From: Actinospica robiniae DSM 44927
GTDB taxonomy: Bacteria > Actinomycetota > Actinomycetes > Streptomycetales > Catenulisporaceae
Length of the DNA: 64,000 nt
Reading direction: 5' to 3'
NCBI RefSeq assembly: GCF_000504285.1
Contig: NZ_KI632511.1
Span: 4,895,372 to 4,959,371, forward strand
Below are positions 1-64,000 of the stretch, one piece after another. Both the position numbers and the translations under genes were made by a program. Every line of letters starts with the position of its first letter. The first letter of the stretch is position 1. The notes below the pieces were generated by a model, which ran no database searches, was not told the origin of the DNA, and saw only the letters and a list, made by a program, of their open reading frames with translations.

Positions 1-612
1 ATCTGCATCCTGCTCGCCGGCGCGGAGATCCCCCTGGTCACGCAGTCGGCCCTGGGCAAGCTGCTGTCGATGGGCGTGCCCGGAATCTCCACGATCTTCA
101 TCTCGGTGTTCCTGATCATCTTCGCGGTGACGATCTGGTTCTACCCGGCGTATCGGGTCTTCTCCGGCATCGCGGCCATCATGGTCGCCCTGCTGTCGCT
201 CATCGCCACGAACCTCGGCGGTTTCCTTCTCGGCTTCCTGCTGGCGATGCTCGGCGGGGCCTTCGCGGTGGCCTGGGCACCTCGGGCGCATTACACCGAG
301 GACACCCGCCGGCAGCGGCGGGCCGCCGCCCGGACGCACGCCGCGGACCAGCTGAACCAGAACCCTGAGACATCCGCGGCCGAGCCGGCCGGCGCGACGG
401 CGCCGAGCACCGCCACCGACGAGCAGGCCACCGCGCCGCTCGACACCGCGGCGCCCGCGGCCGAGCCCGCAGAGCCCGCAGAGCCCGCCGCCGAGTCGGC
501 GGACGACGCAGCCGGCCCCGACCACGCCCGCAACACGGAGATCATCGAGCACTACGCCCGCCCGGACGAGGCCGACACGGCACCGTCCGAGCCCGCACCC
601 GAGGAGGAGTGA
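1..612 (+). CDS. DUF6114 membrane protein, 5' end outside window
   Basis: The frame is open from the first base, so the true start lies upstream; 203 residues are visible. Residues 1-95 hold three hydrophobic, Gly-rich segments followed by a basic stretch (residues ~100-115), and then about 90 residues of low-complexity Ala/Glu/Pro. This hydrophobic pattern with the WFYP and GGFLLG motifs fits the actinobacterial DUF6114 family, whose function is unknown. The stop is four bases before the next start, and the ribosome site of that gene lies inside this one, so the two are probably co-translated. In related genomes DUF6114 genes sit beside secreted DUF6230-like proteins, which the downstream secreted protein may parallel. 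Confidence 0.75.
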   Translation: MCILLAGAEIPLVTQSALGKLLSMGVPGISTIFISVFLIIFAVTIWFYPAYRVFSGIAAIMVALLSLIATNLGGFLLGFLLAMLGGAFAVAWAPRAHYTEDTRRQRRAAARTHAADQLNQNPETSAAEPAGATAPSTATDEQATAPLDTAAPAAEPAEPAEPAAESADDAAGPDHARNTEIIEHYARPDEADTAPSEPAPEEE

Positions 613-615
613 GCC

Positions 616-1719
616 ATGGCGTCCACCATGCGCTCCCGCCGTCGGGCCACGGCGATCGCGGTGCCCGGCACCGTCGTCGTGCTTTTGGTGGGAGCCTATG
701 CGGCCGCGCCCGCGCTGGCCGCGTCGACCAGCCCGAGCCTGCCGTTCCCCAGCGTCTGCCCCACCGGGCAGAGCGCGTCCGCGAACGGCGCCGCGTCGAG
801 CGCGCCGAGCGCATCCAGTCCCACGGCGACGCCGACGGCCTCGGCCACGGCCTCCGCCGGCAAGACGACGAGCGAGCCCTCGTCGAAGCCGAAGCCCTCG
901 GACTCGGCCACCCCCGCCCCCACCGCGTCGGCCTCCGCGTCAGCGTCGGAGGCTGCCGCGCCGAACGCCGCGGGCCCGGCGAGCCCGTCCACGAGTGCGT
1001 CGTCGAGCACTGACGGCAACGGCTTCTGGGGCTGGCTCAACGGCGTGTGGACCTGGATCTTCACCGACAGCCCGACGTCCACCGACGACTCGGTGGTCCA
1101 GGACGCCGTCGCGCCGCTCGCCACGGCCCACGCGGTCAACGCCGCGGCCGCCCTCGGCGCGCCGGATGCCGCGTCGGACGCCTCGCCGAACTGCATCTCC
1201 GCCGAGGAGGCCTCGAAGCTGGCCGCCGAGGCGTCGGCGAGCCCGTCCGACGACTTCACCGCGTCCATCCTGCCGTGGGTGATGAAGACCCCTTCCATGA
1301 CGATGTGGAACCTCACGTTCAACGGCGTGAAGTCGATAAAGGTCTGGGATCCGGACTCGAAGTCGTACACCGACGAGAACATCCTCGACTTCACGGCGAG
1401 TTCGATCACGATCACCTCGATGGTGACCTACTCGATCCAGAACGGCCAGACCGTCTTCAACAACGCCGGGTCGGGCACCACCACGACGCTCACCAACCCG
1501 CACCTGATGGTCAAGAGCATGACGGCGGACCTCTACGGCCTGATCGGCCAGACCTACGACCCGGACCACCTGCCGCCGCTGCCGGTCGGGCTGACCGTGC
1601 CGCTGGTGCCGGTCATCTTCACCGACGTGACCACGGTCATCGGCGGCCTGCACACCGACAGCATCACAGTGCCCGGATTCGCCGGCTACTCCTCCGACGG
1701 CGTCGCCTCGCCGCAGTAG
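616..1719 (+). CDS. Secreted protein with Ser/Ala/Pro-rich linker, unknown function
   Basis: 367 residues starting at ATG 616, with GGAGG about ten bases upstream. The N-terminus has a basic region, a hydrophobic core and an ALA|A-type cleavage site near residue 36, so it is exported by Sec or Tat (no clear twin-Arg-Phe motif; RRRA is present). Residues ~37-130 are a Ser/Thr/Ala/Pro linker. Residues ~220-367 look folded and beta-rich, with alternating Thr/Val/Ile and a pattern of WNLTFNGVKS and MTADLYGLIGQ. No catalytic motif is seen. Tight coupling to the DUF6114 gene suggests a shared cell-surface role, which is inference. Confidence 0.7.
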   Translation: MASTMRSRRRATAIAVPGTVVVLLVGAYAAAPALAASTSPSLPFPSVCPTGQSASANGAASSAPSASSPTATPTASATASAGKTTSEPSSKPKPSDSATPAPTASASASASEAAAPNAAGPASPSTSASSSTDGNGFWGWLNGVWTWIFTDSPTSTDDSVVQDAVAPLATAHAVNAAAALGAPDAASDASPNCISAEEASKLAAEASASPSDDFTASILPWVMKTPSMTMWNLTFNGVKSIKVWDPDSKSYTDENILDFTASSITITSMVTYSIQNGQTVFNNAGSGTTTTLTNPHLMVKSMTADLYGLIGQTYDPDHLPPLPVGLTVPLVPVIFTDVTTVIGGLHTDSITVPGFAGYSSDGVASPQ

Positions 1720-1738
1720 CCCCGCACGGCGAAAGCAC

Positions 1739-1775
1739 GGTGCCCGTTGACCGGTCCGACCGGTCAACGGGCACC
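1739..1775. terminator. Bidirectional terminator between convergent genes
   Basis: A perfect 16-bp inverted repeat (arms 1739-1754 and 1760-1775, starting ggtgcccgttgaccgg) with a 5-nt loop lies 20 bases after the secreted-protein stop and 23 bases from the bcp stop on the other strand. Confidence 0.8.
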
Positions 1776-1797
1776 ATGCTGCGCGGGGTGCCGGACG

Positions 1798-2274
1798 TCA
1801 GCCGAGGCCGAGGTCCCGGCGCAGCTTCGCCACGTGCCCGGTGGCGCGGACGTTGTACTGGGCCAGCTCGACCTTCCCCTGCTCGTCCACGACGAAGGTG
1901 GAGCGGATCACGCCGGTGACGGTCTTTCCGTACATCGTCTTCTCGCCGAAGGCGCCGTAGGACCTGAGCACCTCCTTGTCCGGGTCGGACAGCAGCGGGA
2001 AGGTCAGGCCGTCGCGCTCGCGGAACTTCGCGAGCTTCTCCGGCTTGTCCGGCGACAGGCCCAGCACGGCGTAGCCGGCGGCGGCCAGCGACTGCAGCGA
2101 GTCGCGGAAGTCGCAGGCCTGCTTGGTGCAGCCGGGGGTCATCGCGGCCGGATAGACGTAGACGATCACCTTGCGCCCGGCGTAGTCGGCCAGCGAGACC
2201 GGCTTGCCGTCGGCGTCCGGCAGGGTGAAGGCGGGGGCGGGCTCGCCCGGGGTGAGACGGATCGGGTCGCTCAT
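1798..2274 (-). CDS. bcp: Thioredoxin-dependent thiol peroxidase (Bcp/PrxQ)
   Basis: 158 residues, the usual Bcp length. It reduces hydroperoxides with electrons from thioredoxin in the cytoplasm. The peroxidatic site is P42-x3-T46-x2-C49 and the resolving cysteine is C54 (PGCTKQACDFRD), the atypical 2-Cys PrxQ arrangement. The conserved KT(V/Y)xGVxRSTF-like segment near residue 120 is also present. ATG 2274 is preceded by a -10-like TAGATT only six bases away, so the transcript is probably leaderless. The gene converges with the secreted-protein gene and is divergent from the DUF3618 gene. Confidence 0.93.
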   Translation of the reverse strand: MSDPIRLTPGEPAPAFTLPDADGKPVSLADYAGRKVIVYVYPAAMTPGCTKQACDFRDSLQSLAAAGYAVLGLSPDKPEKLAKFRERDGLTFPLLSDPDKEVLRSYGAFGEKTMYGKTVTGVIRSTFVVDEQGKVELAQYNVRATGHVAKLRRDLGLG

Positions 2275-2280
2275 AGCGCC

Positions 2281-2286
2281 AATCTA
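2281..2286 (-). promoter_or_regulatory. -10-like TAGATT of bcp (leaderless)
   Basis: On the minus strand TAGATT ends six bases before ATG 2274, and no Shine-Dalgarno sequence is visible, as in the other leaderless-type starts in this window. Confidence 0.45.
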
Positions 2287-2446
2287 GCCCGCCCGCCCGA
2301 CAGCGACGGCCACCGACAGCCGTCGGCGGCCGGTGACGCCTCGTCGGATCGCGCGCGGACGCCGCGCTTCGGCGGCGCGCCCCCGTGCCCCGCTCGATCG
2401 GCCCAACGGATGTTAGGACGATCACACGGCGGGCACTCGGGGAAGC

Positions 2447-2854
2447 ATGAGCGCCAAGAAGCACGCGTGGACCGGGCCAGGAGCGATCGAGGACGCCGAC
2501 CAGGCGGAGGCCCGCAAGGGCACCGCCGCGGCCAACCCGGTGCTCTCCCTCTCGCCCCAGTCGCAGGCCTCGATGCGACGCGCCGCCGAGAGCAACGGGT
2601 CGGCGGACCACCGCAGCCCGGCTCAGATAGAGGCCGAGATCGAGTACACCAGGGACCGGCTCGCGGTGACCCTGGACGAGCTCACCGAGCGGCTGACCCC
2701 GCGGGCGATGATGCGGCGGACCAACGCCAAGGCGCGCGGCGCGTTCGTCACCCCGCAGGGCGGGGTGCGCAAGGACCGGGCCGCGATCGTCGCCGGGAGC
2801 TTCGTCACCGTCGTCAGCGGCGTGGTCGCGTTGCGGCTGCTGCGCCGGCGCTGA
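2447..2854 (+). CDS. DUF3618 domain protein, single C-terminal membrane segment
   Basis: 135 residues. The central part (residues ~62-90: QIEAEIEYTRDRLAVTLDEL) is the DUF3618 signature, a short helix common in actinobacterial membrane-associated proteins. Residues ~112-131 form one hydrophobic helix ending in a basic LLRRR tail, so the protein is anchored with its N-terminus probably cytoplasmic. GGGGAAGC precedes ATG 2447. It stands alone between bcp (divergent) and the GroES-like gene (same strand, 73 bases on). Function unknown. Confidence 0.75.
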   Translation: MSAKKHAWTGPGAIEDADQAEARKGTAAANPVLSLSPQSQASMRRAAESNGSADHRSPAQIEAEIEYTRDRLAVTLDELTERLTPRAMMRRTNAKARGAFVTPQGGVRKDRAAIVAGSFVTVVSGVVALRLLRRR

Positions 2855-2914
2855 CCCGGGGCCTCGGGGAGCGGCGTCGCGGGCGAAGGCGAGCAGGCTG
2901 CGGCGGTGATGCGC

Positions 2915-2920
2915 TACCGT
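2915..2920 (+). promoter_or_regulatory. -10-like TACCGT of the GroES-like gene
   Basis: TACCGT lies seven bases before GTG 2928 and there is no ribosome binding site in between; leaderless start inferred. Confidence 0.45.
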
Positions 2921-2927
2921 CGAGTCC

Positions 2928-3275
2928 GTGAGCCGCCGTAACCCCGCTTCCGACGAGAAGCTGCCCATCAAGATGCTGCACGACCGCGTGCTCGTGCTGG
3001 CCGACGACGCTGCGGGCGACCGCAAGTCCACCGGCGGCATCCTGATCCCCGCCACCGCTCAGGTGGGCCGGCGGCTCTCCTGGGCGCGGGTGGTCGCGGT
3101 GGGGCAGAACGTGCGGACGGTGGAGGTCGGCGACCGGGTGCTCTACGACCCGGAGGACCGGGCCGAGGTCGAGGTGCGGGCCACGGCCTACGTGCTGCTG
3201 CGCGAACGCGACATCCACGCGGTGGCCGCGGAGCGCCTGAGCGAGTCCGGTGAGGCCACCGGGCTCTACCTCTAG
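2928..3275 (+). CDS. GroES/Cpn10-like protein
   Basis: 115 residues starting at GTG 2928. The Cpn10 fold signature is present: LHDRVLVLADD near residue 17, a mobile-loop-like segment with GGILIPA near residues 35-43, then GxVVAVG and VEVGDRVLYDP. It is longer than true GroES (~100 residues) by a short polar N-terminus and a C-terminal tail. No groEL is adjacent, so it may be a diverged co-chaperonin paralogue rather than the main GroES. The gene is followed 30 bases later by the AI-2E-type permease gene on the same strand. Confidence 0.75.
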   Translation: MSRRNPASDEKLPIKMLHDRVLVLADDAAGDRKSTGGILIPATAQVGRRLSWARVVAVGQNVRTVEVGDRVLYDPEDRAEVEVRATAYVLLRERDIHAVAAERLSESGEATGLYL

Positions 3276-3305
3276 GCGCGGCGGGACCGGGGCAGGGGGA
3301 GACCG

Positions 3306-4472
3306 GTGGACGAGGGCGGGGAGTCCGTGGAGGCGACGCCGAGCATCAGGCTCGAGGCGGTCGAACCCGCGACGACGCAACGGAAAGAGCCGGCACCGCT
3401 CGTCCCGCGCACGCAGCGGGACCAGCGCGACCGGCTGGTGAGCAGCTCCTACTTCACCTACGCCTTCGGGCTGGCGGCCGGCGCGCTCTCGGCCTATCTG
3501 GTGCTGCGGGTCGCCGCGCACGCGGAGTCGGTGCTGGTGCTCGTCCTGCTCTCGCTCTTCTTCGCCGTCTCGCTCAACCCGGTCGTCACCGCGCTCACCC
3601 GGCAGCAGCGGCTGCCGATGCCGCGGTCGGTCGCGGTGCTGCTGGTCGGGCTCGGCATGCTGGCGCTGGTGGCCGGATTCCTCGCGGTGATCGTGCCGCC
3701 GGTGGACCGCGAGGTGACCGCGCTGGTGCACCAGGTCCCGCGGCTGTTCAAGGAGGCGCAGGACCGCTCCACCTGGCTCGGCCGGATGGAGGCGAAGTAC
3801 CACGTCTTCGACAAGGTCGAGACGTCGCTGAACTCCAAGGGCTTCGGCGCCAGCACCCTGACGAACGTGGTCGGCGCGGGCAAGTACGTCCTGGACATGC
3901 TCACCTCCACGCTGGCCGTGGTGGCGCTGACCATCTACTTCCTGGCCGGGCTGCCGAACGTGGTCAACGCGGCCTTCCGCACCGTGCCGGCCTCCCGCCG
4001 CGTCCGGGCCCGGGCGATCGGCGACGAGATCCTCACCCAGGTCGGCCGGTACATGCTCGGCTCGGCGCTCAACGCCAGCATCGCCGGCTTCGCCACCTTC
4101 GTCTGGACGGCGTCGGTCGGCATCCCCTACCCGGCGGCGCTCGGCCTGATGGTGGCCCTGCTGGACATGGTGCCGGTGATCGGCTCCACCATCGGCGGCG
4201 CCATCGTCACCCTGGTGGCGCTCTCCCAGTCCGTGCCGGTGGCCCTCGCGACGCTGGTGTTCTACATCGCCTTCCGGCTCACCGAGGACTACCTGCTGCT
4301 GCCCAAGGTGATGCGGCACGCGGTCGACGTCCCGCCGATCGTGACCGTGGTGGCGGTGCTGATGGGCGGCGCGCTGATGGGCATCATCGGCGCCCTGCTG
4401 GCGATCCCGGTCGCCGCCGCGCTCAAACTGATCGCGCAGGAGATCCTGCTCCCCCGGCTGGAACGGCGCTGA
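3306..4472 (+). CDS. AI-2E family transporter (UPF0118 permease)
   Basis: 388 residues from GTG 3306, with GGGGAGACC just upstream. After a ~50-residue polar N-terminus there are about eight membrane segments in the family layout: two pairs at residues ~55-130, a soluble helical part (residues ~135-195), then four or more segments at residues ~200-380. The C-terminal PxxVTVVAVLxGGxLxGIxGALLAIPVAAALK motif is typical. Members move small solutes, sodium or, in one case, autoinducer-2; the substrate here cannot be told. It ends 250 bases before the next gene. Confidence 0.88.
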   Translation: MDEGGESVEATPSIRLEAVEPATTQRKEPAPLVPRTQRDQRDRLVSSSYFTYAFGLAAGALSAYLVLRVAAHAESVLVLVLLSLFFAVSLNPVVTALTRQQRLPMPRSVAVLLVGLGMLALVAGFLAVIVPPVDREVTALVHQVPRLFKEAQDRSTWLGRMEAKYHVFDKVETSLNSKGFGASTLTNVVGAGKYVLDMLTSTLAVVALTIYFLAGLPNVVNAAFRTVPASRRVRARAIGDEILTQVGRYMLGSALNASIAGFATFVWTASVGIPYPAALGLMVALLDMVPVIGSTIGGAIVTLVALSQSVPVALATLVFYIAFRLTEDYLLLPKVMRHAVDVPPIVTVVAVLMGGALMGIIGALLAIPVAAALKLIAQEILLPRLERR

Positions 4473-4723
4473 CCGGCTTTACACGCCGTTGAACCGTCCT
4501 TTGTGGGACGCTGGAGGGCGCCGACGCGCGCCGAGCCCGCGGAAGGAACGCGGCTTTCGTCGCTGATAGATCCCGTATGAGTGAGCTCGTCCGGGTCAGC
4601 GCGGCGCGGCGCCGACGCGTGATACCCAAGCGAGACAATGAACCAGGGCACTCGGCCACCGGCCAACCTTAGACTTGGACGGTGCTGCAATCTTCAGCAT
4701 ACTGAGCTTGGCACACATGATGG

Positions 4724-6196
4724 ATGAGACTCTTCGTGGTTAATACTGACCTGGTCGTTCTCGGCGCCGGTCCCGCCGGTCTGTCGGCCGCCTGGCGGGC
4801 AGCCCGCCGCGGGCTGAACGTGATCGTCCTCGATCGGGCCGAGGCGGTGGGCGGGATGGCCGCCTCCTTCGACGTCGCCGGGGTCCGGGTCGACTACGGC
4901 AGCCACCGGCTGAACCCGGACATGCCCGGCTACGTGCTCGCCGACCTGCGCTTCCTGCTCGGTGCCGATCTGCAGACCAGGTACCGCGACGGCAAGCTGC
5001 TGCTCGGCGACAAGTGGATCACCTACCCCTTCAAACCGCGCGAGCTGGCCCGGGCGCTGCCCGCGGTGCCGATGGCGCGCGCGGCCTTCGAGGCCATCGG
5101 CACGGCCTGGCGCAAGCCGAAGCAGGAGGAGCAGGCCGACAGCTACGCGGACCTGATGCGGGCCGGCTTCGGCCCGACCCTCTACGACCAGGTCTACGCG
5201 CCCTACGCGCGCAAGCTGTGGGGCGTCGACGGCGGGTACATCGACGCGGAGCAGGCCCGGCGCAAGGCGGGCGCGCCCACCGCGCTCTCGGCGCTGGCCC
5301 GGGCGGTGCGCAACTCGCTCTCGAGCGAGTCGCTGGCCTACTTCTACCCGCGCCGCGGCTTCGGCCAGCTGTGCGAGACCATGGCCGACGCGGCCGTGCA
5401 GGCGGGCGCGCGGCTGCGCCTCGGCAGCGCGGCCGAGCGGATCGAGATCGGCCACAACGAGGTCTCGGTCAAGCTCGGCCGGTCCGAGTACCACTCCGCG
5501 GCGGCCGAACGCACCGGCTGGACCCCCGACCCGTACAGCGACGGCTCCTGGCTGCGGGCCCGGCACGTCTTCTCCACCCTGCCGCTGCCGCTGCTGGCCC
5601 GGATGACCAGCCCCGGCGCCCCGTACGAGGCGGTGGACGCGAGCGGCGACCTGAAGTTCCGGGCCATCGTGCTGGTGTACGTGGTGCACCGGGGCGGGCG
5701 CTGGACCAAGCACGACGTGCACTACATCCCGGGCGGGCGCACCCCGGTCACCCGCATCTCCGAGCCGATGAACCACCGGATCAACCCGGAGGACCCGGAC
5801 GACCGGGACGTGGTCTGCTTCGAGCTGCCCTGCGACATAGGCGACGAGATCTGGAACGCCTCGGACGACGAGCTGGCCGACGTGGTGCGCGAGTGCACCC
5901 GGGAGACCAGACTGCCCGAGCTGAACATGGACTGGGTGCAGGTCAAACGGGTGCGCAACGTCTACCCGGTCTACCACCGCGGCTACAAGGAGCAGCTCTC
6001 GGTGCTCGAGGACTGGGTCGAGCAGCTGCCGCACGTGACCACCTTCGGCCGGCAGGGCCTGTTCACCCCGGACAACACCCACCACGCGATGCTGATGGGC
6101 TACGAGGCGGCCGACGCGCTCGGCGGCGGCGAGTTCGACCGCGAGCACTGGAACGCGGCCCGGGAGCGGTTCACCCGGCACATCGTCGAGACCTGA
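4724..6196 (+). CDS. FAD/NAD(P)-binding amine-oxidase/protoporphyrinogen-oxidase-like protein
   Basis: 490 residues. A dinucleotide-binding GAGPAGLSAAW motif lies at residues ~14-24, followed by an acidic residue at the end of beta-2 (VLDRAE) and the GG(M)AASF motif of the NAD(P)-binding-8/amino-oxidase group. The family includes protoporphyrinogen oxidases, UDP-galactopyranose mutases and desaturases. The substrate region (residues ~200-400) has no diagnostic motif I can assign. Paralogues beside polysaccharide genes are common, but no glycosyltransferase is adjacent here. Alternative starts are GTG 4736 and GTG 4739, which would trim MRLF; ATG 4724 lacks a clear ribosome site. Confidence 0.82.
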   Translation: MRLFVVNTDLVVLGAGPAGLSAAWRAARRGLNVIVLDRAEAVGGMAASFDVAGVRVDYGSHRLNPDMPGYVLADLRFLLGADLQTRYRDGKLLLGDKWITYPFKPRELARALPAVPMARAAFEAIGTAWRKPKQEEQADSYADLMRAGFGPTLYDQVYAPYARKLWGVDGGYIDAEQARRKAGAPTALSALARAVRNSLSSESLAYFYPRRGFGQLCETMADAAVQAGARLRLGSAAERIEIGHNEVSVKLGRSEYHSAAAERTGWTPDPYSDGSWLRARHVFSTLPLPLLARMTSPGAPYEAVDASGDLKFRAIVLVYVVHRGGRWTKHDVHYIPGGRTPVTRISEPMNHRINPEDPDDRDVVCFELPCDIGDEIWNASDDELADVVRECTRETRLPELNMDWVQVKRVRNVYPVYHRGYKEQLSVLEDWVEQLPHVTTFGRQGLFTPDNTHHAMLMGYEAADALGGGEFDREHWNAARERFTRHIVET

Positions 6197-6284
6197 CAGG
6201 GCTGCGGGGTGGCCCGCGCCTGTTCACCGCCGATAGATCCGCTGTTCATCGTTCATTCGCCGCGGTGTGGCAGAAATGGGCGCT

Positions 6285-6899
6285 ATGACGAGGTTCTACC
6301 AGCCGGACCGGATCGACTACGACATGGTCGTCTCCGCGGGTCAGGACGGGCGTCGACTGTGGACCACGGCCGCGGTAGAGGTGGTCGACCCGGCCTCGGT
6401 GCGCAGCGAGGCCGGCGGACCGCTGGACGGCGAGAGTTTCCGGGCGTACGCCGCCGCGGTCGCGCCACGGCTGCGGGACTTCGCGGAACGGCTGGTCGGC
6501 GCGGAGGCCGACTCGACGGCGCTGCGGTACCAGAGCTACCAGCAGGTGCGCAGCATCGTCCGGGACGCCGAGGGGATGATGCTCGCGGAAGTGCGCTGTG
6601 ACGGCTCGGTCACCGTCCTCGGCGAGCTCGACCCGGCGCTGCGCCGCCAGTTCATCGGCATGCTCAACGGCTGGCTCCCGATGACGATCCGCGAGGTGGA
6701 CCGCTACGCCTTCGAGACCGCGGTGACCTCGCTGGTCAAGGCCCGCCGCGTGGTCGACGCGATGCTGCGCGAGGTCATCGGCATCGCGGCCGGCGGTCCC
6801 GAGCCGATGCCCTGGGACCGGGTGGCCGAGGCCGCGGGCACCACGCCCACGGCGCTCACCTCCTGGTTCACCACCCCCGACGAGTTGATCAACTCCTAG
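6285..6899 (+). CDS. Conserved-looking protein of unknown function
   Basis: 204 residues from ATG 6285; GTG 6267 and ATG 6276 are in-frame alternatives. I do not recognise the family. The sequence is soluble and mixed alpha/beta up to residue ~145. The last 45 residues (MPWDRVAEAAGTTPTALTSWF) read like a helix-turn-helix, suggesting DNA binding, but this is weak. Third-position G/C bias supports coding. It follows the FAD protein by 88 bases on the same strand and ends at a strong hairpin shared with the convergent rraA-like gene. Confidence 0.6.
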   Translation: MTRFYQPDRIDYDMVVSAGQDGRRLWTTAAVEVVDPASVRSEAGGPLDGESFRAYAAAVAPRLRDFAERLVGAEADSTALRYQSYQQVRSIVRDAEGMMLAEVRCDGSVTVLGELDPALRRQFIGMLNGWLPMTIREVDRYAFETAVTSLVKARRVVDAMLREVIGIAAGGPEPMPWDRVAEAAGTTPTALTSWFTTPDELINS

Positions 6900-6908
6900 G
6901 CGCGGGCC

Positions 6909-6935
6909 CGATCCCCTTGCCCGGCAAGGGGATCG
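6909..6935. terminator. Bidirectional terminator
   Basis: Perfect inverted repeat with arms 6909-6921 and 6923-6935 (cgatccccttgcc), so the loop opens around cccgg. It starts ten bases after one stop and ends two bases before the stop codon of the opposite gene. Confidence 0.75.
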
Positions 6936-6937
6936 CG

Positions 6938-7630
6938 CTACTCCTCGATCGCGCCGCCGACCCGGCGCAGATGCGCGCGGAAGGTGTACTGCGGATCCCG
7001 CGCCCGCCGCAGCAGGTAATCCTCGAACCCGGTCTGCCGACGCAGCGTGTCCCCGGCCACGATCCGCTCCGCCTGGGCCCGCTCGGTGTCCCGGATTCCG
7101 CGTGCTGCCGACAGGATCCGCTCCGCGTGCTCCGAGGGCACGAACAGCACGCCGTCGTCGTCGGCGAACACGGTCCAGTTCCCGGTCAGCAGATGCGGTC
7201 CGACCCGGGCGCTGTGCAGCGCCTCCGGCTCACGCGGATCCACCCGCAGCGGGCCGAACGGGAACGCGCCGTAACTGAACACGGGCAAGCCGATCGAGAC
7301 CAGTTCCGAGGTGTCCCGGTGCAGGCCCCACACCACGATCCCGGCCACGCCGGCCGCTCGCGCCTCGAGCACGGCGAGGTCGCCGATGCAGGCCTCGTCG
7401 ACGCGGCCGGCGTTGTCGATCACCAGCACGTCGCCGGGCCGGGCCGCGCCGTAAGCCTCGAGGAAGACGTCGACACTGCCGTAGTGCCGCACCGGTAGCA
7501 CCCGCCCGGCCAGCCGCATACCCGTTGTGACCGGCCGGATTCCCAGCGGAGCCACCCGGGCCTGCACGCCGGCCCGCACGCACGCGTCGGCGATGAGCGG
7601 CGTGGAAAGTTCGTCGAACTCGTTCACCAT
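6938..7630 (-). CDS. RraA-like protein (HMG/CHA aldolase family)
   Basis: 230 residues. RraA-family features are [10 protein letters not shown] at the N-terminus, a GRVLPV strand, [12 protein letters not shown] (residues ~84-95), and the GLHRDTSEL motif holding the Arg-Asp pair that binds divalent metal and substrate in class II pyruvate aldolases. The family includes E. coli RraA, an RNase E inhibitor, and 4-hydroxy-4-methyl-2-oxoglutarate aldolases; the length and the HRD motif favour a lyase, but the substrate is unknown. ATG 7630 is preceded seven bases upstream by TACGCT, suggesting leaderless expression. It is divergent from uppP. Confidence 0.85.
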
Positions 7631-7637
7631 GGCCGAA

Positions 7638-7643
7638 AGCGTA
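7638..7643 (-). promoter_or_regulatory. -10-like TACGCT of the rraA-like gene
   Basis: Minus-strand TACGCT is seven bases before ATG 7630 with no ribosome site between; leaderless start inferred. Confidence 0.45.
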
Positions 7644-7716
7644 ACGGCGCCGGAATTGGGACGAAGTTGTCGCAGGCCCTACACCGACGGCAAACCGCCG
7701 AGTCCGGCCGACTGAC

Positions 7717-7722
7717 TAAGCT
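7717..7722 (+). promoter_or_regulatory. -10-like TAAGCT of uppP
   Basis: TAAGCT ends six bases before ATG 7729. This supports ATG 7729 over the in-frame TTG at 7723. Confidence 0.45.
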
Positions 7723-7728
7723 TTGGCC

Positions 7729-8706
7729 ATGTCAACGCTGCCCAGTTCGCTGACCACGGTCGAACACTATGCCGAGGCGATAGTCCTCGGCCTGGTCCAA
7801 GGCGTCACCGAGCTCTTCCCGGTCTCCAGCCTGGGTCACTCCGTGCTGATCCCCGCCTACCTCGGCGGGCAATGGGCCAGCGATCTGAGCATGACGAACC
7901 CGAAATCCCCTTACCTGGCGCTGATCGTGGCGCTGCACGTGGCGACGGCGCTGGCCCTGCTGGTCTTCTTCCGGGACGACTGGGTCCGGATCGTGCGCGG
8001 GCTGTTCAGCTCGATCAGGCGCAAGCAGATCCGCACACCCTACGAGAAGTTGGCGTGGCTGCTCGTGTTCGCCACCATCCCGGTGGGCATCGCGGGCGTC
8101 ATCCTGGACAAGCTGCTGCGCACCGACCTCGGCAAGCCGACGTACGCCGGCGCCTTCCTGATGCTCAACGGCCTCATGCTCTACGCCGCGGAGAAGGGCG
8201 GCGCGAAGGGCAAGCAGCGCGGCGGCCGGCGCAAGGGCGTCGGCACCGGCGAGCCGAGCGTGCGCGAGCTGGACAAGTACGGCCGGGAGCTGCCGCCGGA
8301 CATCGCCAGCGACGTGCGCCTGGCCCGGCTGAGCCCGAAGACGGCCATGTCCATCGGCGCGGCCGAGATCGCCGGCCTGTTCCCGGGCCTGAGCCGGTCC
8401 GGCGCCACCATCGTGGCCGGCCTGTTCAAGGGCTTGAGCCGGGACGACGCGGCCCGGTTCGCCTTCCTGCTGGCCACGCCGGTGATCCTGCTGGCCGGCC
8501 TGTACAAGGTGCCCACGCTGATGGAGCCCGAGTACGAGTCCTGGATCGGCCCGGCCCTGGTCGGCTCGGTGGTGGCGTTCATCGCCTCGTACCTGTCGGT
8601 GCGCTTCCTGGTGCGCTACTTCGAGAACCGGTCGCTGATCCCGTTCGCCGTCTACAGCGGCGTGTTCGGGCTGTTCTCGCTGGTGTACTTCGGCGTCGTG
8701 AAGTAG
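7729..8706 (+). CDS. uppP: Undecaprenyl-diphosphatase
   Basis: 325 residues, integral membrane. UppP (BacA) removes a phosphate from undecaprenyl diphosphate to recycle the lipid carrier for peptidoglycan and other envelope polymers. Both family motifs are present: GLVQGVTELFPVSSLGH near residues 23-39 (the E-rich motif) and PGLSRSGATI near residue 222. The loop between them (residues ~155-205) is longer than in E. coli and rich in Lys/Arg/Gly, as in actinobacterial members. It converges with the maltokinase gene; a hairpin separates them. Confidence 0.95.
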   Translation: MSTLPSSLTTVEHYAEAIVLGLVQGVTELFPVSSLGHSVLIPAYLGGQWASDLSMTNPKSPYLALIVALHVATALALLVFFRDDWVRIVRGLFSSIRRKQIRTPYEKLAWLLVFATIPVGIAGVILDKLLRTDLGKPTYAGAFLMLNGLMLYAAEKGGAKGKQRGGRRKGVGTGEPSVRELDKYGRELPPDIASDVRLARLSPKTAMSIGAAEIAGLFPGLSRSGATIVAGLFKGLSRDDAARFAFLLATPVILLAGLYKVPTLMEPEYESWIGPALVGSVVAFIASYLSVRFLVRYFENRSLIPFAVYSGVFGLFSLVYFGVVK

Positions 8707-8711
8707 CCCGG

Positions 8712-8734
8712 GCGGCCGGCGGTGCGCCGGCCGC
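8712..8734. terminator. Bidirectional terminator uppP/maltokinase
   Basis: Perfect 10-bp stem (gcggccggcg, 8712-8721, with 8725-8734) and a gtg loop, five bases after the uppP stop and four before the maltokinase stop. Confidence 0.75.
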
Positions 8735-8738
8735 GGAC

Positions 8739-10289
8739 TCAGACCGATTCGGCCAGCCTGGCCACGGCGGTGAGCGGGATGCTGAGCCAGGTGGGCCGGT
8801 TCGCCGCTTCGTAGACCGCCTCGTAGACCGCCTTGTCGATGGCGTAGCCGCGCAGCAGCACGTCCTGCTCGCGCGGGTCCTGGCCGCTGACCGAGGCGTA
8901 TCCGGCGCAGAAGGCGTCGAAGTTGTGCTCGGCCCAATCGGCCGCCCGGTCCGGGTCGCCGCCGAGGTGGTGCGCCGCGTAGTCGAAGGAACGGGCCATT
9001 CCGGCGATGTCCTTGATCGCCGGAGCCATCGCCCGGCGCTCGGCCAGGGTGCGGTTGGGCTCGCCCTCGAAGTCCAGCAGCACCCAGCCCTGGACCGTGC
9101 GCATGCACTGGCCCAGGTGGAAGTCGCCGTGGACACGCTGCGTGAGCACCGGCTCGTCCAGCTTGGTCAGCTCGAGCAGCGCGGTCCGCAGCGCGGAGAC
9201 GTACGGCACCAGCGCGGGCACGCGTTCGGCCGCTCGGTGCAGATGCTCGATCATGGCGCCGGCCACCTGTTCGAGCTCCGCCGGCTCCATTCGGGCGGTG
9301 GGCAGGGCGGTGGCGAGGTCGTGGTGCACCCGCGCGGACGCGGCGCCGAGGCGCAGCGCCTCCGGACCGAAGTCCCCGCCGGCGTTACGCGGCTCGACGC
9401 CTTCCGGCTGGGCGTAGAGGTCGCGGACGCTGGCCTGGGCCAGCAGCCAGCCGTCGGTGGCGGTGGGCAGGAACTCGCTCACGGTGGCCACGGTGATCGG
9501 CTCCGGAGCGCTGTAGCCCCGGCTCTGCTGGTCCGGGTCGTCCTCCTGCGGACCGGCGTCCGGCCCGGCCGGCCCGTCGCCGTGCCCCGAGCCCGGCTCG
9601 GAGCCGGCGGACGCCGCGTCGGGCGCGGCGGCCCCCATCGGCTCGTAGAAGGCCAGGTCGATCCAGCCGACCGGCTGCGGGATGTTCTGGCAGCCGGCGT
9701 CGGCCAGCGCCAGCGAGAGCTCGAGGTCGGGGTTGACCCCGGGCACCGCGCGGCGCAGGAACTTCGAGATGAGCTTGTCCCCGTAGATCACGGAGGTGTT
9801 GGACTGCTCCCCGGTCAGCACCAGCGAGCGCAGGCCCTTGGTGACCTTCCGACCGGGCAGCAGATGGAAACGCAGCGGCCCGACCACCTCCCCTCCGGCC
9901 AGCCGCGAGAGCAGCCATCCGGCCAGTTCGGGGTCGTGCAGGGCGTCGTAGCAGCGCTTCTCCCGGCCCTCCGCGTCGCGCAGCGGGCCGAGTTCGGCGT
10001 GTTCGAGCCCCTCGGGCAGGTGCTCGCGCAGCCCCAGGAAGATCTGGTAGCGCTCGGGATCGCGCCCCTGCGGCCGGACCTCGGCGATGACCAGGGTCAA
10101 CGCCGGATCCCGGCCTTGCCCCGAGCACTCGATCCGCCGCAGTACCACCACCCCGTCCGCCCCGATCCGCGCCCCCTTGCCGCTGTACCAGCGCTGCCGT
10201 GGCAGCCACTCGGCCAGCAACCGTGCCAGCTGCCCGTCCACTCGGGCGTCCGCCGGCGCGGCGTGCGCGTGTTCGACCATCGAGGTCAT
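8739..10289 (-). CDS. mak: Maltokinase (Pep2/Mak)
   Basis: 516 residues from ATG 10289, which has AAGGGAG ten bases upstream; the frame is open further back to 10358. It phosphorylates maltose to maltose-1-phosphate, the donor for GlgE. The N-terminal cap has the WYSGKG motif (residues ~28-33), and the kinase core has VHGDFHLGQ (catalytic Asp) and LLDFEGEPNR (metal-binding Asp). Residues ~205-245 carry a Gly/Ala/Pro/Asp low-complexity insert not needed for the fold. It follows treS by 81 bases on the same strand and is the last gene of the glgE-treS-mak cluster. Confidence 0.93.
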   Translation of the reverse strand: MTSMVEHAHAAPADARVDGQLARLLAEWLPRQRWYSGKGARIGADGVVVLRRIECSGQGRDPALTLVIAEVRPQGRDPERYQIFLGLREHLPEGLEHAELGPLRDAEGREKRCYDALHDPELAGWLLSRLAGGEVVGPLRFHLLPGRKVTKGLRSLVLTGEQSNTSVIYGDKLISKFLRRAVPGVNPDLELSLALADAGCQNIPQPVGWIDLAFYEPMGAAAPDAASAGSEPGSGHGDGPAGPDAGPQEDDPDQQSRGYSAPEPITVATVSEFLPTATDGWLLAQASVRDLYAQPEGVEPRNAGGDFGPEALRLGAASARVHHDLATALPTARMEPAELEQVAGAMIEHLHRAAERVPALVPYVSALRTALLELTKLDEPVLTQRVHGDFHLGQCMRTVQGWVLLDFEGEPNRTLAERRAMAPAIKDIAGMARSFDYAAHHLGGDPDRAADWAEHNFDAFCAGYASVSGQDPREQDVLLRGYAIDKAVYEAVYEAANRPTWLSIPLTAVARLAESV

Positions 10290-10370
10290 GGTCTGCGACT
10301 CCCTTTCTGCCCAAGGGCCCGCTCCCGCAAGCCGCGTCCTTGCGGCTTGCCGTTTCACTCCCTATACCCG

Positions 10371-12083
<1,713 letters not shown>

Positions 12084-12150
12084 GTCACTCCTTGGCTTCA
12101 GGAGGAGCACCACGCGGTGCCGGTCGGATGAGCTCCCCGAGCCGGCTTGA

Positions 12151-14142
<1,992 letters not shown>

Positions 14143-14299
14143 ACACCACTTCTACCCGTTCCCGGCGTCCCAGACCACTCAGACGGCCGAACGGGGAGCG
14201 ACTACGTGCGCTCAAGCCACCCCTGACCTGAGGCGCGACGCGCTGCGAGATTCCGCAATCCCTTACGCAGGGTCAGGGGCGCCGCTAGGCTCGGACGAC
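14143..14299. promoter_or_regulatory. Divergent glgE/glgP promoter region with inverted repeat
   Basis: A 157-bp region between two GT starts. It contains a 9-bp inverted repeat, cccctgacc (14220-14228) and ggtcagggg (14271-14279), 42 bases apart, and TAGGCT at 14286-14291 eight bases before glgP ATG 14300. The repeat could be a regulator site or a leader stem; no regulator gene is adjacent. Confidence 0.45.
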
Positions 14300-16879
14300 A
14301 TGAAGGCGATCCGGCGCCTCACGGTGCGCACAGTCCTGCCCGAACACCTCGCCCCGCTCACCGAGCTGGCCATGAACCTGCGCTGGTCATGGCACGAGCC
14401 GACGCGGGCGTTGTTCGAGGCCATCGATCCCGACCGCTGGGAGGAGGTACACCACGACCCGGTCAGGCTGCTCGGCGCGGTGCACACCGAGCGCTTCGCC
14501 CAGCTGGCCGCGGACGAGCGTTTCACCGGCCGCGTCGCCCAGGCGGCGGCCGACCTGCGCAATTATCTGACTCGGCCCATGTGGTACCAGTCCCTGGCCG
14601 ACCCGCCCAAGGCGGTCGCCTACTTCTCCCCCGAGTACGGCATCACCGCGGTGCTGCCGCAGTACTCCGGGGGCCTCGGCATCCTGGCCGGCGACCACCT
14701 CAAGGCCGCCTCCGACCTCGGCGTCCCGATCGTCGGCGTGGGCCTGCTCTACAAGCGCGGATACTTCCGCCAGTCCCTGTCCCGGGACGGCTGGCAGCTG
14801 GAGACCTATCCGCTGCTGGACCCGGACAACCTGCCGCTGACCAAGCTGCGCGACGCCCAGGGCGCGGCGGTGCGGATCACCATCGGCCTGCCCGAGCTGC
14901 GCGAACTGGTCGCGCAGGTGTGGCTGGCCCAGGTGGGCCGGGTGCCGCTGCTGCTGCTCGACACCGACATCGAGGAGAACGCGGACGGCGGCCGGGAGGT
15001 GACCGACCGGCTCTACGGCGGCTCGCCCGAGCACCGGCTGCACCAGGAGATGCTGCTGGGCATCGGCGGCATCCGGGCGGTGCGCGCCTACTGCGCGATC
15101 ACCGGCACCCCCGAGCCCGAGGTCTACCACACCAACGAGGGCCACGCCGGCTTCCTCGGGGTGGAACGGATCAGGGAGCTGACCGAGGAGCGCGGCCTGG
15201 ACTTCGACGCGGCGCTCGCCGCCGTGCGGGCCGGCACGCTCTTCACCACGCACACCCCCGTCCCGGCCGGCATCGACCGGTTCCCGCGGGAGCTGGTGGC
15301 CGAGCACTTCGGCGGGAACAACACCTCCCCCGGCGTGCCGGTGGAGCGGATCCTGGAGCTCGGCGCGGAGACCTACCCGGGCGGCGACCCGGGCTCGTTC
15401 AACATGGCCGTGATGGGCCTGCGGCTGGCCCAGCGGGCCAACGGCGTCTCGCTGCTGCACGGCGAGGTCTCCCGGGAGATGTTCGGCGGCCTGTGGCCCG
15501 GCTTCGACGAGCCGGAGGTGCCGATCACCTCCATCACCAACGGCGTGCACGCGCTGACCTGGGTGCATCCGCTGGTCACCGAGCTGATCGAGCGCGAGCT
15601 CGGGCCGGACGCGATGCGGGCCCCGTTCGAGTCGGTCGGCCGGATCTCGGACAAGACGCTCTGGGAGATCCGCTGCAAGCTGCGGGCCGAGCTGGTGCGC
15701 GAGGCCCGGCGCCGGGTGTACGAGTCCTGGCTCTCCCGGGGCGCCTCGGCGGCCGAGCTCGGCTGGATCTCCGGCCTGCTCGACCCGCAGGCGCTGACCA
15801 TCGGCTTCGCCCGGCGGGTGCCCTCGTACAAGCGGCTGACCCTGATGCTGCGCGACCGCGATCGGATGGTCAGACTGCTGACCGACGAGGACCGGCCGGT
15901 GCAGCTGGTGATCGCGGGCAAGGCCCACCCGGCCGACGACGGCGGCAAGCGGCTGGTGCAGGAGCTGGTCCGGTTCGCGGACGAGGCCCGGGTGCGCCAC
16001 CGCATCGCGTTCCTGCCGAACTACGACATGGCCATGGCCCAGACCCTGCTGCCCGGCTGCGACGTTTGGCTCAACAACCCGCTGCGTCCGCTCGAGGCCT
16101 GCGGCACCTCGGGGATGAAGTCGGCCCTGAACGGCGGGCTGAACCTCTCCATCCGGGACGGCTGGTGGGACGAGTGGTACGACGGCGAGAACGGCTGGGC
16201 GATCCCCACCGCCGACGGCGTCGAGGACCCGGACCGGCGCGACGAGCTCGAGGCCGCGGCGCTCTACGACCTGATCGAGCACTCGGTGACCGGGCGCTTC
16301 TACGACCGGGACTCGGCCGGGCTGCCCACCCGCTGGATCGAGATGGTCCGGCACACCCTGACCAGCCTGGGCCCGAAGGTGCTGGCCAGCCGGATGGTGC
16401 AGGACTACGTGCAGCGGCTCTACGAGCCCGCGGCGCACTCCGGCCGGGCGACCGTGGCCGAGGGCTTCGCCGGGGCGCAGGAGCTGGCGCTCTGGTCCAC
16501 CCGGATGCGCAAGCTGTGGCCGCAGGTGGCGATCGAGCACGTGGAGGCGGTGGCCGAGCCGAACGCCGACGAGGGCGCGGGCGCGGCCCGGCTCGGCGGC
16601 GGGCTGCGGATCAGGGCCCTGGTCCAGATCGGCGAGCTGGCTCCGGACGAGGTGCACGTGCAGGCCGTGTTCGGCCGCGTGGACGAGGACGACCAGCTGC
16701 GCTCGGCCTCGATCGCGCCGCTGGTGCACATGGGCGTGGACGACCTCGGCCGCAACCGGTACGAAGGGGTGATAAACCTCGACCAGTCCGGGCCGTTCGG
16801 CTACACGGTCCGGGCCGTGCCCTACCACCGCCTGCTCTCCTCGGCGGCGGAGCTGGGCCTGGCCACGCTGCCGCACTAG
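14300..16879 (+). CDS. glgP: Alpha-glucan phosphorylase (GT35)
   Basis: 859 residues from ATG 14300; the frame extends upstream but codes low-quality sequence over glgE. It releases glucose-1-phosphate from alpha-1,4-glucans. The N-terminus (LPEHLAPLTELAMNLRWSWHEPTRALF) is the DUF3417 region of the actinobacterial/archaeal type. The PLP-binding motif EACGTSGMKSALNGG lies near residue 605, with the Lys forming the Schiff base, followed by DGWWDEW. Placement opposite glgE fits turnover of the glucan made by that cluster. A run of related 9-bp units (gactcaccg-like) follows the stop. Confidence 0.95.
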   Translation: MKAIRRLTVRTVLPEHLAPLTELAMNLRWSWHEPTRALFEAIDPDRWEEVHHDPVRLLGAVHTERFAQLAADERFTGRVAQAAADLRNYLTRPMWYQSLADPPKAVAYFSPEYGITAVLPQYSGGLGILAGDHLKAASDLGVPIVGVGLLYKRGYFRQSLSRDGWQLETYPLLDPDNLPLTKLRDAQGAAVRITIGLPELRELVAQVWLAQVGRVPLLLLDTDIEENADGGREVTDRLYGGSPEHRLHQEMLLGIGGIRAVRAYCAITGTPEPEVYHTNEGHAGFLGVERIRELTEERGLDFDAALAAVRAGTLFTTHTPVPAGIDRFPRELVAEHFGGNNTSPGVPVERILELGAETYPGGDPGSFNMAVMGLRLAQRANGVSLLHGEVSREMFGGLWPGFDEPEVPITSITNGVHALTWVHPLVTELIERELGPDAMRAPFESVGRISDKTLWEIRCKLRAELVREARRRVYESWLSRGASAAELGWISGLLDPQALTIGFARRVPSYKRLTLMLRDRDRMVRLLTDEDRPVQLVIAGKAHPADDGGKRLVQELVRFADEARVRHRIAFLPNYDMAMAQTLLPGCDVWLNNPLRPLEACGTSGMKSALNGGLNLSIRDGWWDEWYDGENGWAIPTADGVEDPDRRDELEAAALYDLIEHSVTGRFYDRDSAGLPTRWIEMVRHTLTSLGPKVLASRMVQDYVQRLYEPAAHSGRATVAEGFAGAQELALWSTRMRKLWPQVAIEHVEAVAEPNADEGAGAARLGGGLRIRALVQIGELAPDEVHVQAVFGRVDEDDQLRSASIAPLVHMGVDDLGRNRYEGVINLDQSGPFGYTVRAVPYHRLLSSAAELGLATLPH

Positions 16880-17012
16880 GACTCACCGGACTCACCGGGC
16901 TCACCGAGCCCACCGGCCGCGGGCTCGCGCGGGGTGCTCTCAGCGCTCTGTGCGGGCCCGCGGGTCCCGGGAGTCGCCGTCAGCCGCTCAGAGCCCGGAC
17001 ACGCCGCCTCAG

Positions 17013-17026
17013 GGCCCCCGCGGGGG
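17013..17026. terminator. GC-rich palindrome, possible terminator
   Basis: gcccccgcgggggc is a perfect palindrome in the 166-bp gap between the convergent glgP and phosphatase genes. It lacks a U tract, so termination is only a suggestion. Confidence 0.4.
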
Positions 17027-17045
17027 CGGCCGGTCGGGCGGGGTG

Positions 17046-18128
17046 TCAGAGCTCGTGCGGGATGCCGAGGGTGAACCAGACGGTCTTGCCCTGGGGCCGT
17101 CCGCGCACGCCCCAGTCCGCGGACAGCTCGTCCACCAGGTGCAGCCCGCGTCCGCCCTCGTCGTCGAACGGGGTGACCGAGCGCAGCCGCGGCACGGTCG
17201 GGTTCCCGTCCGAGACCTCCACCAGCACCGAGATCGAGTCGCGGGTCATCCGCAGCCCGAACGGCGCCACCCCGTACCGCAGCGCGTTCGTCACCAGCTC
17301 GCTGACCAGCAGCTCGATCACGTCCGCGAGCCCCGGCAGGCCCCAGGCCAGCAGGCATTCCCGGATCAGGTCCCGGGCCTGGGCGACGGCGGTGGGCCGG
17401 GCGGTGAGCGTCCAGGCCGCGGCGTCCGCCTCGGGCAGCCGGCCCAACTTGGCCAGCAGCAGGGTGGCGTCGCCGGTGTGCTCCTCCTGCCCGAGCAATG
17501 CGTCGCTGATCTGGCCGCAGGTGGTGTCGAGCAGGTCGTCGGTGACCTCGCCGGCCTTGTCCAGCTGCCGGCCGAGCTCGCTGATCGCCTCCTCGGTGTC
17601 CCGCCGCGCCGTGCGGATGATCAGACCTTCGGTGTAAAGCGCCAGCAACGATCCGGGCGGGACGGTGTACTGCCGCTCCTCGTACTCGACGCCGCCGAGG
17701 CCGAGCGGGGCGTTGGGCGGCAGCGCGAGCCGGTAGGCCGGGTCGTAGGGCGTACGCAGCAGCGGCGGCAGATGCCCGGCGTTGGCGAAGACCACGGTGC
17801 CGTCGGCGAGGTCGCAGGTGAGGTACACGCAGGTGGTGACGTACTGCTCGCCCAGCGACTCGGCGAGCACGTCGAGCCGGTGCAGCACCTGAGCCGGGCT
17901 CAGGTCGAGCTGGGTGAGCACACGGACCGCGCTGCGGAACTGGTCGGCGACCGTCGGCGCGGGCAGGCCGGAGCCGAGGACGGAACCGAGCACGAGCACG
18001 ACCCGGTTGCCCGGCAGCCGCGCCTTGTCGAACCAGTCGCCGCCGCTCTCTCCGCCCACCAGCCCCGGATGGCGGCGGTACGCGAGGCGTACGCCGCCCA
18101 CCTCGGGTACCGAGGAGGTGTCGGACAT
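17046..18128 (-). CDS. SpoIIE-type PP2C phosphatase fused to HATPase anti-sigma kinase domain
   Basis: 360 residues. Residues ~10-225 are a PPM/SpoIIE phosphatase: GGDWFD supplies metal-binding Asp residues, then NAGHLPPLL, PPGSLLALYTEGL and TGDATLLLAKL. Residues ~235-357 are an RsbW-like HATPase_c_2 domain with ELVTNALRYG (N box) and GGRGLHLVDELSADWGV (G boxes). Such fusions in streptomycetes control anti-sigma-factor antagonists in partner switching: one domain dephosphorylates and the other phosphorylates or binds the antagonist. No PAS/GAF sensor or sigma factor gene is adjacent, so its partners are elsewhere. Confidence 0.9.
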   Translation of the reverse strand: MSDTSSVPEVGGVRLAYRRHPGLVGGESGGDWFDKARLPGNRVVLVLGSVLGSGLPAPTVADQFRSAVRVLTQLDLSPAQVLHRLDVLAESLGEQYVTTCVYLTCDLADGTVVFANAGHLPPLLRTPYDPAYRLALPPNAPLGLGGVEYEERQYTVPPGSLLALYTEGLIIRTARRDTEEAISELGRQLDKAGEVTDDLLDTTCGQISDALLGQEEHTGDATLLLAKLGRLPEADAAAWTLTARPTAVAQARDLIRECLLAWGLPGLADVIELLVSELVTNALRYGVAPFGLRMTRDSISVLVEVSDGNPTVPRLRSVTPFDDEGGRGLHLVDELSADWGVRGRPQGKTVWFTLGIPHEL

Positions 18129-18278
18129 GGGGTCGGATCCTGGGGTAGGCGGAACGGCGGTCCTCCGCTAGCATCCCCCGGGATAAGCCACTTAATAGGA
18201 CGATCTGCGTGAGTTAGGCCACCCGGGTAGAACCGCCCGAACGGCCTCCGGGGACCCGGTTCGGGCGTCCGCCGCCGG

Positions 18279-18716
18279 TCACGCGGGTTGCTGTGCGTCC
18301 CGCTCCACCGCTTGCTCGATCGCGTCGAGGATCACATAATCGCCCTCCAGCCACGGCAGTTCGCGCACCTCCGCCGCGCCCGGAGCCAGCCAGCGCAGCT
18401 CGTCATGGCTCTCGATCGGCGCCGGCTCCCCTTCGACCAGCACGGCCCGGTAGGTGCGCACCTGGAGCGTGCCGCCGGGGACGGTGTAGGCCGGCCCGAT
18501 CGGGGCGCCCACCTCGATCCGCACCCCGAGTTCCTCCCGGCACTCCCGGCGCAGCGCCTGCGCGTCGTCCTCCCCCGGCTCGGTCTTGCCGCCGGGGAAC
18601 TCCCAGCGCCCGGCCAGGGCCGGCGGCCCGGTCCGACGGGCCGCCAGGAACAGCCCGTCCCGCTCGATCACGGCCGCCACCACGGCCCGCTCGCCCGCTG
18701 CTGAAGTCTCGGTCAT
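18279..18716 (-). CDS. NUDIX hydrolase, MutT-like
   Basis: 145 residues from ATG 18716 (ATG 18725 is an alternative). The Nudix box is complete: GGKTEPGEDDAQALRRECREELGV, that is G-x5-E-x7-R-E-x2-E-E-x-G, with GRWEFPGGK upstream as in 8-oxo-dGTP diphosphatases. It probably cleans oxidised nucleotides, though the Nudix box alone does not fix the substrate. The start lies 86 bases from the divergent decarboxylase start, so the two share a promoter region. Confidence 0.88.
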   Translation of the reverse strand: MTETSAAGERAVVAAVIERDGLFLAARRTGPPALAGRWEFPGGKTEPGEDDAQALRRECREELGVRIEVGAPIGPAYTVPGGTLQVRTYRAVLVEGEPAPIESHDELRWLAPGAAEVRELPWLEGDYVILDAIEQAVERDAQQPA

Positions 18717-18801
18717 GGGCTCCATGGTGCCAGGCTCGGTCCGCAAACCGGTTACAGCTCGTGAGTGGGGCCACGCGTGCGTGCAAGCGATACTGGGGAT
18801 C

Positions 18802-20172
18802 ATGGCCAGCATGCACGATTACGACGCCGAACTCGCCGACCTCATCTTCGGGTACATGCGCGAAAGGCTCCAGCTCAACCCCGTTCCGCTCGACCACCCG
18901 GGACGCAAGGACAAGCTGGACTCGGTGCTCGCCGGCCTGATCGGCCCCGAGGGCAACGACCCGCGCCGGGTGCTGTCCGTCTACGACGAGCACCTGTCCC
19001 AGGCGGTGATCTCCTGCGACAGCCCGCGCTTCCTCTCCTTCATCCCGGCCGCGCCGACCAAGGCCGCGCTGCTGTTCGACATGGTCGTCTCCTGCGCCTC
19101 GCTGCAGGGCATCTCCTGGCTCGAGGCCTCCGGCGCCATCGCCGCGGAGAACCAGGTGCTGCGGCTGCTCGCGGACCTGGCCGGGATGGGCCCGCAGGCC
19201 GGCGGCTGCTTCGTCACCGGAGGCTCGGCCGGCAACCTCTCCGCGCTGGTGGTGGCCCGGGACGTGGCCCGACGCCGCCGCGGCCTCGGCGCCTACGACC
19301 CGGTGCGGATCGCGGTGAGCGACCAGGCGCACTCGTCCATCGGCAACACCCTGCGCATCATCGGGGTCGAGCCGCTGGTGGTGCGCAGTGAGGAGCACCG
19401 GATGACCGGCGCCGGCCTGCGCGCCGCGCTCGCCGCCCTCGAGGAAGCGGGCGAGAAGGTACCGGTGATCGGCGTCGTCGCCACCGCGGGCACCACCAAC
19501 GCCGGCATCATCGACGACCTCGCCGGCGTGGCCGAGGTGGCCCGGGACCACGAGCTGTGGTTCCACGTGGACGGCGCGTACGGCGGCGCGGGCCTGTTCG
19601 CCCCGAGCGTGCGCGACCGGTACGAGGGCATCGAGCACGCCGACTCGTTCGTGGTCGACCCGCACAAGTGGCTGTTCGCGCCGTTCGACTGCGCCGCACT
19701 CGTGTACAAGAACCCGAAACTGGCCAAGGCGGTGCACACCCAGGACGCGTCCTACCTCGACGTGATCCACATGGACACCCCGGACGAGTGGAACCCGACC
19801 GACTACGCCTACCACCTCACCCGGCGCGCCCGCGGCCTGCCGCTGTGGTTCTCCCTCGCCGTGCACGGCACCGAGGCGTACGCCGAGGCGGTGGAGGCCG
19901 CGCTGGACCTCGCCCGCGACACCGCCGAGCTGATCCGGCAGAACCCCGAGCTCGAGCTGATCCGGGAGCCCGAGCTCTCCACGGTGCTCTTCCGCCGCAA
20001 GGGCTGGAACGCGGAGGACTACCAGCTCTGGTCCGACCGCCTGCTGGCCGGCCAGATCGCGTTCGTCACCCCGACCGGCTGGGAAGGCGAGACCGTCGCC
20101 CGGTTCGCCTTCCTGCACCCGCACACCACGACCGAGATCGTCCAGGAGATCCTGGACACGATGGCGTACTAG
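18802..20172 (+). CDS. Group II PLP-dependent decarboxylase (aromatic amino acid/tyrosine type)
   Basis: 456 residues from ATG 18802 (ATG 18811 is possible); the frame is open further upstream over the NUDIX gene. Group II decarboxylase features are FVTGGSAGNLSAL (PLP phosphate contacts), SDQAHSSI (ring-stacking His), HVDGAYGGAG (Asp to pyridine N) and the Schiff-base lysine in VVDPHKWLF near residue 293. The family includes aromatic-L-amino-acid, tyrosine and glutamate decarboxylases; SWLEASGA and the overall length fit the aromatic group, but the substrate is not settled. It stands alone. Confidence 0.87.
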   Translation: MASMHDYDAELADLIFGYMRERLQLNPVPLDHPGRKDKLDSVLAGLIGPEGNDPRRVLSVYDEHLSQAVISCDSPRFLSFIPAAPTKAALLFDMVVSCASLQGISWLEASGAIAAENQVLRLLADLAGMGPQAGGCFVTGGSAGNLSALVVARDVARRRRGLGAYDPVRIAVSDQAHSSIGNTLRIIGVEPLVVRSEEHRMTGAGLRAALAALEEAGEKVPVIGVVATAGTTNAGIIDDLAGVAEVARDHELWFHVDGAYGGAGLFAPSVRDRYEGIEHADSFVVDPHKWLFAPFDCAALVYKNPKLAKAVHTQDASYLDVIHMDTPDEWNPTDYAYHLTRRARGLPLWFSLAVHGTEAYAEAVEAALDLARDTAELIRQNPELELIREPELSTVLFRRKGWNAEDYQLWSDRLLAGQIAFVTPTGWEGETVARFAFLHPHTTTEIVQEILDTMAY

Positions 20173-20212
20173 CTGTCCAGCTGCGGGCCGCCTCGGCTCT
20201 CAGCCACAGCTC

Positions 20213-21517
20213 TCAGCGCAGCGCGGCCCGGGCCGCGCCCAGCATCCGGGGCGCCAGCTCGGCGTCGATGGCGGCCCACTCCTCGTCCGAGACGCTGATC
20301 GTCCCCGGCAGCGCCGGCCGCTCGTGCAGCAGCGCGATCCGCAGGTGGTCGGCCGGGTGGGACCGGTCGGTCCGGGTGTGGCGCAGCCGGTCGACGATCA
20401 GCCGCCGCTGGAACTCGTTCTCCGGCATCGATTCCACGTAAGCGCGGAAGTCCGCCCACAGCGCGGCCGGGTCGGCCTTGTCCTTTCCGGCGCGGCGGCC
20501 CCGGACGAAGATCGGCAGCGATCCGGCGAAGACCGTCTTGCACTGCGCGCTCAACGCCGCCTCGGTACCGGCCAGCCGGGCGCCGAGCTCGTCCGCGAGG
20601 TACTCGGCCCGCTGGCCGCACTGCAGCTGCAGCCGCGTAAGCGCGGCGCGCAGCCCGACGGCGATGGCGAAGAACGGCAGCGTGCACACGAGGATGACGA
20701 TCGGCGCGGCCAGCTCCATCGCCAACGCCGTGGGACCGCCTGTGCGCAGCGACCGGACGGGTCGGGTGCCGGGGCGCGGGTTCGGGATCTGGTCCGGGTG
20801 CAGCAGCCTCGTCCATTCGGACAGGGAACGCCAGGCCGAGCCGGCCAGCAGAGTCCGCGTCGTGTCGCCGTTGACCTGATGGCCGAGTTCGTGCCCGAGC
20901 AGGGCCAGCCGCTCCGGCCCGGTCAGCACGTTCCACAACGGCGCGCCGATCCGCAGGACCCTGCGTTGCGCCAGGCCGGCCCGCCACGTGCTCGCGTTGA
21001 AGTCCGCTGCGATGCTCACCCGATCCGGAGCCCGGCAGCCGAGTTCCGCGCTGCAGCGGTCCAGCAGCGCGTAGAGGCGGGGAGCCTGCCCGCGGTCGAA
21101 CCCGAACTCGGGCTTGAGCCTTTTGTTCCCGAGCCGCGGGCGCACCACGATGAAGACGCCGGCGCCGAGCAGGGTCGCGATCCAGGCCGGCCCGGTCGGT
21201 CCGCCGCCGAGCAGCCAAGCCAGCGGCGCGGCCACGACCAGCACTCCGATCACGTGCACCAGCAAGGAATACACCGCCACCGCGCGGCTCAGGCCACTGG
21301 ACGGCCGCAGCGACTTCGCCGTCTTGAGCGAGGTGTAAAGGGCCAGCGAGCGCTCGATCTCGCGGTCGCGCGTGCGTGCCTCGCGCTTGTTGTATTCAGG
21401 CGGATACGGGTCCGCGCCGTGGCCGCAACTGAGACACCAGAGCACGAAACGCGGGTCGAGTCGCGTCCTCGTCGCGCACTTCGGGCAGACGTATTCCACC
21501 GATTCCAGCGTTTCCAC
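20213..21517 (-). CDS. M48 family zinc metallopeptidase with N-terminal zinc ribbon
   Basis: 434 residues from GTG 21517, chosen because GGAGG lies twelve bases upstream; the frame is open to 21670 but that part has no family features. Residues ~8-32 hold paired CxxC motifs (CPKC and CLSC), a zinc ribbon. Two hydrophobic segments lie at residues ~85-130. The catalytic motif LLGHELGHQVNGD is near residue 213, followed by a membrane helix pair (residues ~265-305) and RAEYLADELGA, whose Glu is the third zinc ligand. This matches HtpX/Ste24-type M48 peptidases acting at the membrane. It is divergent from the Ser/Thr kinase gene. Confidence 0.88.
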   Translation of the reverse strand: METLESVEYVCPKCATRTRLDPRFVLWCLSCGHGADPYPPEYNKREARTRDREIERSLALYTSLKTAKSLRPSSGLSRAVAVYSLLVHVIGVLVVAAPLAWLLGGGPTGPAWIATLLGAGVFIVVRPRLGNKRLKPEFGFDRGQAPRLYALLDRCSAELGCRAPDRVSIAADFNASTWRAGLAQRRVLRIGAPLWNVLTGPERLALLGHELGHQVNGDTTRTLLAGSAWRSLSEWTRLLHPDQIPNPRPGTRPVRSLRTGGPTALAMELAAPIVILVCTLPFFAIAVGLRAALTRLQLQCGQRAEYLADELGARLAGTEAALSAQCKTVFAGSLPIFVRGRRAGKDKADPAALWADFRAYVESMPENEFQRRLIVDRLRHTRTDRSHPADHLRIALLHERPALPGTISVSDEEWAAIDAELAPRMLGAARAALR

Positions 21518-21751
21518 GCTCGCCGTTCCCCTCCAGGTCGCGCCCGGGTCCGTCCCCCGCGCGGCCGTACAGGAATAACATGCTGCTGCTTTCCAAGACA
21601 AGATCCTGACAGAACAGCAGCCGGATCGATATGAGCGCGACTTGCGCCGCCCGCCCCGCGCTCGCTTCAATGTGGTTCGTATTTTCTGTCAAGCTGCCAG
21701 CCGAATCGGCGATGGACGAGGCGTCCGCGGCGGCGTCGGGTTGGGGATGCC

Positions 21752-23263
21752 ATGGAACCGTTGACCGAACAGGATCCGGCCCGGATCGGGCCGTTCCGAC
21801 TCGTCGCGCGCCTCGGCCGCGGCGGGATGGGCCGGGTCTACCTGGGTCGGGAGGAATCCACCGGCAGGCACGCCGCGGTCAAGACCATCCACGGCGAACT
21901 CGCCGCCGACGCCGAGTTCCGCACCCGCTTCACCCAGGAGGTCAACGCCGCGCTGCGGGTCGCCGACGCGTACATCGCCGAGGTGCTCGCGGCCGACCCG
22001 GCCGCGCCGATCCCGTGGCTGGCCACCGCCTACGTGCCCGGCATCTCGGTCGAGGACGCGGTGCGCAAGTACGGCCCGATGCCGGCGGAATCGGTGCGGG
22101 TGCTGGGTTTCTGCGTCGCGCGGGCGGTCTCCGCCATCCACGCGGTCGGCCTGGTGCACCGGGATCTGAAGCCGGGCAACGTTCTGCTGACCGCGCAGGG
22201 CCCGAAGGTCATCGACTTCGGCATCGCCCGCGGCGTCGGCGACGAGGGCCTGACCAAGACCGGCATGGTCGCGGGTTCGCCCCCTTACATGGCCCCGGAA
22301 CAGTTGACCACCGGCAACTTCGGCACCGCCTCGGACGTCTTCTCGCTGGGCGCGATCCTGCACTACGCCGCGACCGCGGCCGGGCCCTACGGCCGGGGCG
22401 GCGCGCAGGAGCTGTACGCGCGGGCCCTCGCGGTCGGCCCGGTCGTCGCGCCGGAACTGCCGGAGGCGATCGCCGTCCCGGTCGCCCGCGCCCTGGAGCG
22501 CGACCCGAACCAGCGCCCCCGGGCCGCGGACCTCGTCGTCGCCCTCGAGCAGCAGCCGGGCGAGAAGCCGGAGCCGGGCTGGCTGCCCGGCAACGTCACC
22601 CAGGAGATCCTGACTCAGGCCACTGAGGCGCTTAACACCGCGTCGGCCGCGTACCGGGAGACGGTCGCGCCGACCCAGCGGATGCCGCAGCAGCCCCCGC
22701 CGCCCGCCCCCGCGCCGCGGCAGGCGCCACAGCAGGCGCCGCGGCCGATGCCCCAGCAGCAGCCTCAGCAGCAGCGGGCGCAGCCCGTCGGCGCCGCGCC
22801 GGGTCCGGCGCCGCAGGGTTTCCGTCCGCCGTACCCGCAGTCCGGCCCGCCCTCGCACCCGTCGAACCCGCGTGTCCCGTACGGCCAGCCGCAGCAGGCG
22901 TTCCCGCCCGGGTACCCGCAGACCCCGCCGCGGGCCACGCCCACGCCGGCGCGCCCGATCTATCAGAACCCTGTCCCCGGATACCCGCAGCGCCCCGGCA
23001 CCCCGCCGAGCGGAACGCAGTACCCTTATGCGGCTCGGCCCGGAGCGACCAACGGCATGGGCACGGCCGGCCTGGTCCTGAGCCTGGTCGGACTGCTGAT
23101 GCCGATCGCGTTGCCGTTCGGCATCATCTTCAGCGGCATCGGCCTGTCCCGGGCCAAGCCGCAACGGCTGCCGGACGGCCCGGCCAAGGCCGGCCTCGCG
23201 GTGAGCCTGATCGCCGTCTTCGCCTGGATCATCATCCTGATCATCGTCCAGAACCGGACCTGA
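21752..23263 (+). CDS. Ser/Thr protein kinase with Pro/Gln-rich linker and DUF4190 tail
   Basis: 503 residues from ATG 21752. Kinase domain at residues ~12-270: GRGGMGRVYLG loop, AAVK lysine, VHRDLKPGNVLL catalytic loop, VIDFGIARG (DFG) and SPPYMAPEQL. Residues ~300-415 are a Pro/Gln-rich linker. The C-terminus (residues ~428-503) has two membrane helices of the DUF4190 type (MGTAGLVLSLVGLL) in place of the PASTA sensor found in PknB. It is a membrane-anchored Hanks-type kinase whose signal is unknown. It is followed by a strong hairpin and the convergent S53 peptidase. Confidence 0.92.
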   Translation: MEPLTEQDPARIGPFRLVARLGRGGMGRVYLGREESTGRHAAVKTIHGELAADAEFRTRFTQEVNAALRVADAYIAEVLAADPAAPIPWLATAYVPGISVEDAVRKYGPMPAESVRVLGFCVARAVSAIHAVGLVHRDLKPGNVLLTAQGPKVIDFGIARGVGDEGLTKTGMVAGSPPYMAPEQLTTGNFGTASDVFSLGAILHYAATAAGPYGRGGAQELYARALAVGPVVAPELPEAIAVPVARALERDPNQRPRAADLVVALEQQPGEKPEPGWLPGNVTQEILTQATEALNTASAAYRETVAPTQRMPQQPPPPAPAPRQAPQQAPRPMPQQQPQQQRAQPVGAAPGPAPQGFRPPYPQSGPPSHPSNPRVPYGQPQQAFPPGYPQTPPRATPTPARPIYQNPVPGYPQRPGTPPSGTQYPYAARPGATNGMGTAGLVLSLVGLLMPIALPFGIIFSGIGLSRAKPQRLPDGPAKAGLAVSLIAVFAWIIILIIVQNRT

Positions 23264-23286
23264 CGCATCCGTCCGGCGAAAGCCCG

Positions 23287-23323
23287 CCCCCGTGCCCGTC
23301 GGCCGAACCGACGAGCACGGGGG
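23287..23323. terminator. Bidirectional terminator kinase/S53 peptidase
   Basis: Arms 23287-23302 and 23308-23323 pair with one mismatch around a 5-nt loop. The G-rich right end gives a strong stem between two convergent genes. Confidence 0.75.
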
Positions 23324-23343
23324 GGTCCGTTCACTGATACCGC

Positions 23344-25386
23344 CTACCAGATCAGGTGCGACCAGAGGTAGAGCGGGTTCGGCACGCCGACGCCGGTGGC
23401 GTCGTCGTAGCCGCGCGTCGCCTTGAGCAGCAGGTCGTCACCGAAGCCGATCGAGTAATCGGTGCTGGTGGCGTCCGCGCTCGGGATGTCGTTGTACGCC
23501 TTGGCCCCCGGGCTGTTCCCGGTGACGTCGGAGAAGACCGGGCTGCCGTAGCGCGCGTAGAGCGACGGGTTGGCGAAGCCGACCGGCTGCCCGTGCTGCA
23601 GCTGCATCACGTCGGCCTGCAGACCCGCGAACAGCGGACTGGCCAGGCTGGTTCCGCCGTAGGGCTGGATGCCGACACCGGTCGAGCCGTCGCCCAGCGT
23701 CATCGTCATGCCCACCTGGAAGCCGGTGAACGGGTCGGCGTCCATCGAGACGTCCGGCACCGTGCGCATCCGCGAGGAGGTCCGGCTGCCGTCCGGCAGA
23801 GTCGTGGCCAGCGTGCGCGAGACGGTGCCGCGCTGGTACCACGGCTGCGCGAAGATCGCGCTGGTGCCGCCGCCACCGCCGAAGGCCCACTCCCAGAACG
23901 ACCAGTCCTGACCGGAGGCGGCCGGCGGCAGGTAGACGTCGGTGCCCCACGGAGTGCTCCACTCCACGTTGCCGTGCTTGCCGATCGCCGTGGAGGTGCC
24001 GCCCACCGCGGTCGCCCACGGGTCGCTGTCCGGCCAGTCCGCCTGCGGAACCGTGGAGGTGTCGTTGACGCCGCAGCTCGTCGTGCTCGGGTCCTCGGCG
24101 CCGCAGTCACCCGTGGAGAAGTTGAACTCGATGCCCTCGATCGCGGCCTGCTTCAGCACCTGGTCGTAGCTGTCCTTGTCAGCGGCGGTCAGGTTGCCGG
24201 TGCTGGAGAAGACCACCGATCCCCACGAGTCGGAGACGATGTCGGCCGAGTGCGTGTCCACGATCTGCTGCAGCGGGACCAGCAGGTCAGGGTTCTGACA
24301 GGAGTTGCCGCCGTAGTAGTGCACGGTCGCCTGCGGCGCCATCGCGTGCACGGCCTCGACGTCGATGTGCTCCTCCGGCGACCAGTTGGCCGGGCCGCCG
24401 CAGTCCGCGTAGTCGTAGAAGTCCGCGGGCGTCTCGGTGTCCAGGAACTGCCCCGGCTTGAAGGCCGGGTCGCCCATGTACTTCGCGTAGGTGTCGGCGT
24501 CCGACAGGATGTCCGAGCTCCCGTAGGCGTCGACGATCGCGATCGTCACGCCCTTGCCGGTCACTCCGGTCACGCCGTAGGCGCTGCGGAACTGCTGCGG
24601 GGTGTAGCCGCAGATGGCGTACGGATTCTCCTTGCCGCCCTGGGTCGGCGCGGTGGTGTCCATGATCTGGCCGTAGTAGGCCGAGCAGATGGGGGAGCCC
24701 TCGTAGACCGCCCCGTCGTGCGAAGCGCCCGCAGTGGGCTTGGCCCCGGTCAGCTTCTCGGTCACGGAATTGGTGCTCACCAGCCCCGCCGGCGCCATCA
24801 CGACCGGCATGGTGCTCAGCGAGCCCACGCTCAGCACGTCCGCCGCGACGCCCGAGGGCAGGTGCGCCGAGCTCGCCGGAGCGCGGTAGGTGTGGCCCTT
24901 GACCGAATAGTTGTGCAGGGTGAGCCCGTAGACGGCCTCGGTCTGCGCGGCGGTGCCGGAGACCTGGATCTGGTGGCTGTCCGCCGAGACGACCTTCAGC
25001 CCGGCCGAGCGCAGCCACTTCTCGACGGCGGAGATCTGGGCGGCGGTCGTGCCGAACCTGGCCTGGAACTGACTGGTGCTCAAGAACTTGTGGTAGAGCG
25101 CGTTTCCGGGAGTGGACACGGCCTCGGCATAGGCCTCCATGCCCGCCTGGTCCTTTCCGGCCAGGTAGATCGTGGAGGTCACCGCGGTACCCGGCGCGAC
25201 CTGGCCGCGGTCGGCCGAGGCGGACGCCCAGGCCGGCTGCATGCCGCCGAACGTGACGGTGGCGGGGTTCGCCGTCGTCGCGGACGCCGCGTTCGCCGCG
25301 ACGAAGGTGCCGGCGAGCGCCGCCACCGCGATCGAGGCGGCACCGACGCGCCGTCGGCGCCGGGCACGGGATTCATCAGGGGCCAT
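23344..25386 (-). CDS. Secreted S53 family peptidase (sedolisin/kumamolisin type)
   Basis: 680 residues. Signal peptide: basic start (RARRRRRVG), hydrophobic core and an AxA site near residue 35. Pro-kumamolisin activation domain at residues ~60-215. The catalytic domain has the Glu/Asp pair in SPEEHIDVEAVHAMAP, an oxyanion Asp in the SDSWG region, and the nucleophile Ser in YGGTSLASPLFAG. The calcium-binding end DDATGVGVPNPLYLW is present. These acid serine-carboxyl peptidases mature by self-cleavage outside the cell. It converges with the kinase gene; nothing nearby hints at its substrate. Confidence 0.95.
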   Translation of the reverse strand: MAPDESRARRRRRVGAASIAVAALAGTFVAANAASATTANPATVTFGGMQPAWASASADRGQVAPGTAVTSTIYLAGKDQAGMEAYAEAVSTPGNALYHKFLSTSQFQARFGTTAAQISAVEKWLRSAGLKVVSADSHQIQVSGTAAQTEAVYGLTLHNYSVKGHTYRAPASSAHLPSGVAADVLSVGSLSTMPVVMAPAGLVSTNSVTEKLTGAKPTAGASHDGAVYEGSPICSAYYGQIMDTTAPTQGGKENPYAICGYTPQQFRSAYGVTGVTGKGVTIAIVDAYGSSDILSDADTYAKYMGDPAFKPGQFLDTETPADFYDYADCGGPANWSPEEHIDVEAVHAMAPQATVHYYGGNSCQNPDLLVPLQQIVDTHSADIVSDSWGSVVFSSTGNLTAADKDSYDQVLKQAAIEGIEFNFSTGDCGAEDPSTTSCGVNDTSTVPQADWPDSDPWATAVGGTSTAIGKHGNVEWSTPWGTDVYLPPAASGQDWSFWEWAFGGGGGTSAIFAQPWYQRGTVSRTLATTLPDGSRTSSRMRTVPDVSMDADPFTGFQVGMTMTLGDGSTGVGIQPYGGTSLASPLFAGLQADVMQLQHGQPVGFANPSLYARYGSPVFSDVTGNSPGAKAYNDIPSADATSTDYSIGFGDDLLLKATRGYDDATGVGVPNPLYLWSHLIW

Positions 25387-25748
25387 ACTTCGTGGGTCCT
25401 TCCCCAGCTGTGGCCCGTCCGCATGAGGTGGGAGCGGAGGGGCGGGCGGAAGTTACTACCACGAGTTAGTACTCTTCTACGCGCTGCGAGGCAAGGTCTG
25501 GGAAATCAAGGTTCGGCATGACTTGCCGAACTTGCCCGGTCGGCGTAGGACACCAGCACTTTAAGCGCAATGTCCTGATGATCCTCCCGGCGGAAGGCCG
25601 CCGGTCGCCCCGGTACACCCCGCCCGACGACGAAGCCGCCCCGGAACCCTTCGTCCTGGGTCCCGGGGCGGCGCCCCCTGCGCTCGAACTCTCGGCAGGC
25701 CTCTTCCACCCTTCCGGGGTGTGCTCAGAGTCCTGACGAGCTCGTATC
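25387..25748. other. Intergenic region S53 peptidase - ychF
   Basis: A 362-bp region upstream of the S53 gene and downstream of ychF. It holds AT-rich sequence at 25445-25485 (likely the S53 promoter) and the ychF hairpin at 25635-25672. Short overlapping frames exist on both strands, but neither has a ribosome site or a recognisable product. Confidence 0.6.
25635..25672 (-). terminator. Terminator of ychF
   Basis: gccgccccgg (25635-25644) pairs with 25663-25672, and accc/gggt extend the stem inside; loop about 8 nt. It lies 77 bases downstream of the ychF stop. Confidence 0.65.
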
Positions 25749-26828
25749 TCAGACGTTGAAGCGGAACTCCACCACGTCCCCGTCCGCCATCACGTAGTCC
25801 TTGCCCTCGATCCGCGCCTTGCCCCGCGAACGCGCCTCAGGCACCGAGCCGCAGACGATCAGGTCCTCGTAGGAGACGATCTCGGCCTTGATGAAGCCGC
25901 GCTGGAAGTCGGTGTGGATGACGCCCGCCGCCTCAGGCGCCGTGGCGCCCTTGCGGATCGTCCAGGCCCGAGCCTCCTTGGGCCCGGCGGTGAGGTAGGT
26001 CTGCAGGCCGAGCGTGGCGAAGCCCACCCGGGCCAGCTGGGTCAGCCCGGACTCCTGCTGCCCGATCGACTGGAGCAGCTCGAGCGCCTCGTCCTCGGGC
26101 AGCTCGATCAGCTCGGACTCGATCTTCGCGTCGAGGAAGACCGCATCGGCCGGCGCGATCAGGGCGCTGAGCTCGCGGCGCAGGTCCTCGTTGGACAGCT
26201 CGTCCGCGTCCAGGTTGAACACGTAGATGAACGGCTTGGCCGTCAGCAGGTGCAGGTCGCGCAGCGGCGCCGGGTCGAGCCCGGCCGCGAAGACGGTGGT
26301 GCCGCGCTCGAGCAGCCGCTGCGCCTCCTCGATCGCGGCGACCTTCTCCTGCTTGTCCTTGGCCATCCGCGCCTCCTTCTGCAGGCGCGGCAGGGCCTTC
26401 TCGATGGTCTGGAGGTCAGCGAGGATCAACTCGGTGTTGATGGTCTCTATGTCGCTCTTCGGGTCCGGCGCGCTCTTGTCGTCGGCGAAGACCACGTCCG
26501 GGTCGGTGAAGACCCGGATGACCTGGCAGATCGCGTCCGCCTCGCGGATGTTGGCCAGGAACTTGTTGCCCAGTCCCTGGCCCTCCGAGGCGCCGCGCAC
26601 GATGCCGGCGATGTCGAGGAAGTCGACCGTGGCGGGCAGGACGCGCTCGGAGTGGAAGATCTCGGCCAGCTTGGCCAGTCGCGGGTCCGGCACCCCCACC
26701 ACGCCGACGTTCGGCTCGATGGTGGCGAACGGATAGTTCGCCGCCAGGACGTCGTTCTTCGTCAGTGCGTTGAAAAGGGTCGACTTGCCCACATTGGGCA
26801 GGCCGACGATACCGATTTGCAGACCCAT
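25749..26828 (-). CDS. ychF: Redox-regulated ATPase YchF (Obg-like GTPase family)
   Basis: 359 residues from ATG 26828; the frame is open to 27383 but only over the opposite rmuC gene. G motifs: GLPNVGKSTLFNALT (Walker A), DIAGIVRGASEGQGLGNKFL (G3) and NLDADE in place of the usual NKxD, the change that gives ATP preference. A coiled-coil region follows (residues ~130-200), and the C-terminal TGS domain ends YVMADGDVVEFRFNV. It binds ribosomes and affects oxidative-stress responses. It is divergent from rmuC with only 27 bases between starts. Confidence 0.97.
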   Translation of the reverse strand: MGLQIGIVGLPNVGKSTLFNALTKNDVLAANYPFATIEPNVGVVGVPDPRLAKLAEIFHSERVLPATVDFLDIAGIVRGASEGQGLGNKFLANIREADAICQVIRVFTDPDVVFADDKSAPDPKSDIETINTELILADLQTIEKALPRLQKEARMAKDKQEKVAAIEEAQRLLERGTTVFAAGLDPAPLRDLHLLTAKPFIYVFNLDADELSNEDLRRELSALIAPADAVFLDAKIESELIELPEDEALELLQSIGQQESGLTQLARVGFATLGLQTYLTAGPKEARAWTIRKGATAPEAAGVIHTDFQRGFIKAEIVSYEDLIVCGSVPEARSRGKARIEGKDYVMADGDVVEFRFNV

Positions 26829-26836
26829 GAGCAGCA

Positions 26837-26842
26837 AGTCTA
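26837..26842 (-). promoter_or_regulatory. -10-like TAGACT of ychF
   Basis: Minus-strand TAGACT is eight bases before ATG 26828. The divergent rmuC GTG is 14 bases away on the other side, so both promoters are packed into under 30 bases unless rmuC is read from farther upstream. Confidence 0.45.
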
Positions 26843-26855
26843 GTTCAATGGCGGG

Positions 26856-27986
26856 GTGACTCTCGGCGCCCTCGCACTCCTGCTGTTCGGCATCGCCATC
26901 GGCATAGCCATCGGCGTCCTTGCCGAACGCTCCCGCCGCGTCCGCCCAGGTCAGGACGGCCCGGACGCGGGAGTGGAGGCGTCCGCCCGGCTGCTGCTGG
27001 AGACCGCGGACCGCCAGCTGGCCCGCACCAGCGAGCCGATCCACGAATCCCTGCGCCACCTCGACGACCGCCTGCGCGAGATCGAGCAGGGCAGAGTCGC
27101 GGCCCAAGCCGCCCTGTCCCGCCAGATCGAAGACGTCCGCACCACCGGCGAAGAACTCCGCGGCCAGACGGCCGCCCTGGTCACCGCCCTGCGCACCCCC
27201 CAAGTCCGCGGCCGCTGGGGCGAGCTTCACCTGCGCCGCGCGGTGGAGCTGGCAGGCCTGGTCGACAAGTGCGACTTCACCGAGCAACTGGTGATCCCGG
27301 CCCAAGAAGGCGCAGAAGCGGGCGAAGGCGGAGCCGGCGTCGCCAGGCCGGACCTCGTCGTCCACCTGGCCGGAGGCAAGCACGTCGTAGTGGACGCGAA
27401 GGTGCCGCTGGGAGCATTCCTAGAAGCCGCCGAAGCCCCGAACGACCTGGTCAGAGAAGAGCGCCTCCGCGCCCACGCAAAGCAGCTGCGCGCCCACGTC
27501 GACCAGCTCGCGTCCCGCGCGTACTGGAAGCGGATGGAGGCGGCCGGAGCATCGACGGCCGAATTCGTGGTCCTGTTCGTCCCCGGCGAGGCATTCCTCT
27601 CGCACGCACTGAGCGCGGACCCGGCACTCGTGGAGTACGCCGCAGAACGCCGCGTGGTGCTGGCCAGCCCGATAACGCTGATCACGCTGCTCAGGACAGT
27701 GGCGTACGCCTGGACCCAAGACACCCTCGCCTCCGAAGCCCGCACCGTGGTGGCGCTGGGAAGAGAGCTGTACGAGCGCATCGGCGTATTCACCGAGACG
27801 CTGGACACGGTGGGAAGGTCCCTCGGCGCCGCCGTAGGTGCGTACAACCGAGCCGTAGGCTCCCTCGACGCAAGACTGCTGGTGACGGCTAGGCGACTGC
27901 GCGACCTAGGCGTCGAGCAGGGCAATCCGCCCGAAGCACGCAGCCTTGACACCGCCGCCCGGTCCGTCAGCCCACCGCAGGAGTAG
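26856..27986 (+). CDS. rmuC: DNA recombination protein RmuC
   Basis: 376 residues from GTG 26856. N-terminal membrane helix (residues ~1-22), then a coiled coil (residues ~40-110), then the RmuC nuclease-like core with QVRGRWGELHLRRAVELAG and VVDAKVPLGAFLEA, followed by FVPGEAFLSHAL. It is linked to limiting inversions and processing branched DNA, with a PD-(D/E)xK-like fold. The ATG at 26848 is out of frame. Third-codon usage here is slightly more A-rich than in the neighbours. A strong hairpin follows 36 bases after the stop. Confidence 0.93.
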   Translation: MTLGALALLLFGIAIGIAIGVLAERSRRVRPGQDGPDAGVEASARLLLETADRQLARTSEPIHESLRHLDDRLREIEQGRVAAQAALSRQIEDVRTTGEELRGQTAALVTALRTPQVRGRWGELHLRRAVELAGLVDKCDFTEQLVIPAQEGAEAGEGGAGVARPDLVVHLAGGKHVVVDAKVPLGAFLEAAEAPNDLVREERLRAHAKQLRAHVDQLASRAYWKRMEAAGASTAEFVVLFVPGEAFLSHALSADPALVEYAAERRVVLASPITLITLLRTVAYAWTQDTLASEARTVVALGRELYERIGVFTETLDTVGRSLGAAVGAYNRAVGSLDARLLVTARRLRDLGVEQGNPPEARSLDTAARSVSPPQE

Positions 27987-28022
27987 CGGGCGTGCGGGCT
28001 TGCGCGTGTGCGGGCTGGCGGG

Positions 28023-28062
28023 CGGCGGGGGCTAGGTGCTTCCCCTAGCCGCTCCCCCGCCG
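28023..28062 (+). terminator. Terminator of rmuC
   Basis: cggcggggg (28023-28031) pairs with cccccgccg (28054-28062); inside it gctagg pairs with cctagc. It is followed by a T-containing stretch (cattgtttt at 28073-28081). Confidence 0.7.
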
Positions 28063-28092
28063 TGGAGTCCCTCATTGTTTTGCCCCTTGAAG

Positions 28093-28098
28093 GCAGGC
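28093..28098. other. Short gap upstream of DUF6542 gene, nothing further seen
   Basis: The 28063-28192 stretch after the rmuC hairpin has no frame or clear motif apart from the promoter element at 28193-28198. Confidence 0.3.
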
Positions 28099-28192
28099 TT
28101 CCCCGCTCTGCCTTCCCGCTCGCGCGAGCATTCGGTCAGCCACACGAGTGAGACCGGCTGCGTTGCACCAGGACTGTCGGCATATCAGCTCG

Positions 28193-28198
28193 TACCGT
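28193..28198 (+). promoter_or_regulatory. -10-like TACCGT of the DUF6542 gene
   Basis: TACCGT lies seven bases before ATG 28206 with no ribosome site between; leaderless start inferred. Confidence 0.45.
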
Positions 28199-28205
28199 TA
28201 GCGAC

Positions 28206-29519
28206 ATGACCCGCCCGCGCGTCGCGACCCCCACCGACCCCGACATCACTGGCATCGCCACCACCTCCGCGCCGCGCGACTCCCACCACATCGCCGGCGA
28301 CGCGACCGCAAGCAGTTCCCTCGCCCCAAGCGCCCCCCACGAGCCGAGCCCCGCGCTCAGCCCAACCACGTCGCCCGGCCTGAGCAACACCCACAACCCG
28401 CTCGCACCCGACGCCTCCCAAGACCCCGGCCGCCACGACGCCCCACCACCGTCGGCCTCCCACGCGCCCGAGCCTGGCGAAGTCCCCTCTCCGCACGTCG
28501 TCCCCGTCCCCGTCCCCGTCCCTGGACAAAGCGATGTTACTTCCCGCCCGGACGCCTCTCACACCTCCCACGACCTCGACGAGCTCCAAGACCTCCGCGT
28601 CCCCCAGCGCGACGACGTCCCCCACTCGTCCTACGCGTACGCCTCCCTCGAAAGTGCCGGGCGCGCCAGCGTCGCCCTCGCCACACATGACTCCCCCGGG
28701 TCCGTCCGCAGCAACATCGCTCTCGCCGCGCGGGACTCCCACGAGCCTGGCCGCGGAAACGTCGCCCTCCGTCCCCACGATTCGGACACCCTCCAGCACC
28801 CCCTCAACCTCGAGCCCACCAACGCTCTTCGCGCTCCCTACGACCCCGGGCGCGGCAACGCTTCGCCACCGCACAACTCCCTCGACCTTCCCCGCAGCCC
28901 ACGCACCTCCGGTGGGCCCCAGACCCGCAATAGTCAGCCCACGCTAGTCGCGACCCGCACGCGTGGCCCTCTACCCCGCAGCACGGTCACGTACGGCGGC
29001 GCACCCTCACGCCCCTACCGCGGCGGCCCCACGCGTCCCTACCCGGGCAATCCCCCGCGGTACCCCTCCAGTGCAAGCCCTTCGCATCCCCACAGCGGCG
29101 TGCCCGCTCACGGCGACAGCCTCGGCCCCCTAACCGGCCTCGGCGTGTCACTCATGATGGGAGCAGCCTGTGCGGGCGGAGCACTGCTCGACATGTTCCT
29201 GGTCGGCGGCCCCGCCTGGGCGCTCGCCGTCATCTACGTCGTGGCCTGCGGCTACACGGCCACCCGAGTGCGGCGAGCGGACTGGTTCAGTGCCCTGGTG
29301 AGCCCGCCCCTCGCGTTCGCCGCAGCGGTGATCATGCTGGCCACGCTGATGCCGAACAGCTTCGGCCCCGGCGCCCTCGGCGTCCTCGCCACGACGTTCA
29401 CCCTCCTCGCCGCGAAGGCGAAGGCGCTCTACATCGGCAACGCCATCTCCGCCGGCGTCCTCCTCAGCCGCCGCATCAAGGCCCGCCGCGCCATCCCCAG
29501 CCCCCGCGCCGCCTCGTAA
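28206..29519 (+). CDS. DUF6542 membrane protein with long repetitive N-terminus
   Basis: 437 residues. Only the last ~130 residues look folded: four hydrophobic segments (residues ~305-420) with the pattern GVSLMMGAACAGGALLDMF, WALAVIYVVACGYTATRVR and LVSPPLAFAAAVI, which is the actinobacterial DUF6542 domain. The first ~300 residues are Pro/Ser/His/Asp-rich, with a degenerate unit of about 16-18 residues (SNIALAARDSHEPGRG, GNVALRPHDSDTL and relatives). The third-position bias is weaker there. Position between rmuC and ispH/xseA matches the usual actinobacterial order. Function unknown. Confidence 0.72.
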   Translation: MTRPRVATPTDPDITGIATTSAPRDSHHIAGDATASSSLAPSAPHEPSPALSPTTSPGLSNTHNPLAPDASQDPGRHDAPPPSASHAPEPGEVPSPHVVPVPVPVPGQSDVTSRPDASHTSHDLDELQDLRVPQRDDVPHSSYAYASLESAGRASVALATHDSPGSVRSNIALAARDSHEPGRGNVALRPHDSDTLQHPLNLEPTNALRAPYDPGRGNASPPHNSLDLPRSPRTSGGPQTRNSQPTLVATRTRGPLPRSTVTYGGAPSRPYRGGPTRPYPGNPPRYPSSASPSHPHSGVPAHGDSLGPLTGLGVSLMMGAACAGGALLDMFLVGGPAWALAVIYVVACGYTATRVRRADWFSALVSPPLAFAAAVIMLATLMPNSFGPGALGVLATTFTLLAAKAKALYIGNAISAGVLLSRRIKARRAIPSPRAAS

Positions 29520-29729
29520 GCATTCTGCTGCGGGTCACCCAGCCCCTTCGCCCAGCTCACACAACCGACCCCACACTCCGGTCTGCATGCGGCATTCGGC
29601 GCCGCGCCCCATCCCCGCCCCAGTTTTTCTGCCTACAGCAGAATCCTCCGCATTTGTCGGAACCCTCTTGTATCTTTGAGTTACAGGAAGAACACGAAGA
29701 GTTCTTCGCCACGGGGAGGGGTTCCACTC

Positions 29730-29852
29730 ATGTATTGCCATCCGCCGACTGCCCATCAGCTCTCGGCCGGCCGCCAGGTCCGCGGCCACCACAGCCACCG
29801 CGGCCGCTGGACTCGCCCCCAGGGTCCCGGTTCGGCCGACGACGATTCCTGA
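29730..29852 (+). CDS. Possible small His/Arg-rich protein
   Basis: 40 codons from ATG 29730, with GGGGAGGGG ten bases upstream, one of the better ribosome sites in the window. The product starts MYCHPPTAHQ and contains RGHHSHRGRW, five His in 23 residues and one Cys near the start, then an acidic DDDS end. The AT-rich sequence just upstream (29650-29700) could hold a promoter. No homologue is recalled. The composition is close to that of random high-GC sequence, so the only real support is the ribosome site. Confidence 0.3.
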   Translation: MYCHPPTAHQLSAGRQVRGHHSHRGRWTRPQGPGSADDDS

Positions 29853-29907
29853 CGCACCTTCAAGGAGGGCTGCCCTGATTCGCCCCCGACCAGAGCGTGC
29901 CCTGGCC

Positions 29908-30104
29908 CTGATGCACCTTCGACCGCGGCCTGCCCTGATGCAGCCTCAACCACAGCCCGCAGTCCGCCCTGATGCAGCCTCAACCACAGCCCGCAGTCCG
30001 CCCTGATGCAGCCTCGTCCACAGTGCGCAGTCCGCCCTGATGCAGCCTCGTCCACAGTGCGCAGTCCGCCCTGATGCAGCCTCGTCCACGGTCCACAGCC
30101 CGCA
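29908..30104. repeat. 34-bp tandem repeat, five regular copies
   Basis: Copies start at 29935, 29969, 30003, 30037 and 30071, exactly 34 bp apart, each beginning ctgatgcagcctc. Positions 14-15 switch from aa to gt between the second and third copy, and bases near position 21 vary. A degenerate copy precedes at 29908. The unit is not a multiple of three, has no spacers and lies at the 3' ends of two convergent genes. Confidence 0.9.
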
Positions 30105-30211
30105 ACGAGGCGCGCTCGACGCGCCCCAACCGCCAAAGCCTGAAAGGAGTGATGCCTCGAAAGGCCCGCCCTCACCCGATACTCGGCTACTCAGCTAATC
30201 GACTACTCGGC

Positions 30212-31180
30212 TTACAGCCGACGAAGCTCATGCGGGAGCGCGAACAGCAGCTTCTCCTGCGCCGAACGGACTTCCTCGACCTCGCCGTAACCGTGCTCGG
30301 CCAGCAGTGTCAGCACGTCCTGGACCAGGTTCTCGGGCACGGACGCGCCCGAGGTCAGGCCCACCGTCGTCACGCCCTCGAACCAGGCCGGGTCGACCTC
30401 CTCGGCGAAGTCGACCAGGTACGACGCGGGCACGCCGACCTCGAGGGCGACTTCGACCAGGCGCACCGAGTTGGAGGAGTTCTTGGAGCCGACCACGATC
30501 AACAGGTCGCACTGGCCGGCGATCTGCTTGACCGCGATCTGCCGGTTCTGGGTGGCGTAGCAGATGTCGTCGGACGGCGGGTCGAGCAGCAAGGGGAAGC
30601 GCTGCTTGAGCCGGGCCACCGTCTGCTGCGTCTCGTCCACGGACAGCGTCGTCTGAGACAGCCACGCCACCTTCGACGGGTCGCGCACCTCGACGTCGTC
30701 CACGCCGTCGACGCCGTCGACGAGCTTGATGTGCTCGGGGGCCTCGCCGGTGGTGCCGACGACTTCCTCATGGCCTTCGTGCCCGATGAGGAGAATGTCG
30801 TAGCCCTCCTCGGCGAAGCGCACGGCCTCCTTGTGCACCTTCGTCACCAGCGGGCAGGTCGCGTCGATCGTGCGCAGGTTGCGGCCCTTGGCCGACTCGT
30901 GCACCTCGGGCGCCACGCCGTGCGCGGAGAAGATGACCAGCGCGCCCTCGGGCACCTCGTCGTTCTCCTCGACGAACACCGCGCCGCGCTCCTCGAGCGT
31001 CTGCACGACGTGCTTGTTGTGAACGATTTCCTTGCGGACGTACACGGGGGCGCCGAAACGTTCGAGTGCGCTCTCCACTGTCTGCACAGCCCGGTCCACC
31101 CCTGCGCAGTAGCCGCGCGGGGCGGCGAGGAGGACTCGCTTGCGGGGAGCGGATTCGGCGGTGACCGGAGCAGAGACCAT
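30212..31180 (-). CDS. ispH: 4-hydroxy-3-methylbut-2-enyl diphosphate reductase
   Basis: 322 residues. Last enzyme of the MEP pathway, making IPP and DMAPP. The three Cys ligands of the iron-sulfur cluster are in [13 protein letters not shown] (near residue 25), [13 protein letters not shown] (near residue 109) and [11 protein letters not shown] (near residue 205). Substrate motifs VRKEIVHN and VFSAHGV-like (IFSAHGVAP) are present, as is SSNSVRL. ATG 31180 is preceded by TACCAT seven bases away. It is divergent from xseA and convergent with the DUF6542 gene, a common actinobacterial arrangement. Confidence 0.97.
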
Positions 31181-31187
31181 GACACCT

Positions 31188-31193
31188 ATGGTA
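31188..31193 (-). promoter_or_regulatory. -10-like TACCAT of ispH
   Basis: Minus-strand TACCAT is seven bases before ATG 31180; leaderless start inferred. Confidence 0.45.
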
Positions 31194-31620
31194 TTCCGCT
31201 CTCCGGCGTGCGCCCTAGCCCGGAGGCGGGATCTTCACCGGCTCTGCACATCGCGGCGTGGCGTGTCGCACGCGCCACACGTGTCGCGACCGCGCGCGAC
31301 GCGGGGTCGGCGTGGCGTGTTCGGCGGCCGTGCCCGCGCGCGGAATCGACCGAGATCGCACGGAAATGGAGTGAGATGAGGTGACTGATTGGAGTCGTCC
31401 CCTAACTGAAATGAGATGCCTGAGCATGATCGCCACAGCGGCGCGTTAGCGGCGCGTTCGGAGTAGGCCGCCGCGGATCGTCGAGGTCGACGCCTCGACA
31501 GTGCTGCACCGCTGCGGCTCGGTCGGAGCACTCGACGATGGCCTTCATGGGCGCCGTGGTCCCACTCGAGTGCGTGGAACGCAATCCCATGCAGCGCGCC
31601 GTGGTGTCAGCGGCGGGGCC

Positions 31621-31626
31621 TAGGGT
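31621..31626 (+). promoter_or_regulatory. -10-like TAGGGT of xseA
   Basis: TAGGGT lies seven bases before ATG 31634. This supports that start rather than the in-frame ATG 31538, which would add 32 residues without family similarity. Confidence 0.45.
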
Positions 31627-31633
31627 GGTCGGC

Positions 31634-32920
31634 ATGGCCTTGGAGAGCTCCTTCGAGAAACCGGTGCCGGTGGCTACGGTCGCGACTCTGGTCGGCGACT
31701 GGATCGACCGGCTTGGCGTCATCCACGTCGAGGGGCAGATCACGCAGATCAACCGACGCCCCGGGGCCGGAGTGGTGTTCCTGACTCTGCGGGATCCGGC
31801 ACAGGACGTCTCGGTGAACATCACCTGCTACCGCCAGGCGTACGAGCAGATCGTGCCGCCGCCCGCCGAGGGGCAGCGGGTCGTGCTGCGCGCGAAGCCT
31901 GCGTTCTACCGGGGCCGCGGCCAGTTCTCGCTGCAGATGTTCGAACTGCGGCAGGTCGGGCTCGGCGAGTTGTTGGCGCGGATCGAGCAGCTGAAGCTGA
32001 AGCTCGCCGGCCAGGGGCTGTTCGATCCCGGTCGGAAGCAGCCGTTGCCCTTCCTGCCCCAGCTGATCGGCCTGATCACAGGACGGGCGTCGGCCGCGGA
32101 GAAGGATGTGCTGGAGAACACGCGCCGGCGCTGGCCGGGCGTGCGGTTCGAGGTGCGCGAGGTGGCGGTGCAGGGAGCCACGGCTGTCCCGCAGATCACG
32201 GGAGCGCTGGCCGAGCTCGACGCCCATCCCGAGGTGGACGTCATCGTCATCGCGCGCGGTGGCGGCTCCGTGGAAGACCTCCTGCCGTTCTCCGACGAGC
32301 AACTGCTGCTCGCGGTCGCGGCGTGCCGGACCCCCGTGGTCTCGGCGATCGGGCACGAGCCGGACTCGCCGCTACTCGACCTGGTCGCCGACCTGCGCGC
32401 TTCCACTCCGACGGACGCGGCCAAACGCCTGGTGCCCGACGTCAGTGAAGAGCTTGAGCGTGTCCGACAGGCCCGGGCGCGCATGCGCGGAGCGATAGGG
32501 CGCATGCTCGACCGCGAAGAACGCGCACTGAGCAACTACCGCTCGCGGCCGGCGCTCGCGGCGCCGCACAGCATGCTCGAACGCCGAGAACAGGAAATCG
32601 CGGATACGCGGGCTCGCGGCCGTCGGGCGCTGCACCAACGCATCGCCCGCGACACGGAGGTGCTCGGCCAGACGCTGGCCAGAGTGCGCGCGCTGTCCCC
32701 ACTCAAGACGCTCGAGCGTGGATACGCGATCGTGCAGACGTCCGAGGGTCACGTCGTCCGCGACGGTGCGGAAGTGATGGCCGGTCAGGAGCTCGGCGTG
32801 CGGCTGATGGCAGGTCGCTTGGCCGTGACCGTCGGCTCTGTCTCGGAGACCGGAGAGATGACGACTCCCCCGGCAGCGGACACGGACGACGCGCCTGAAC
32901 CGGCCGACCCGGCCGAATGA
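31634..32920 (+). CDS. xseA: Exodeoxyribonuclease VII large subunit
   Basis: 428 residues. N-terminal OB fold (residues ~10-110; [21 protein letters not shown]), catalytic region with [39 protein letters not shown] and [27 protein letters not shown], then a long Arg-rich coiled coil (residues ~270-360). It cuts single-stranded DNA in complex with XseB. The C-terminal 30 residues are Pro/Asp/Glu-rich. The expected adjacent xseB is 1 kb away, split off by a minus-strand GNAT gene. Confidence 0.95.
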
Positions 32921-33441
32921 GGCAGTCGCTCCAGAACACGACGCCGCCCAGGCTCCGACACGGAGGCTGAGCCCTGGGCAGGCGCCGAGGCTAAGCCGTG
33001 CGCGGGCGCGGAGGCTGAGCCTTGGGGGCGGGCGCCGAGGCTCAGCCTCGGACGGGTGCCACGTCCGTCTGGGCGCTCTAGCTCCGGTTCAGTGGGCGAC
33101 CGATCGCTGGGGCGCCTGGCGGTGGCGGCGTGGTTTGCGCAGGATGCTGGTGGTGGCACAGGGGTGGGTGCCAGTGGATATCACCAGACAAGCAGCTTTA
33201 AGCCAGCCTGGCCTCTCGGGCGCATGGTACTGACGGTGCGGAAGAGACGTGCGTTGAAGACGCGAAACACCGAGGTGCTGATGGCACGAAACACAGCGGC
33301 TCTGCCGAGCGGGGAACGTGCTGTGCTGGTGGGTGTGAAGAACAACCGCGGTGTGAAGGACAGCCGCAGTGGTGGGCGGCAACGACTCACCGTGCTGGTA
33401 CGGAACGGGCGGACAGCGTGGGCGGTGCGCGTCCGATTCCG
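32921..33441. other. 521-bp region between xseA and GNAT gene
   Basis: Holds a degenerate ~25-bp repeat and palindrome (32961-33051, listed separately). The rest (33060-33440) has mixed composition, less G/C biased than neighbouring genes. An open frame of 139 codons (33056-33475, +) lacks a ribosome site and family resemblance. It may be decayed coding sequence. Confidence 0.5.
32961..33051. repeat. Degenerate 23-27-bp repeat ending in a perfect palindrome
   Basis: Four units each carrying gaggctgagcc or a close variant (gaggctaagcc, gaggctcagcc) separated by G-rich spacers. The last unit forms ccgaggct-c-agcctcgg (33035-33051), a perfect 8-bp hairpin that may terminate xseA. Confidence 0.65.
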
Positions 33442-33927
33442 TCACACCTGCTGTGGCATCCAACGGCTCATATAGGTGCCGAAGCGGGGCTCGGCGAACC
33501 CGAGCTCACGGTAGAGCGCATCGCCTGACTCGGAGGCGACGAGCTCCGTCTTCACCACGCCACAGCCGTCCATCCACCCCAAGGTCGCCTCGACCACGGC
33601 ACGTCCGAAGCCGCGGCGTCGGAAGTCGGGATCCGTGGACACGCTGAGGATGTAGCCGATCAGGCCCGAATGGTTGTCCGGACTGGGCAGGCGCTGCTGG
33701 ATCACACCGACCGCCCCGGCCGCGAGCTTGCCAGGTGCGTCTCCGGCGTCGACTACGAACGCCTGGATGGAGCTGTCCGGGTCGGACAACGCCAGTTCAA
33801 GCGTGTCCTTGCAGGCATACTCCCACGATTCGTCATGAACCTCCCTGAACGTGTTGATCATGATCCGGCGCAGCCGGGTCAGTTCCCAAGCGTCCTCGAC
33901 CGACGCCCGCCTTACCACCACTCCCAT
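33442..33927 (-). CDS. GNAT family N-acetyltransferase
   Basis: 161 residues from ATG 33927, with GGGGAGG nine bases upstream. GNAT fold: N-terminal VRRASVEDAWELTRLR, the beta-4/acetyl-CoA loop YILSVSTDPDFRRRGFGRAVVEA with the R/Q-x2-G-x-G/A pyrophosphate loop (RRRGFGRA), and the C-terminal SGDALYRELGFAEP. The substrate is unknown. It lies on the opposite strand between xseA and xseB, whose start is only 48 bases away in the divergent direction, so it interrupts the usual xseAB operon. Confidence 0.9.
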   Translation of the reverse strand: MGVVVRRASVEDAWELTRLRRIMINTFREVHDESWEYACKDTLELALSDPDSSIQAFVVDAGDAPGKLAAGAVGVIQQRLPSPDNHSGLIGYILSVSTDPDFRRRGFGRAVVEATLGWMDGCGVVKTELVASESGDALYRELGFAEPRFGTYMSRWMPQQV

Positions 33928-33974
33928 GAGTGCCTCCCCGATCTCTGTCGGTAAGGGAATCTATCGTGGAGGAC

Positions 33975-34193
33975 ATGACTACGGAAGAGATCTCCGCATT
34001 GGGGTACGAGCAGGCGCGCGATGAACTGATCAGCACGGTTCAACGCCTTGAGGCCGGTGGCCTGGCTTTGGAGGATTCATTGCAGCTGTGGGAGCGGGGC
34101 GAAGCGCTCGCTTCGCACTGCCAATCGAAGTTGGACGGGGCGCGGGCCAGGTTGGACGCGGCCCTGGCGGCGGAGGGGACGGCGAAGGACTGA
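33975..34193 (+). CDS. xseB: Exodeoxyribonuclease VII small subunit
   Basis: 72 residues from ATG 33975, or 75 from GTG 33966. Family core: LGYEQARDELISTVQRLEAGGLALEDSLQLWERGEALASHCQ, a helical hairpin that binds XseA. The length is typical. GGAGG at 33968-33972 is too close to ATG 33975, and TATCGT at 33963-33968 resembles a -10 for a leaderless start, so the exact start is open. Having its own promoter would be needed here because the GNAT gene separates it from xseA. Confidence 0.92.
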   Translation: MTTEEISALGYEQARDELISTVQRLEAGGLALEDSLQLWERGEALASHCQSKLDGARARLDAALAAEGTAKD

Positions 34194-34512
34194 CAGCGGC
34201 GAGTCCTGGAAGAGCAGGAAGTGGAGTGGCCGGCTGAGCCGAGGGCAGACGGCACGGCGATGTGATGAGGCGGCAGCGAGCGGGGGCGCTGGCTGCCGGA
34301 TATCGCGTAGGGCGGCGCCCAGGGCCGTGCTAAGCGGCGCCTGCACCGGCGGCCGTACTCTGTGACACCACTGGCTGCAGACGCCGCACAGTCCTGCACG
34401 ACGCGCAGCACGGCGCGGAGCGGGCCGCTGTGGCGGCGGGAGGCGTGAGCTGTGGCCACGGCGCAGCGCGGGGGCTGTGGCTGCGGGGTGGCACTGCGGA
34501 CCTGCTGGGGCG
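34194..34512. other. 319-bp convergent region, nothing recognised
   Basis: Between the xseB stop and the DUF4245 stop on the other strand. No clear hairpin, repeat or gene; G-rich with several ctgtggc-like words. Confidence 0.5.
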
Positions 34513-35058
34513 TCAGCTCTGGAGCGAGCCGGCGAGGGTCTCGAGCTCGGCGAGCGAGGCGGAGCCGGCTACGACTTCGAGGCTCTTGCCGTCCTGGCGG
34601 AACAGCAGCGTCTTGAGGCCGCCGGGGGTGGTGCCGGCGTAGCTCTGCCACTGCTGGCCGGCGGCGGTGACGGTGCCGTGCCGGGTGGCGTCGGAGTGCT
34701 GGTCGTCGAGGAACTGGGCGATGGACTCGGTCGTCTGCTCGAACTCGGCGTACTTGCCGGCCTCGGTCTGGTAGCCGAGGTGCCAGTCGGCGGCTGCGTC
34801 GCCGGCCGGCTCGTAGGTGTCGGAGGTCAGCTCCCAGCTCGCGGGCAGGCCGGTGGGGCTCATCGCGGTGAAGGGGAGTTCGCTGCGGGCCGCCGTCAGC
34901 ATCGCCTGGTAGTCGGCGTTCGAGACGGGGGTGACGACGTTCTTCGGGGCGTTCGCCGGCATCAGCCAGATCACCAGCAGGATCGGCACGACGATCAGCG
35001 CCATCGTGAGCACCATGTCGCGCACGGTCGTCCTGAGCCGGGAATGGGTCTTCGCCAT
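34513..35058 (-). CDS. DUF4245 domain protein, membrane-anchored
   Basis: 181 residues. One N-terminal membrane helix (residues ~14-33, MVLTMALIVVPILLVIWLMP), then an extracellular DUF4245 domain with WHLGYQT, YAEFEQTTE and TWQSYAG-like (QWQSYAGTTPGGLKTLLFRQDG) segments. The fold is probably related to small lipoprotein-like domains; function is unknown. Its place between xseB and divergent glpX is conserved in streptomycetes, which supports the assignment. Confidence 0.85.
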   Translation of the reverse strand: MAKTHSRLRTTVRDMVLTMALIVVPILLVIWLMPANAPKNVVTPVSNADYQAMLTAARSELPFTAMSPTGLPASWELTSDTYEPAGDAAADWHLGYQTEAGKYAEFEQTTESIAQFLDDQHSDATRHGTVTAAGQQWQSYAGTTPGGLKTLLFRQDGKSLEVVAGSASLAELETLAGSLQS

Positions 35059-35389
35059 GGCGCCATCATCCCAAGGCGCCTCCTCGGGCCGCCCACCGGG
35101 TCGGCAGTAGGATCAACGAACCGGCCTCCTCAGCCGGTGACCACACATTTCCCATAGCGACGGACGGACCACGGGCTCCAGCCGGTGGGCGGGCGGGCAG
35201 GCTCACGACGACGATGCCGGCTCGGCGAAGGCGACCACGATGACGGCGATGGCGAAGGTGCAGGCGATGCGCTCAGGCTCAGGCTGAGGCTCGCGCCCTA
35301 GGCCGCCACCGGCCGCCATCGGCCGCGGCTCCGTTCAGATCAAACGATCAAACCGATCAGACCGTTGTCCGAGTGCGGAAGGACTGCAG
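35059..35389. promoter_or_regulatory. Divergent DUF4245/glpX region with direct repeats
   Basis: 331 bp. gatcaaac is repeated directly at 35338-35345 and 35346-35353, with a third partial copy (gatcag) at 35355-35360, 30-50 bases before the glpX start. This could be a regulator site. A ctcaggctcaggctgaggctc-like stretch lies at 35274-35294. No gene is seen. Confidence 0.45.
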
Positions 35390-36385
35390 ATGACTCAGGC
35401 CCAAGAGGTACCCGACCGGAACCTGGCCCTCGAACTCGTCCGGGTGACCGAAGCGGCGGCCCTCGCGGCCGGCCGGTGGGTCGGGCGTGGCGACAAGAAC
35501 GGCGCGGACGGCGCCGCGGTGGGCGCGATGCGGCGGCTCATCAACACCGTCTCGATGGACGGCGTGGTGGTGATCGGCGAGGGCGAGAAGGACAACGCGC
35601 CGATGCTCTTCAACGGCGAGCAGGTCGGCAACGGGGACGGGCCCGAGTGCGACGTGGCCGTGGACCCGATCGACGGCACGACGCTCAACGCCAAGGGCAT
35701 GCCGAACGCCATCGCGGTGATCGCGCTGGCCGAGCGGCACGCCATGTACGACCCGTCCGCCGTCTTCTACATGGAGAAACTGGTGGTCGGGCCGCAGGCG
35801 GCCGAGGCCGTCGACATCACCGCCTCGGTCGGGCACAACATCCGGGCCGTGGCCCGGGCCAAGGGCTGCTCGCCGAGCGAGGTCACCGTCGTCATCCTGG
35901 ACCGGCCGCGGCACGAGAACCTGGTGCACGAGGTGCGCGAGGCCGGCGCGCGGATCAAGTTCATCAGCGACGGCGACGTGGCCGGCGCGATCATGGCGGT
36001 ACGGCCGGAGACCGGCGTCGACCTGCTGCTCGGCATCGGCGGCACGCCGGAGGGCATCATCGCGGCGGCGGCGATCAAGTGCCTGGGCGGGGTGATCCAG
36101 GCCAAGCTGTGGCCCAAGGACGAGGCCGAGCGGCGCAAGGCGCTGGACGCCGGGCACGATCTGGACCGGGTGCTGACCACGGACGACCTGGTCACCGGGG
36201 ACAACTGCTTCGTGGCGATCACCGGCATCACGGACGGCGAGCTCGTACGCGGCGTGCACTACCGCTCCGGCGGCGCGGTGACCACCTCGCTGGTGATGCG
36301 GTCGAAGAGCGGGACGGTGCGACGGATCGAGTCGGAGCATCAGCTGTCGAAGTTGCGGACGTACAGCTCGGTCGACTTCGGCTGA
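35390..36385 (+). CDS. glpX: Class II fructose-1,6-bisphosphatase
   Basis: 331 residues from ATG 35390, with GGAAGG nine bases upstream. It makes fructose-6-phosphate in gluconeogenesis. Metal and phosphate motifs: [38 protein letters not shown] (the FBPase/IMPase signature) and [14 protein letters not shown] near residue 215. It is class II, the usual main FBPase of actinobacteria. PckG further along the window feeds the same pathway. Confidence 0.97.
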
Positions 36386-36432
36386 TGCGAAGAGGGCGGA
36401 CGCGAAAAGGATGACTGACGCGAAGAGATTGA

Positions 36433-38616
<2,184 letters not shown>

Positions 38617-38683
38617 CGAGCCGTAGCGGGCACGGCGACCGGCCAGGAAACCGGCATCGAGGCCGGCGCCGAGACCGCCCAGC

Positions 38684-39097
38684 TCACGCGTCGAGGGGCA
38701 GAAAGTTCTCGGACCAGGCGGCGGGGCGCAGGGATCCGGGACTGACCTTGACGATCGCGCGGGTGCCGCGCGCGTGCAGCACTTCGGGGCCGTCGTCGCC
38801 CTCGGGGAAGGACAGGCAGCGGAAGCCGAAGACGGCGCTGGTGGTGCCGCGGCGCTCCAGGTGGATCTCGACGACGAGCTCGCCGCGCTCCTGCGTGAAC
38901 GGGCGGATGAACTCGATGTCGTACTGCCGGACCACGCTCAGGCCGTCGGACGGGTCGAGGTCGGTCAGCGTGTGGAACCAGGCGGTCATCGCCCGCTCCA
39001 CGTGGATCGCGTAGCGGGCGTTGTGCAGCACGCCCACCATGTCGAGCTCGTCGAACCAGACGGTCGAGCGGTGGACGTACAGCGGGGTGTCACTCAT
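38684..39097 (-). CDS. Hotdog-fold acyl-CoA thioesterase
   Basis: 137 residues from ATG 39097, which overlaps the upstream stop as ATGA. 4-hydroxybenzoyl-CoA-thioesterase-type features: FDELDMVGVLHNARYAIHVERA with the catalytic Asp of the D-x-D/G-x-V-N/H-N-x-x-Y/Y motif, and IEFIRPFTQERGELVVEI. The acyl substrate is unknown. It is the second gene of a pair with the DUF1707 protein. It converges with the DHA2 exporter gene. Confidence 0.87.
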   Translation of the reverse strand: MSDTPLYVHRSTVWFDELDMVGVLHNARYAIHVERAMTAWFHTLTDLDPSDGLSVVRQYDIEFIRPFTQERGELVVEIHLERRGTTSAVFGFRCLSFPEGDDGPEVLHARGTRAIVKVSPGSLRPAAWSENFLPLDA

Positions 39098-39747
39098 CGC
39101 CTTTTGAGCCATTTCTTGCGGGGGCGCTTGGCCTCCACGTTACCGAACAGGCTCAGCCCGCGGACGTGCACGATCGGGGTCTCGGCCGTGTACGGCTGGT
39201 CCTGGCTGAGGTTCATGTTGCGCTCGCCGAGGATCGCCGTGCCCTCGTTGACCACCATCACGCCCTCCGGCACGATCAGCTTCACCTCGCCGAAGATGCT
39301 GGTCGCGGTGATGGTCATCTCGCGCTGCTCGAGCACGGCCTCGGTCAGGTCCAGCTCGACCGAGCCGAAGATCGCCTTGGCCTCCAGTCCGCTGCGCACC
39401 AGCCAGCGGCCGCGCCGCTTCTGTTCGCCGAAGACGGCGACCACCGAGTCGGTCAAGCCGCCGACGGCCGGCGGCATCTCGCCGCGCGCGCTCGGAGCGG
39501 CGCCGGCGGAGGGCGGGGAGAAGGCGACGGGCAGGTCGGCCAGGTAGGGGCGCAGTTCGCCGAGGGTCTTGGCGGCGTAGACGCCGTCGGTGCGCTCGGC
39601 GTGCTCTTCAGCGCTGAGCCGACCTTCTGCGAACGCCTGGCCGAGCAGCTTGGCGACGTGGTCGCGGTCGGCGTCGGAGGCGCGCATGGAGAACCCGCGG
39701 TCGTCGGCGGGGACGGGTTCGTTGCCGAAGGAGAGTGGCGGCGTCAC
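39094..39747 (-). CDS. DUF1707 protein with LiaF-like C-terminal domain
   Basis: 217 residues from GTG 39747; ATG 39687 (MRASDADRDHV) is an alternative and begins exactly at the DUF1707 domain (residues ~21-72, AFAEGRLSAEEHAERTDGVYAAKTLGEL). Residues ~105-200 are a beta-helical LiaF/DUF2154-like region (AIFGSVELDLTEAV, TSIFGEVKLIVPEG). LiaF domains report cell-envelope stress; no LiaRS genes are adjacent. No membrane segment is seen between the domains. It is translationally coupled to the thioesterase by a 4-bp overlap. Confidence 0.85.
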   Translation of the reverse strand: MTPPLSFGNEPVPADDRGFSMRASDADRDHVAKLLGQAFAEGRLSAEEHAERTDGVYAAKTLGELRPYLADLPVAFSPPSAGAAPSARGEMPPAVGGLTDSVVAVFGEQKRRGRWLVRSGLEAKAIFGSVELDLTEAVLEQREMTITATSIFGEVKLIVPEGVMVVNEGTAILGERNMNLSQDQPYTAETPIVHVRGLSLFGNVEAKRPRKKWLKRR

Positions 39748-39826
39748 AGGCTCAAGATAACCGATCGAGCGGATTCGCCGTTGGGCCCGGTATGGCGGAT
39801 CCGCTGCGGGGGCCCGGAACCGGCTT

Positions 39827-40525
39827 CTAGTCGACCGGCGTATCGACGTTGTGCAGCGCTTCCCGGGCGGCGCGCTCGGCGTCGCCGGCTTCGATGGCCT
39901 CGAGCAGGACGCTGTGGCCGCGGGCCAGGTAGATGTCGTGGCCGGTGGCCGAGCTCAGCGTGGTCAGCAGCGAGGCGAGCTGTTCGGCCATCTCCAGGTA
40001 CATCTCGGTGAGCATCGGGTTGTGCGAGGCGGCGACGACGGCCTGGTGGAAGCGCACGTCCGCTTCGACCCACGGGGTGACCCAGACCGGGTCCCAGCGC
40101 CCGAGTTCACGGCCGACGTCCGCGACCACGTCGCGCTCGGCCAGGGCGTCGGCCATCGCGCGCAGGTCTTCCTCGGTGCGGCGGGAGGCGGCCAGCCGGG
40201 CGCCTTCGACCTCGAGCGCGCGCCGGACTTCCTGCACGTCGGTGTCGGTGTAGCTGCCGAGTTGGCGGCGGAGGGCGCCGGCGAGTTCGCTGCGCGAGCG
40301 GACGTAGGTGCCGTCACCCTGGCGTACTTCGAGCAGGCCGATGTGTGCCAGGGCCTTGATGGCCTCGCGGACGGTGCCGCGGCCGACCTGGAGCCGCTCG
40401 ATCAGCTCGGACTCGGGCGGGATGCGCTCGCCGAGGGGCCAGGCTCCGGTCGCGATCTGCTCACGGAGGCTGGCGATCACCTCGTCGCACAGGGAACCGC
40501 GGCGCAGGCCCGCCAGCTCGGTCAT
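39827..40525 (-). CDS. FadR-type GntR family transcriptional regulator
   Basis: 232 residues from ATG 40525; TTG 40549 would add eight. N-terminal winged helix (residues ~10-75): LREQIATGAWPLGERIPPESELIERLQVGRGTVREAIKALAHIGLLEVRQGDGTYV, a textbook GntR domain. C-terminal FCD domain (residues ~85-225) with RxxLExxxARLAA and metal-site His in the VEADVRFHQAVVAASHN region. It follows the CynX-type transporter gene on the same strand, 71-95 bases later, and likely controls it through the operator at 41910-41930. Confidence 0.92.
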   Translation of the reverse strand: MTELAGLRRGSLCDEVIASLREQIATGAWPLGERIPPESELIERLQVGRGTVREAIKALAHIGLLEVRQGDGTYVRSRSELAGALRRQLGSYTDTDVQEVRRALEVEGARLAASRRTEEDLRAMADALAERDVVADVGRELGRWDPVWVTPWVEADVRFHQAVVAASHNPMLTEMYLEMAEQLASLLTTLSSATGHDIYLARGHSVLLEAIEAGDAERAAREALHNVDTPVD

Positions 40526-40620
40526 CTCCGCATACCTGCTCTCTGCCAAGCTCCGCTGCCCGGCGCCGCTGTGTCGACGACGGGCACTGTCTCACGAATC
40601 CGGGTTCTGAACCCGCCCGG

Positions 40621-41892
40621 TCACGACACGCTGCCCCGGCGTGGCGAGGCCACGTACGAGCCGACCACACCCTGGAGCACGGTGACGACCACCACGACCA
40701 GCAGCGGCGCGGTCCAGGAGCCGGTCGCGTCGTGCAGCATGCCGAAGCTGAGCGGCACGACGGCCGCGAGCAGGTAGCCGATCGACTGGCTGAAGGTGGA
40801 GAGCGCCGCGGTGCCGTGCGCGGTGCCGCCGCGCAGCGGGAAGAGCGCGAGCACGAGCGGGAAGGTGGCCATGCCGAAGCTGAAGAAGACGACCCAGAGC
40901 CAGGTCAGCGAGGCCGGCGCGATGATCAGGCCGATGAAGCCGACGAGCGAGGCGGCAGTGAGTCCCAGCAGCATCGGGCGCTGGTCCTTCATCCGGGCGC
41001 CGAGGTGCGGCACCAGGTAGGAGATCGGGATGTTGATGAAGAAGATCGCCGAGAGCACCGCACCGGCGGCGGTGTGCGACATGCCCGCGCTGCCGAGGAT
41101 CGAGGGCAGCCAGCCCATGATCACGTAGGCGCCGACGGACTGCAGGCCGAAGAGCGCGGCCAGGGCCCACGCCAGCGGCTGGCGGGCGATCTGACGCAGC
41201 GGCAGGTGCGCGGCCGGGACGGCGGAGTCGACGACGGCGTTGGAGGGGTGGGCGGCGCGCTGGGGCCGCGCGGCGAACCAGGCGGCCAGCCCGATCACGC
41301 TGGGGATCACCCAGACCGCGAGTCCGGCGTCCACGGCGTGGAAGGCGTTGGCCACCGGCACCGAGGCCAGCGCGGCCACGGCCGAGCCGCCGGCGAGCAC
41401 CATCGCGTACAGGCCGGTGACCTGCCCGACCCGGTCCGGGAAGTACTGCCGCACGACCACCGGCAGCAGCACGTTCGCCAGCGCGATGCCGAGACCAGCC
41501 AGCACCGAGCCGGCCACCAGCGCGGTCGTGTCGTGCAGGCTGTGCACGATCTGGCCCGCCGTCAGCGCGGCCAGCGCGGCGGCGATGACGGTGCCGGCGG
41601 TGTACTTGCGGGCCAGCCAGGAGCCGGAGATCCCGCCGACGGCGAAGGCGAACGGCCAGATCGCGGTCAGCAGCGACTGGATCCCGGAGGACAGGTGCAG
41701 GCCGGCGCCCAGCTGATCGAGCAGGGCGCCGGTCGCGGACACCGAAAGCCGCAGGTTCGCGGCGATGAGGATGACACCGAGCAGGATGAGCCCGGTGCCT
41801 GCGACCCGATGCGCACCCGGACCCGGCTCGGCCCCGGCCGCGGGGACGGGGTCGGGGGTCTGGTTCGCGGATGCTTCGATCGTCGACGTCAC
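40621..41892 (-). CDS. CynX/NimT-family MFS transporter
   Basis: 423 residues from GTG 41892. Twelve membrane segments follow a ~30-residue polar start. LRLSVSATGALLDQL and GSWLARKYTAGTV match the cyanate/nitroimidazole branch (CynX/NimT) of the MFS. The substrate cannot be told: members move cyanate, 2-nitroimidazole or small organic ions. It forms an operon with the FadR-type regulator. The promoter (TATTAT at 41903-41908) and a perfect operator sit directly upstream. Confidence 0.88.
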   Translation of the reverse strand: MTSTIEASANQTPDPVPAAGAEPGPGAHRVAGTGLILLGVILIAANLRLSVSATGALLDQLGAGLHLSSGIQSLLTAIWPFAFAVGGISGSWLARKYTAGTVIAAALAALTAGQIVHSLHDTTALVAGSVLAGLGIALANVLLPVVVRQYFPDRVGQVTGLYAMVLAGGSAVAALASVPVANAFHAVDAGLAVWVIPSVIGLAAWFAARPQRAAHPSNAVVDSAVPAAHLPLRQIARQPLAWALAALFGLQSVGAYVIMGWLPSILGSAGMSHTAAGAVLSAIFFINIPISYLVPHLGARMKDQRPMLLGLTAASLVGFIGLIIAPASLTWLWVVFFSFGMATFPLVLALFPLRGGTAHGTAALSTFSQSIGYLLAAVVPLSFGMLHDATGSWTAPLLVVVVVTVLQGVVGSYVASPRRGSVS

Positions 41893-41902
41893 GTGCTCGA
41901 TG

Positions 41903-41908
41903 ATAATA
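41903..41908 (-). promoter_or_regulatory. -10 TATTAT of the transporter-regulator operon
   Basis: Minus-strand TATTAT, ten bases before GTG 41892, next to the operator. Confidence 0.5.
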
Positions 41909-41909
41909 C

Positions 41910-41930
41910 GTATGACGTCTCACGTCATAC
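41910..41930 (-). promoter_or_regulatory. Perfect 9-bp inverted repeat, probable GntR operator
   Basis: Arms gtatgacgt (41910-41918) and acgtcatac (41922-41930) with a ctc spacer. It sits just upstream of the -10, where binding would block RNA polymerase. GntR/FadR regulators bind such short palindromes, and the only regulator gene nearby is the one in this operon. Confidence 0.6.
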
Positions 41931-42055
41931 CTGCACGGAGCAGCGGCGAAAACCACCTTCCGTGATCATCCATGGACTCTGCGTTTTCTGTCGGTGGCGC
42001 CCGTGATACTGGCGCTATCGCGTCAATGGAGACCAGAGACCACGGAGTGGTGATC

Positions 42056-42619
42056 ATGCGGAAGCTGATTGCGACAGTGTTCAACTACTCGCTCGACGGC
42101 CTTCTCGCCGACGAGGGCACCGAGTTCTGGAAGTTCTGCTTCGACCAGCCCGAGAACAGCCGGCCCGACCAGCCCGCACACCTCGACTTCCTGCGGAGCG
42201 CCTACGCGCACGTCATGGGCCGGGAGACGTACCTCGGGGTCTCCCAGGCCATGACGGACTCCCCGGACCATCCCTTCGCCGAGCTGCTGACCGCCGGGCG
42301 CAAGGTCGTCTTCTCCCGCACTCTGCAGACGGCCGACTGGCCCAACACCACCATCGTCGGCGGCGACACCGCGGCGGAGGTCGAGAAGCTCCGGCAGGGC
42401 GGCGACGGCCACATCGTGGTCTGGGGCGGTGTGCGGCTCTTCCGCTCGCTCATGCAGCTCGACCTGATCGACGAGCTGCACGTGAGCATGTTCCCTTACG
42501 TGGCCGGCGAGGGCACGCGGCTGTTCGACGGCGTCCCCGCGTCCTATCCGCTCGAGCTGGTCTGCGCCGAGCCGTCGGTGAGCGGGATCGTGGAGCTGCG
42601 CTACCGGCGGCGGCGCTGA
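42056..42619 (+). CDS. RibD C-terminal/dihydrofolate-reductase-like protein
   Basis: 187 residues from ATG 42056; the frame is open to 41972 but the fold begins MRKLIATVFNYSLDGLLAD. Features: AHVMGRETYLG, VVFSRTLQTADWPNTTIV, HIVVWGGVRLFRSLMQLDLIDELHVSMFPYVAGEGTRLFDG. These define the DHFR-fold RibD_C family of NADPH-dependent reductases of unknown substrate, often mis-called dihydrofolate reductase. It is divergent from the transporter operon and 160 bases from it. Confidence 0.87.
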   Translation: MRKLIATVFNYSLDGLLADEGTEFWKFCFDQPENSRPDQPAHLDFLRSAYAHVMGRETYLGVSQAMTDSPDHPFAELLTAGRKVVFSRTLQTADWPNTTIVGGDTAAEVEKLRQGGDGHIVVWGGVRLFRSLMQLDLIDELHVSMFPYVAGEGTRLFDGVPASYPLELVCAEPSVSGIVELRYRRRR

Positions 42620-42732
42620 CCCGGCGCACGCCGCGCGGGTGGCCAAGACCACGTCCGCCGCGGCCCGGAGCGCAGCTCGGCCGGGCTTAGGCTTAGACGA
42701 TTGGACGTAGAGGTCTATGGAGGCGCGCGAGA

Positions 42733-44382
<1,650 letters not shown>

Positions 44383-44395
44383 TCGAGGATCCCGT

Positions 44396-44401
44396 TACGC
44401 T
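44396..44401 (+). promoter_or_regulatory. -10-like TACGCT of the 108-residue gene
   Basis: TACGCT is six bases before ATG 44408; leaderless start inferred, so the gene need not depend on fumarase transcription. Confidence 0.4.
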
Positions 44402-44407
44402 GCCGGT

Positions 44408-44734
44408 ATGACGGAGGCCGCAGCACCACGTCTCGCCGAGGTCTATCCGGTCCTGGTCGACTACTTGAAGACCGAACTGATGGAGCTCGGCGAGCAATCG
44501 CTCGTCGACGCACTCCGCGAGCTGCCTTACCTCGGCTGGTGCGAGTGTTCGTGGAGTTGTACGTACGTGCGCACTGGCGACGCCGAGAGGGCAGGCGACG
44601 CCTGGATTCACCTGGACGAAGAGGACATCCCCAGTGTCTGGCTGCAGCTCGACCGCGACCGGGCGTCCATCGTGGGCATGGAGATCCACGAATTCGAACT
44701 CCGCTGGGCCCGGCCGCGAAGCGGGAACACCTGA
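44408..44734 (+). CDS. Small acidic protein of unknown function
   Basis: 108 residues. I do not recognise the family. The sequence is soluble, acidic and mixed alpha/beta, with three Cys close together (WCECSWSCTYVRTGD, residues ~44-53) and a strand-rich C-terminal half. The Cys cluster might bind metal. It starts 26 bases after fumarase and ends 24 bases before a strong hairpin. Coding bias is good, so it is likely real. Confidence 0.65.
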   Translation: MTEAAAPRLAEVYPVLVDYLKTELMELGEQSLVDALRELPYLGWCECSWSCTYVRTGDAERAGDAWIHLDEEDIPSVWLQLDRDRASIVGMEIHEFELRWARPRSGNT

Positions 44735-44757
44735 GTGAAGAACACTGCTGAAGCAGG

Positions 44758-44784
44758 CGGGCCCCAGCGGCGAGCCGGGGCCCG
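44758..44784 (+). terminator. Terminator hairpin
   Basis: cgggcccc (44758-44765) pairs with ggggcccg (44777-44784); loop 11 nt. It separates the fumarase region from the secretion-substrate pair. Confidence 0.6.
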
Positions 44785-44893
44785 TTCGCGTTCACGGCGA
44801 AGCGGCGTTCATCTCAGAACGGTGCATCGGCATCAGGGTTGGTCTAGAGTCCCGATGTTCCTGTTTCCGCTCTCTCAAACGTGGGGTGAGGCC

Positions 44894-45217
44894 ATGGGGG
44901 ACTCGTTCACCGCCGATCCGTCGGCGATAACCCAGCTCGGAGCACAGTTCACGGACCAGGCGCAGGGGCTGTCCTCGTCGGCGTCCGGGTACAGCGGGTC
45001 GGCGTTCTCGATCGGCGAGGCGTTCGGGCTGCTCGGCGCCTGCGACGGGGCGCTGTCGAAATACCTGTCGATGCTCAAGAACACCATGAACGGCCTGGAC
45101 CAGCTGGCCGAGGTCTGGGGGCAGACCGGGCAGCAGCTGCAGGCCACGGCGCGCAACTATCAAGACGTGGACGCGGGGTGCGCACAGAGCATCTCCGAGG
45201 CCGGGGGTGCGGAGTGA
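44894..45217 (+). CDS. EspC/WXG100-like type VII secretion substrate
   Basis: 107 residues from ATG 44894 (GAGGCC upstream; the frame is open to 44735 but without signal). Helical hairpin composition with the ending VWGQTGQQLQATARNYQDVDAGCAQ, typical of EspC/DUF2580 and WXG100 proteins secreted by ESX systems. A canonical central WxG is not evident. TAGAGT at ~44852 could be its promoter. It overlaps the next gene by GTGA, so the two are translated together and probably exported as a pair. No ESX machinery gene is in the window. Confidence 0.82.
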   Translation: MGDSFTADPSAITQLGAQFTDQAQGLSSSASGYSGSAFSIGEAFGLLGACDGALSKYLSMLKNTMNGLDQLAEVWGQTGQQLQATARNYQDVDAGCAQSISEAGGAE

Positions 45218-46308
45218 ATATCAACGCTGACGTGGTCAAGGTCCTGGAGGCGATGGGGCTCCCGCTGCCGGGGGGCGACGGGGACACGCTCAGGTCCATC
45301 GCGCAGGACTGGGACGACCTGGCCGACAAGGTCGACCGGCAGGTGGACGAACTCGACTCCGCGGTGAAGACGGTGGGGCCGAGCGAGTGGGCCGGCTCCG
45401 CGGCCGACGCGTTCCACCAGCACTGGCAGCAGCAGGCTGATTCGACCCGCAAGGGCGTGGCCAACTTCCACGACGTGGCCAAGTCGATGTGCTCCTACGC
45501 CACCAACATCGACTCGATCAACGAGGAGCTCGTCAGCATCTGCGAGCAGATCGTGATCGCGACGGCGGCCGGCGCGCTGCTGACCGTCGTCACGGCTGGG
45601 CTGTCCGACCTCGCGTCGGCGATCGCGGACTCGGCCGAGGCGGCTCGGATCGTGGCCCTGATCGCCAAGTTCGCCGATCTCGCCGAGCAGGTGGGCGTGG
45701 ACATCGACCGGGTGGCCGAAGTGCTCGGCGAGGTTATGGAGAATCTCAAGTCTCTGTCCGAGACGCTGAAGCTGGGCGACGTGGCCTCGAACGTGGCCGC
45801 GGACACGACGGCCAACGTGGCCTCGCAGGCACTGTCCGGGCAGAAGGTCACCTGGGGTGCGGACCTCGAGAACGGCGTGCTCGACGGCGTCGGCACGGTC
45901 GGTGCCTCGGCGGTTCTGGGCAAGGTCGCGCCGGGCCTGATGACCGGAGCAGGCGGTGCCACGACGGCGCTCAACGACGGGGTGAGCAACTTCGTCGGCG
46001 GCGTCTTCCAGTCCGAGGTCGGCGGTGTCGCCGGCGTGAAGGGCGACGTCGCGTACCAACTGCCGACTTCGGGGGCGGCGCTGTCCGCGGACGGCCAGAA
46101 CCTCGAGGGCGCGTTGGCCGACGGGCTCGGCGGTGTCGCGGCTCATGGCGCGGCGCACCCGACGGCGAAGAGCACCGGCGTCTTCACCATCACCGACACC
46201 CTCGGCGGCATGACCACCTCGTCGGAGACCTCGGCCACCGGGCTCAAGCAGACGCTCAACTCGCTCGACGGTCCGGACGGCGCGATGCCGGTCGCCGGCG
46301 GGAACTGA
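45214..46308 (+). CDS. WXG100-domain protein with long C-terminal region
   Basis: 364 residues from GTG 45214. Residues ~15-100 form a WXG100-type helical hairpin containing PSEWAGSAADAFHQHWQQQ. Residues ~105-150 are hydrophobic (IVIATAAGALLTVVTAGLSDLASA) and may insert in a membrane. The remaining ~210 residues are Ala/Gly/Thr-rich (GQKVTWGADLENGVLDGVGTVGAS), the scaffold seen in large ESX substrates such as polymorphic-toxin carriers, but I find no toxin domain or catalytic motif at the end. The stop is 18 bases before the composite repeat element. Confidence 0.8.
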   Translation: MNINADVVKVLEAMGLPLPGGDGDTLRSIAQDWDDLADKVDRQVDELDSAVKTVGPSEWAGSAADAFHQHWQQQADSTRKGVANFHDVAKSMCSYATNIDSINEELVSICEQIVIATAAGALLTVVTAGLSDLASAIADSAEAARIVALIAKFADLAEQVGVDIDRVAEVLGEVMENLKSLSETLKLGDVASNVAADTTANVASQALSGQKVTWGADLENGVLDGVGTVGASAVLGKVAPGLMTGAGGATTALNDGVSNFVGGVFQSEVGGVAGVKGDVAYQLPTSGAALSADGQNLEGALADGLGGVAAHGAAHPTAKSTGVFTITDTLGGMTTSSETSATGLKQTLNSLDGPDGAMPVAGGN

Positions 46309-46326
46309 TTGCTTAGCGCCTAGAGC

Positions 46327-46823
46327 AATTTAATGATCGACTGAGCGCTCGTGGGGCGTGGTGACTTTTCGGGTCCGGGGTGGTGGTCGTGGTGTGGGCG
46401 GCCGCTTCGCGCCGCCCGGTTCTTCTGTCCACCCGCCCACCCGTTGCGTTGGTGGGGTGGGCTGGGGTTTCAAGATCTCGCCTCCGGCGGGGGCCTTCCC
46501 TCGGAGAGAGATGCCGGGTTCGTGTGGGTGCTGTCGTTGGCGGGGCGGGCTGACGTTGGGGGTGGTGGGGTTGCGGGGGCGTGCTCTCTCCTCGGTCGGT
46601 CCCCGGAGGCAATCAGGGACCTGCCGGGAGGTCAAGCGGCGGAGGCTTCCGCTGGTGGTGGATTTTGCATCGCGCCGCTTGACCTCCCGGCAGAACCCTA
46701 ATCGGGCTTCGCCTGCCCGACCGAGGAGAGAACCCACCCCCTGAGGGTCCGGTGCGAGCTGCGCTCAGGCCGGGTCCCATCCCGCGGCCCGGCCGCGCTC
46801 GGTGCGGAAGGATTCTGCATCGC
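46327..46823 (+). repeat. Left arm of the composite element (about 497 bp)
   Basis: Reads nearly the same as the reverse complement of 47449-47938, about 85% by eye with small indels. Shared blocks include gatcg..tgagcgct, tgggcggccgcttcgc, cccgttgcgttgg, cgttggcggggcggg, ggtcccatcccg and an end of gcggaaggattctgcat. The block 46561-46760 is the best conserved. It starts 19 bases after the WXG100 stop. Confidence 0.9.
46586..46730 (+). repeat. Nested hairpin in left arm
   Basis: Base stem ctctcctcggtcgg (46586-46599) pairs with 46717-46730 (14 bp). The apical stem, 21 perfect bp, is 46621-46641 with 46673-46693 (starts ctgccgggaggtcaagc). The 31-nt loop holds ggattttgcatcg. The 21/23-nt internal parts are also partly complementary. 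Confidence 0.9.
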
Positions 46824-47260
46824 CCTGATCCGAGCATCCCGGTCCTCGATCCGCGCGAGCGAGTCCCGTGGTCCGGCTGTGCTTGGTGCTGAATCCTGCA
46901 CGACTGGATCCGATCCATCCCGATCCCAGACCTCGCGGAGGAATCCCGCAGGCTGGCGCCCGATCCGGAAGAATTCTGCATCACTCTCATCCGGCCATCC
47001 CGATGCCCGATCCGCTCGAAGGGGTCGGTGGCCCGGTCGCGCTTGCTGCTGAATCGTGCATCGCCGTGGTCCGATCCACCCCGAATTCCAGATCTCGCTG
47101 CAGAACCCCACAGGCTGGCTGGCCGGGTTCGGTGCGGAAGGATTCTGCATCACCGTGGGCCGATCCATCCGGCGCTCATGCGAAGCGCACGATCGCGTGG
47201 CTCGGTCGCACGCCGAGGGGAAATCCTGCACCGTCTTCGGCCACACCCCTAACGCCACCT
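46803..47260. repeat. Degenerate 80-bp tandem array of alternating A and B units
   Basis: The motif gattctgcat or a variant (gaatcctgca, gaattctgca, gaatcgtgca, aaatcctgca) starts at 46811, 46891, 46971, 47051, 47141 and 47221: steps of 80, 80, 80, 90 and 80 bp. Units 1, 3 and 5 (gcggaag, later gtgg-ccgg) resemble each other; units 2 and 4 (tgctgaat, ccgatccaycccga, acaggctggc) resemble each other. So the real unit is a dimer of about 160-170 bp. Confidence 0.8.
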
Positions 47261-47448
47261 GACCAGCCATCGCGTCCACCACCCCTCCCGTCACAAGTCC
47301 CGATCCCCCGTACGTTTCCATGCTAGACGCCACCGCCGACAAAAACCGCGTATCCGGCTTTCATCAGATAAAGAAAATTCCGGCCGTTAAGGGGAACTCG
47401 TGCGTGCTCCCCGGCGTTGAAAAACTAGAGAGAAGAGCGGTCCAGAAC

Positions 47449-47938
47449 GGCGATGCAGGATTCTTCCGCATCGAGCGCGACCGGGCTACGGGATGGGACT
47501 CGGCCCGAGCGCAGCTCACACCGGACCCTCAGGGGGTGGGTTCTCTCCTCGGTCGGGCAGGCGAACCCCGGTCAGGGTTCTGCCGGGAGGTCAAGCGGCG
47601 CGATGCAAGATCCAGCATCAACGGAAACGACCGCCGCTTGAGCTCCCGGCAGGTCCCTGGTTGCCTCCGGGGACCGACCGAGGAGAGAGCACGCCCCCGC
47701 TACCCCACCACCCCGAACCACAGCCCGCCCCGCCAACGACAACAACCACGCAACCCCGGCACTCTCCGAGAGAAGGGCCCCCCGCCGGAGGTGAAAGCTT
47801 GAAACCTCAGCCCACCCCGCCAACGCAACGGGTGGGCAGGCGGTCAGAAGGAACAGGGCGACGCGAAGCGGCCGCCCACACCCCGACCCGACACGTCATC
47901 CCACGCCCCACCAGCGCTCAACCGATCATCAAATCGCA
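47449..47938 (-). repeat. Right arm of the composite element (about 490 bp)
   Basis: Inverted copy of 46327-46823. On the minus strand it begins 7 bases after the stop of the 145-residue gene (47945) and ends with a single A-type unit start (gcggaagaatcctgcat), after which similarity stops. Confidence 0.9.
47543..47687 (-). repeat. Nested hairpin in right arm
   Basis: Same design and same 145-nt length as the left one: base stem 47543-47556 with 47674-47687; apical stem 47580-47600 with 47632-47652 (one mismatch in 21). The loop differs in sequence but keeps ggatcttgcatcg on the minus strand. Confidence 0.9.
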
Positions 47939-47944
47939 ATAATG

Positions 47945-48382
47945 TTACCCCGCCGCCGATTCGGCGAACGTCCAACGGACTCGGTGGGCGGGCACGCGTC
48001 CGATCTTGGACCGGTTCCGGTCCAGGCGCCATTCCGGTGTGGCGATCAGCGCGTCGGCCGGGGACCGTCGCGAGTTCCGTTCCAGCACACGCGCATCGAC
48101 TTCGGCCAGGTGTGCGGGAAGCCGCTCGACGGGAGGCCCGGTGACTTGGGCCCGCGCGAGCCGCTCGAGACGGTCCCGCCAGAGCTCCAGCTCCTCGGCA
48201 AGCTCGCCCTCTGATATCGGCCAGAGTTCGTACCGCGCGGGGTAGTCGTCGAGCTCGGCCGAGAAATTGCATTCGAAATAATGCGGGCGACCGCCGATCA
48301 GGGCGACGCCGGTGCGCGGGCAATCCCACCACGCCCCGTAGCACACGATCTCGTCGAAACCGTCCTGCTCCGCATCCGTCAT
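47945..48382 (-). CDS. Conserved-type hypothetical protein
   Basis: 145 residues from ATG 48382. The start, IVCYGAWWDCPRTGVALIGGRPHYFECNFSAELDDYPARYELWPI, resembles a widespread uncharacterised bacterial family built as DGPR-G-A---G-PH-Y---F---DDY---L-P-, also seen in cyanobacteria; I know no function. The rest is helical and Arg-rich. It lies 17 bases downstream of the WD40 gene stop on the same strand, so it is probably the last gene of the ABC-WD40 operon. Confidence 0.7.
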   Translation of the reverse strand: MTDAEQDGFDEIVCYGAWWDCPRTGVALIGGRPHYFECNFSAELDDYPARYELWPISEGELAEELELWRDRLERLARAQVTGPPVERLPAHLAEVDARVLERNSRRSPADALIATPEWRLDRNRSKIGRVPAHRVRWTFAESAAG

Positions 48383-48399
48383 GACCCTGATTATCTCAG

Positions 48400-49356
48400 C
48401 TAAGACCCCGAACTCGTCCCGTAGACGCGCACCTGGGCGAAGGTGCGGCAGGTGACCATCAGGCGTGCGTCGGGGCTGAAGACGACGTTCGCGACGGAGC
48501 TGTTCTTCACGTACGGCACCTTCGCCGACGCGACCAGCTCACCGGTGGCCGGATCCCACATGCAGACCCGGTCGCCGGTGGCGCCGCCGAGGATGCCGCC
48601 TGCGGTGAAGGCGAGCGCGAACGCAGAGTACGAAGGTACCTTCAGCGAGCGGATCGGCTGCCAGCCGTTCGGATCCCACAGCCGCACCTCGTCCCCGCGC
48701 ATCCCGGCCGCGAGCATGCCGCCGTCGGGGCTGAAGGCGAGGCTGCGAGCCAGGAAATCGCCTTCGCCGAGTGCGTACACGGGTTGGCCGCCGACGGGCT
48801 CGATCAGCGCGATCCGGTGCGTGCCCTTGCGTTCCCGGCCGCCGAGGGCGACGGCGAGGACCGAGCCGTTCGGATGGAACGCCAGAGCATTGACACCTGG
48901 CTCAGGCAGGTGGGCCGTGACCGGCCGGGCCGGACTGACGCTGAGATCGAACAGCCGCACGGACTGCTCGTCCGCGGCGGCGAGGATCGGTGCGGTCTGG
49001 CTGAAAGCGAGCTGCGCCAACGGGCCGGAGAAGCCGCTGAGCACATCAAGGCACTGACCGTCGTTCGCGCGCCAGAGCCGGACCGTGCCGTCGCGGCCGC
49101 CGCTGGCGAGCAGCTGCCCGTCGGGGCTGAATGCCAGACACTGCACGGTGCCGACGAGCTTCGTGGGGCGGTGGCCGGCCAACTGGGCCAGCAGCTTGGG
49201 CTCGTACGGATCCCACAGGTCGACGGTCGGGCTCTCGCCGCCGACCGCGAGCAGCCGGCCGTCCGGGCTCAGGGCCAGCGTCGCGGCGCGCGCGGGTCGG
49301 GCACGCAGGCCGGTGCCGATCTTCAGCTCGTGCCGGAAGGCCGTGGGCAGTTCCAT
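48400..49356 (-). CDS. WD40-repeat protein
   Basis: 318 residues from ATG 49356; the frame is open far upstream over the transporter genes. About seven WD repeats (ALSPDGRLLAVGGESPTVDLWDP, AFSPDGQLLASGGRDGTVRLWRA, AFSPDGGMLAAGMRGDEVRLWDP and others) form a beta-propeller. No kinase or protease domain and no signal peptide, so it is a cytoplasmic scaffold. It follows the ABC permease gene by 17 bases, so it may bind or regulate that transporter; this is inference from position. Confidence 0.88.
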   Translation of the reverse strand: MELPTAFRHELKIGTGLRARPARAATLALSPDGRLLAVGGESPTVDLWDPYEPKLLAQLAGHRPTKLVGTVQCLAFSPDGQLLASGGRDGTVRLWRANDGQCLDVLSGFSGPLAQLAFSQTAPILAAADEQSVRLFDLSVSPARPVTAHLPEPGVNALAFHPNGSVLAVALGGRERKGTHRIALIEPVGGQPVYALGEGDFLARSLAFSPDGGMLAAGMRGDEVRLWDPNGWQPIRSLKVPSYSAFALAFTAGGILGGATGDRVCMWDPATGELVASAKVPYVKNSSVANVVFSPDARLMVTCRTFAQVRVYGTSSGS

Positions 49357-49373
49357 GGTCGAAGCCTGTCTTT

Positions 49374-50030
49374 CTACGGGACGTGCCGGGTGGCGCCGTA
49401 TGTGGCGCCGGCCCAGGCCAGGCCCACGATCACGAGCGCGAACGGCGGCGCCCAGTAAGGGAAGTGCAGCGCGCTGCCGTTGGACACCGCGGTCAGGGAT
49501 CTGATGGTGGCGTCGGCGGGGCTGAACCTGGCCAGCAGCAGGCCGAAGGAGAGCAGGCCGGCCAGCAGCACGCCCCAGCCGGAGGGACGCACCAGCGGCG
49601 GCGCGCTCAACGCGCCCGCGGCCGAGCCGAGCAGGACGCACACCAGCTCCGTGGTGAGGCCGGCCGCGGTCGTCGCGCCGCCGCCGTGGGAGCCGGTCGT
49701 CATCGCCACCAGGGCGCCGACGATCGCGCACACCAAGCCGTAGCCGGTCGCGGCGCACAGGGCGGTGAGCCTGGCCCGGGCCGGGCCGACCACGGTGGCT
49801 ATGATCGCCGCCGATTCCGCGGGCTCCGCGCTGAGCATCGACCTGGTCAGCCAGGCCGTGACCGGCACCAGAAAGGCCGCGCTGTAGGCGTATGCGTCCG
49901 GGGCGGTGTCGCCGCCGGCCGAGTCGATGGCGAGCGCGATGCCGTAAAGCAGCGCGGGGCCCAGCCAGCGCTGCGATCCAGCGAACAGCGTGGCGTAGTA
50001 GCGCACCACTGCGAAGGTCCGGGTGTTCAC
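49374..50030 (-). CDS. ABC transporter membrane protein
   Basis: 218 residues from GTG 50030, overlapping the ATPase stop as GTGA. Six hydrophobic segments without a recognisable permease family motif. Residues ~15-50, ~55-75, ~85-110, ~115-135, ~145-165 and ~185-210 are membrane-spanning. It is shorter than typical ABC-2 permeases, similar to small permeases of bacteriocin-type exporters. Pairing with the adjacent ATPase is clear from the overlap; the cargo is unknown. Confidence 0.75.
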   Translation of the reverse strand: MNTRTFAVVRYYATLFAGSQRWLGPALLYGIALAIDSAGGDTAPDAYAYSAAFLVPVTAWLTRSMLSAEPAESAAIIATVVGPARARLTALCAATGYGLVCAIVGALVAMTTGSHGGGATTAAGLTTELVCVLLGSAAGALSAPPLVRPSGWGVLLAGLLSFGLLLARFSPADATIRSLTAVSNGSALHFPYWAPPFALVIVGLAWAGATYGATRHVP

Positions 50031-50848
50031 TCGGCGCTCCCCTCGGCCATACGCACGGTCCTGACATGCGTCGTCGGGTACTGCGTCAGAAGCTCGCGCA
50101 GCAGCCGGTCGGAGTGCTCGGCCGCGATGCTGACGCGCACCGCGCCGTCCGCCAACGGTCGCGCACGTCCGGGAAGCGGCCATGGCTCCGGCGCGCCTTC
50201 GAGGTCGATCAGGGCCGTGGGCACGGCGAAATCGGCCGCGGCGGCCGACTGCAACGAGCCGTCGCGCACCAGGTAGGCGGCAGTGGCGTCCTCGGCCAGC
50301 CGCTGCGCGTCGTGGTCCACGTAGACGACGATCCCGCCGCCGTCGCGCACCGTGCGGGCGACATCGTCGAGCTCTCCTTGGCCGGCCGCGTCCAGGCTCG
50401 TCCACGCCTCGTCCAGGATCAACAGCTCCGGCTCACCGAGCAGCGCCTGGACTATGGCGACCTTCTGCGCCGTGCCGCGGGACAAGTCCCCGATCCGGTG
50501 CTTGCGGTAGCCCCACGCCTCGAAGCGCTCCAGGCCGGCCTGCAACCGCTGCTCGGCCTCGGACTCGCTCAGGCCCTGTATTCGGCCCAGGTGCAGCAGA
50601 TAGTCCTGCACCCTGAACGGGACCGCGGGCAGCTGCCCGGGCACGTAGGCGGCCCGGGCCGGTCGGCCGGTCACGCTGCCGCGGCCGGGTCGGTGCACCC
50701 CGGCCGCGATCCGCATCAGCGTGGACTTGCCGCTTCCGTTGTAGCCGCCGATCCGCGTGAGCGAACCGGGTTCCAGTTCGAGGCGCACGTTATCGAGCAC
50801 CCAGGGCGCACGTTGGCTGTAGCGGTACCCCACACCGTTGAGCAGCAT
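50027..50848 (-). CDS. ABC transporter ATP-binding protein
   Basis: 273 residues from ATG 50848. Walker A GYNGSGKST (near residue 35), signature LSRGTAQKV (ordinarily LSGGQ), Walker B LLILDEAW and H-loop VYVDHDAQ. The signature variation (R-G-T-A-Q) is seen in export-type ATPases. The C-terminal ~70 residues are an extra domain (PTTHVRTVRMAEG). First gene of the operon ATPase - permease - WD40 - 145-residue protein. The cargo is unknown. Confidence 0.9.
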   Translation of the reverse strand: MLLNGVGYRYSQRAPWVLDNVRLELEPGSLTRIGGYNGSGKSTLMRIAAGVHRPGRGSVTGRPARAAYVPGQLPAVPFRVQDYLLHLGRIQGLSESEAEQRLQAGLERFEAWGYRKHRIGDLSRGTAQKVAIVQALLGEPELLILDEAWTSLDAAGQGELDDVARTVRDGGGIVVYVDHDAQRLAEDATAAYLVRDGSLQSAAAADFAVPTALIDLEGAPEPWPLPGRARPLADGAVRVSIAAEHSDRLLRELLTQYPTTHVRTVRMAEGSAE

Positions 50849-50883
50849 GCGCCCACAATAGCCGCCCGCGTCGGACGGGGCCG

Positions 50884-52200
50884 TCAGACCGAGAGGTCCT
50901 CGAGCATCTCCGTGACCAGAGCGGCGATCGGCGAACGCTCCGAGCGCGTCAGCGTCACGTGCGCGAACAGCGGATGCCCCTTGAGCTTCTCCACCACCGA
51001 GACCACGCCGTCGTGCCGGCCGACCCGGAGGTTGTCGCGCTGGGCGACGTCGTGGGTGAGCACGACGCGCGAGCCGCTGCCGATCCGGGAGAGCACGGTG
51101 AGCAGGACGTTGCGCTCCAGCGACTGCGCCTCATCCACGATCACGAAGGAGTCGTGCAGGGAACGGCCGCGGATGTGCGTGAGCGGAAGCACTTCGAGCA
51201 TGCCGCGGTCCACAACCTCGTCGATGACCTCGGAGGTGGTCAGCGCCGAGAGGGTGTCGAAGACCGCCTGGCCCCAGGGCGTCATCTTCTCGCCCTCGGT
51301 GCCGGGCAGGTAGCCCAGGTCCTGGCCGCCCACGGCGTACAAGGGCCGGAACACCACGACCTTGCGATGCTGGCGGCGCTCCATCACGGCCTCCAGGCCC
51401 GCGCACAGCGCCAGCGCGGACTTGCCGGTGCCGGCCCGCCCGCCGAGCGAGACGATGCCGACCTCCGGGTCCAGCAGCAGGTCCAGCGCGATCCGCTGCT
51501 CCGCGCTGCGCCCGTGCAGGCCGAAGGCCTCCCGGTCCCCGCGCACCAGGCGCACCTGCTTGTCCGAGGTGACCCGGCCGAGCGCCTTGCCGCGCTCCGA
51601 GACCAGCACCAGGCCGGTGTGGCAGGGCAGCTCGGCGGCCTGCGCCAGCTCGATCCGGCCGTGCTCGAAGAGGGCGTCGACCTGCGAGCCGCCGATTTCG
51701 AGCTCTGTCATGCCGGTGTATCCGGTGGTGACGGCCAGTTCCGCCCGGTACTCCTCGGCGGGCAGCCCCACCGCCGCCGCCTTGACCCGCAGCGGCAGAT
51801 CCTTGGACACCAGCACCACGTCGGCGCCCTCCGCGGCCAACGCCTTGGCCACGGCCAGGATCCTGACATCGTTGTCAGGGTTCTGCGAGCCGGGGCGGAA
51901 TCCCGGCGGCAGAACGGAAGTGTCGGAGTGGTTGAGCTCGACCCGCAGCGTGCCGCCGGACTCCCCGATCGGCAGCGGCTGGTCCAGACGTCCGTGACGT
52001 ACCCTGAGCTCATCCAGGAAATGCAGCGACGCGCGGGCGAAATACCCGAGTTCCGGATGGTGGCGCTTGCCCTCCAGTTCGCTGACCACCACGAGCGGGA
52101 TGACGACCTCATGCTCCTCGAAGCGGGTCACCGCGGTGGGGTCGGCCAGCAGTACGCTGGTGTCCAGGACATAAGTGCGCCGTTCGGATGCAGTGGCCAC
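50884..52200 (-). CDS. phoH: PhoH-family ATPase with N-terminal PIN domain (PhoH2 type)
   Basis: 438 residues from GTG 52200, with GGAG five bases upstream. PIN domain at residues ~8-145: [11 protein letters not shown] (first metal Asp), [16 protein letters not shown] and [14 protein letters not shown] (later Asp). PhoH ATPase at residues ~230-435: Walker [20 protein letters not shown] and Walker B-like [23 protein letters not shown]. PhoH2 proteins act as RNA helicase/RNase units in actinobacteria. The adjacent cis-prenyltransferase gene is a common neighbour. Confidence 0.93.
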
Positions 52201-52302
52201 TAGTGCTCCGGCTCTGTACGGCGGCCTCTGTGCGGCACGCCCTTACCCTCGCTTTACCCCATCCGGGGGAGCAGAAAACGACAGCCGGAGCTTATAAGGG
52301 CC

Positions 52303-53076
52303 TTACGCTCCGTAGCGCCGTTGCCGCTGGGCGTAGTCCCGCAGGGCGCGCAGAAAATCGATTTTCCGGAACGCGGGCCAGTAGGCCTCGCAGAAGTAGA
52401 ACTCCGAGTGCGCCGACTGCCAGAGCAGGAATCCGGACAGCCGCTGCTCGCCCGAGGTGCGGATCACCAGATCCGGATCCGGCTGGCCGCGGGTGTAGAG
52501 GTGCTCGGTGATGTGTTCGACGTCGATGACCTGGGCCAGGTCCTCGATCGCGGTGCCGCGCTCGGCGTGCTCGGCCAGCAGCGAGCGCACCGCGTCGGCG
52601 ATCTCCTGGCGTCCGCCGTAACAGATGGCCGCGTTCACCACCAGGCCCGGGTTGTCCGCGGTCTCGGCCGCGATCTCCTTGAGCGTGCGGGCGAAGTCGC
52701 CCGGCATCAGGTCCAGCGCGCCGACCGGGCGGATGCGCCAGCGTCCGGTCTCGGCCAGGCTGCGCACCGAGCCCTCGATGATCCGCAGCAGGTCCTCGAG
52801 CTCGGCGGCCGGCCGGTTGAAGTTGTCGGTGGAGAAGAGCCAGAGCGTGACCAGTTCGACGCCGGCCTCCTCGCACCAGTCGAGCAGGTCGTGGATCTTG
52901 TCCGCGCCGCGCTGGTGCCCGGTGGCGATGTGCTCGCCCACCGCCTTCGCCCAGCGCCGGTTGCCGTCCATGATCACGCCGATGTGGCGCGGGGACCTGG
53001 CCGGATCGATGCGGGCGGCGAGCCGGCGGAGATAGACGCTGTAGACGAGGTCGCGCATTCCCATGGTCCGACGCAC
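52303..53076 (-). CDS. Isoprenyl (cis-prenyl) transferase, UppS family
   Basis: 257 residues from the first ATG; ATG 53061 (MGMRDL) is a likely alternative. cis-Prenyltransferase motifs: IGVIMDGNRRWA (catalytic Asp), LWLFSTDNFNRPAAE, AICYGGRQEIADA, DLVIRTSGEQRLSGFLLWQ and EFYFCEAYWPAF. The GMRDLVYSVYLRRL start recalls the short-chain Z-farnesyl diphosphate synthase branch (as beside phoH2 in mycobacteria) rather than the main undecaprenyl synthase, but chain length is not decidable by sequence alone. Confidence 0.93.
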   Translation of the reverse strand: MRRTMGMRDLVYSVYLRRLAARIDPARSPRHIGVIMDGNRRWAKAVGEHIATGHQRGADKIHDLLDWCEEAGVELVTLWLFSTDNFNRPAAELEDLLRIIEGSVRSLAETGRWRIRPVGALDLMPGDFARTLKEIAAETADNPGLVVNAAICYGGRQEIADAVRSLLAEHAERGTAIEDLAQVIDVEHITEHLYTRGQPDPDLVIRTSGEQRLSGFLLWQSAHSEFYFCEAYWPAFRKIDFLRALRDYAQRQRRYGA

Positions 53077-53138
53077 TACCTCTCGCTGCCGATTGCCACT
53101 GGTTTCCGGCCCCGGGCAGCAACCCTATCCTTCACGGC

Positions 53139-53169
53139 GCCGCCTCGGGCCCGGTGGACCCGAGGCGGC
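53139..53169 (-). terminator. Terminator of pckG
   Basis: gccgcctcggg (53139-53149) pairs with cccgaggcggc (53159-53169), a perfect 11-bp stem with a 9-nt loop, 56 bases past the pckG stop. Confidence 0.7.
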
Positions 53170-53224
53170 TGTGAGGATGTAGTGAAGATCTGCCCGCGCA
53201 TGTCGGACGGGCGGCCGGGCCGGC

Positions 53225-55051
53225 TCAGCCGAGCCGGTCGAGCAGTTCCCGGTGCTCCTGCCAGAGCGCCTCGGGCAGCTGCGCGCCGAAGCGGTCGAAG
53301 TGCTCGGGGATCATCCCGGCCTCCCGCCGCCAGGTCTCCGGGTCCACGCTGAGCAGCTCGGCCAGGTGCCCGGCGTCCACGTCCAGCCCGTCCAGGTCCA
53401 GGTCGGCGGCCTCGGGCACCACGCCGATCGGGGTGGCGACCCCGTCCGCGGCGCCGTCGAGCCGGTCCACGATCCACTTGAGCACGCGGCTGTTCTCGCC
53501 GAAGCCCGGCCACAGGAACGAGCCGTCCGCGCCCTTGCGGAACCAGTTGACGTAGTAGATCCGCGGCAGCTTGGCCGGGTCGGCGTGCTCGCCCACGGCG
53601 AGCCAGTGCGCGAAGTAGTCGCCCATGTTGTAGCCGCAGAACGGGAGCATCGCGAACGGGTCGTAGCGCAGCTCGCCCACGGTGCCCTCGGCCGCCGCGG
53701 TCTTCTCCGAGGCCACGTTCGCGCCCAGGAACACCCCGTGCCGCCAGGAGCGCGACTCGGTCACCAGCGGCACCGCGGTGGCGCGCCGGCCGCCGAACAG
53801 GATGGCCGAGATCGGCACGCCCTTCGGGTCGTCCCACTCCGAGGCGATCGTCGGGCACTGACCCGCCGGCACGCAGAAGCGCGCGTTCGGGTGCGCCGCC
53901 GGGGCGGCGGACGCCGGGGTCCAGTCCTCGCCGCGCCAGTCGGTCAGGTGCGCCGGCGGCTCGTCGGTCAGGCCCTCCCACCACACGTCGCCGTCGTCGG
54001 TCAGCGCGACGTTGGTGTAGATCGCGTTGGCGTCCAGGGTGGCGATGGCGTTGGCGTTGGTCGACTCGCCGGTGCCCGGCGCCACGCCGAAGAAGCCCGC
54101 CTCCGGGTTGATCGCGTAGAGCCGGCCGTCCTCGCCGAAGCGCATCCAGGCGATGTCGTCGCCGACGGTCTCGACCTTCCAGCCGGGTATGGTCGGGGTG
54201 AGCATGGCCAGGTTGGTCTTGCCGCAGGCCGAGGGGAACGCCGCGGTGATGTACCTCGCTTCGCTCGCTCGTCCCGAGGCTGTCGTCGGCGGGGTGAGCT
54301 TGAGGATCAGCATGTGCTCGGCCAGCCAGCCCTCGTCCCGGGCCATGACCGAGGCGATCCGCAGCGCGTAGCACTTCTTGCCCAGCAGGGCGTTGCCGCC
54401 GTAGCCGGAGCCGAAGGACCAGATCTCGCGGTCCTCCGGGAAGTGGGTGATGTACTTCGTCGGGTTGCACGGCCACGGCACGTCCGCCCGGCCGGGCTCG
54501 AGCGGCGCGCCGACCGTGTGCACGGCCTTGACGAAGTCGCCGTCCGCGCCGAGCTCGTCGAGCACCGCGCGGCCCATCCGGGTCATCACGCGCATGGACA
54601 GCGCCACGTAGGCCGAGTCGGTGATCTCGACGCCCAGGGCCGCCAGCGGCGAGCCGATCGGGCCCATCGAGAAGGGCACCACGTACATCGTGCGCCCGCG
54701 CATGGACCCGGCGAACAGGCCGTCGAGCTTCGCACGCATCTCGGCCGGGGCGACCCAGTTGTTGGTCGGACCGGCGTCCTGCTCCCGCACGGAGCAGATG
54801 AAGGTGCGGTCCTCGACCCGGGCCACGTCGGAGGGGTCGGAGGCCGCGTAGAAGGAGTTGGGCCGTTTGGCGGGGTTGAGCCGCTTGAGCGTGCCGGCGT
54901 CAACGAGCTGCTCGGTCAGCCGCGCCCACTCCTCGTCGGAGCCGTCGCACCACACGACGTCTTCCGGCTGGGTGAGGCGGGCGATCTCATCGACCCACGC
55001 CAGCAACCCGGCGTGGGAGGTCGGCGGGGCTTGGGTCATCGCGAACGTCAT
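53225..55051 (-). CDS. pckG: Phosphoenolpyruvate carboxykinase (GTP)
   Basis: 608 residues from ATG 55051, with GGAG eight bases upstream; the frame runs to 55126. It converts oxaloacetate and GTP to PEP, the first gluconeogenic step. Motifs: [34 protein letters not shown], the P-loop [23 protein letters not shown] and the C-terminal [15 protein letters not shown] with lid. Just before the P-loop the sequence reads [14 protein letters not shown] where relatives have a shorter loop: an in-frame insert of roughly eight residues coded by 54254-54288. The active-site residues are otherwise intact, so the enzyme is probably functional. Confidence 0.96.
54254..54288 (-). repeat. Short GC-rich insert in pckG
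   Basis: On the minus strand it includes gacgagcgagcgaagcgagg, flanked by cctcg/cgagg half-sites. It keeps the reading frame. It looks like a small interspersed element, from memory similar to gagcgagcgaagcgag words frequent in streptomycete genomes, but no second copy exists in this window. Confidence 0.45.
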
Positions 55052-55285
55052 CGTGCGCACTCCAAAGGTAACGCCGGGGGTCCGCACCTCCCGGGCGCTT
55101 ATGAGGGTGCTTTGGACTATAACCACGCCGTCTTGAATGGTGGATGGTCCCCGCGCCGATCTTGGGAACCTACGCTCGCGTAAGTTACCCTGCTCACAGG
55201 CCCACAGCGGCCACGTACGCAGGCCCTTTGCCCGATTTCGCGGAGATATGAGACCGGGTGCCGCCCACCACGACGACGACAGGGT

Positions 55286-56017
55286 GTGACCAATCTCATG
55301 ACTGAAGGTGACGGCGGTGTGACGGACCTAACGCCGCAGTCCGCTGTGGCATCCGCCACAAACGCGCTGATCCCGCCGCGCCCGAAGCTGCGCGGCTGGC
55401 TGCACGCGGGGACCTTTCCGCTGGCGTTCGCCGGTGGAATCGTCCTGATCTGTCTGGCTCCGACCACCGGCACGGCCGTGGCCTGCTCCGTGTTCGCGGT
55501 CTCCTCGTGGCTGCTGTTCGGCGTCTCCGGGATCTACCACACGAAGACCTGGAGCCCGAAGTGGAAGGCGGTGCTGCGCCGCTTCGACCACACCAACATC
55601 TTCCTGATCATCGCGGGCACCTACACGCCGGTGTCGGTGACCCTGCTCAGCCGTGCCGAGGCGCGACTGCTCCTCGTGCTGGTGTGGACCGGAGCGGCGG
55701 TGGGCATCGGCTTCCGGATGTTCTGGCTCTCCGCGCCGCGCTGGGTGTACGTGCCCTGCTACATAGCGCTGGGCTGGGCCGCGCTCTTCTTCCTGCCGCA
55801 GCTCGAGCGCACCGGCGGCCTGACGGTGGTCGTGCTGATCATCGTCGGCGGAGTGCTCTACTCGATCGGCGCGGTGATCTACGCGCTGAAGAAGCCGGAC
55901 CTCTCCCCGAAGTGGTTCGGCTTCCACGAGCTCTTCCACGCGCTCACCATCGCCGCGTTCGGCTGCCACTACACCGCCGTGGCGATCTCCGTGGCCCACT
56001 TCCGGGCGGGCCACTGA
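55286..56017 (+). CDS. trhA: PAQR / hemolysin III family membrane protein
   Basis: 243 residues from GTG 55286, or 239 from ATG 55298. Seven membrane segments at residues ~35-235 with the metal-binding His motifs [24 protein letters not shown] and [18 protein letters not shown]. Bacterial TrhA affects lipid homeostasis and membrane fluidity; a true hemolytic role is doubtful. It is divergent from pckG (235 bases between starts) and convergent with the DUF255 gene, with only seven bases between the two stops. Confidence 0.9.
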
Positions 56018-56024
56018 TCATCGG

Positions 56025-57911
56025 TCAATCGGCCGGGCAGAACGGCCCCGGGCACATGAGGAGCGCCGGGGTCTGCGCGAGCAAGGCCTCTGCCACGGCC
56101 AGCCCGTACCCCGCGAACCGGGGCGCCTGCTCGGCCAGCGCGGCGGACGGCGCGAGCGCGAGGTAGGCGTCGTCGAGGTGCTCGAGCGACGGCGCGGCCA
56201 GCGCGAAGGCCGCGAAGCCGGCCGCCGCGGCGGAAGCGCCGGAAGGGCTGGCGTTGTCGGTCGGGTCGCTGGGCCGGAAGTAGAGCGGCGACGCGTCGGC
56301 GGCGGTGTCGTGCAGCCCGTCCTCCGAGCGGAACTGGCTGCGCACGGTGGCGAGCAGCGCCTCGGCGTGGGCCAGCCAGGCGTGGTCGCCGGTGGCGGAG
56401 TGCAGCAGCGCGAAGGCTTCGGCGACGCAGCCGTAGTCCTCCAATACGCCCGGGTTGGTGGACGCGCGCCCGTCGCGGGACGTGCGCACCAGCCGCCCGT
56501 CGGCCGAGTGCACCTCCGCGAGCAGGTTCCCGCACCGAACCGCCGCGGCGAGCAGGTCCGGCCGGTCGAGCGCGAGCGACGCCTCGACCAGGCCGCTGAT
56601 GGCCAGCCCGTTCCAGGAGGCGACGATCTTGTCGTCGCGATGCGGCTGCGGGCGCTGCGCGCGGGCGACCCGGAGGCGCGGCGCCACCCGCTCGACGTCG
56701 GCGGCAGCGGCCTCGGCGGCGGCAGCCGAGGCGGGGACGGAGGGAGCGTTCTCATCCCCGTCCTCGTCCAGCGGCTCGATGATGTCCGGATTGGTCAGCC
56801 GCAGTACCGAGGCACCGTGCTCGAAGTTCCCCTTGCGGCTCACCCCGTACACGCGTGCGGCCGCGGCGGCGTCCTCGTCGCCGAGCACGTCGACAAGCTG
56901 CTGATACGTCCAGACGTAAGTCAGACCTTCGACCCCGTCCGTGTCTGCGTCGAGCGCGGACGCGAACCCGCCCGAGACCGTGCCGAGCTCGCGGATCAGG
57001 AACGCCGCGGTCTCCTCGGCGATCCGGCGGAAGAGCGGCTCCGGCGAGACCCGCCAGAGCAGCGCGTACACCCGAAGAAGCAGGGCATTGTCATAGAGCA
57101 TCTTCTCGAAGTGCGGCACGCCCCAGTGCGCGTCCACCGCGTAGCGCGAGAAGCCGCCGCCGAGCTGGTCGTAGATTCCGCCGCGGGCCATGGCCGTGCA
57201 GGTGGCCGTCACCATCTCCAGCGCCTCGGCCGACCCGGTGCGGCGATGGTGCCGCAGCAGCTGAAGGAGCGTCATCGACGGCGGGAACTTCGGCGCCGTG
57301 CCGAATCCGGCCGCCCGCCCGCCGTGCTCCGCGTCCGCGGAGAACTCCTCCGCCAGCCGCGCCACCGCCGCCGCGAGCAGCTCGGCGTCCGGAGCATCGC
57401 CCGTCACCGGCGCGGCCAGCTCCCCCATCCGCGCCGCGACCGTCTCCCCCACCGACGTCACCTCGGCGCGCCGGGCCGTCCAAGCCCGCGCGACCTCGGC
57501 CAGCACGGTGAGGAACCCCGGCACCGACCCGTGCGCCCGCGGCGGGAAGTAGGTCCCGCAGTAGAACGGCCGCCCCTCGGTGTCCGCGAACACCGTCATC
57601 GGCCACCCGCCGTGCCCCGTCATCGCCTGCGTCGCGGTCATGTACACCGCGTCCACGTCCGGCCGCTCCTCGCGGTCCACCTTGACGCAGACGAACCCCG
57701 CGTTCATGGCCGAGGCAGTGGTCGGATCCTCGAAGCTCTCGTGCGCCATGACGTGGCACCAGTGGCACGAGGAGTACCCGATCGAGATCAGCAGCGGCAC
57801 GTCCCGCCGCCGCGCCTCGGCGAACGCCTCGTCCCCCCACTCGTGCCAGTCCACGGGGTTGTCAGCATGTTGAAGCAAGTACGGCGAGGTGGCGGACGCC
57901 AGACGGTTCAC
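56025..57911 (-). CDS. DUF255 thioredoxin-like / six-hairpin protein (YyaL/SSP411)
   Basis: 628 residues from GTG 57911. N-terminal thioredoxin-like DUF255 domain (residues ~1-160): [33 protein letters not shown] with a CxxC site, and HGGWPMTVF. Residues ~190-600 are an alpha/alpha six-barrel like N-acylglucosamine 2-epimerase or glycosidases ([33 protein letters not shown]). The enzymatic role is unknown. TAGAGT lies six bases before the start codon. Convergent with trhA. Confidence 0.92.
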
Positions 57912-57917
57912 GACCTC

Positions 57918-57923
57918 ACTCTA
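57918..57923 (-). promoter_or_regulatory. -10-like TAGAGT of the DUF255 gene
   Basis: Minus-strand TAGAGT, six bases before GTG 57911; leaderless start inferred. Confidence 0.45.
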
Positions 57924-58073
57924 TCGAGTTTGTGAGCGTGCACCAGATACCCAGAGTGGTGGAAATCGCACAGTTCGCGCTGGTGGGTGAGTCGGACCGC
58001 CCGTGAGTCGTATCCTCGGTAGCGAGGCGGCCGCCGAGGGGGATCGACGGGCCCGAGTGCGGAGGGGCAATCC

Positions 58074-58946
58074 ATGAGCGACGTGCAGGTCGACCCGTCG
58101 GAACTGGCGCGAGCCGAGCGCTCGGTCGGGTTCTGGGACCGGCTCCCTTTCAGTTTCGGCGAGCAGCCGCGGTCGCACGTGGTCATCAGGACGGCCCGGC
58201 AGGCCGGCTTCCGCACCGGCGAGGCGAAGATCGCGGTGCACAACGGTCGGATCACGCGGGCGCCGGGCGTCGAGGTGCCCGATGCGGTGCTCACGGCGCT
58301 CAGCCCGAACTACCGGAGCGCGGATGATCCGCTGACGGCGATCGAGACGGCGCACGGGCCTTTCGCCGGCCATACGGTGGCGGTCACCCGCGCGCATCGT
58401 GGGACTGCCGATTTCCCCACCGATCGGGGGCCGCGCACGTTTCCGGCCTACGTCCTCGAGCTCGAAGACACCCTCGGTCCGGCTGTGGTCCTCGATCCGG
58501 GCCTGGCACGGCACAGCGTCGCAGGCGTCGACGGCGTGTTCGTCGTGCGGGTGCGGGACGTGAGCGGCGTGAGCGACGGCGAGGCGCGCCCCGGGCTCGG
58601 CGGCACACCCGGGGACGAGAGGCGGGAGGCCCGGCTGGCAGACGATGGTCGGACATTGACGGTCGCGTTCATGGCCAGCCCGGAGATCTACACCGATTAT
58701 CCTTCCGCCCACGTCGTGGAGGGCAGGAACGCCGTCGCCGTCATCCCGATCGCCGTCGACCGCCCCTTGCCTGAACCCGAGACGGAGCCAGAGCCGGAAC
58801 CGCAGCCAGAGTCACCGCACCGGAAGCGCGTCATCAGGACACGACTGGCCTATGCACAGCTGCGTGAGGTCACCGCGGTCTTGGCCGAACCGCTCGGCGA
58901 CCGAGTGGTCGTCGATTGGCTCAGCGGACGACCACTCAGCATGTGA
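58074..58946 (+). CDS. Protein of unknown function, 290 residues
   Basis: Starts at ATG 58074 with GGAGGGG eight bases upstream, so it is probably real. I do not recognise the family. It is soluble with no signal peptide. Residues ~100-230 are rich in Asp/Val strands (YVLELEDTLGPAVVLDPGL, FVVRVRDVSGVSD). Residues ~238-252 are a Glu/Pro linker (PEPETEPEPEPQPE), followed by a basic segment HRKRVIRTRL and a final ~35-residue domain. It is convergent with the ABC permease gene, 14 bases between stops. Confidence 0.6.
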   Translation: MSDVQVDPSELARAERSVGFWDRLPFSFGEQPRSHVVIRTARQAGFRTGEAKIAVHNGRITRAPGVEVPDAVLTALSPNYRSADDPLTAIETAHGPFAGHTVAVTRAHRGTADFPTDRGPRTFPAYVLELEDTLGPAVVLDPGLARHSVAGVDGVFVVRVRDVSGVSDGEARPGLGGTPGDERREARLADDGRTLTVAFMASPEIYTDYPSAHVVEGRNAVAVIPIAVDRPLPEPETEPEPEPQPESPHRKRVIRTRLAYAQLREVTAVLAEPLGDRVVVDWLSGRPLSM

Positions 58947-58960
58947 GCGGCGGCGTGGCC

Positions 58961-59980
58961 TCAGACGACGACGTCGCTCCAGCGGAATGTGAACCAGCCC
59001 ATTGCCGAGCACAGCACGCCGATGACGACAAGACCGACCAACCCGTCCGTCACCGGCTTGACGCCGAACTGCGCTGCGGTCACCCAGTACTCATTCGTCC
59101 CGATCATTCGAGGCGATGCCGAACCCATATACGCGGTGACCCAGCGAGTGAAGGAGAGCCACGACAGGCTGTGCACGTAGTAGCCGAGGGCGAGGAAGCC
59201 GAATCCGGCCGACAGGCCGGAGATCAGCGAGCCGAGCACGCCGCGGCTGATCACGGCGAGGCTGGTCCCGACGAGCGCGTACACCGCGAGCACGAGGGCG
59301 GCCTTGGCCAGGACGATCGCGCCGCCGATGGTCGGGATCACGGGAGCGCCGGCCGTCACCGGGATCGGCTGATTCGCGTGGTAGTACCAGGCGAATGCCA
59401 TCAGCTCGAGCCAGACCACGACGAGCAAGGCCAGGGAGGCGAGCCAGACGCTCGCGGCTTTGACCACCACCGCCCGCGGCCGGCTCGGCTGCCCGGTCAG
59501 CACGGTCCTGATCGTGCGGTTGGTCCATTCCCCGCCGACGTGGCCGGCCGCGAGCAACATGACCAGGAGGAACCCGAGCATGGAGGTGAGGACCGCGCCG
59601 GTGAGCGCGCCGACGCCGAGCGGGTTCTGCTCGAAGTGGGCGGCGTTCTGGGTCTGCTCATATTGCAGCAGCAGTTGGTCGTTGCTCGAGGTGAGCCCCT
59701 CGAGCTCCTGGGCGCAGACCGAACCTGACGGGTACTGCTGCCCCCAGGTGCAGGAGATGCTCCGGCCTGGATCGCTCGCGGTGCCGGCGCCCACCGTGAT
59801 GGTGCCCTGATCGAACTGCGCGAGCTCCGCGGGCGCCTCGGCGACGGCCTGCATCGCGGAGACACCGCCGCTCTGCTCCGCGTGCGAAGCGAACCCGGCG
59901 AACACCACCGCGAGCAGGAGGATCACACCGGTGAGCGGACGCCGCAGCTTGAGCAGCTCCGCCGAGAGCATGCGGATCAT
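58961..59980 (-). CDS. ABC-2-type transporter permease
   Basis: 339 residues from ATG 59980, overlapping the ATPase stop as ATGA. First membrane segment at residues ~10-35 (LLKLRRPLTGVILLLAVVFAGF), then an extracellular loop of ~100 residues with two Cys, then five membrane segments at residues ~125-335. MIRMLSAELLKLRRP is the usual cytoplasmic start of ABC-2 permeases that export drugs or antibiotics or assist envelope processes. It is the partner of the ATPase; the cargo is unknown. Confidence 0.85.
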   Translation of the reverse strand: MIRMLSAELLKLRRPLTGVILLLAVVFAGFASHAEQSGGVSAMQAVAEAPAELAQFDQGTITVGAGTASDPGRSISCTWGQQYPSGSVCAQELEGLTSSNDQLLLQYEQTQNAAHFEQNPLGVGALTGAVLTSMLGFLLVMLLAAGHVGGEWTNRTIRTVLTGQPSRPRAVVVKAASVWLASLALLVVVWLELMAFAWYYHANQPIPVTAGAPVIPTIGGAIVLAKAALVLAVYALVGTSLAVISRGVLGSLISGLSAGFGFLALGYYVHSLSWLSFTRWVTAYMGSASPRMIGTNEYWVTAAQFGVKPVTDGLVGLVVIGVLCSAMGWFTFRWSDVVV

Positions 59981-60879
59981 TCTCCTGCCTCCTTCAGCCG
60001 GGCGAAGTAGTACTCCTCCAGGCCGGCGTGGTGGGGCGAGACGGACTCCGGCACGATGCCGGCGCCGACGAGGATCTGGTTCGCGGCGCGCCCCGAGTCG
60101 ATCTCGACGAGGAGCGAGCCTTCTCCGGCCTGGTCGGCCTTGACGCCCGCCGCCTCCAGGGCCTCCTGCGCCGCCGCCAGTTCCCCGGGCTGCACTTCGA
60201 CCAGGAAACGGGGGCTGGACTCGGCCTGGTCCAGATCGCGGGTGCCGACGACCTTGCCGCGGTGCATCATGACCACGGTGTCGCAGAACTCTTCGAGTTC
60301 GGCGAGGAGGTGGCTGGAGACCAGGACGGTGGCGCCGCGGTCCCGCTCCGCGACGATCAGTTTGCGAAGGTCCGCCATGCCGGTGGGGTCGAGCCCGTTC
60401 GCCGGCTCGTCGAGCACCAGCAGGTCCGGCTCGTGAGCCATCGCCACCGCCAGCGCGAGCCGCTGACGCTGGCCCTGGGACAGCGTCGCGGCCCGGCGCC
60501 GGCCGGTCTGGTCCAAGCCCACGCGGCCGAGCGCCGCCGCGATCCGCTCGGGCCCGAGAGCCCGGCCGAATCCGCGGTGCAGGGCCGCGACGTTGTCGTG
60601 CGCGCTGAGCCAGGGATAGTAGGCGGATCCCTCGATGGTGACGCCGATCCGGCCCGCCACCGCGGACGTGCCCGGGGGCTGCCCGAACACCCGGACGGTG
60701 CCGCTCGTCGGCCGCACCAGGCCCGCCAGGATCCGCATGAGCGTGGTCTTGCCCGCACCGTTCTCACCGAGCAGACCCACGATGCGGCCGGTCGAGATCT
60801 GCACGTCGCAGCCGTCCAGCGCCCTGGTCGCCTTGAAGGATTTCGAGAGGCCTGTGGCTTGGATGACGGGATCGGTCAC
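59977..60879 (-). CDS. ABC transporter ATP-binding protein (CcmA/DrrA-like)
   Basis: 300 residues from GTG 60879; the frame is open to 60954. Walker A GENGAGKTTLMRILAGL, signature LSQGQRQRL, Walker B LLVLDEPANGLDP, H-loop LVSSHLLAEL. The C-terminal ~80 residues are the extra domain common in DrrA/BcrA-type ATPases. It forms an operon with the overlapping permease. No regulator or resistance gene is adjacent. Confidence 0.93.
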   Translation of the reverse strand: MTDPVIQATGLSKSFKATRALDGCDVQISTGRIVGLLGENGAGKTTLMRILAGLVRPTSGTVRVFGQPPGTSAVAGRIGVTIEGSAYYPWLSAHDNVAALHRGFGRALGPERIAAALGRVGLDQTGRRRAATLSQGQRQRLALAVAMAHEPDLLVLDEPANGLDPTGMADLRKLIVAERDRGATVLVSSHLLAELEEFCDTVVMMHRGKVVGTRDLDQAESSPRFLVEVQPGELAAAQEALEAAGVKADQAGEGSLLVEIDSGRAANQILVGAGIVPESVSPHHAGLEEYYFARLKEAGE

Positions 60880-61030
60880 GGTGCTCGATTCTCGGAAAGT
60901 GAACGTCGGGCTCGGCCGCCGGCTCCGCCGGACTATAGCAGGGTACGGAGTCACTCGGCGGGCTTGCCGAGAACGGGCCTGTGGCTCAGAGCGTTCACAC
61001 GCCTGAGCAGTAACGGCCCCGGAATGCGAC

Positions 61031-61071
61031 CGCGGCCGGTGCCGGCGAACGAATCGCCTGCACCGGCCGCG
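61031..61071 (-). terminator. Terminator of the MMPL exporter gene
   Basis: cgcggccggtgc (61031-61042) pairs perfectly with 61060-61071; loop 17 nt, 47 bases past the stop. Confidence 0.65.
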
Positions 61072-61117
61072 GATACCGCGCCGTCGACCGGGCTGCCGCC
61101 CGGCCGGGTGTGGGGCC

Positions 61118-63343
61118 CTACCGGACGCGCTCGATCTCGTCCACGCCCGGCCGGAAGTCGGCCGACTGCTCGCCGGTCGAGTCCGGCGCCGCGTCGCGGA
61201 CGGCGTCGGCGTGGCCGGGCCACCAGGCGGCGTGGCCGAGCAGGGCGGTGATGGCGGGGGTGAAGAACATCGACATCACGAAGGCGGCGATGGCGATGCC
61301 CGCGGAGATCGCGAAGCCCATCTGGCTCAGGGTCGACTGGCCCGCCAGCATCAGCGAGGCGAACGACCCGGCCAGGATGATGCCCGCGGCGCCGATGGTC
61401 GGGCCGGCGTGGCGGACGGCCTCGGCCGCGGCCTGGCGCGGGCTCTTGCCCGCTCTCGCTTCCTCGCGCAACCGCGTGATCATCAGGATGTTGTAGTCCG
61501 TGCCTAGGGCGACCACGAACATGTACATGATCACCGGGAGCATGAAGATCAGGCCGTTGCTGCTGCTGGAGTGCTGGAACAGCAGCACCGTCGCGCCCAG
61601 GGTCGCGCCGAAGCCGAGGCCCACCGAGGCCATCAGATACAGCGGGGCCACCACGGCGCGCAGCACCAGCGCCAGGATCAGCATGATGATGATCGCGGCC
61701 ACCGGGAAGACCACCGCGTAGTCGTGGTTCACGGCCGCTTCGATGTCCGCGTAGATCGCGGTGATGCCGCCGACCAGGGCGGTGGTGCCGCGCGGCGCGT
61801 CCTGGTGCGCGGTGGTGCGCAGCGGGCCCTTGACCGTGTCGATCGCCGCGGAGGAGGACGGGTCGTGCGCCAGCGCCACCTGGTAGACGGCCACGGTGTC
61901 GGTGGAGTTCGGGATCGCCTCGGAGACCGTGCCGACGCCCGGGACCGCCGCGAGTTCGCTGCGGTACGTGCTCAGCTGGCTCGCGTCGAGCTTCGCGCCG
62001 TCGGTGGACTTCAGGAAGATCTCGGTGGGCGTGGTCGCGCCGGCGGGCTCGCCGCGCAGCAGCTGGTTCTGCCACACCGTCGACTCCGCGGTGGAGCTGG
62101 TCGAGCCGGCCGAGAGGTCGAAGCTCGGGTGGAAGCTGAACGCCGCGATCGCCAGCGCCACCATGATCAGTCCGGAGACGGCGGCGAAGCGGGCCGGGCG
62201 CCGGCCCATCGAGCGGCCGATGGCGGCGAACCGGGCGCCGCGCGGTTCGTTGCGCCACGCCTTCGAGGGCCAGAACACCCGGGTGCCGAGCAGGGCGACG
62301 ACCGCCGGGATCAGCGTCAGGCCGGCCAGCAGGGTCACCGCGACCGCGATCGCCAGCGCCGGGCCGAGCGAGCGGAACAGGCCGAGGGTGGAGAGGGTGA
62401 GCGCCAGGAAGGAGACGATCACCGCGCCGCCCGCGGAGGCGATCGCCTCGCCGGCCCGGGTGACCGCCGCGACCACGGCCTGACGCGGGTCGTCCCCGGC
62501 GCGCAGCCGTTCCCGGTAGCGGAACATGAAGAACAGGATGTAGTCCGTGCCGACGCCGAAGAGCACCACGATCAGCATCGAGGTGACCGAGCTGTCGGTC
62601 TTCAGGTTGAACGCGTTGCTGGCCCAGGCGATCAGGCCGTCGGCCACCTGGGAGACGATGCCGATGGTGATGATCGGCAGGAAGGCGATGATCGGGCTGC
62701 GGAAGATGATCAGCAGCAGCACCAGGATCAGGCCGATGGTGGCGATGCCGATGATCGCGTCGGCCTTGTTGCCGGAGGACTGCGAGTCGAGGGTCTGCGC
62801 CGCGGTACCGGTGATGCCGCCCTTGAGCCCGGTGCCGGACAGGTCGGACTGCAGCTGGGTGCGCAGGGTCTTGACCGCGTCGGTCTGGTGCGTGTCCTGC
62901 GGATCCGACTCGGTCGGCATCTGCACGCCGATGGTCTGGATCAGCTTGTTCGCCGAGGGCTCGCCGACCTGCAGGGTCGTCACGTCGGCTATGTGCGCGG
63001 CCTCGAGCTTGGACCCGATCTGCTGCACGGCCGCCGAGTCGGCGGCGGACAGCGCCGTGCCGTCGGCCCGCTCGAGCACGATGATCGCAGCCGGGGAGGC
63101 GGCCTGCGGGAACGCGGACTCCTGCAGGTTCTGCGCCTGCACCGACTCGTAGTGGCTGGGCAGGAAGCTGGCCTCGTCCGTGGTCGAGGTCAGGTGCGGC
63201 GCCAGGCCGATCACGGCGACGGCCGCGATCACCCAGACCCCGATGACCCGCCACGGGTGGTGCGCGACCAGACGGCCGAGCCGTGCGAACAAGCCCCGTT
63301 CGCCCTCGCCGTGCCCGCCGAGCTCCGGCTTGGCTTTCGACAT
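61118..63343 (-). CDS. MMPL/RND-family exporter
   Basis: 741 residues from ATG 63343, with GAGAGGA six bases upstream; the frame runs to 63412. Two MMPL halves with 11-12 membrane segments; GVGTDYILFFMFRYRERL and LGTDYNILMITRLREE carry the Asp-Tyr pairs of the proton relay. Periplasmic domains lie at residues ~55-175 and ~400-520. MMPL proteins export lipids or polyketides across the membrane. No TetR or lipid synthesis gene is adjacent on this side; a histidine kinase gene is divergent, with two palindromes between. Confidence 0.92.
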   Translation of the reverse strand: MSKAKPELGGHGEGERGLFARLGRLVAHHPWRVIGVWVIAAVAVIGLAPHLTSTTDEASFLPSHYESVQAQNLQESAFPQAASPAAIIVLERADGTALSAADSAAVQQIGSKLEAAHIADVTTLQVGEPSANKLIQTIGVQMPTESDPQDTHQTDAVKTLRTQLQSDLSGTGLKGGITGTAAQTLDSQSSGNKADAIIGIATIGLILVLLLIIFRSPIIAFLPIITIGIVSQVADGLIAWASNAFNLKTDSSVTSMLIVVLFGVGTDYILFFMFRYRERLRAGDDPRQAVVAAVTRAGEAIASAGGAVIVSFLALTLSTLGLFRSLGPALAIAVAVTLLAGLTLIPAVVALLGTRVFWPSKAWRNEPRGARFAAIGRSMGRRPARFAAVSGLIMVALAIAAFSFHPSFDLSAGSTSSTAESTVWQNQLLRGEPAGATTPTEIFLKSTDGAKLDASQLSTYRSELAAVPGVGTVSEAIPNSTDTVAVYQVALAHDPSSSAAIDTVKGPLRTTAHQDAPRGTTALVGGITAIYADIEAAVNHDYAVVFPVAAIIIMLILALVLRAVVAPLYLMASVGLGFGATLGATVLLFQHSSSSNGLIFMLPVIMYMFVVALGTDYNILMITRLREEARAGKSPRQAAAEAVRHAGPTIGAAGIILAGSFASLMLAGQSTLSQMGFAISAGIAIAAFVMSMFFTPAITALLGHAAWWPGHADAVRDAAPDSTGEQSADFRPGVDEIERVR

Positions 63344-63471
63344 GGGTGTTCCTCTCTTCGTGGCCCACGGATGTGCGCTTGGCCTACGGATCGTCGCGTC
63401 CGGCCCAGGCAAGGGCGGCCTGGCCCCCGTATGAGCGTAGATCCCCGTTGAGACGCGACGGCGGTACCCGG

Positions 63472-63486
63472 GTGCCGAATCGGCAC
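63472..63486. promoter_or_regulatory. Perfect inverted repeat upstream of MMPL exporter
   Basis: gtgccga-a-tcggcac, 7-bp arms with a single central base, 129 bases from the MMPL start. Confidence 0.45.
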
Positions 63487-63492
63487 TGATCG

Positions 63493-63510
63493 GTGGTACC
63501 GCGGTACCAC
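63493..63510. promoter_or_regulatory. Perfect 18-bp palindrome upstream of MMPL exporter
   Basis: gtggtaccgcggtaccac is its own reverse complement. It lies six bases from the 15-bp repeat and between the divergent exporter and kinase genes, a typical TetR-type operator position, although no TetR gene is seen. Confidence 0.5.
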
Positions 63511-63707
63511 AGTTTATCCGCCCGGAGCAGGACGCCTGCCCTTTCCGGTACGACTACGGTGGTGGGTGAGCGGCTCGCGGCGTCTGCAGCGGCGCCGTGA
63601 GCAGGCGCGTCGCGACGGTGAAGCAGCCCTGGCGCACTACGGTCGGAAGGTCACGGTCCGGGCGCGCGAGCCGGACCGCGTCCAACCCGGGAGTGGAAGA
63701 AAGCAGC

Positions 63708-64000
63708 GTGGGCCCCACCGTGCGTGAGCCGGAACCCGACCAGAGCGCGACGGCTCGGCCGGGCGGTCCGGGATACGAGTGGCCGCGGCCCTTCCAGCAG
63801 TTACGCACGGTGTTCCGAGGACATACGTACCGTCAGGACGTGCTGCTCGGACTGGCCGTGCTGCTGCTCGGCCTCTCTCCGCGGTCGGGCACGGGGCTCG
63901 ATCTGTCCTACCTGACGCCGCTGTTCGTGGTCAGCTCGACCGTGCAGGCGCTGGCCCTGGTCTGGCGGCGCAAGGCGCCGTTCACGATCTACTGCGTGGT
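63708..64000 (+). CDS. Sensor histidine kinase, N-terminal part
   Basis: 98 residues visible, running off the end. GTG 63708 is chosen; GTG 63693 and GTG 63720 are in-frame alternatives. After a ~28-residue polar segment there is RTVFRGHTYRQDVLLGLAVLLL and SYLTPLFVVSSTVQALALVWRRKAPF, which matches the membrane segments of NarL/FixJ-type two-component kinases (DUF7134 N-terminus). The catalytic domains lie beyond the window. It is divergent from the MMPL exporter gene, 364 bases between starts. Confidence 0.65.
   Translation, partial: MGPTVREPEPDQSATARPGGPGYEWPRPFQQLRTVFRGHTYRQDVLLGLAVLLLGLSPRSGTGLDLSYLTPLFVVSSTVQALALVWRRKAPFTIYCV

Follow-up and report, generated by a model that had tools for sequence, protein, structure and literature searches.

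A hairpin-armed repeat family in Actinospica robiniae with probable links to a DUF222-HNH nuclease

The feature described here lies in a 64,000-nt stretch of the Actinospica robiniae DSM 44927 genome (hereafter the window) and is a mobile-element insertion. It is probably a non-autonomous, gene-less copy belonging to a system that resembles REPIN/RAYT, in which a DUF222-HNH nuclease serves as the cognate enzyme. That the HNH protein is itself the mobilising enzyme is an evenly balanced proposition.

The whole element is a compact copy of 1617 bp (46323..47939, no strand assigned) that was delimited by its arm ends and TA boundaries. Inverted arms were located at 46320-46824 and 47449-47942, which together form one 1.6-kb element. 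The main pairing joins 46512-46824 to 47449-47761 (313 nt, 90%) and continues outward through 46415-46520/47752-47857, 46385-46422/47851-47888, and 46325-46361/47901-47937. The two inverted arms of ~490 bp that a preliminary description had reported are thus real, with coordinates agreeing to a few bases. The left arm (46323..46824, plus strand) carries an A-type end, GA-GCAATTTAATGATC, and the right arm (47449..47939, minus strand) carries a B-type end that reads TT-GCGATTTGATGATC inwards. While accurate for the arms, that description omitted the ~145-nt conserved hairpin in each of them (left, 46586..46730, plus strand, from covariation and folds; right, 47543..47687, minus strand, from repeat comparison and covariation), the ~80-bp tail repeats (GGAAGGATTCTGCATC...; 46795..47195, plus strand, repeat families D1, D3, and D4), and a truncated gene start on the minus strand (47252..47464), which is a remnant of a DUF222-HNH promoter region and first codons with 69% identity to intact copies. 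The element is flanked by a WXG100-like gene (45178..46308, plus strand), which ends 12 bp before the boundary and is conserved in the relative G001, and by a 145-aa open reading frame (47945..48382, minus strand) that gave no match in a Pfam search.

Approximately 90 copies of the element family are present in the host genome, which comprises 9.92 Mb in one contig. A BLAST search with the arm against this genome returned 40 scored copies, mostly near full length and at 86-91% identity. Allowing up to three mismatches, a conserved 32-nt arm core was found at 87 forward and 89 reverse positions (176 genome sites), and the reversed pattern of the same 32-mer, used as a control, was found at none in either orientation. 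The preliminary description had proposed that the arms represent a genomic family of structured repeats, unless no second copy existed elsewhere; the scored copies settle the latter point, and together with the core sites and the hairpin covariation given below they bear out the proposal. About 80 genome regions were retrieved piecewise and mapped for arms. At every mapped locus with both arms their order was plus and then minus, that is, long terminal inverted repeats, and some loci, being interrupted by IS, gave just a single long arm piece. Compact copies measure ~1.3-1.6 kb, and their arm-to-arm gaps cluster near 370, 450, and 535 bp because the number of ~80-bp tail repeats varies between copies; longer copies hold a DUF222-HNH gene, IS, or both between the arms. 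Loci retrieved later through terminal-motif matches belong to the same family. Among the retrieved copies, the 5-8 Mb portion of the genome is sparsely occupied.

No DNA similar to the element was found in plasmid and phage collections, an IMG/VR pattern search gave zero matches, and in Rfam no described RNA family fits (one sub-threshold match). Arm matches in the draft relatives G001 and G002 lie mostly at contig ends. The outer-arm motif CCCGCCCACCCGTTGCG...TTTCAAG also occurs in relatives G004, G001, and G002 (L033, L042, and L045), including another genus of the family, and at these loci the hairpin core was without match. The start of contig G000:C1 (L051) has a truncated family arm within ~85 bases, and a break induced by the repeat may explain this contig end.

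Arm cores of families A, C, and D (defined below by their nuclease genes) and of two relatives retain one long hairpin. In total, 96% of cells were paired, a measure that is favoured by the structure having been drawn by eye on the same sequences. Pairs changed on both sides numbered 15 vs 1-4 in slid controls, the covariation score was 0.161 vs ≤ 0.049 when slid, and single-strand folds of the hairpin gave z values of -6 to -9. These comparisons show, for the aligned arms, compensatory changes that preserve the hairpin. A cloverleaf fold of the arm was also considered and rejected, given that minimum-energy folds produce one long imperfect hairpin instead.

The recurrent non-IS gene between the arms encodes a DUF222-HNH protein (“13E12” family). 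Family A comprises eight copies that share 88-100% identity, and IS have split three of these; families B, C (a pair of almost identical copies), D, and E lie further away. Arms flank genes of family A (up to 571 bp at 83-85%) and of three diverged families, B, C (347 bp at 98% and 375 bp at 93%), and D (305 bp at 98%); none were found when arms were looked for at the family-E locus. A gene-bearing copy with arms was also present in a relative of the same genus (G002, presumably A. acidithermotolerans). Judged by substitution rates, with dN/dS of 0.12-0.21 among intact copies, the family-A genes show purifying selection. The HNH residues are invariant across a 10-protein alignment, and comparison with solved structures gave just weak matches to HNH domains.

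The window copy is collinear with the DUF222-HNH gene across its promoter region and first part and then diverges, and for this reason it was classed as a deletion derivative; its descent from a DUF222-HNH element is very probable. The preliminary label of “non-coding” consequently suits the window copy itself, which nevertheless derives by deletion from a protein-coding element. Dozens of compact copies have an interior in common with the window copy; the deletion derivative has therefore itself multiplied, which implies mobilisation in trans.

That the element is an insertion follows from relatives that lack it at the window locus and at two other loci. In G001, the WXG100-like gene is separated from the next conserved gene by 36 bp with no element; the open reading frame at 47945-48382 is likewise missing, so this site alone cannot separate the histories of the two. 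For the two other copies, the joined flanks minus the element align over their full length with G001 (81-82%) and G002 (70%). In one of these, the A. robiniae gene terminates at the element boundary, and the relatives have their stop codon at the identical position.

Both ends read TA-NN-GCGA-TTTGATGATCGGCTGAGTG, where NN is mostly GA, AC, or GC at one end and CT, TT, or TC at the other; by eye, A/B end type was not correlated with interior orientation. The base outside the left end is C and that outside the right end is G, giving CTA at the expected position in 29/42 copies and TAG in 24/42. In 25/42 copies both of the expected positions carry TA, and the intergenic bases of relatives are strongly diverged. 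The simplest reading of these junctions is a putative target duplication consisting of TA in CTAG. The preliminary remark that no terminal target duplication was visible is only partly right, the expected duplication being just TA. At the window locus, the presumed duplication is the TA at 46321..46322 (plus strand, within CTAG) and at 47940..47941 (plus strand, within TAAT). Across the retrieved sequence CTAG is strongly depleted, with 308 occurrences vs the 2038 that base composition would predict.

IS630/Tc1-mariner or IS5/IS427-like transposases typically duplicate a TA within CTAG. This target and the PF13358 genes present in the genome would fit a long-inverted-repeat MITE moved in trans by such a TA-target transposase, whose own copy would be lost or located elsewhere, with DUF222-HNH as passenger or helper. 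We regard this as rather unlikely, given that each of several diverged DUF222-HNH families is enclosed by arms of its own, that no transposase recurs between the arms other than separate IS at fixed arm positions, and that the element's terminal motif is missing from 5/5 PF13358 loci. With the element ends absent from these loci, the IS630 genes were rejected as an autonomous partner.

Fifteen flanking genes have their stop codon exactly at the element boundary (distance -4). Based upon home-made gene calls, copies are flanked by convergent genes in 31 cases, tandem in 26, and divergent in four, and background gene pairs are convergent in 75, divergent in 63, and tandem in 219. Element sides face gene 3' sides in 88 instances vs 5' sides in 34. 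Such placement, together with hairpin covariation, could suggest a host-useful structured element at gene 3' ends, for example a bidirectional terminator or a 3' UTR between convergent genes. This explanation is very improbable, however, as orthologous sites of relatives lack the element, gene remnants and transposon-like ends are present, and a CTAG/stop-codon target combined with selection against promoter hits would give the same position bias.

IS110, IS4, IS30, IS256, IS701-like, IS1182, and IS3 elements were found in arms or interiors. One IS110 (L243-L252) has 10 full or nearly full copies, all in an arm broken at q115/116; IS701-like copies lie at arm q358-362, IS30 at q336-339, and IS4-like at q370-384. 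Positions of IS701-like, IS30, IS4-like, and IS256 within arms are mostly fixed per IS family (L061, L062, L063, L069, L072, L104, L106, L120, L121, and L126 in G000). One repeat thus acts as a landing pad for several IS families. Among these, the IS110 uses a single arm position, a very specific target that is attractive for bridge-RNA work. Since the IS break the arms at defined positions, they arrived later than the element. Although copies of seven IS kinds (IS110 to IS3) sit inside arms or interiors, a composite transposon built by a resident IS family can be practically dismissed, because IS-free compact copies have identical termini and interior.

Under the preferred, REPIN/RAYT-like reading, the full element would consist of a DUF222-HNH endonuclease gene enclosed by a pair of long inverted arms, with a ~145-nt hairpin in each arm, and would insert at CTAG-like sites with duplication of TA. 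The DUF222-HNH protein may recognise the arms and cut element ends, targets, or both, and gene-bearing and gene-less copies would both spread in trans, as is thought for RAYT with REPINs. Surviving copies would be mostly those that lie downstream of a gene, in several cases precisely within its stop codon, which the A-type end would restore, and they would subsequently collect IS. Counting against this reading are the arm-less family-E gene, the 69% identity between the remaining gene region of compact copies and present gene-bearing copies, the arm-less loci of other genera, and IS interruption, which hides part of the copies.

DUF222-HNH genes were present in 143/198 sampled genomes of the class, often at ≥ 10 per genome. 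In other genera, 59 DUF222/HNH loci were checked and long arms were not found: flanking inverted repeats were found at 0/30 DUF222 loci, and 28/29 HNH loci, which include little upstream sequence, were without them. At the exception (L222), inverted REP-like palindromes lie to either side of the gene. In the genus of L222, that of G307 and G363, a REP-like palindrome, CTTTCGACAAGCTCAAG, occurs within ~600 bp of 6/9 DUF222-HNH genes (L276, L277, L279, L281, L282, and L289). Counted from listed positions, there are ~15 in 10.8 kb of flank, and the sampled background of 240 kb holds 16, including two at one of the nine genes. This corresponds to a ~20-fold higher density that is a lead only, having been found after choosing the one positive locus. 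It is possible, and offered tentatively, that DUF222-HNH proteins are a mobilising-enzyme class apart from DDE, HUH, serine, and tyrosine recombinases, which would spread itself and hairpin-armed or REP-like satellites in Actinobacteria. DNA mobilisation by DUF222-HNH becomes a directly testable hypothesis, and this common family gains a testable role, for which hairpin arms are the candidate substrate and CTAG/stop codons the candidate target, alongside satellites and presence/absence sites.

Within the open-access literature, inverted arms accompanying DUF222-HNH were found nowhere described; an earlier description elsewhere is possible. In Mycobacterium tuberculosis, REP13E12 (first described by Gordon et al. 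1999, as cited in PMC10589994) is characterised as repetitive, gene-converting, and lacking defined function (PMC13061034), and likewise involves multi-copy DUF222-HNH genes in recombination-prone repeats. Compared by description only, the long inverted hairpin arms and gene-less satellites are an Actinospica feature absent from the REP13E12 descriptions consulted. HNH homing endonuclease elements resemble the Actinospica element in that the non-IS gene which recurs as cargo encodes an HNH nuclease, but allelic homing does not explain copies at many non-homologous sites. MITEs of the IS630/Tc1-mariner type are similar in being non-coding deletion derivatives with inverted ends and, putatively, in the TA in CTAG; they differ in that no DDE transposase with the Actinospica ends was found at the five PF13358 loci and in the ~500-bp arms with a conserved hairpin. 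REPIN/RAYT (TnpA-REP) systems are described as numerous extragenic palindromes with few palindrome-bracketed nuclease genes and repeat-targeting IS (PMC3116915, PMC8266576, PMC8450116), and Actinospica likewise has dispersed extragenic palindromes, few bracketed nuclease genes, and repeat-targeting IS. ISPpu9 of Pseudomonas putida, which is described as inserting in REPs (PMC8450116), parallels the IS in the Actinospica arms. In contrast to short REPs, the Actinospica elements span 1.3-1.6 kb and have arms of ~500 bp, and their recurring gene is DUF222-HNH rather than the Y1 HUH enzyme (TnpA-REP). Because the enzyme differs, the system is regarded as working like REPIN/RAYT and is not filed as a member of it.
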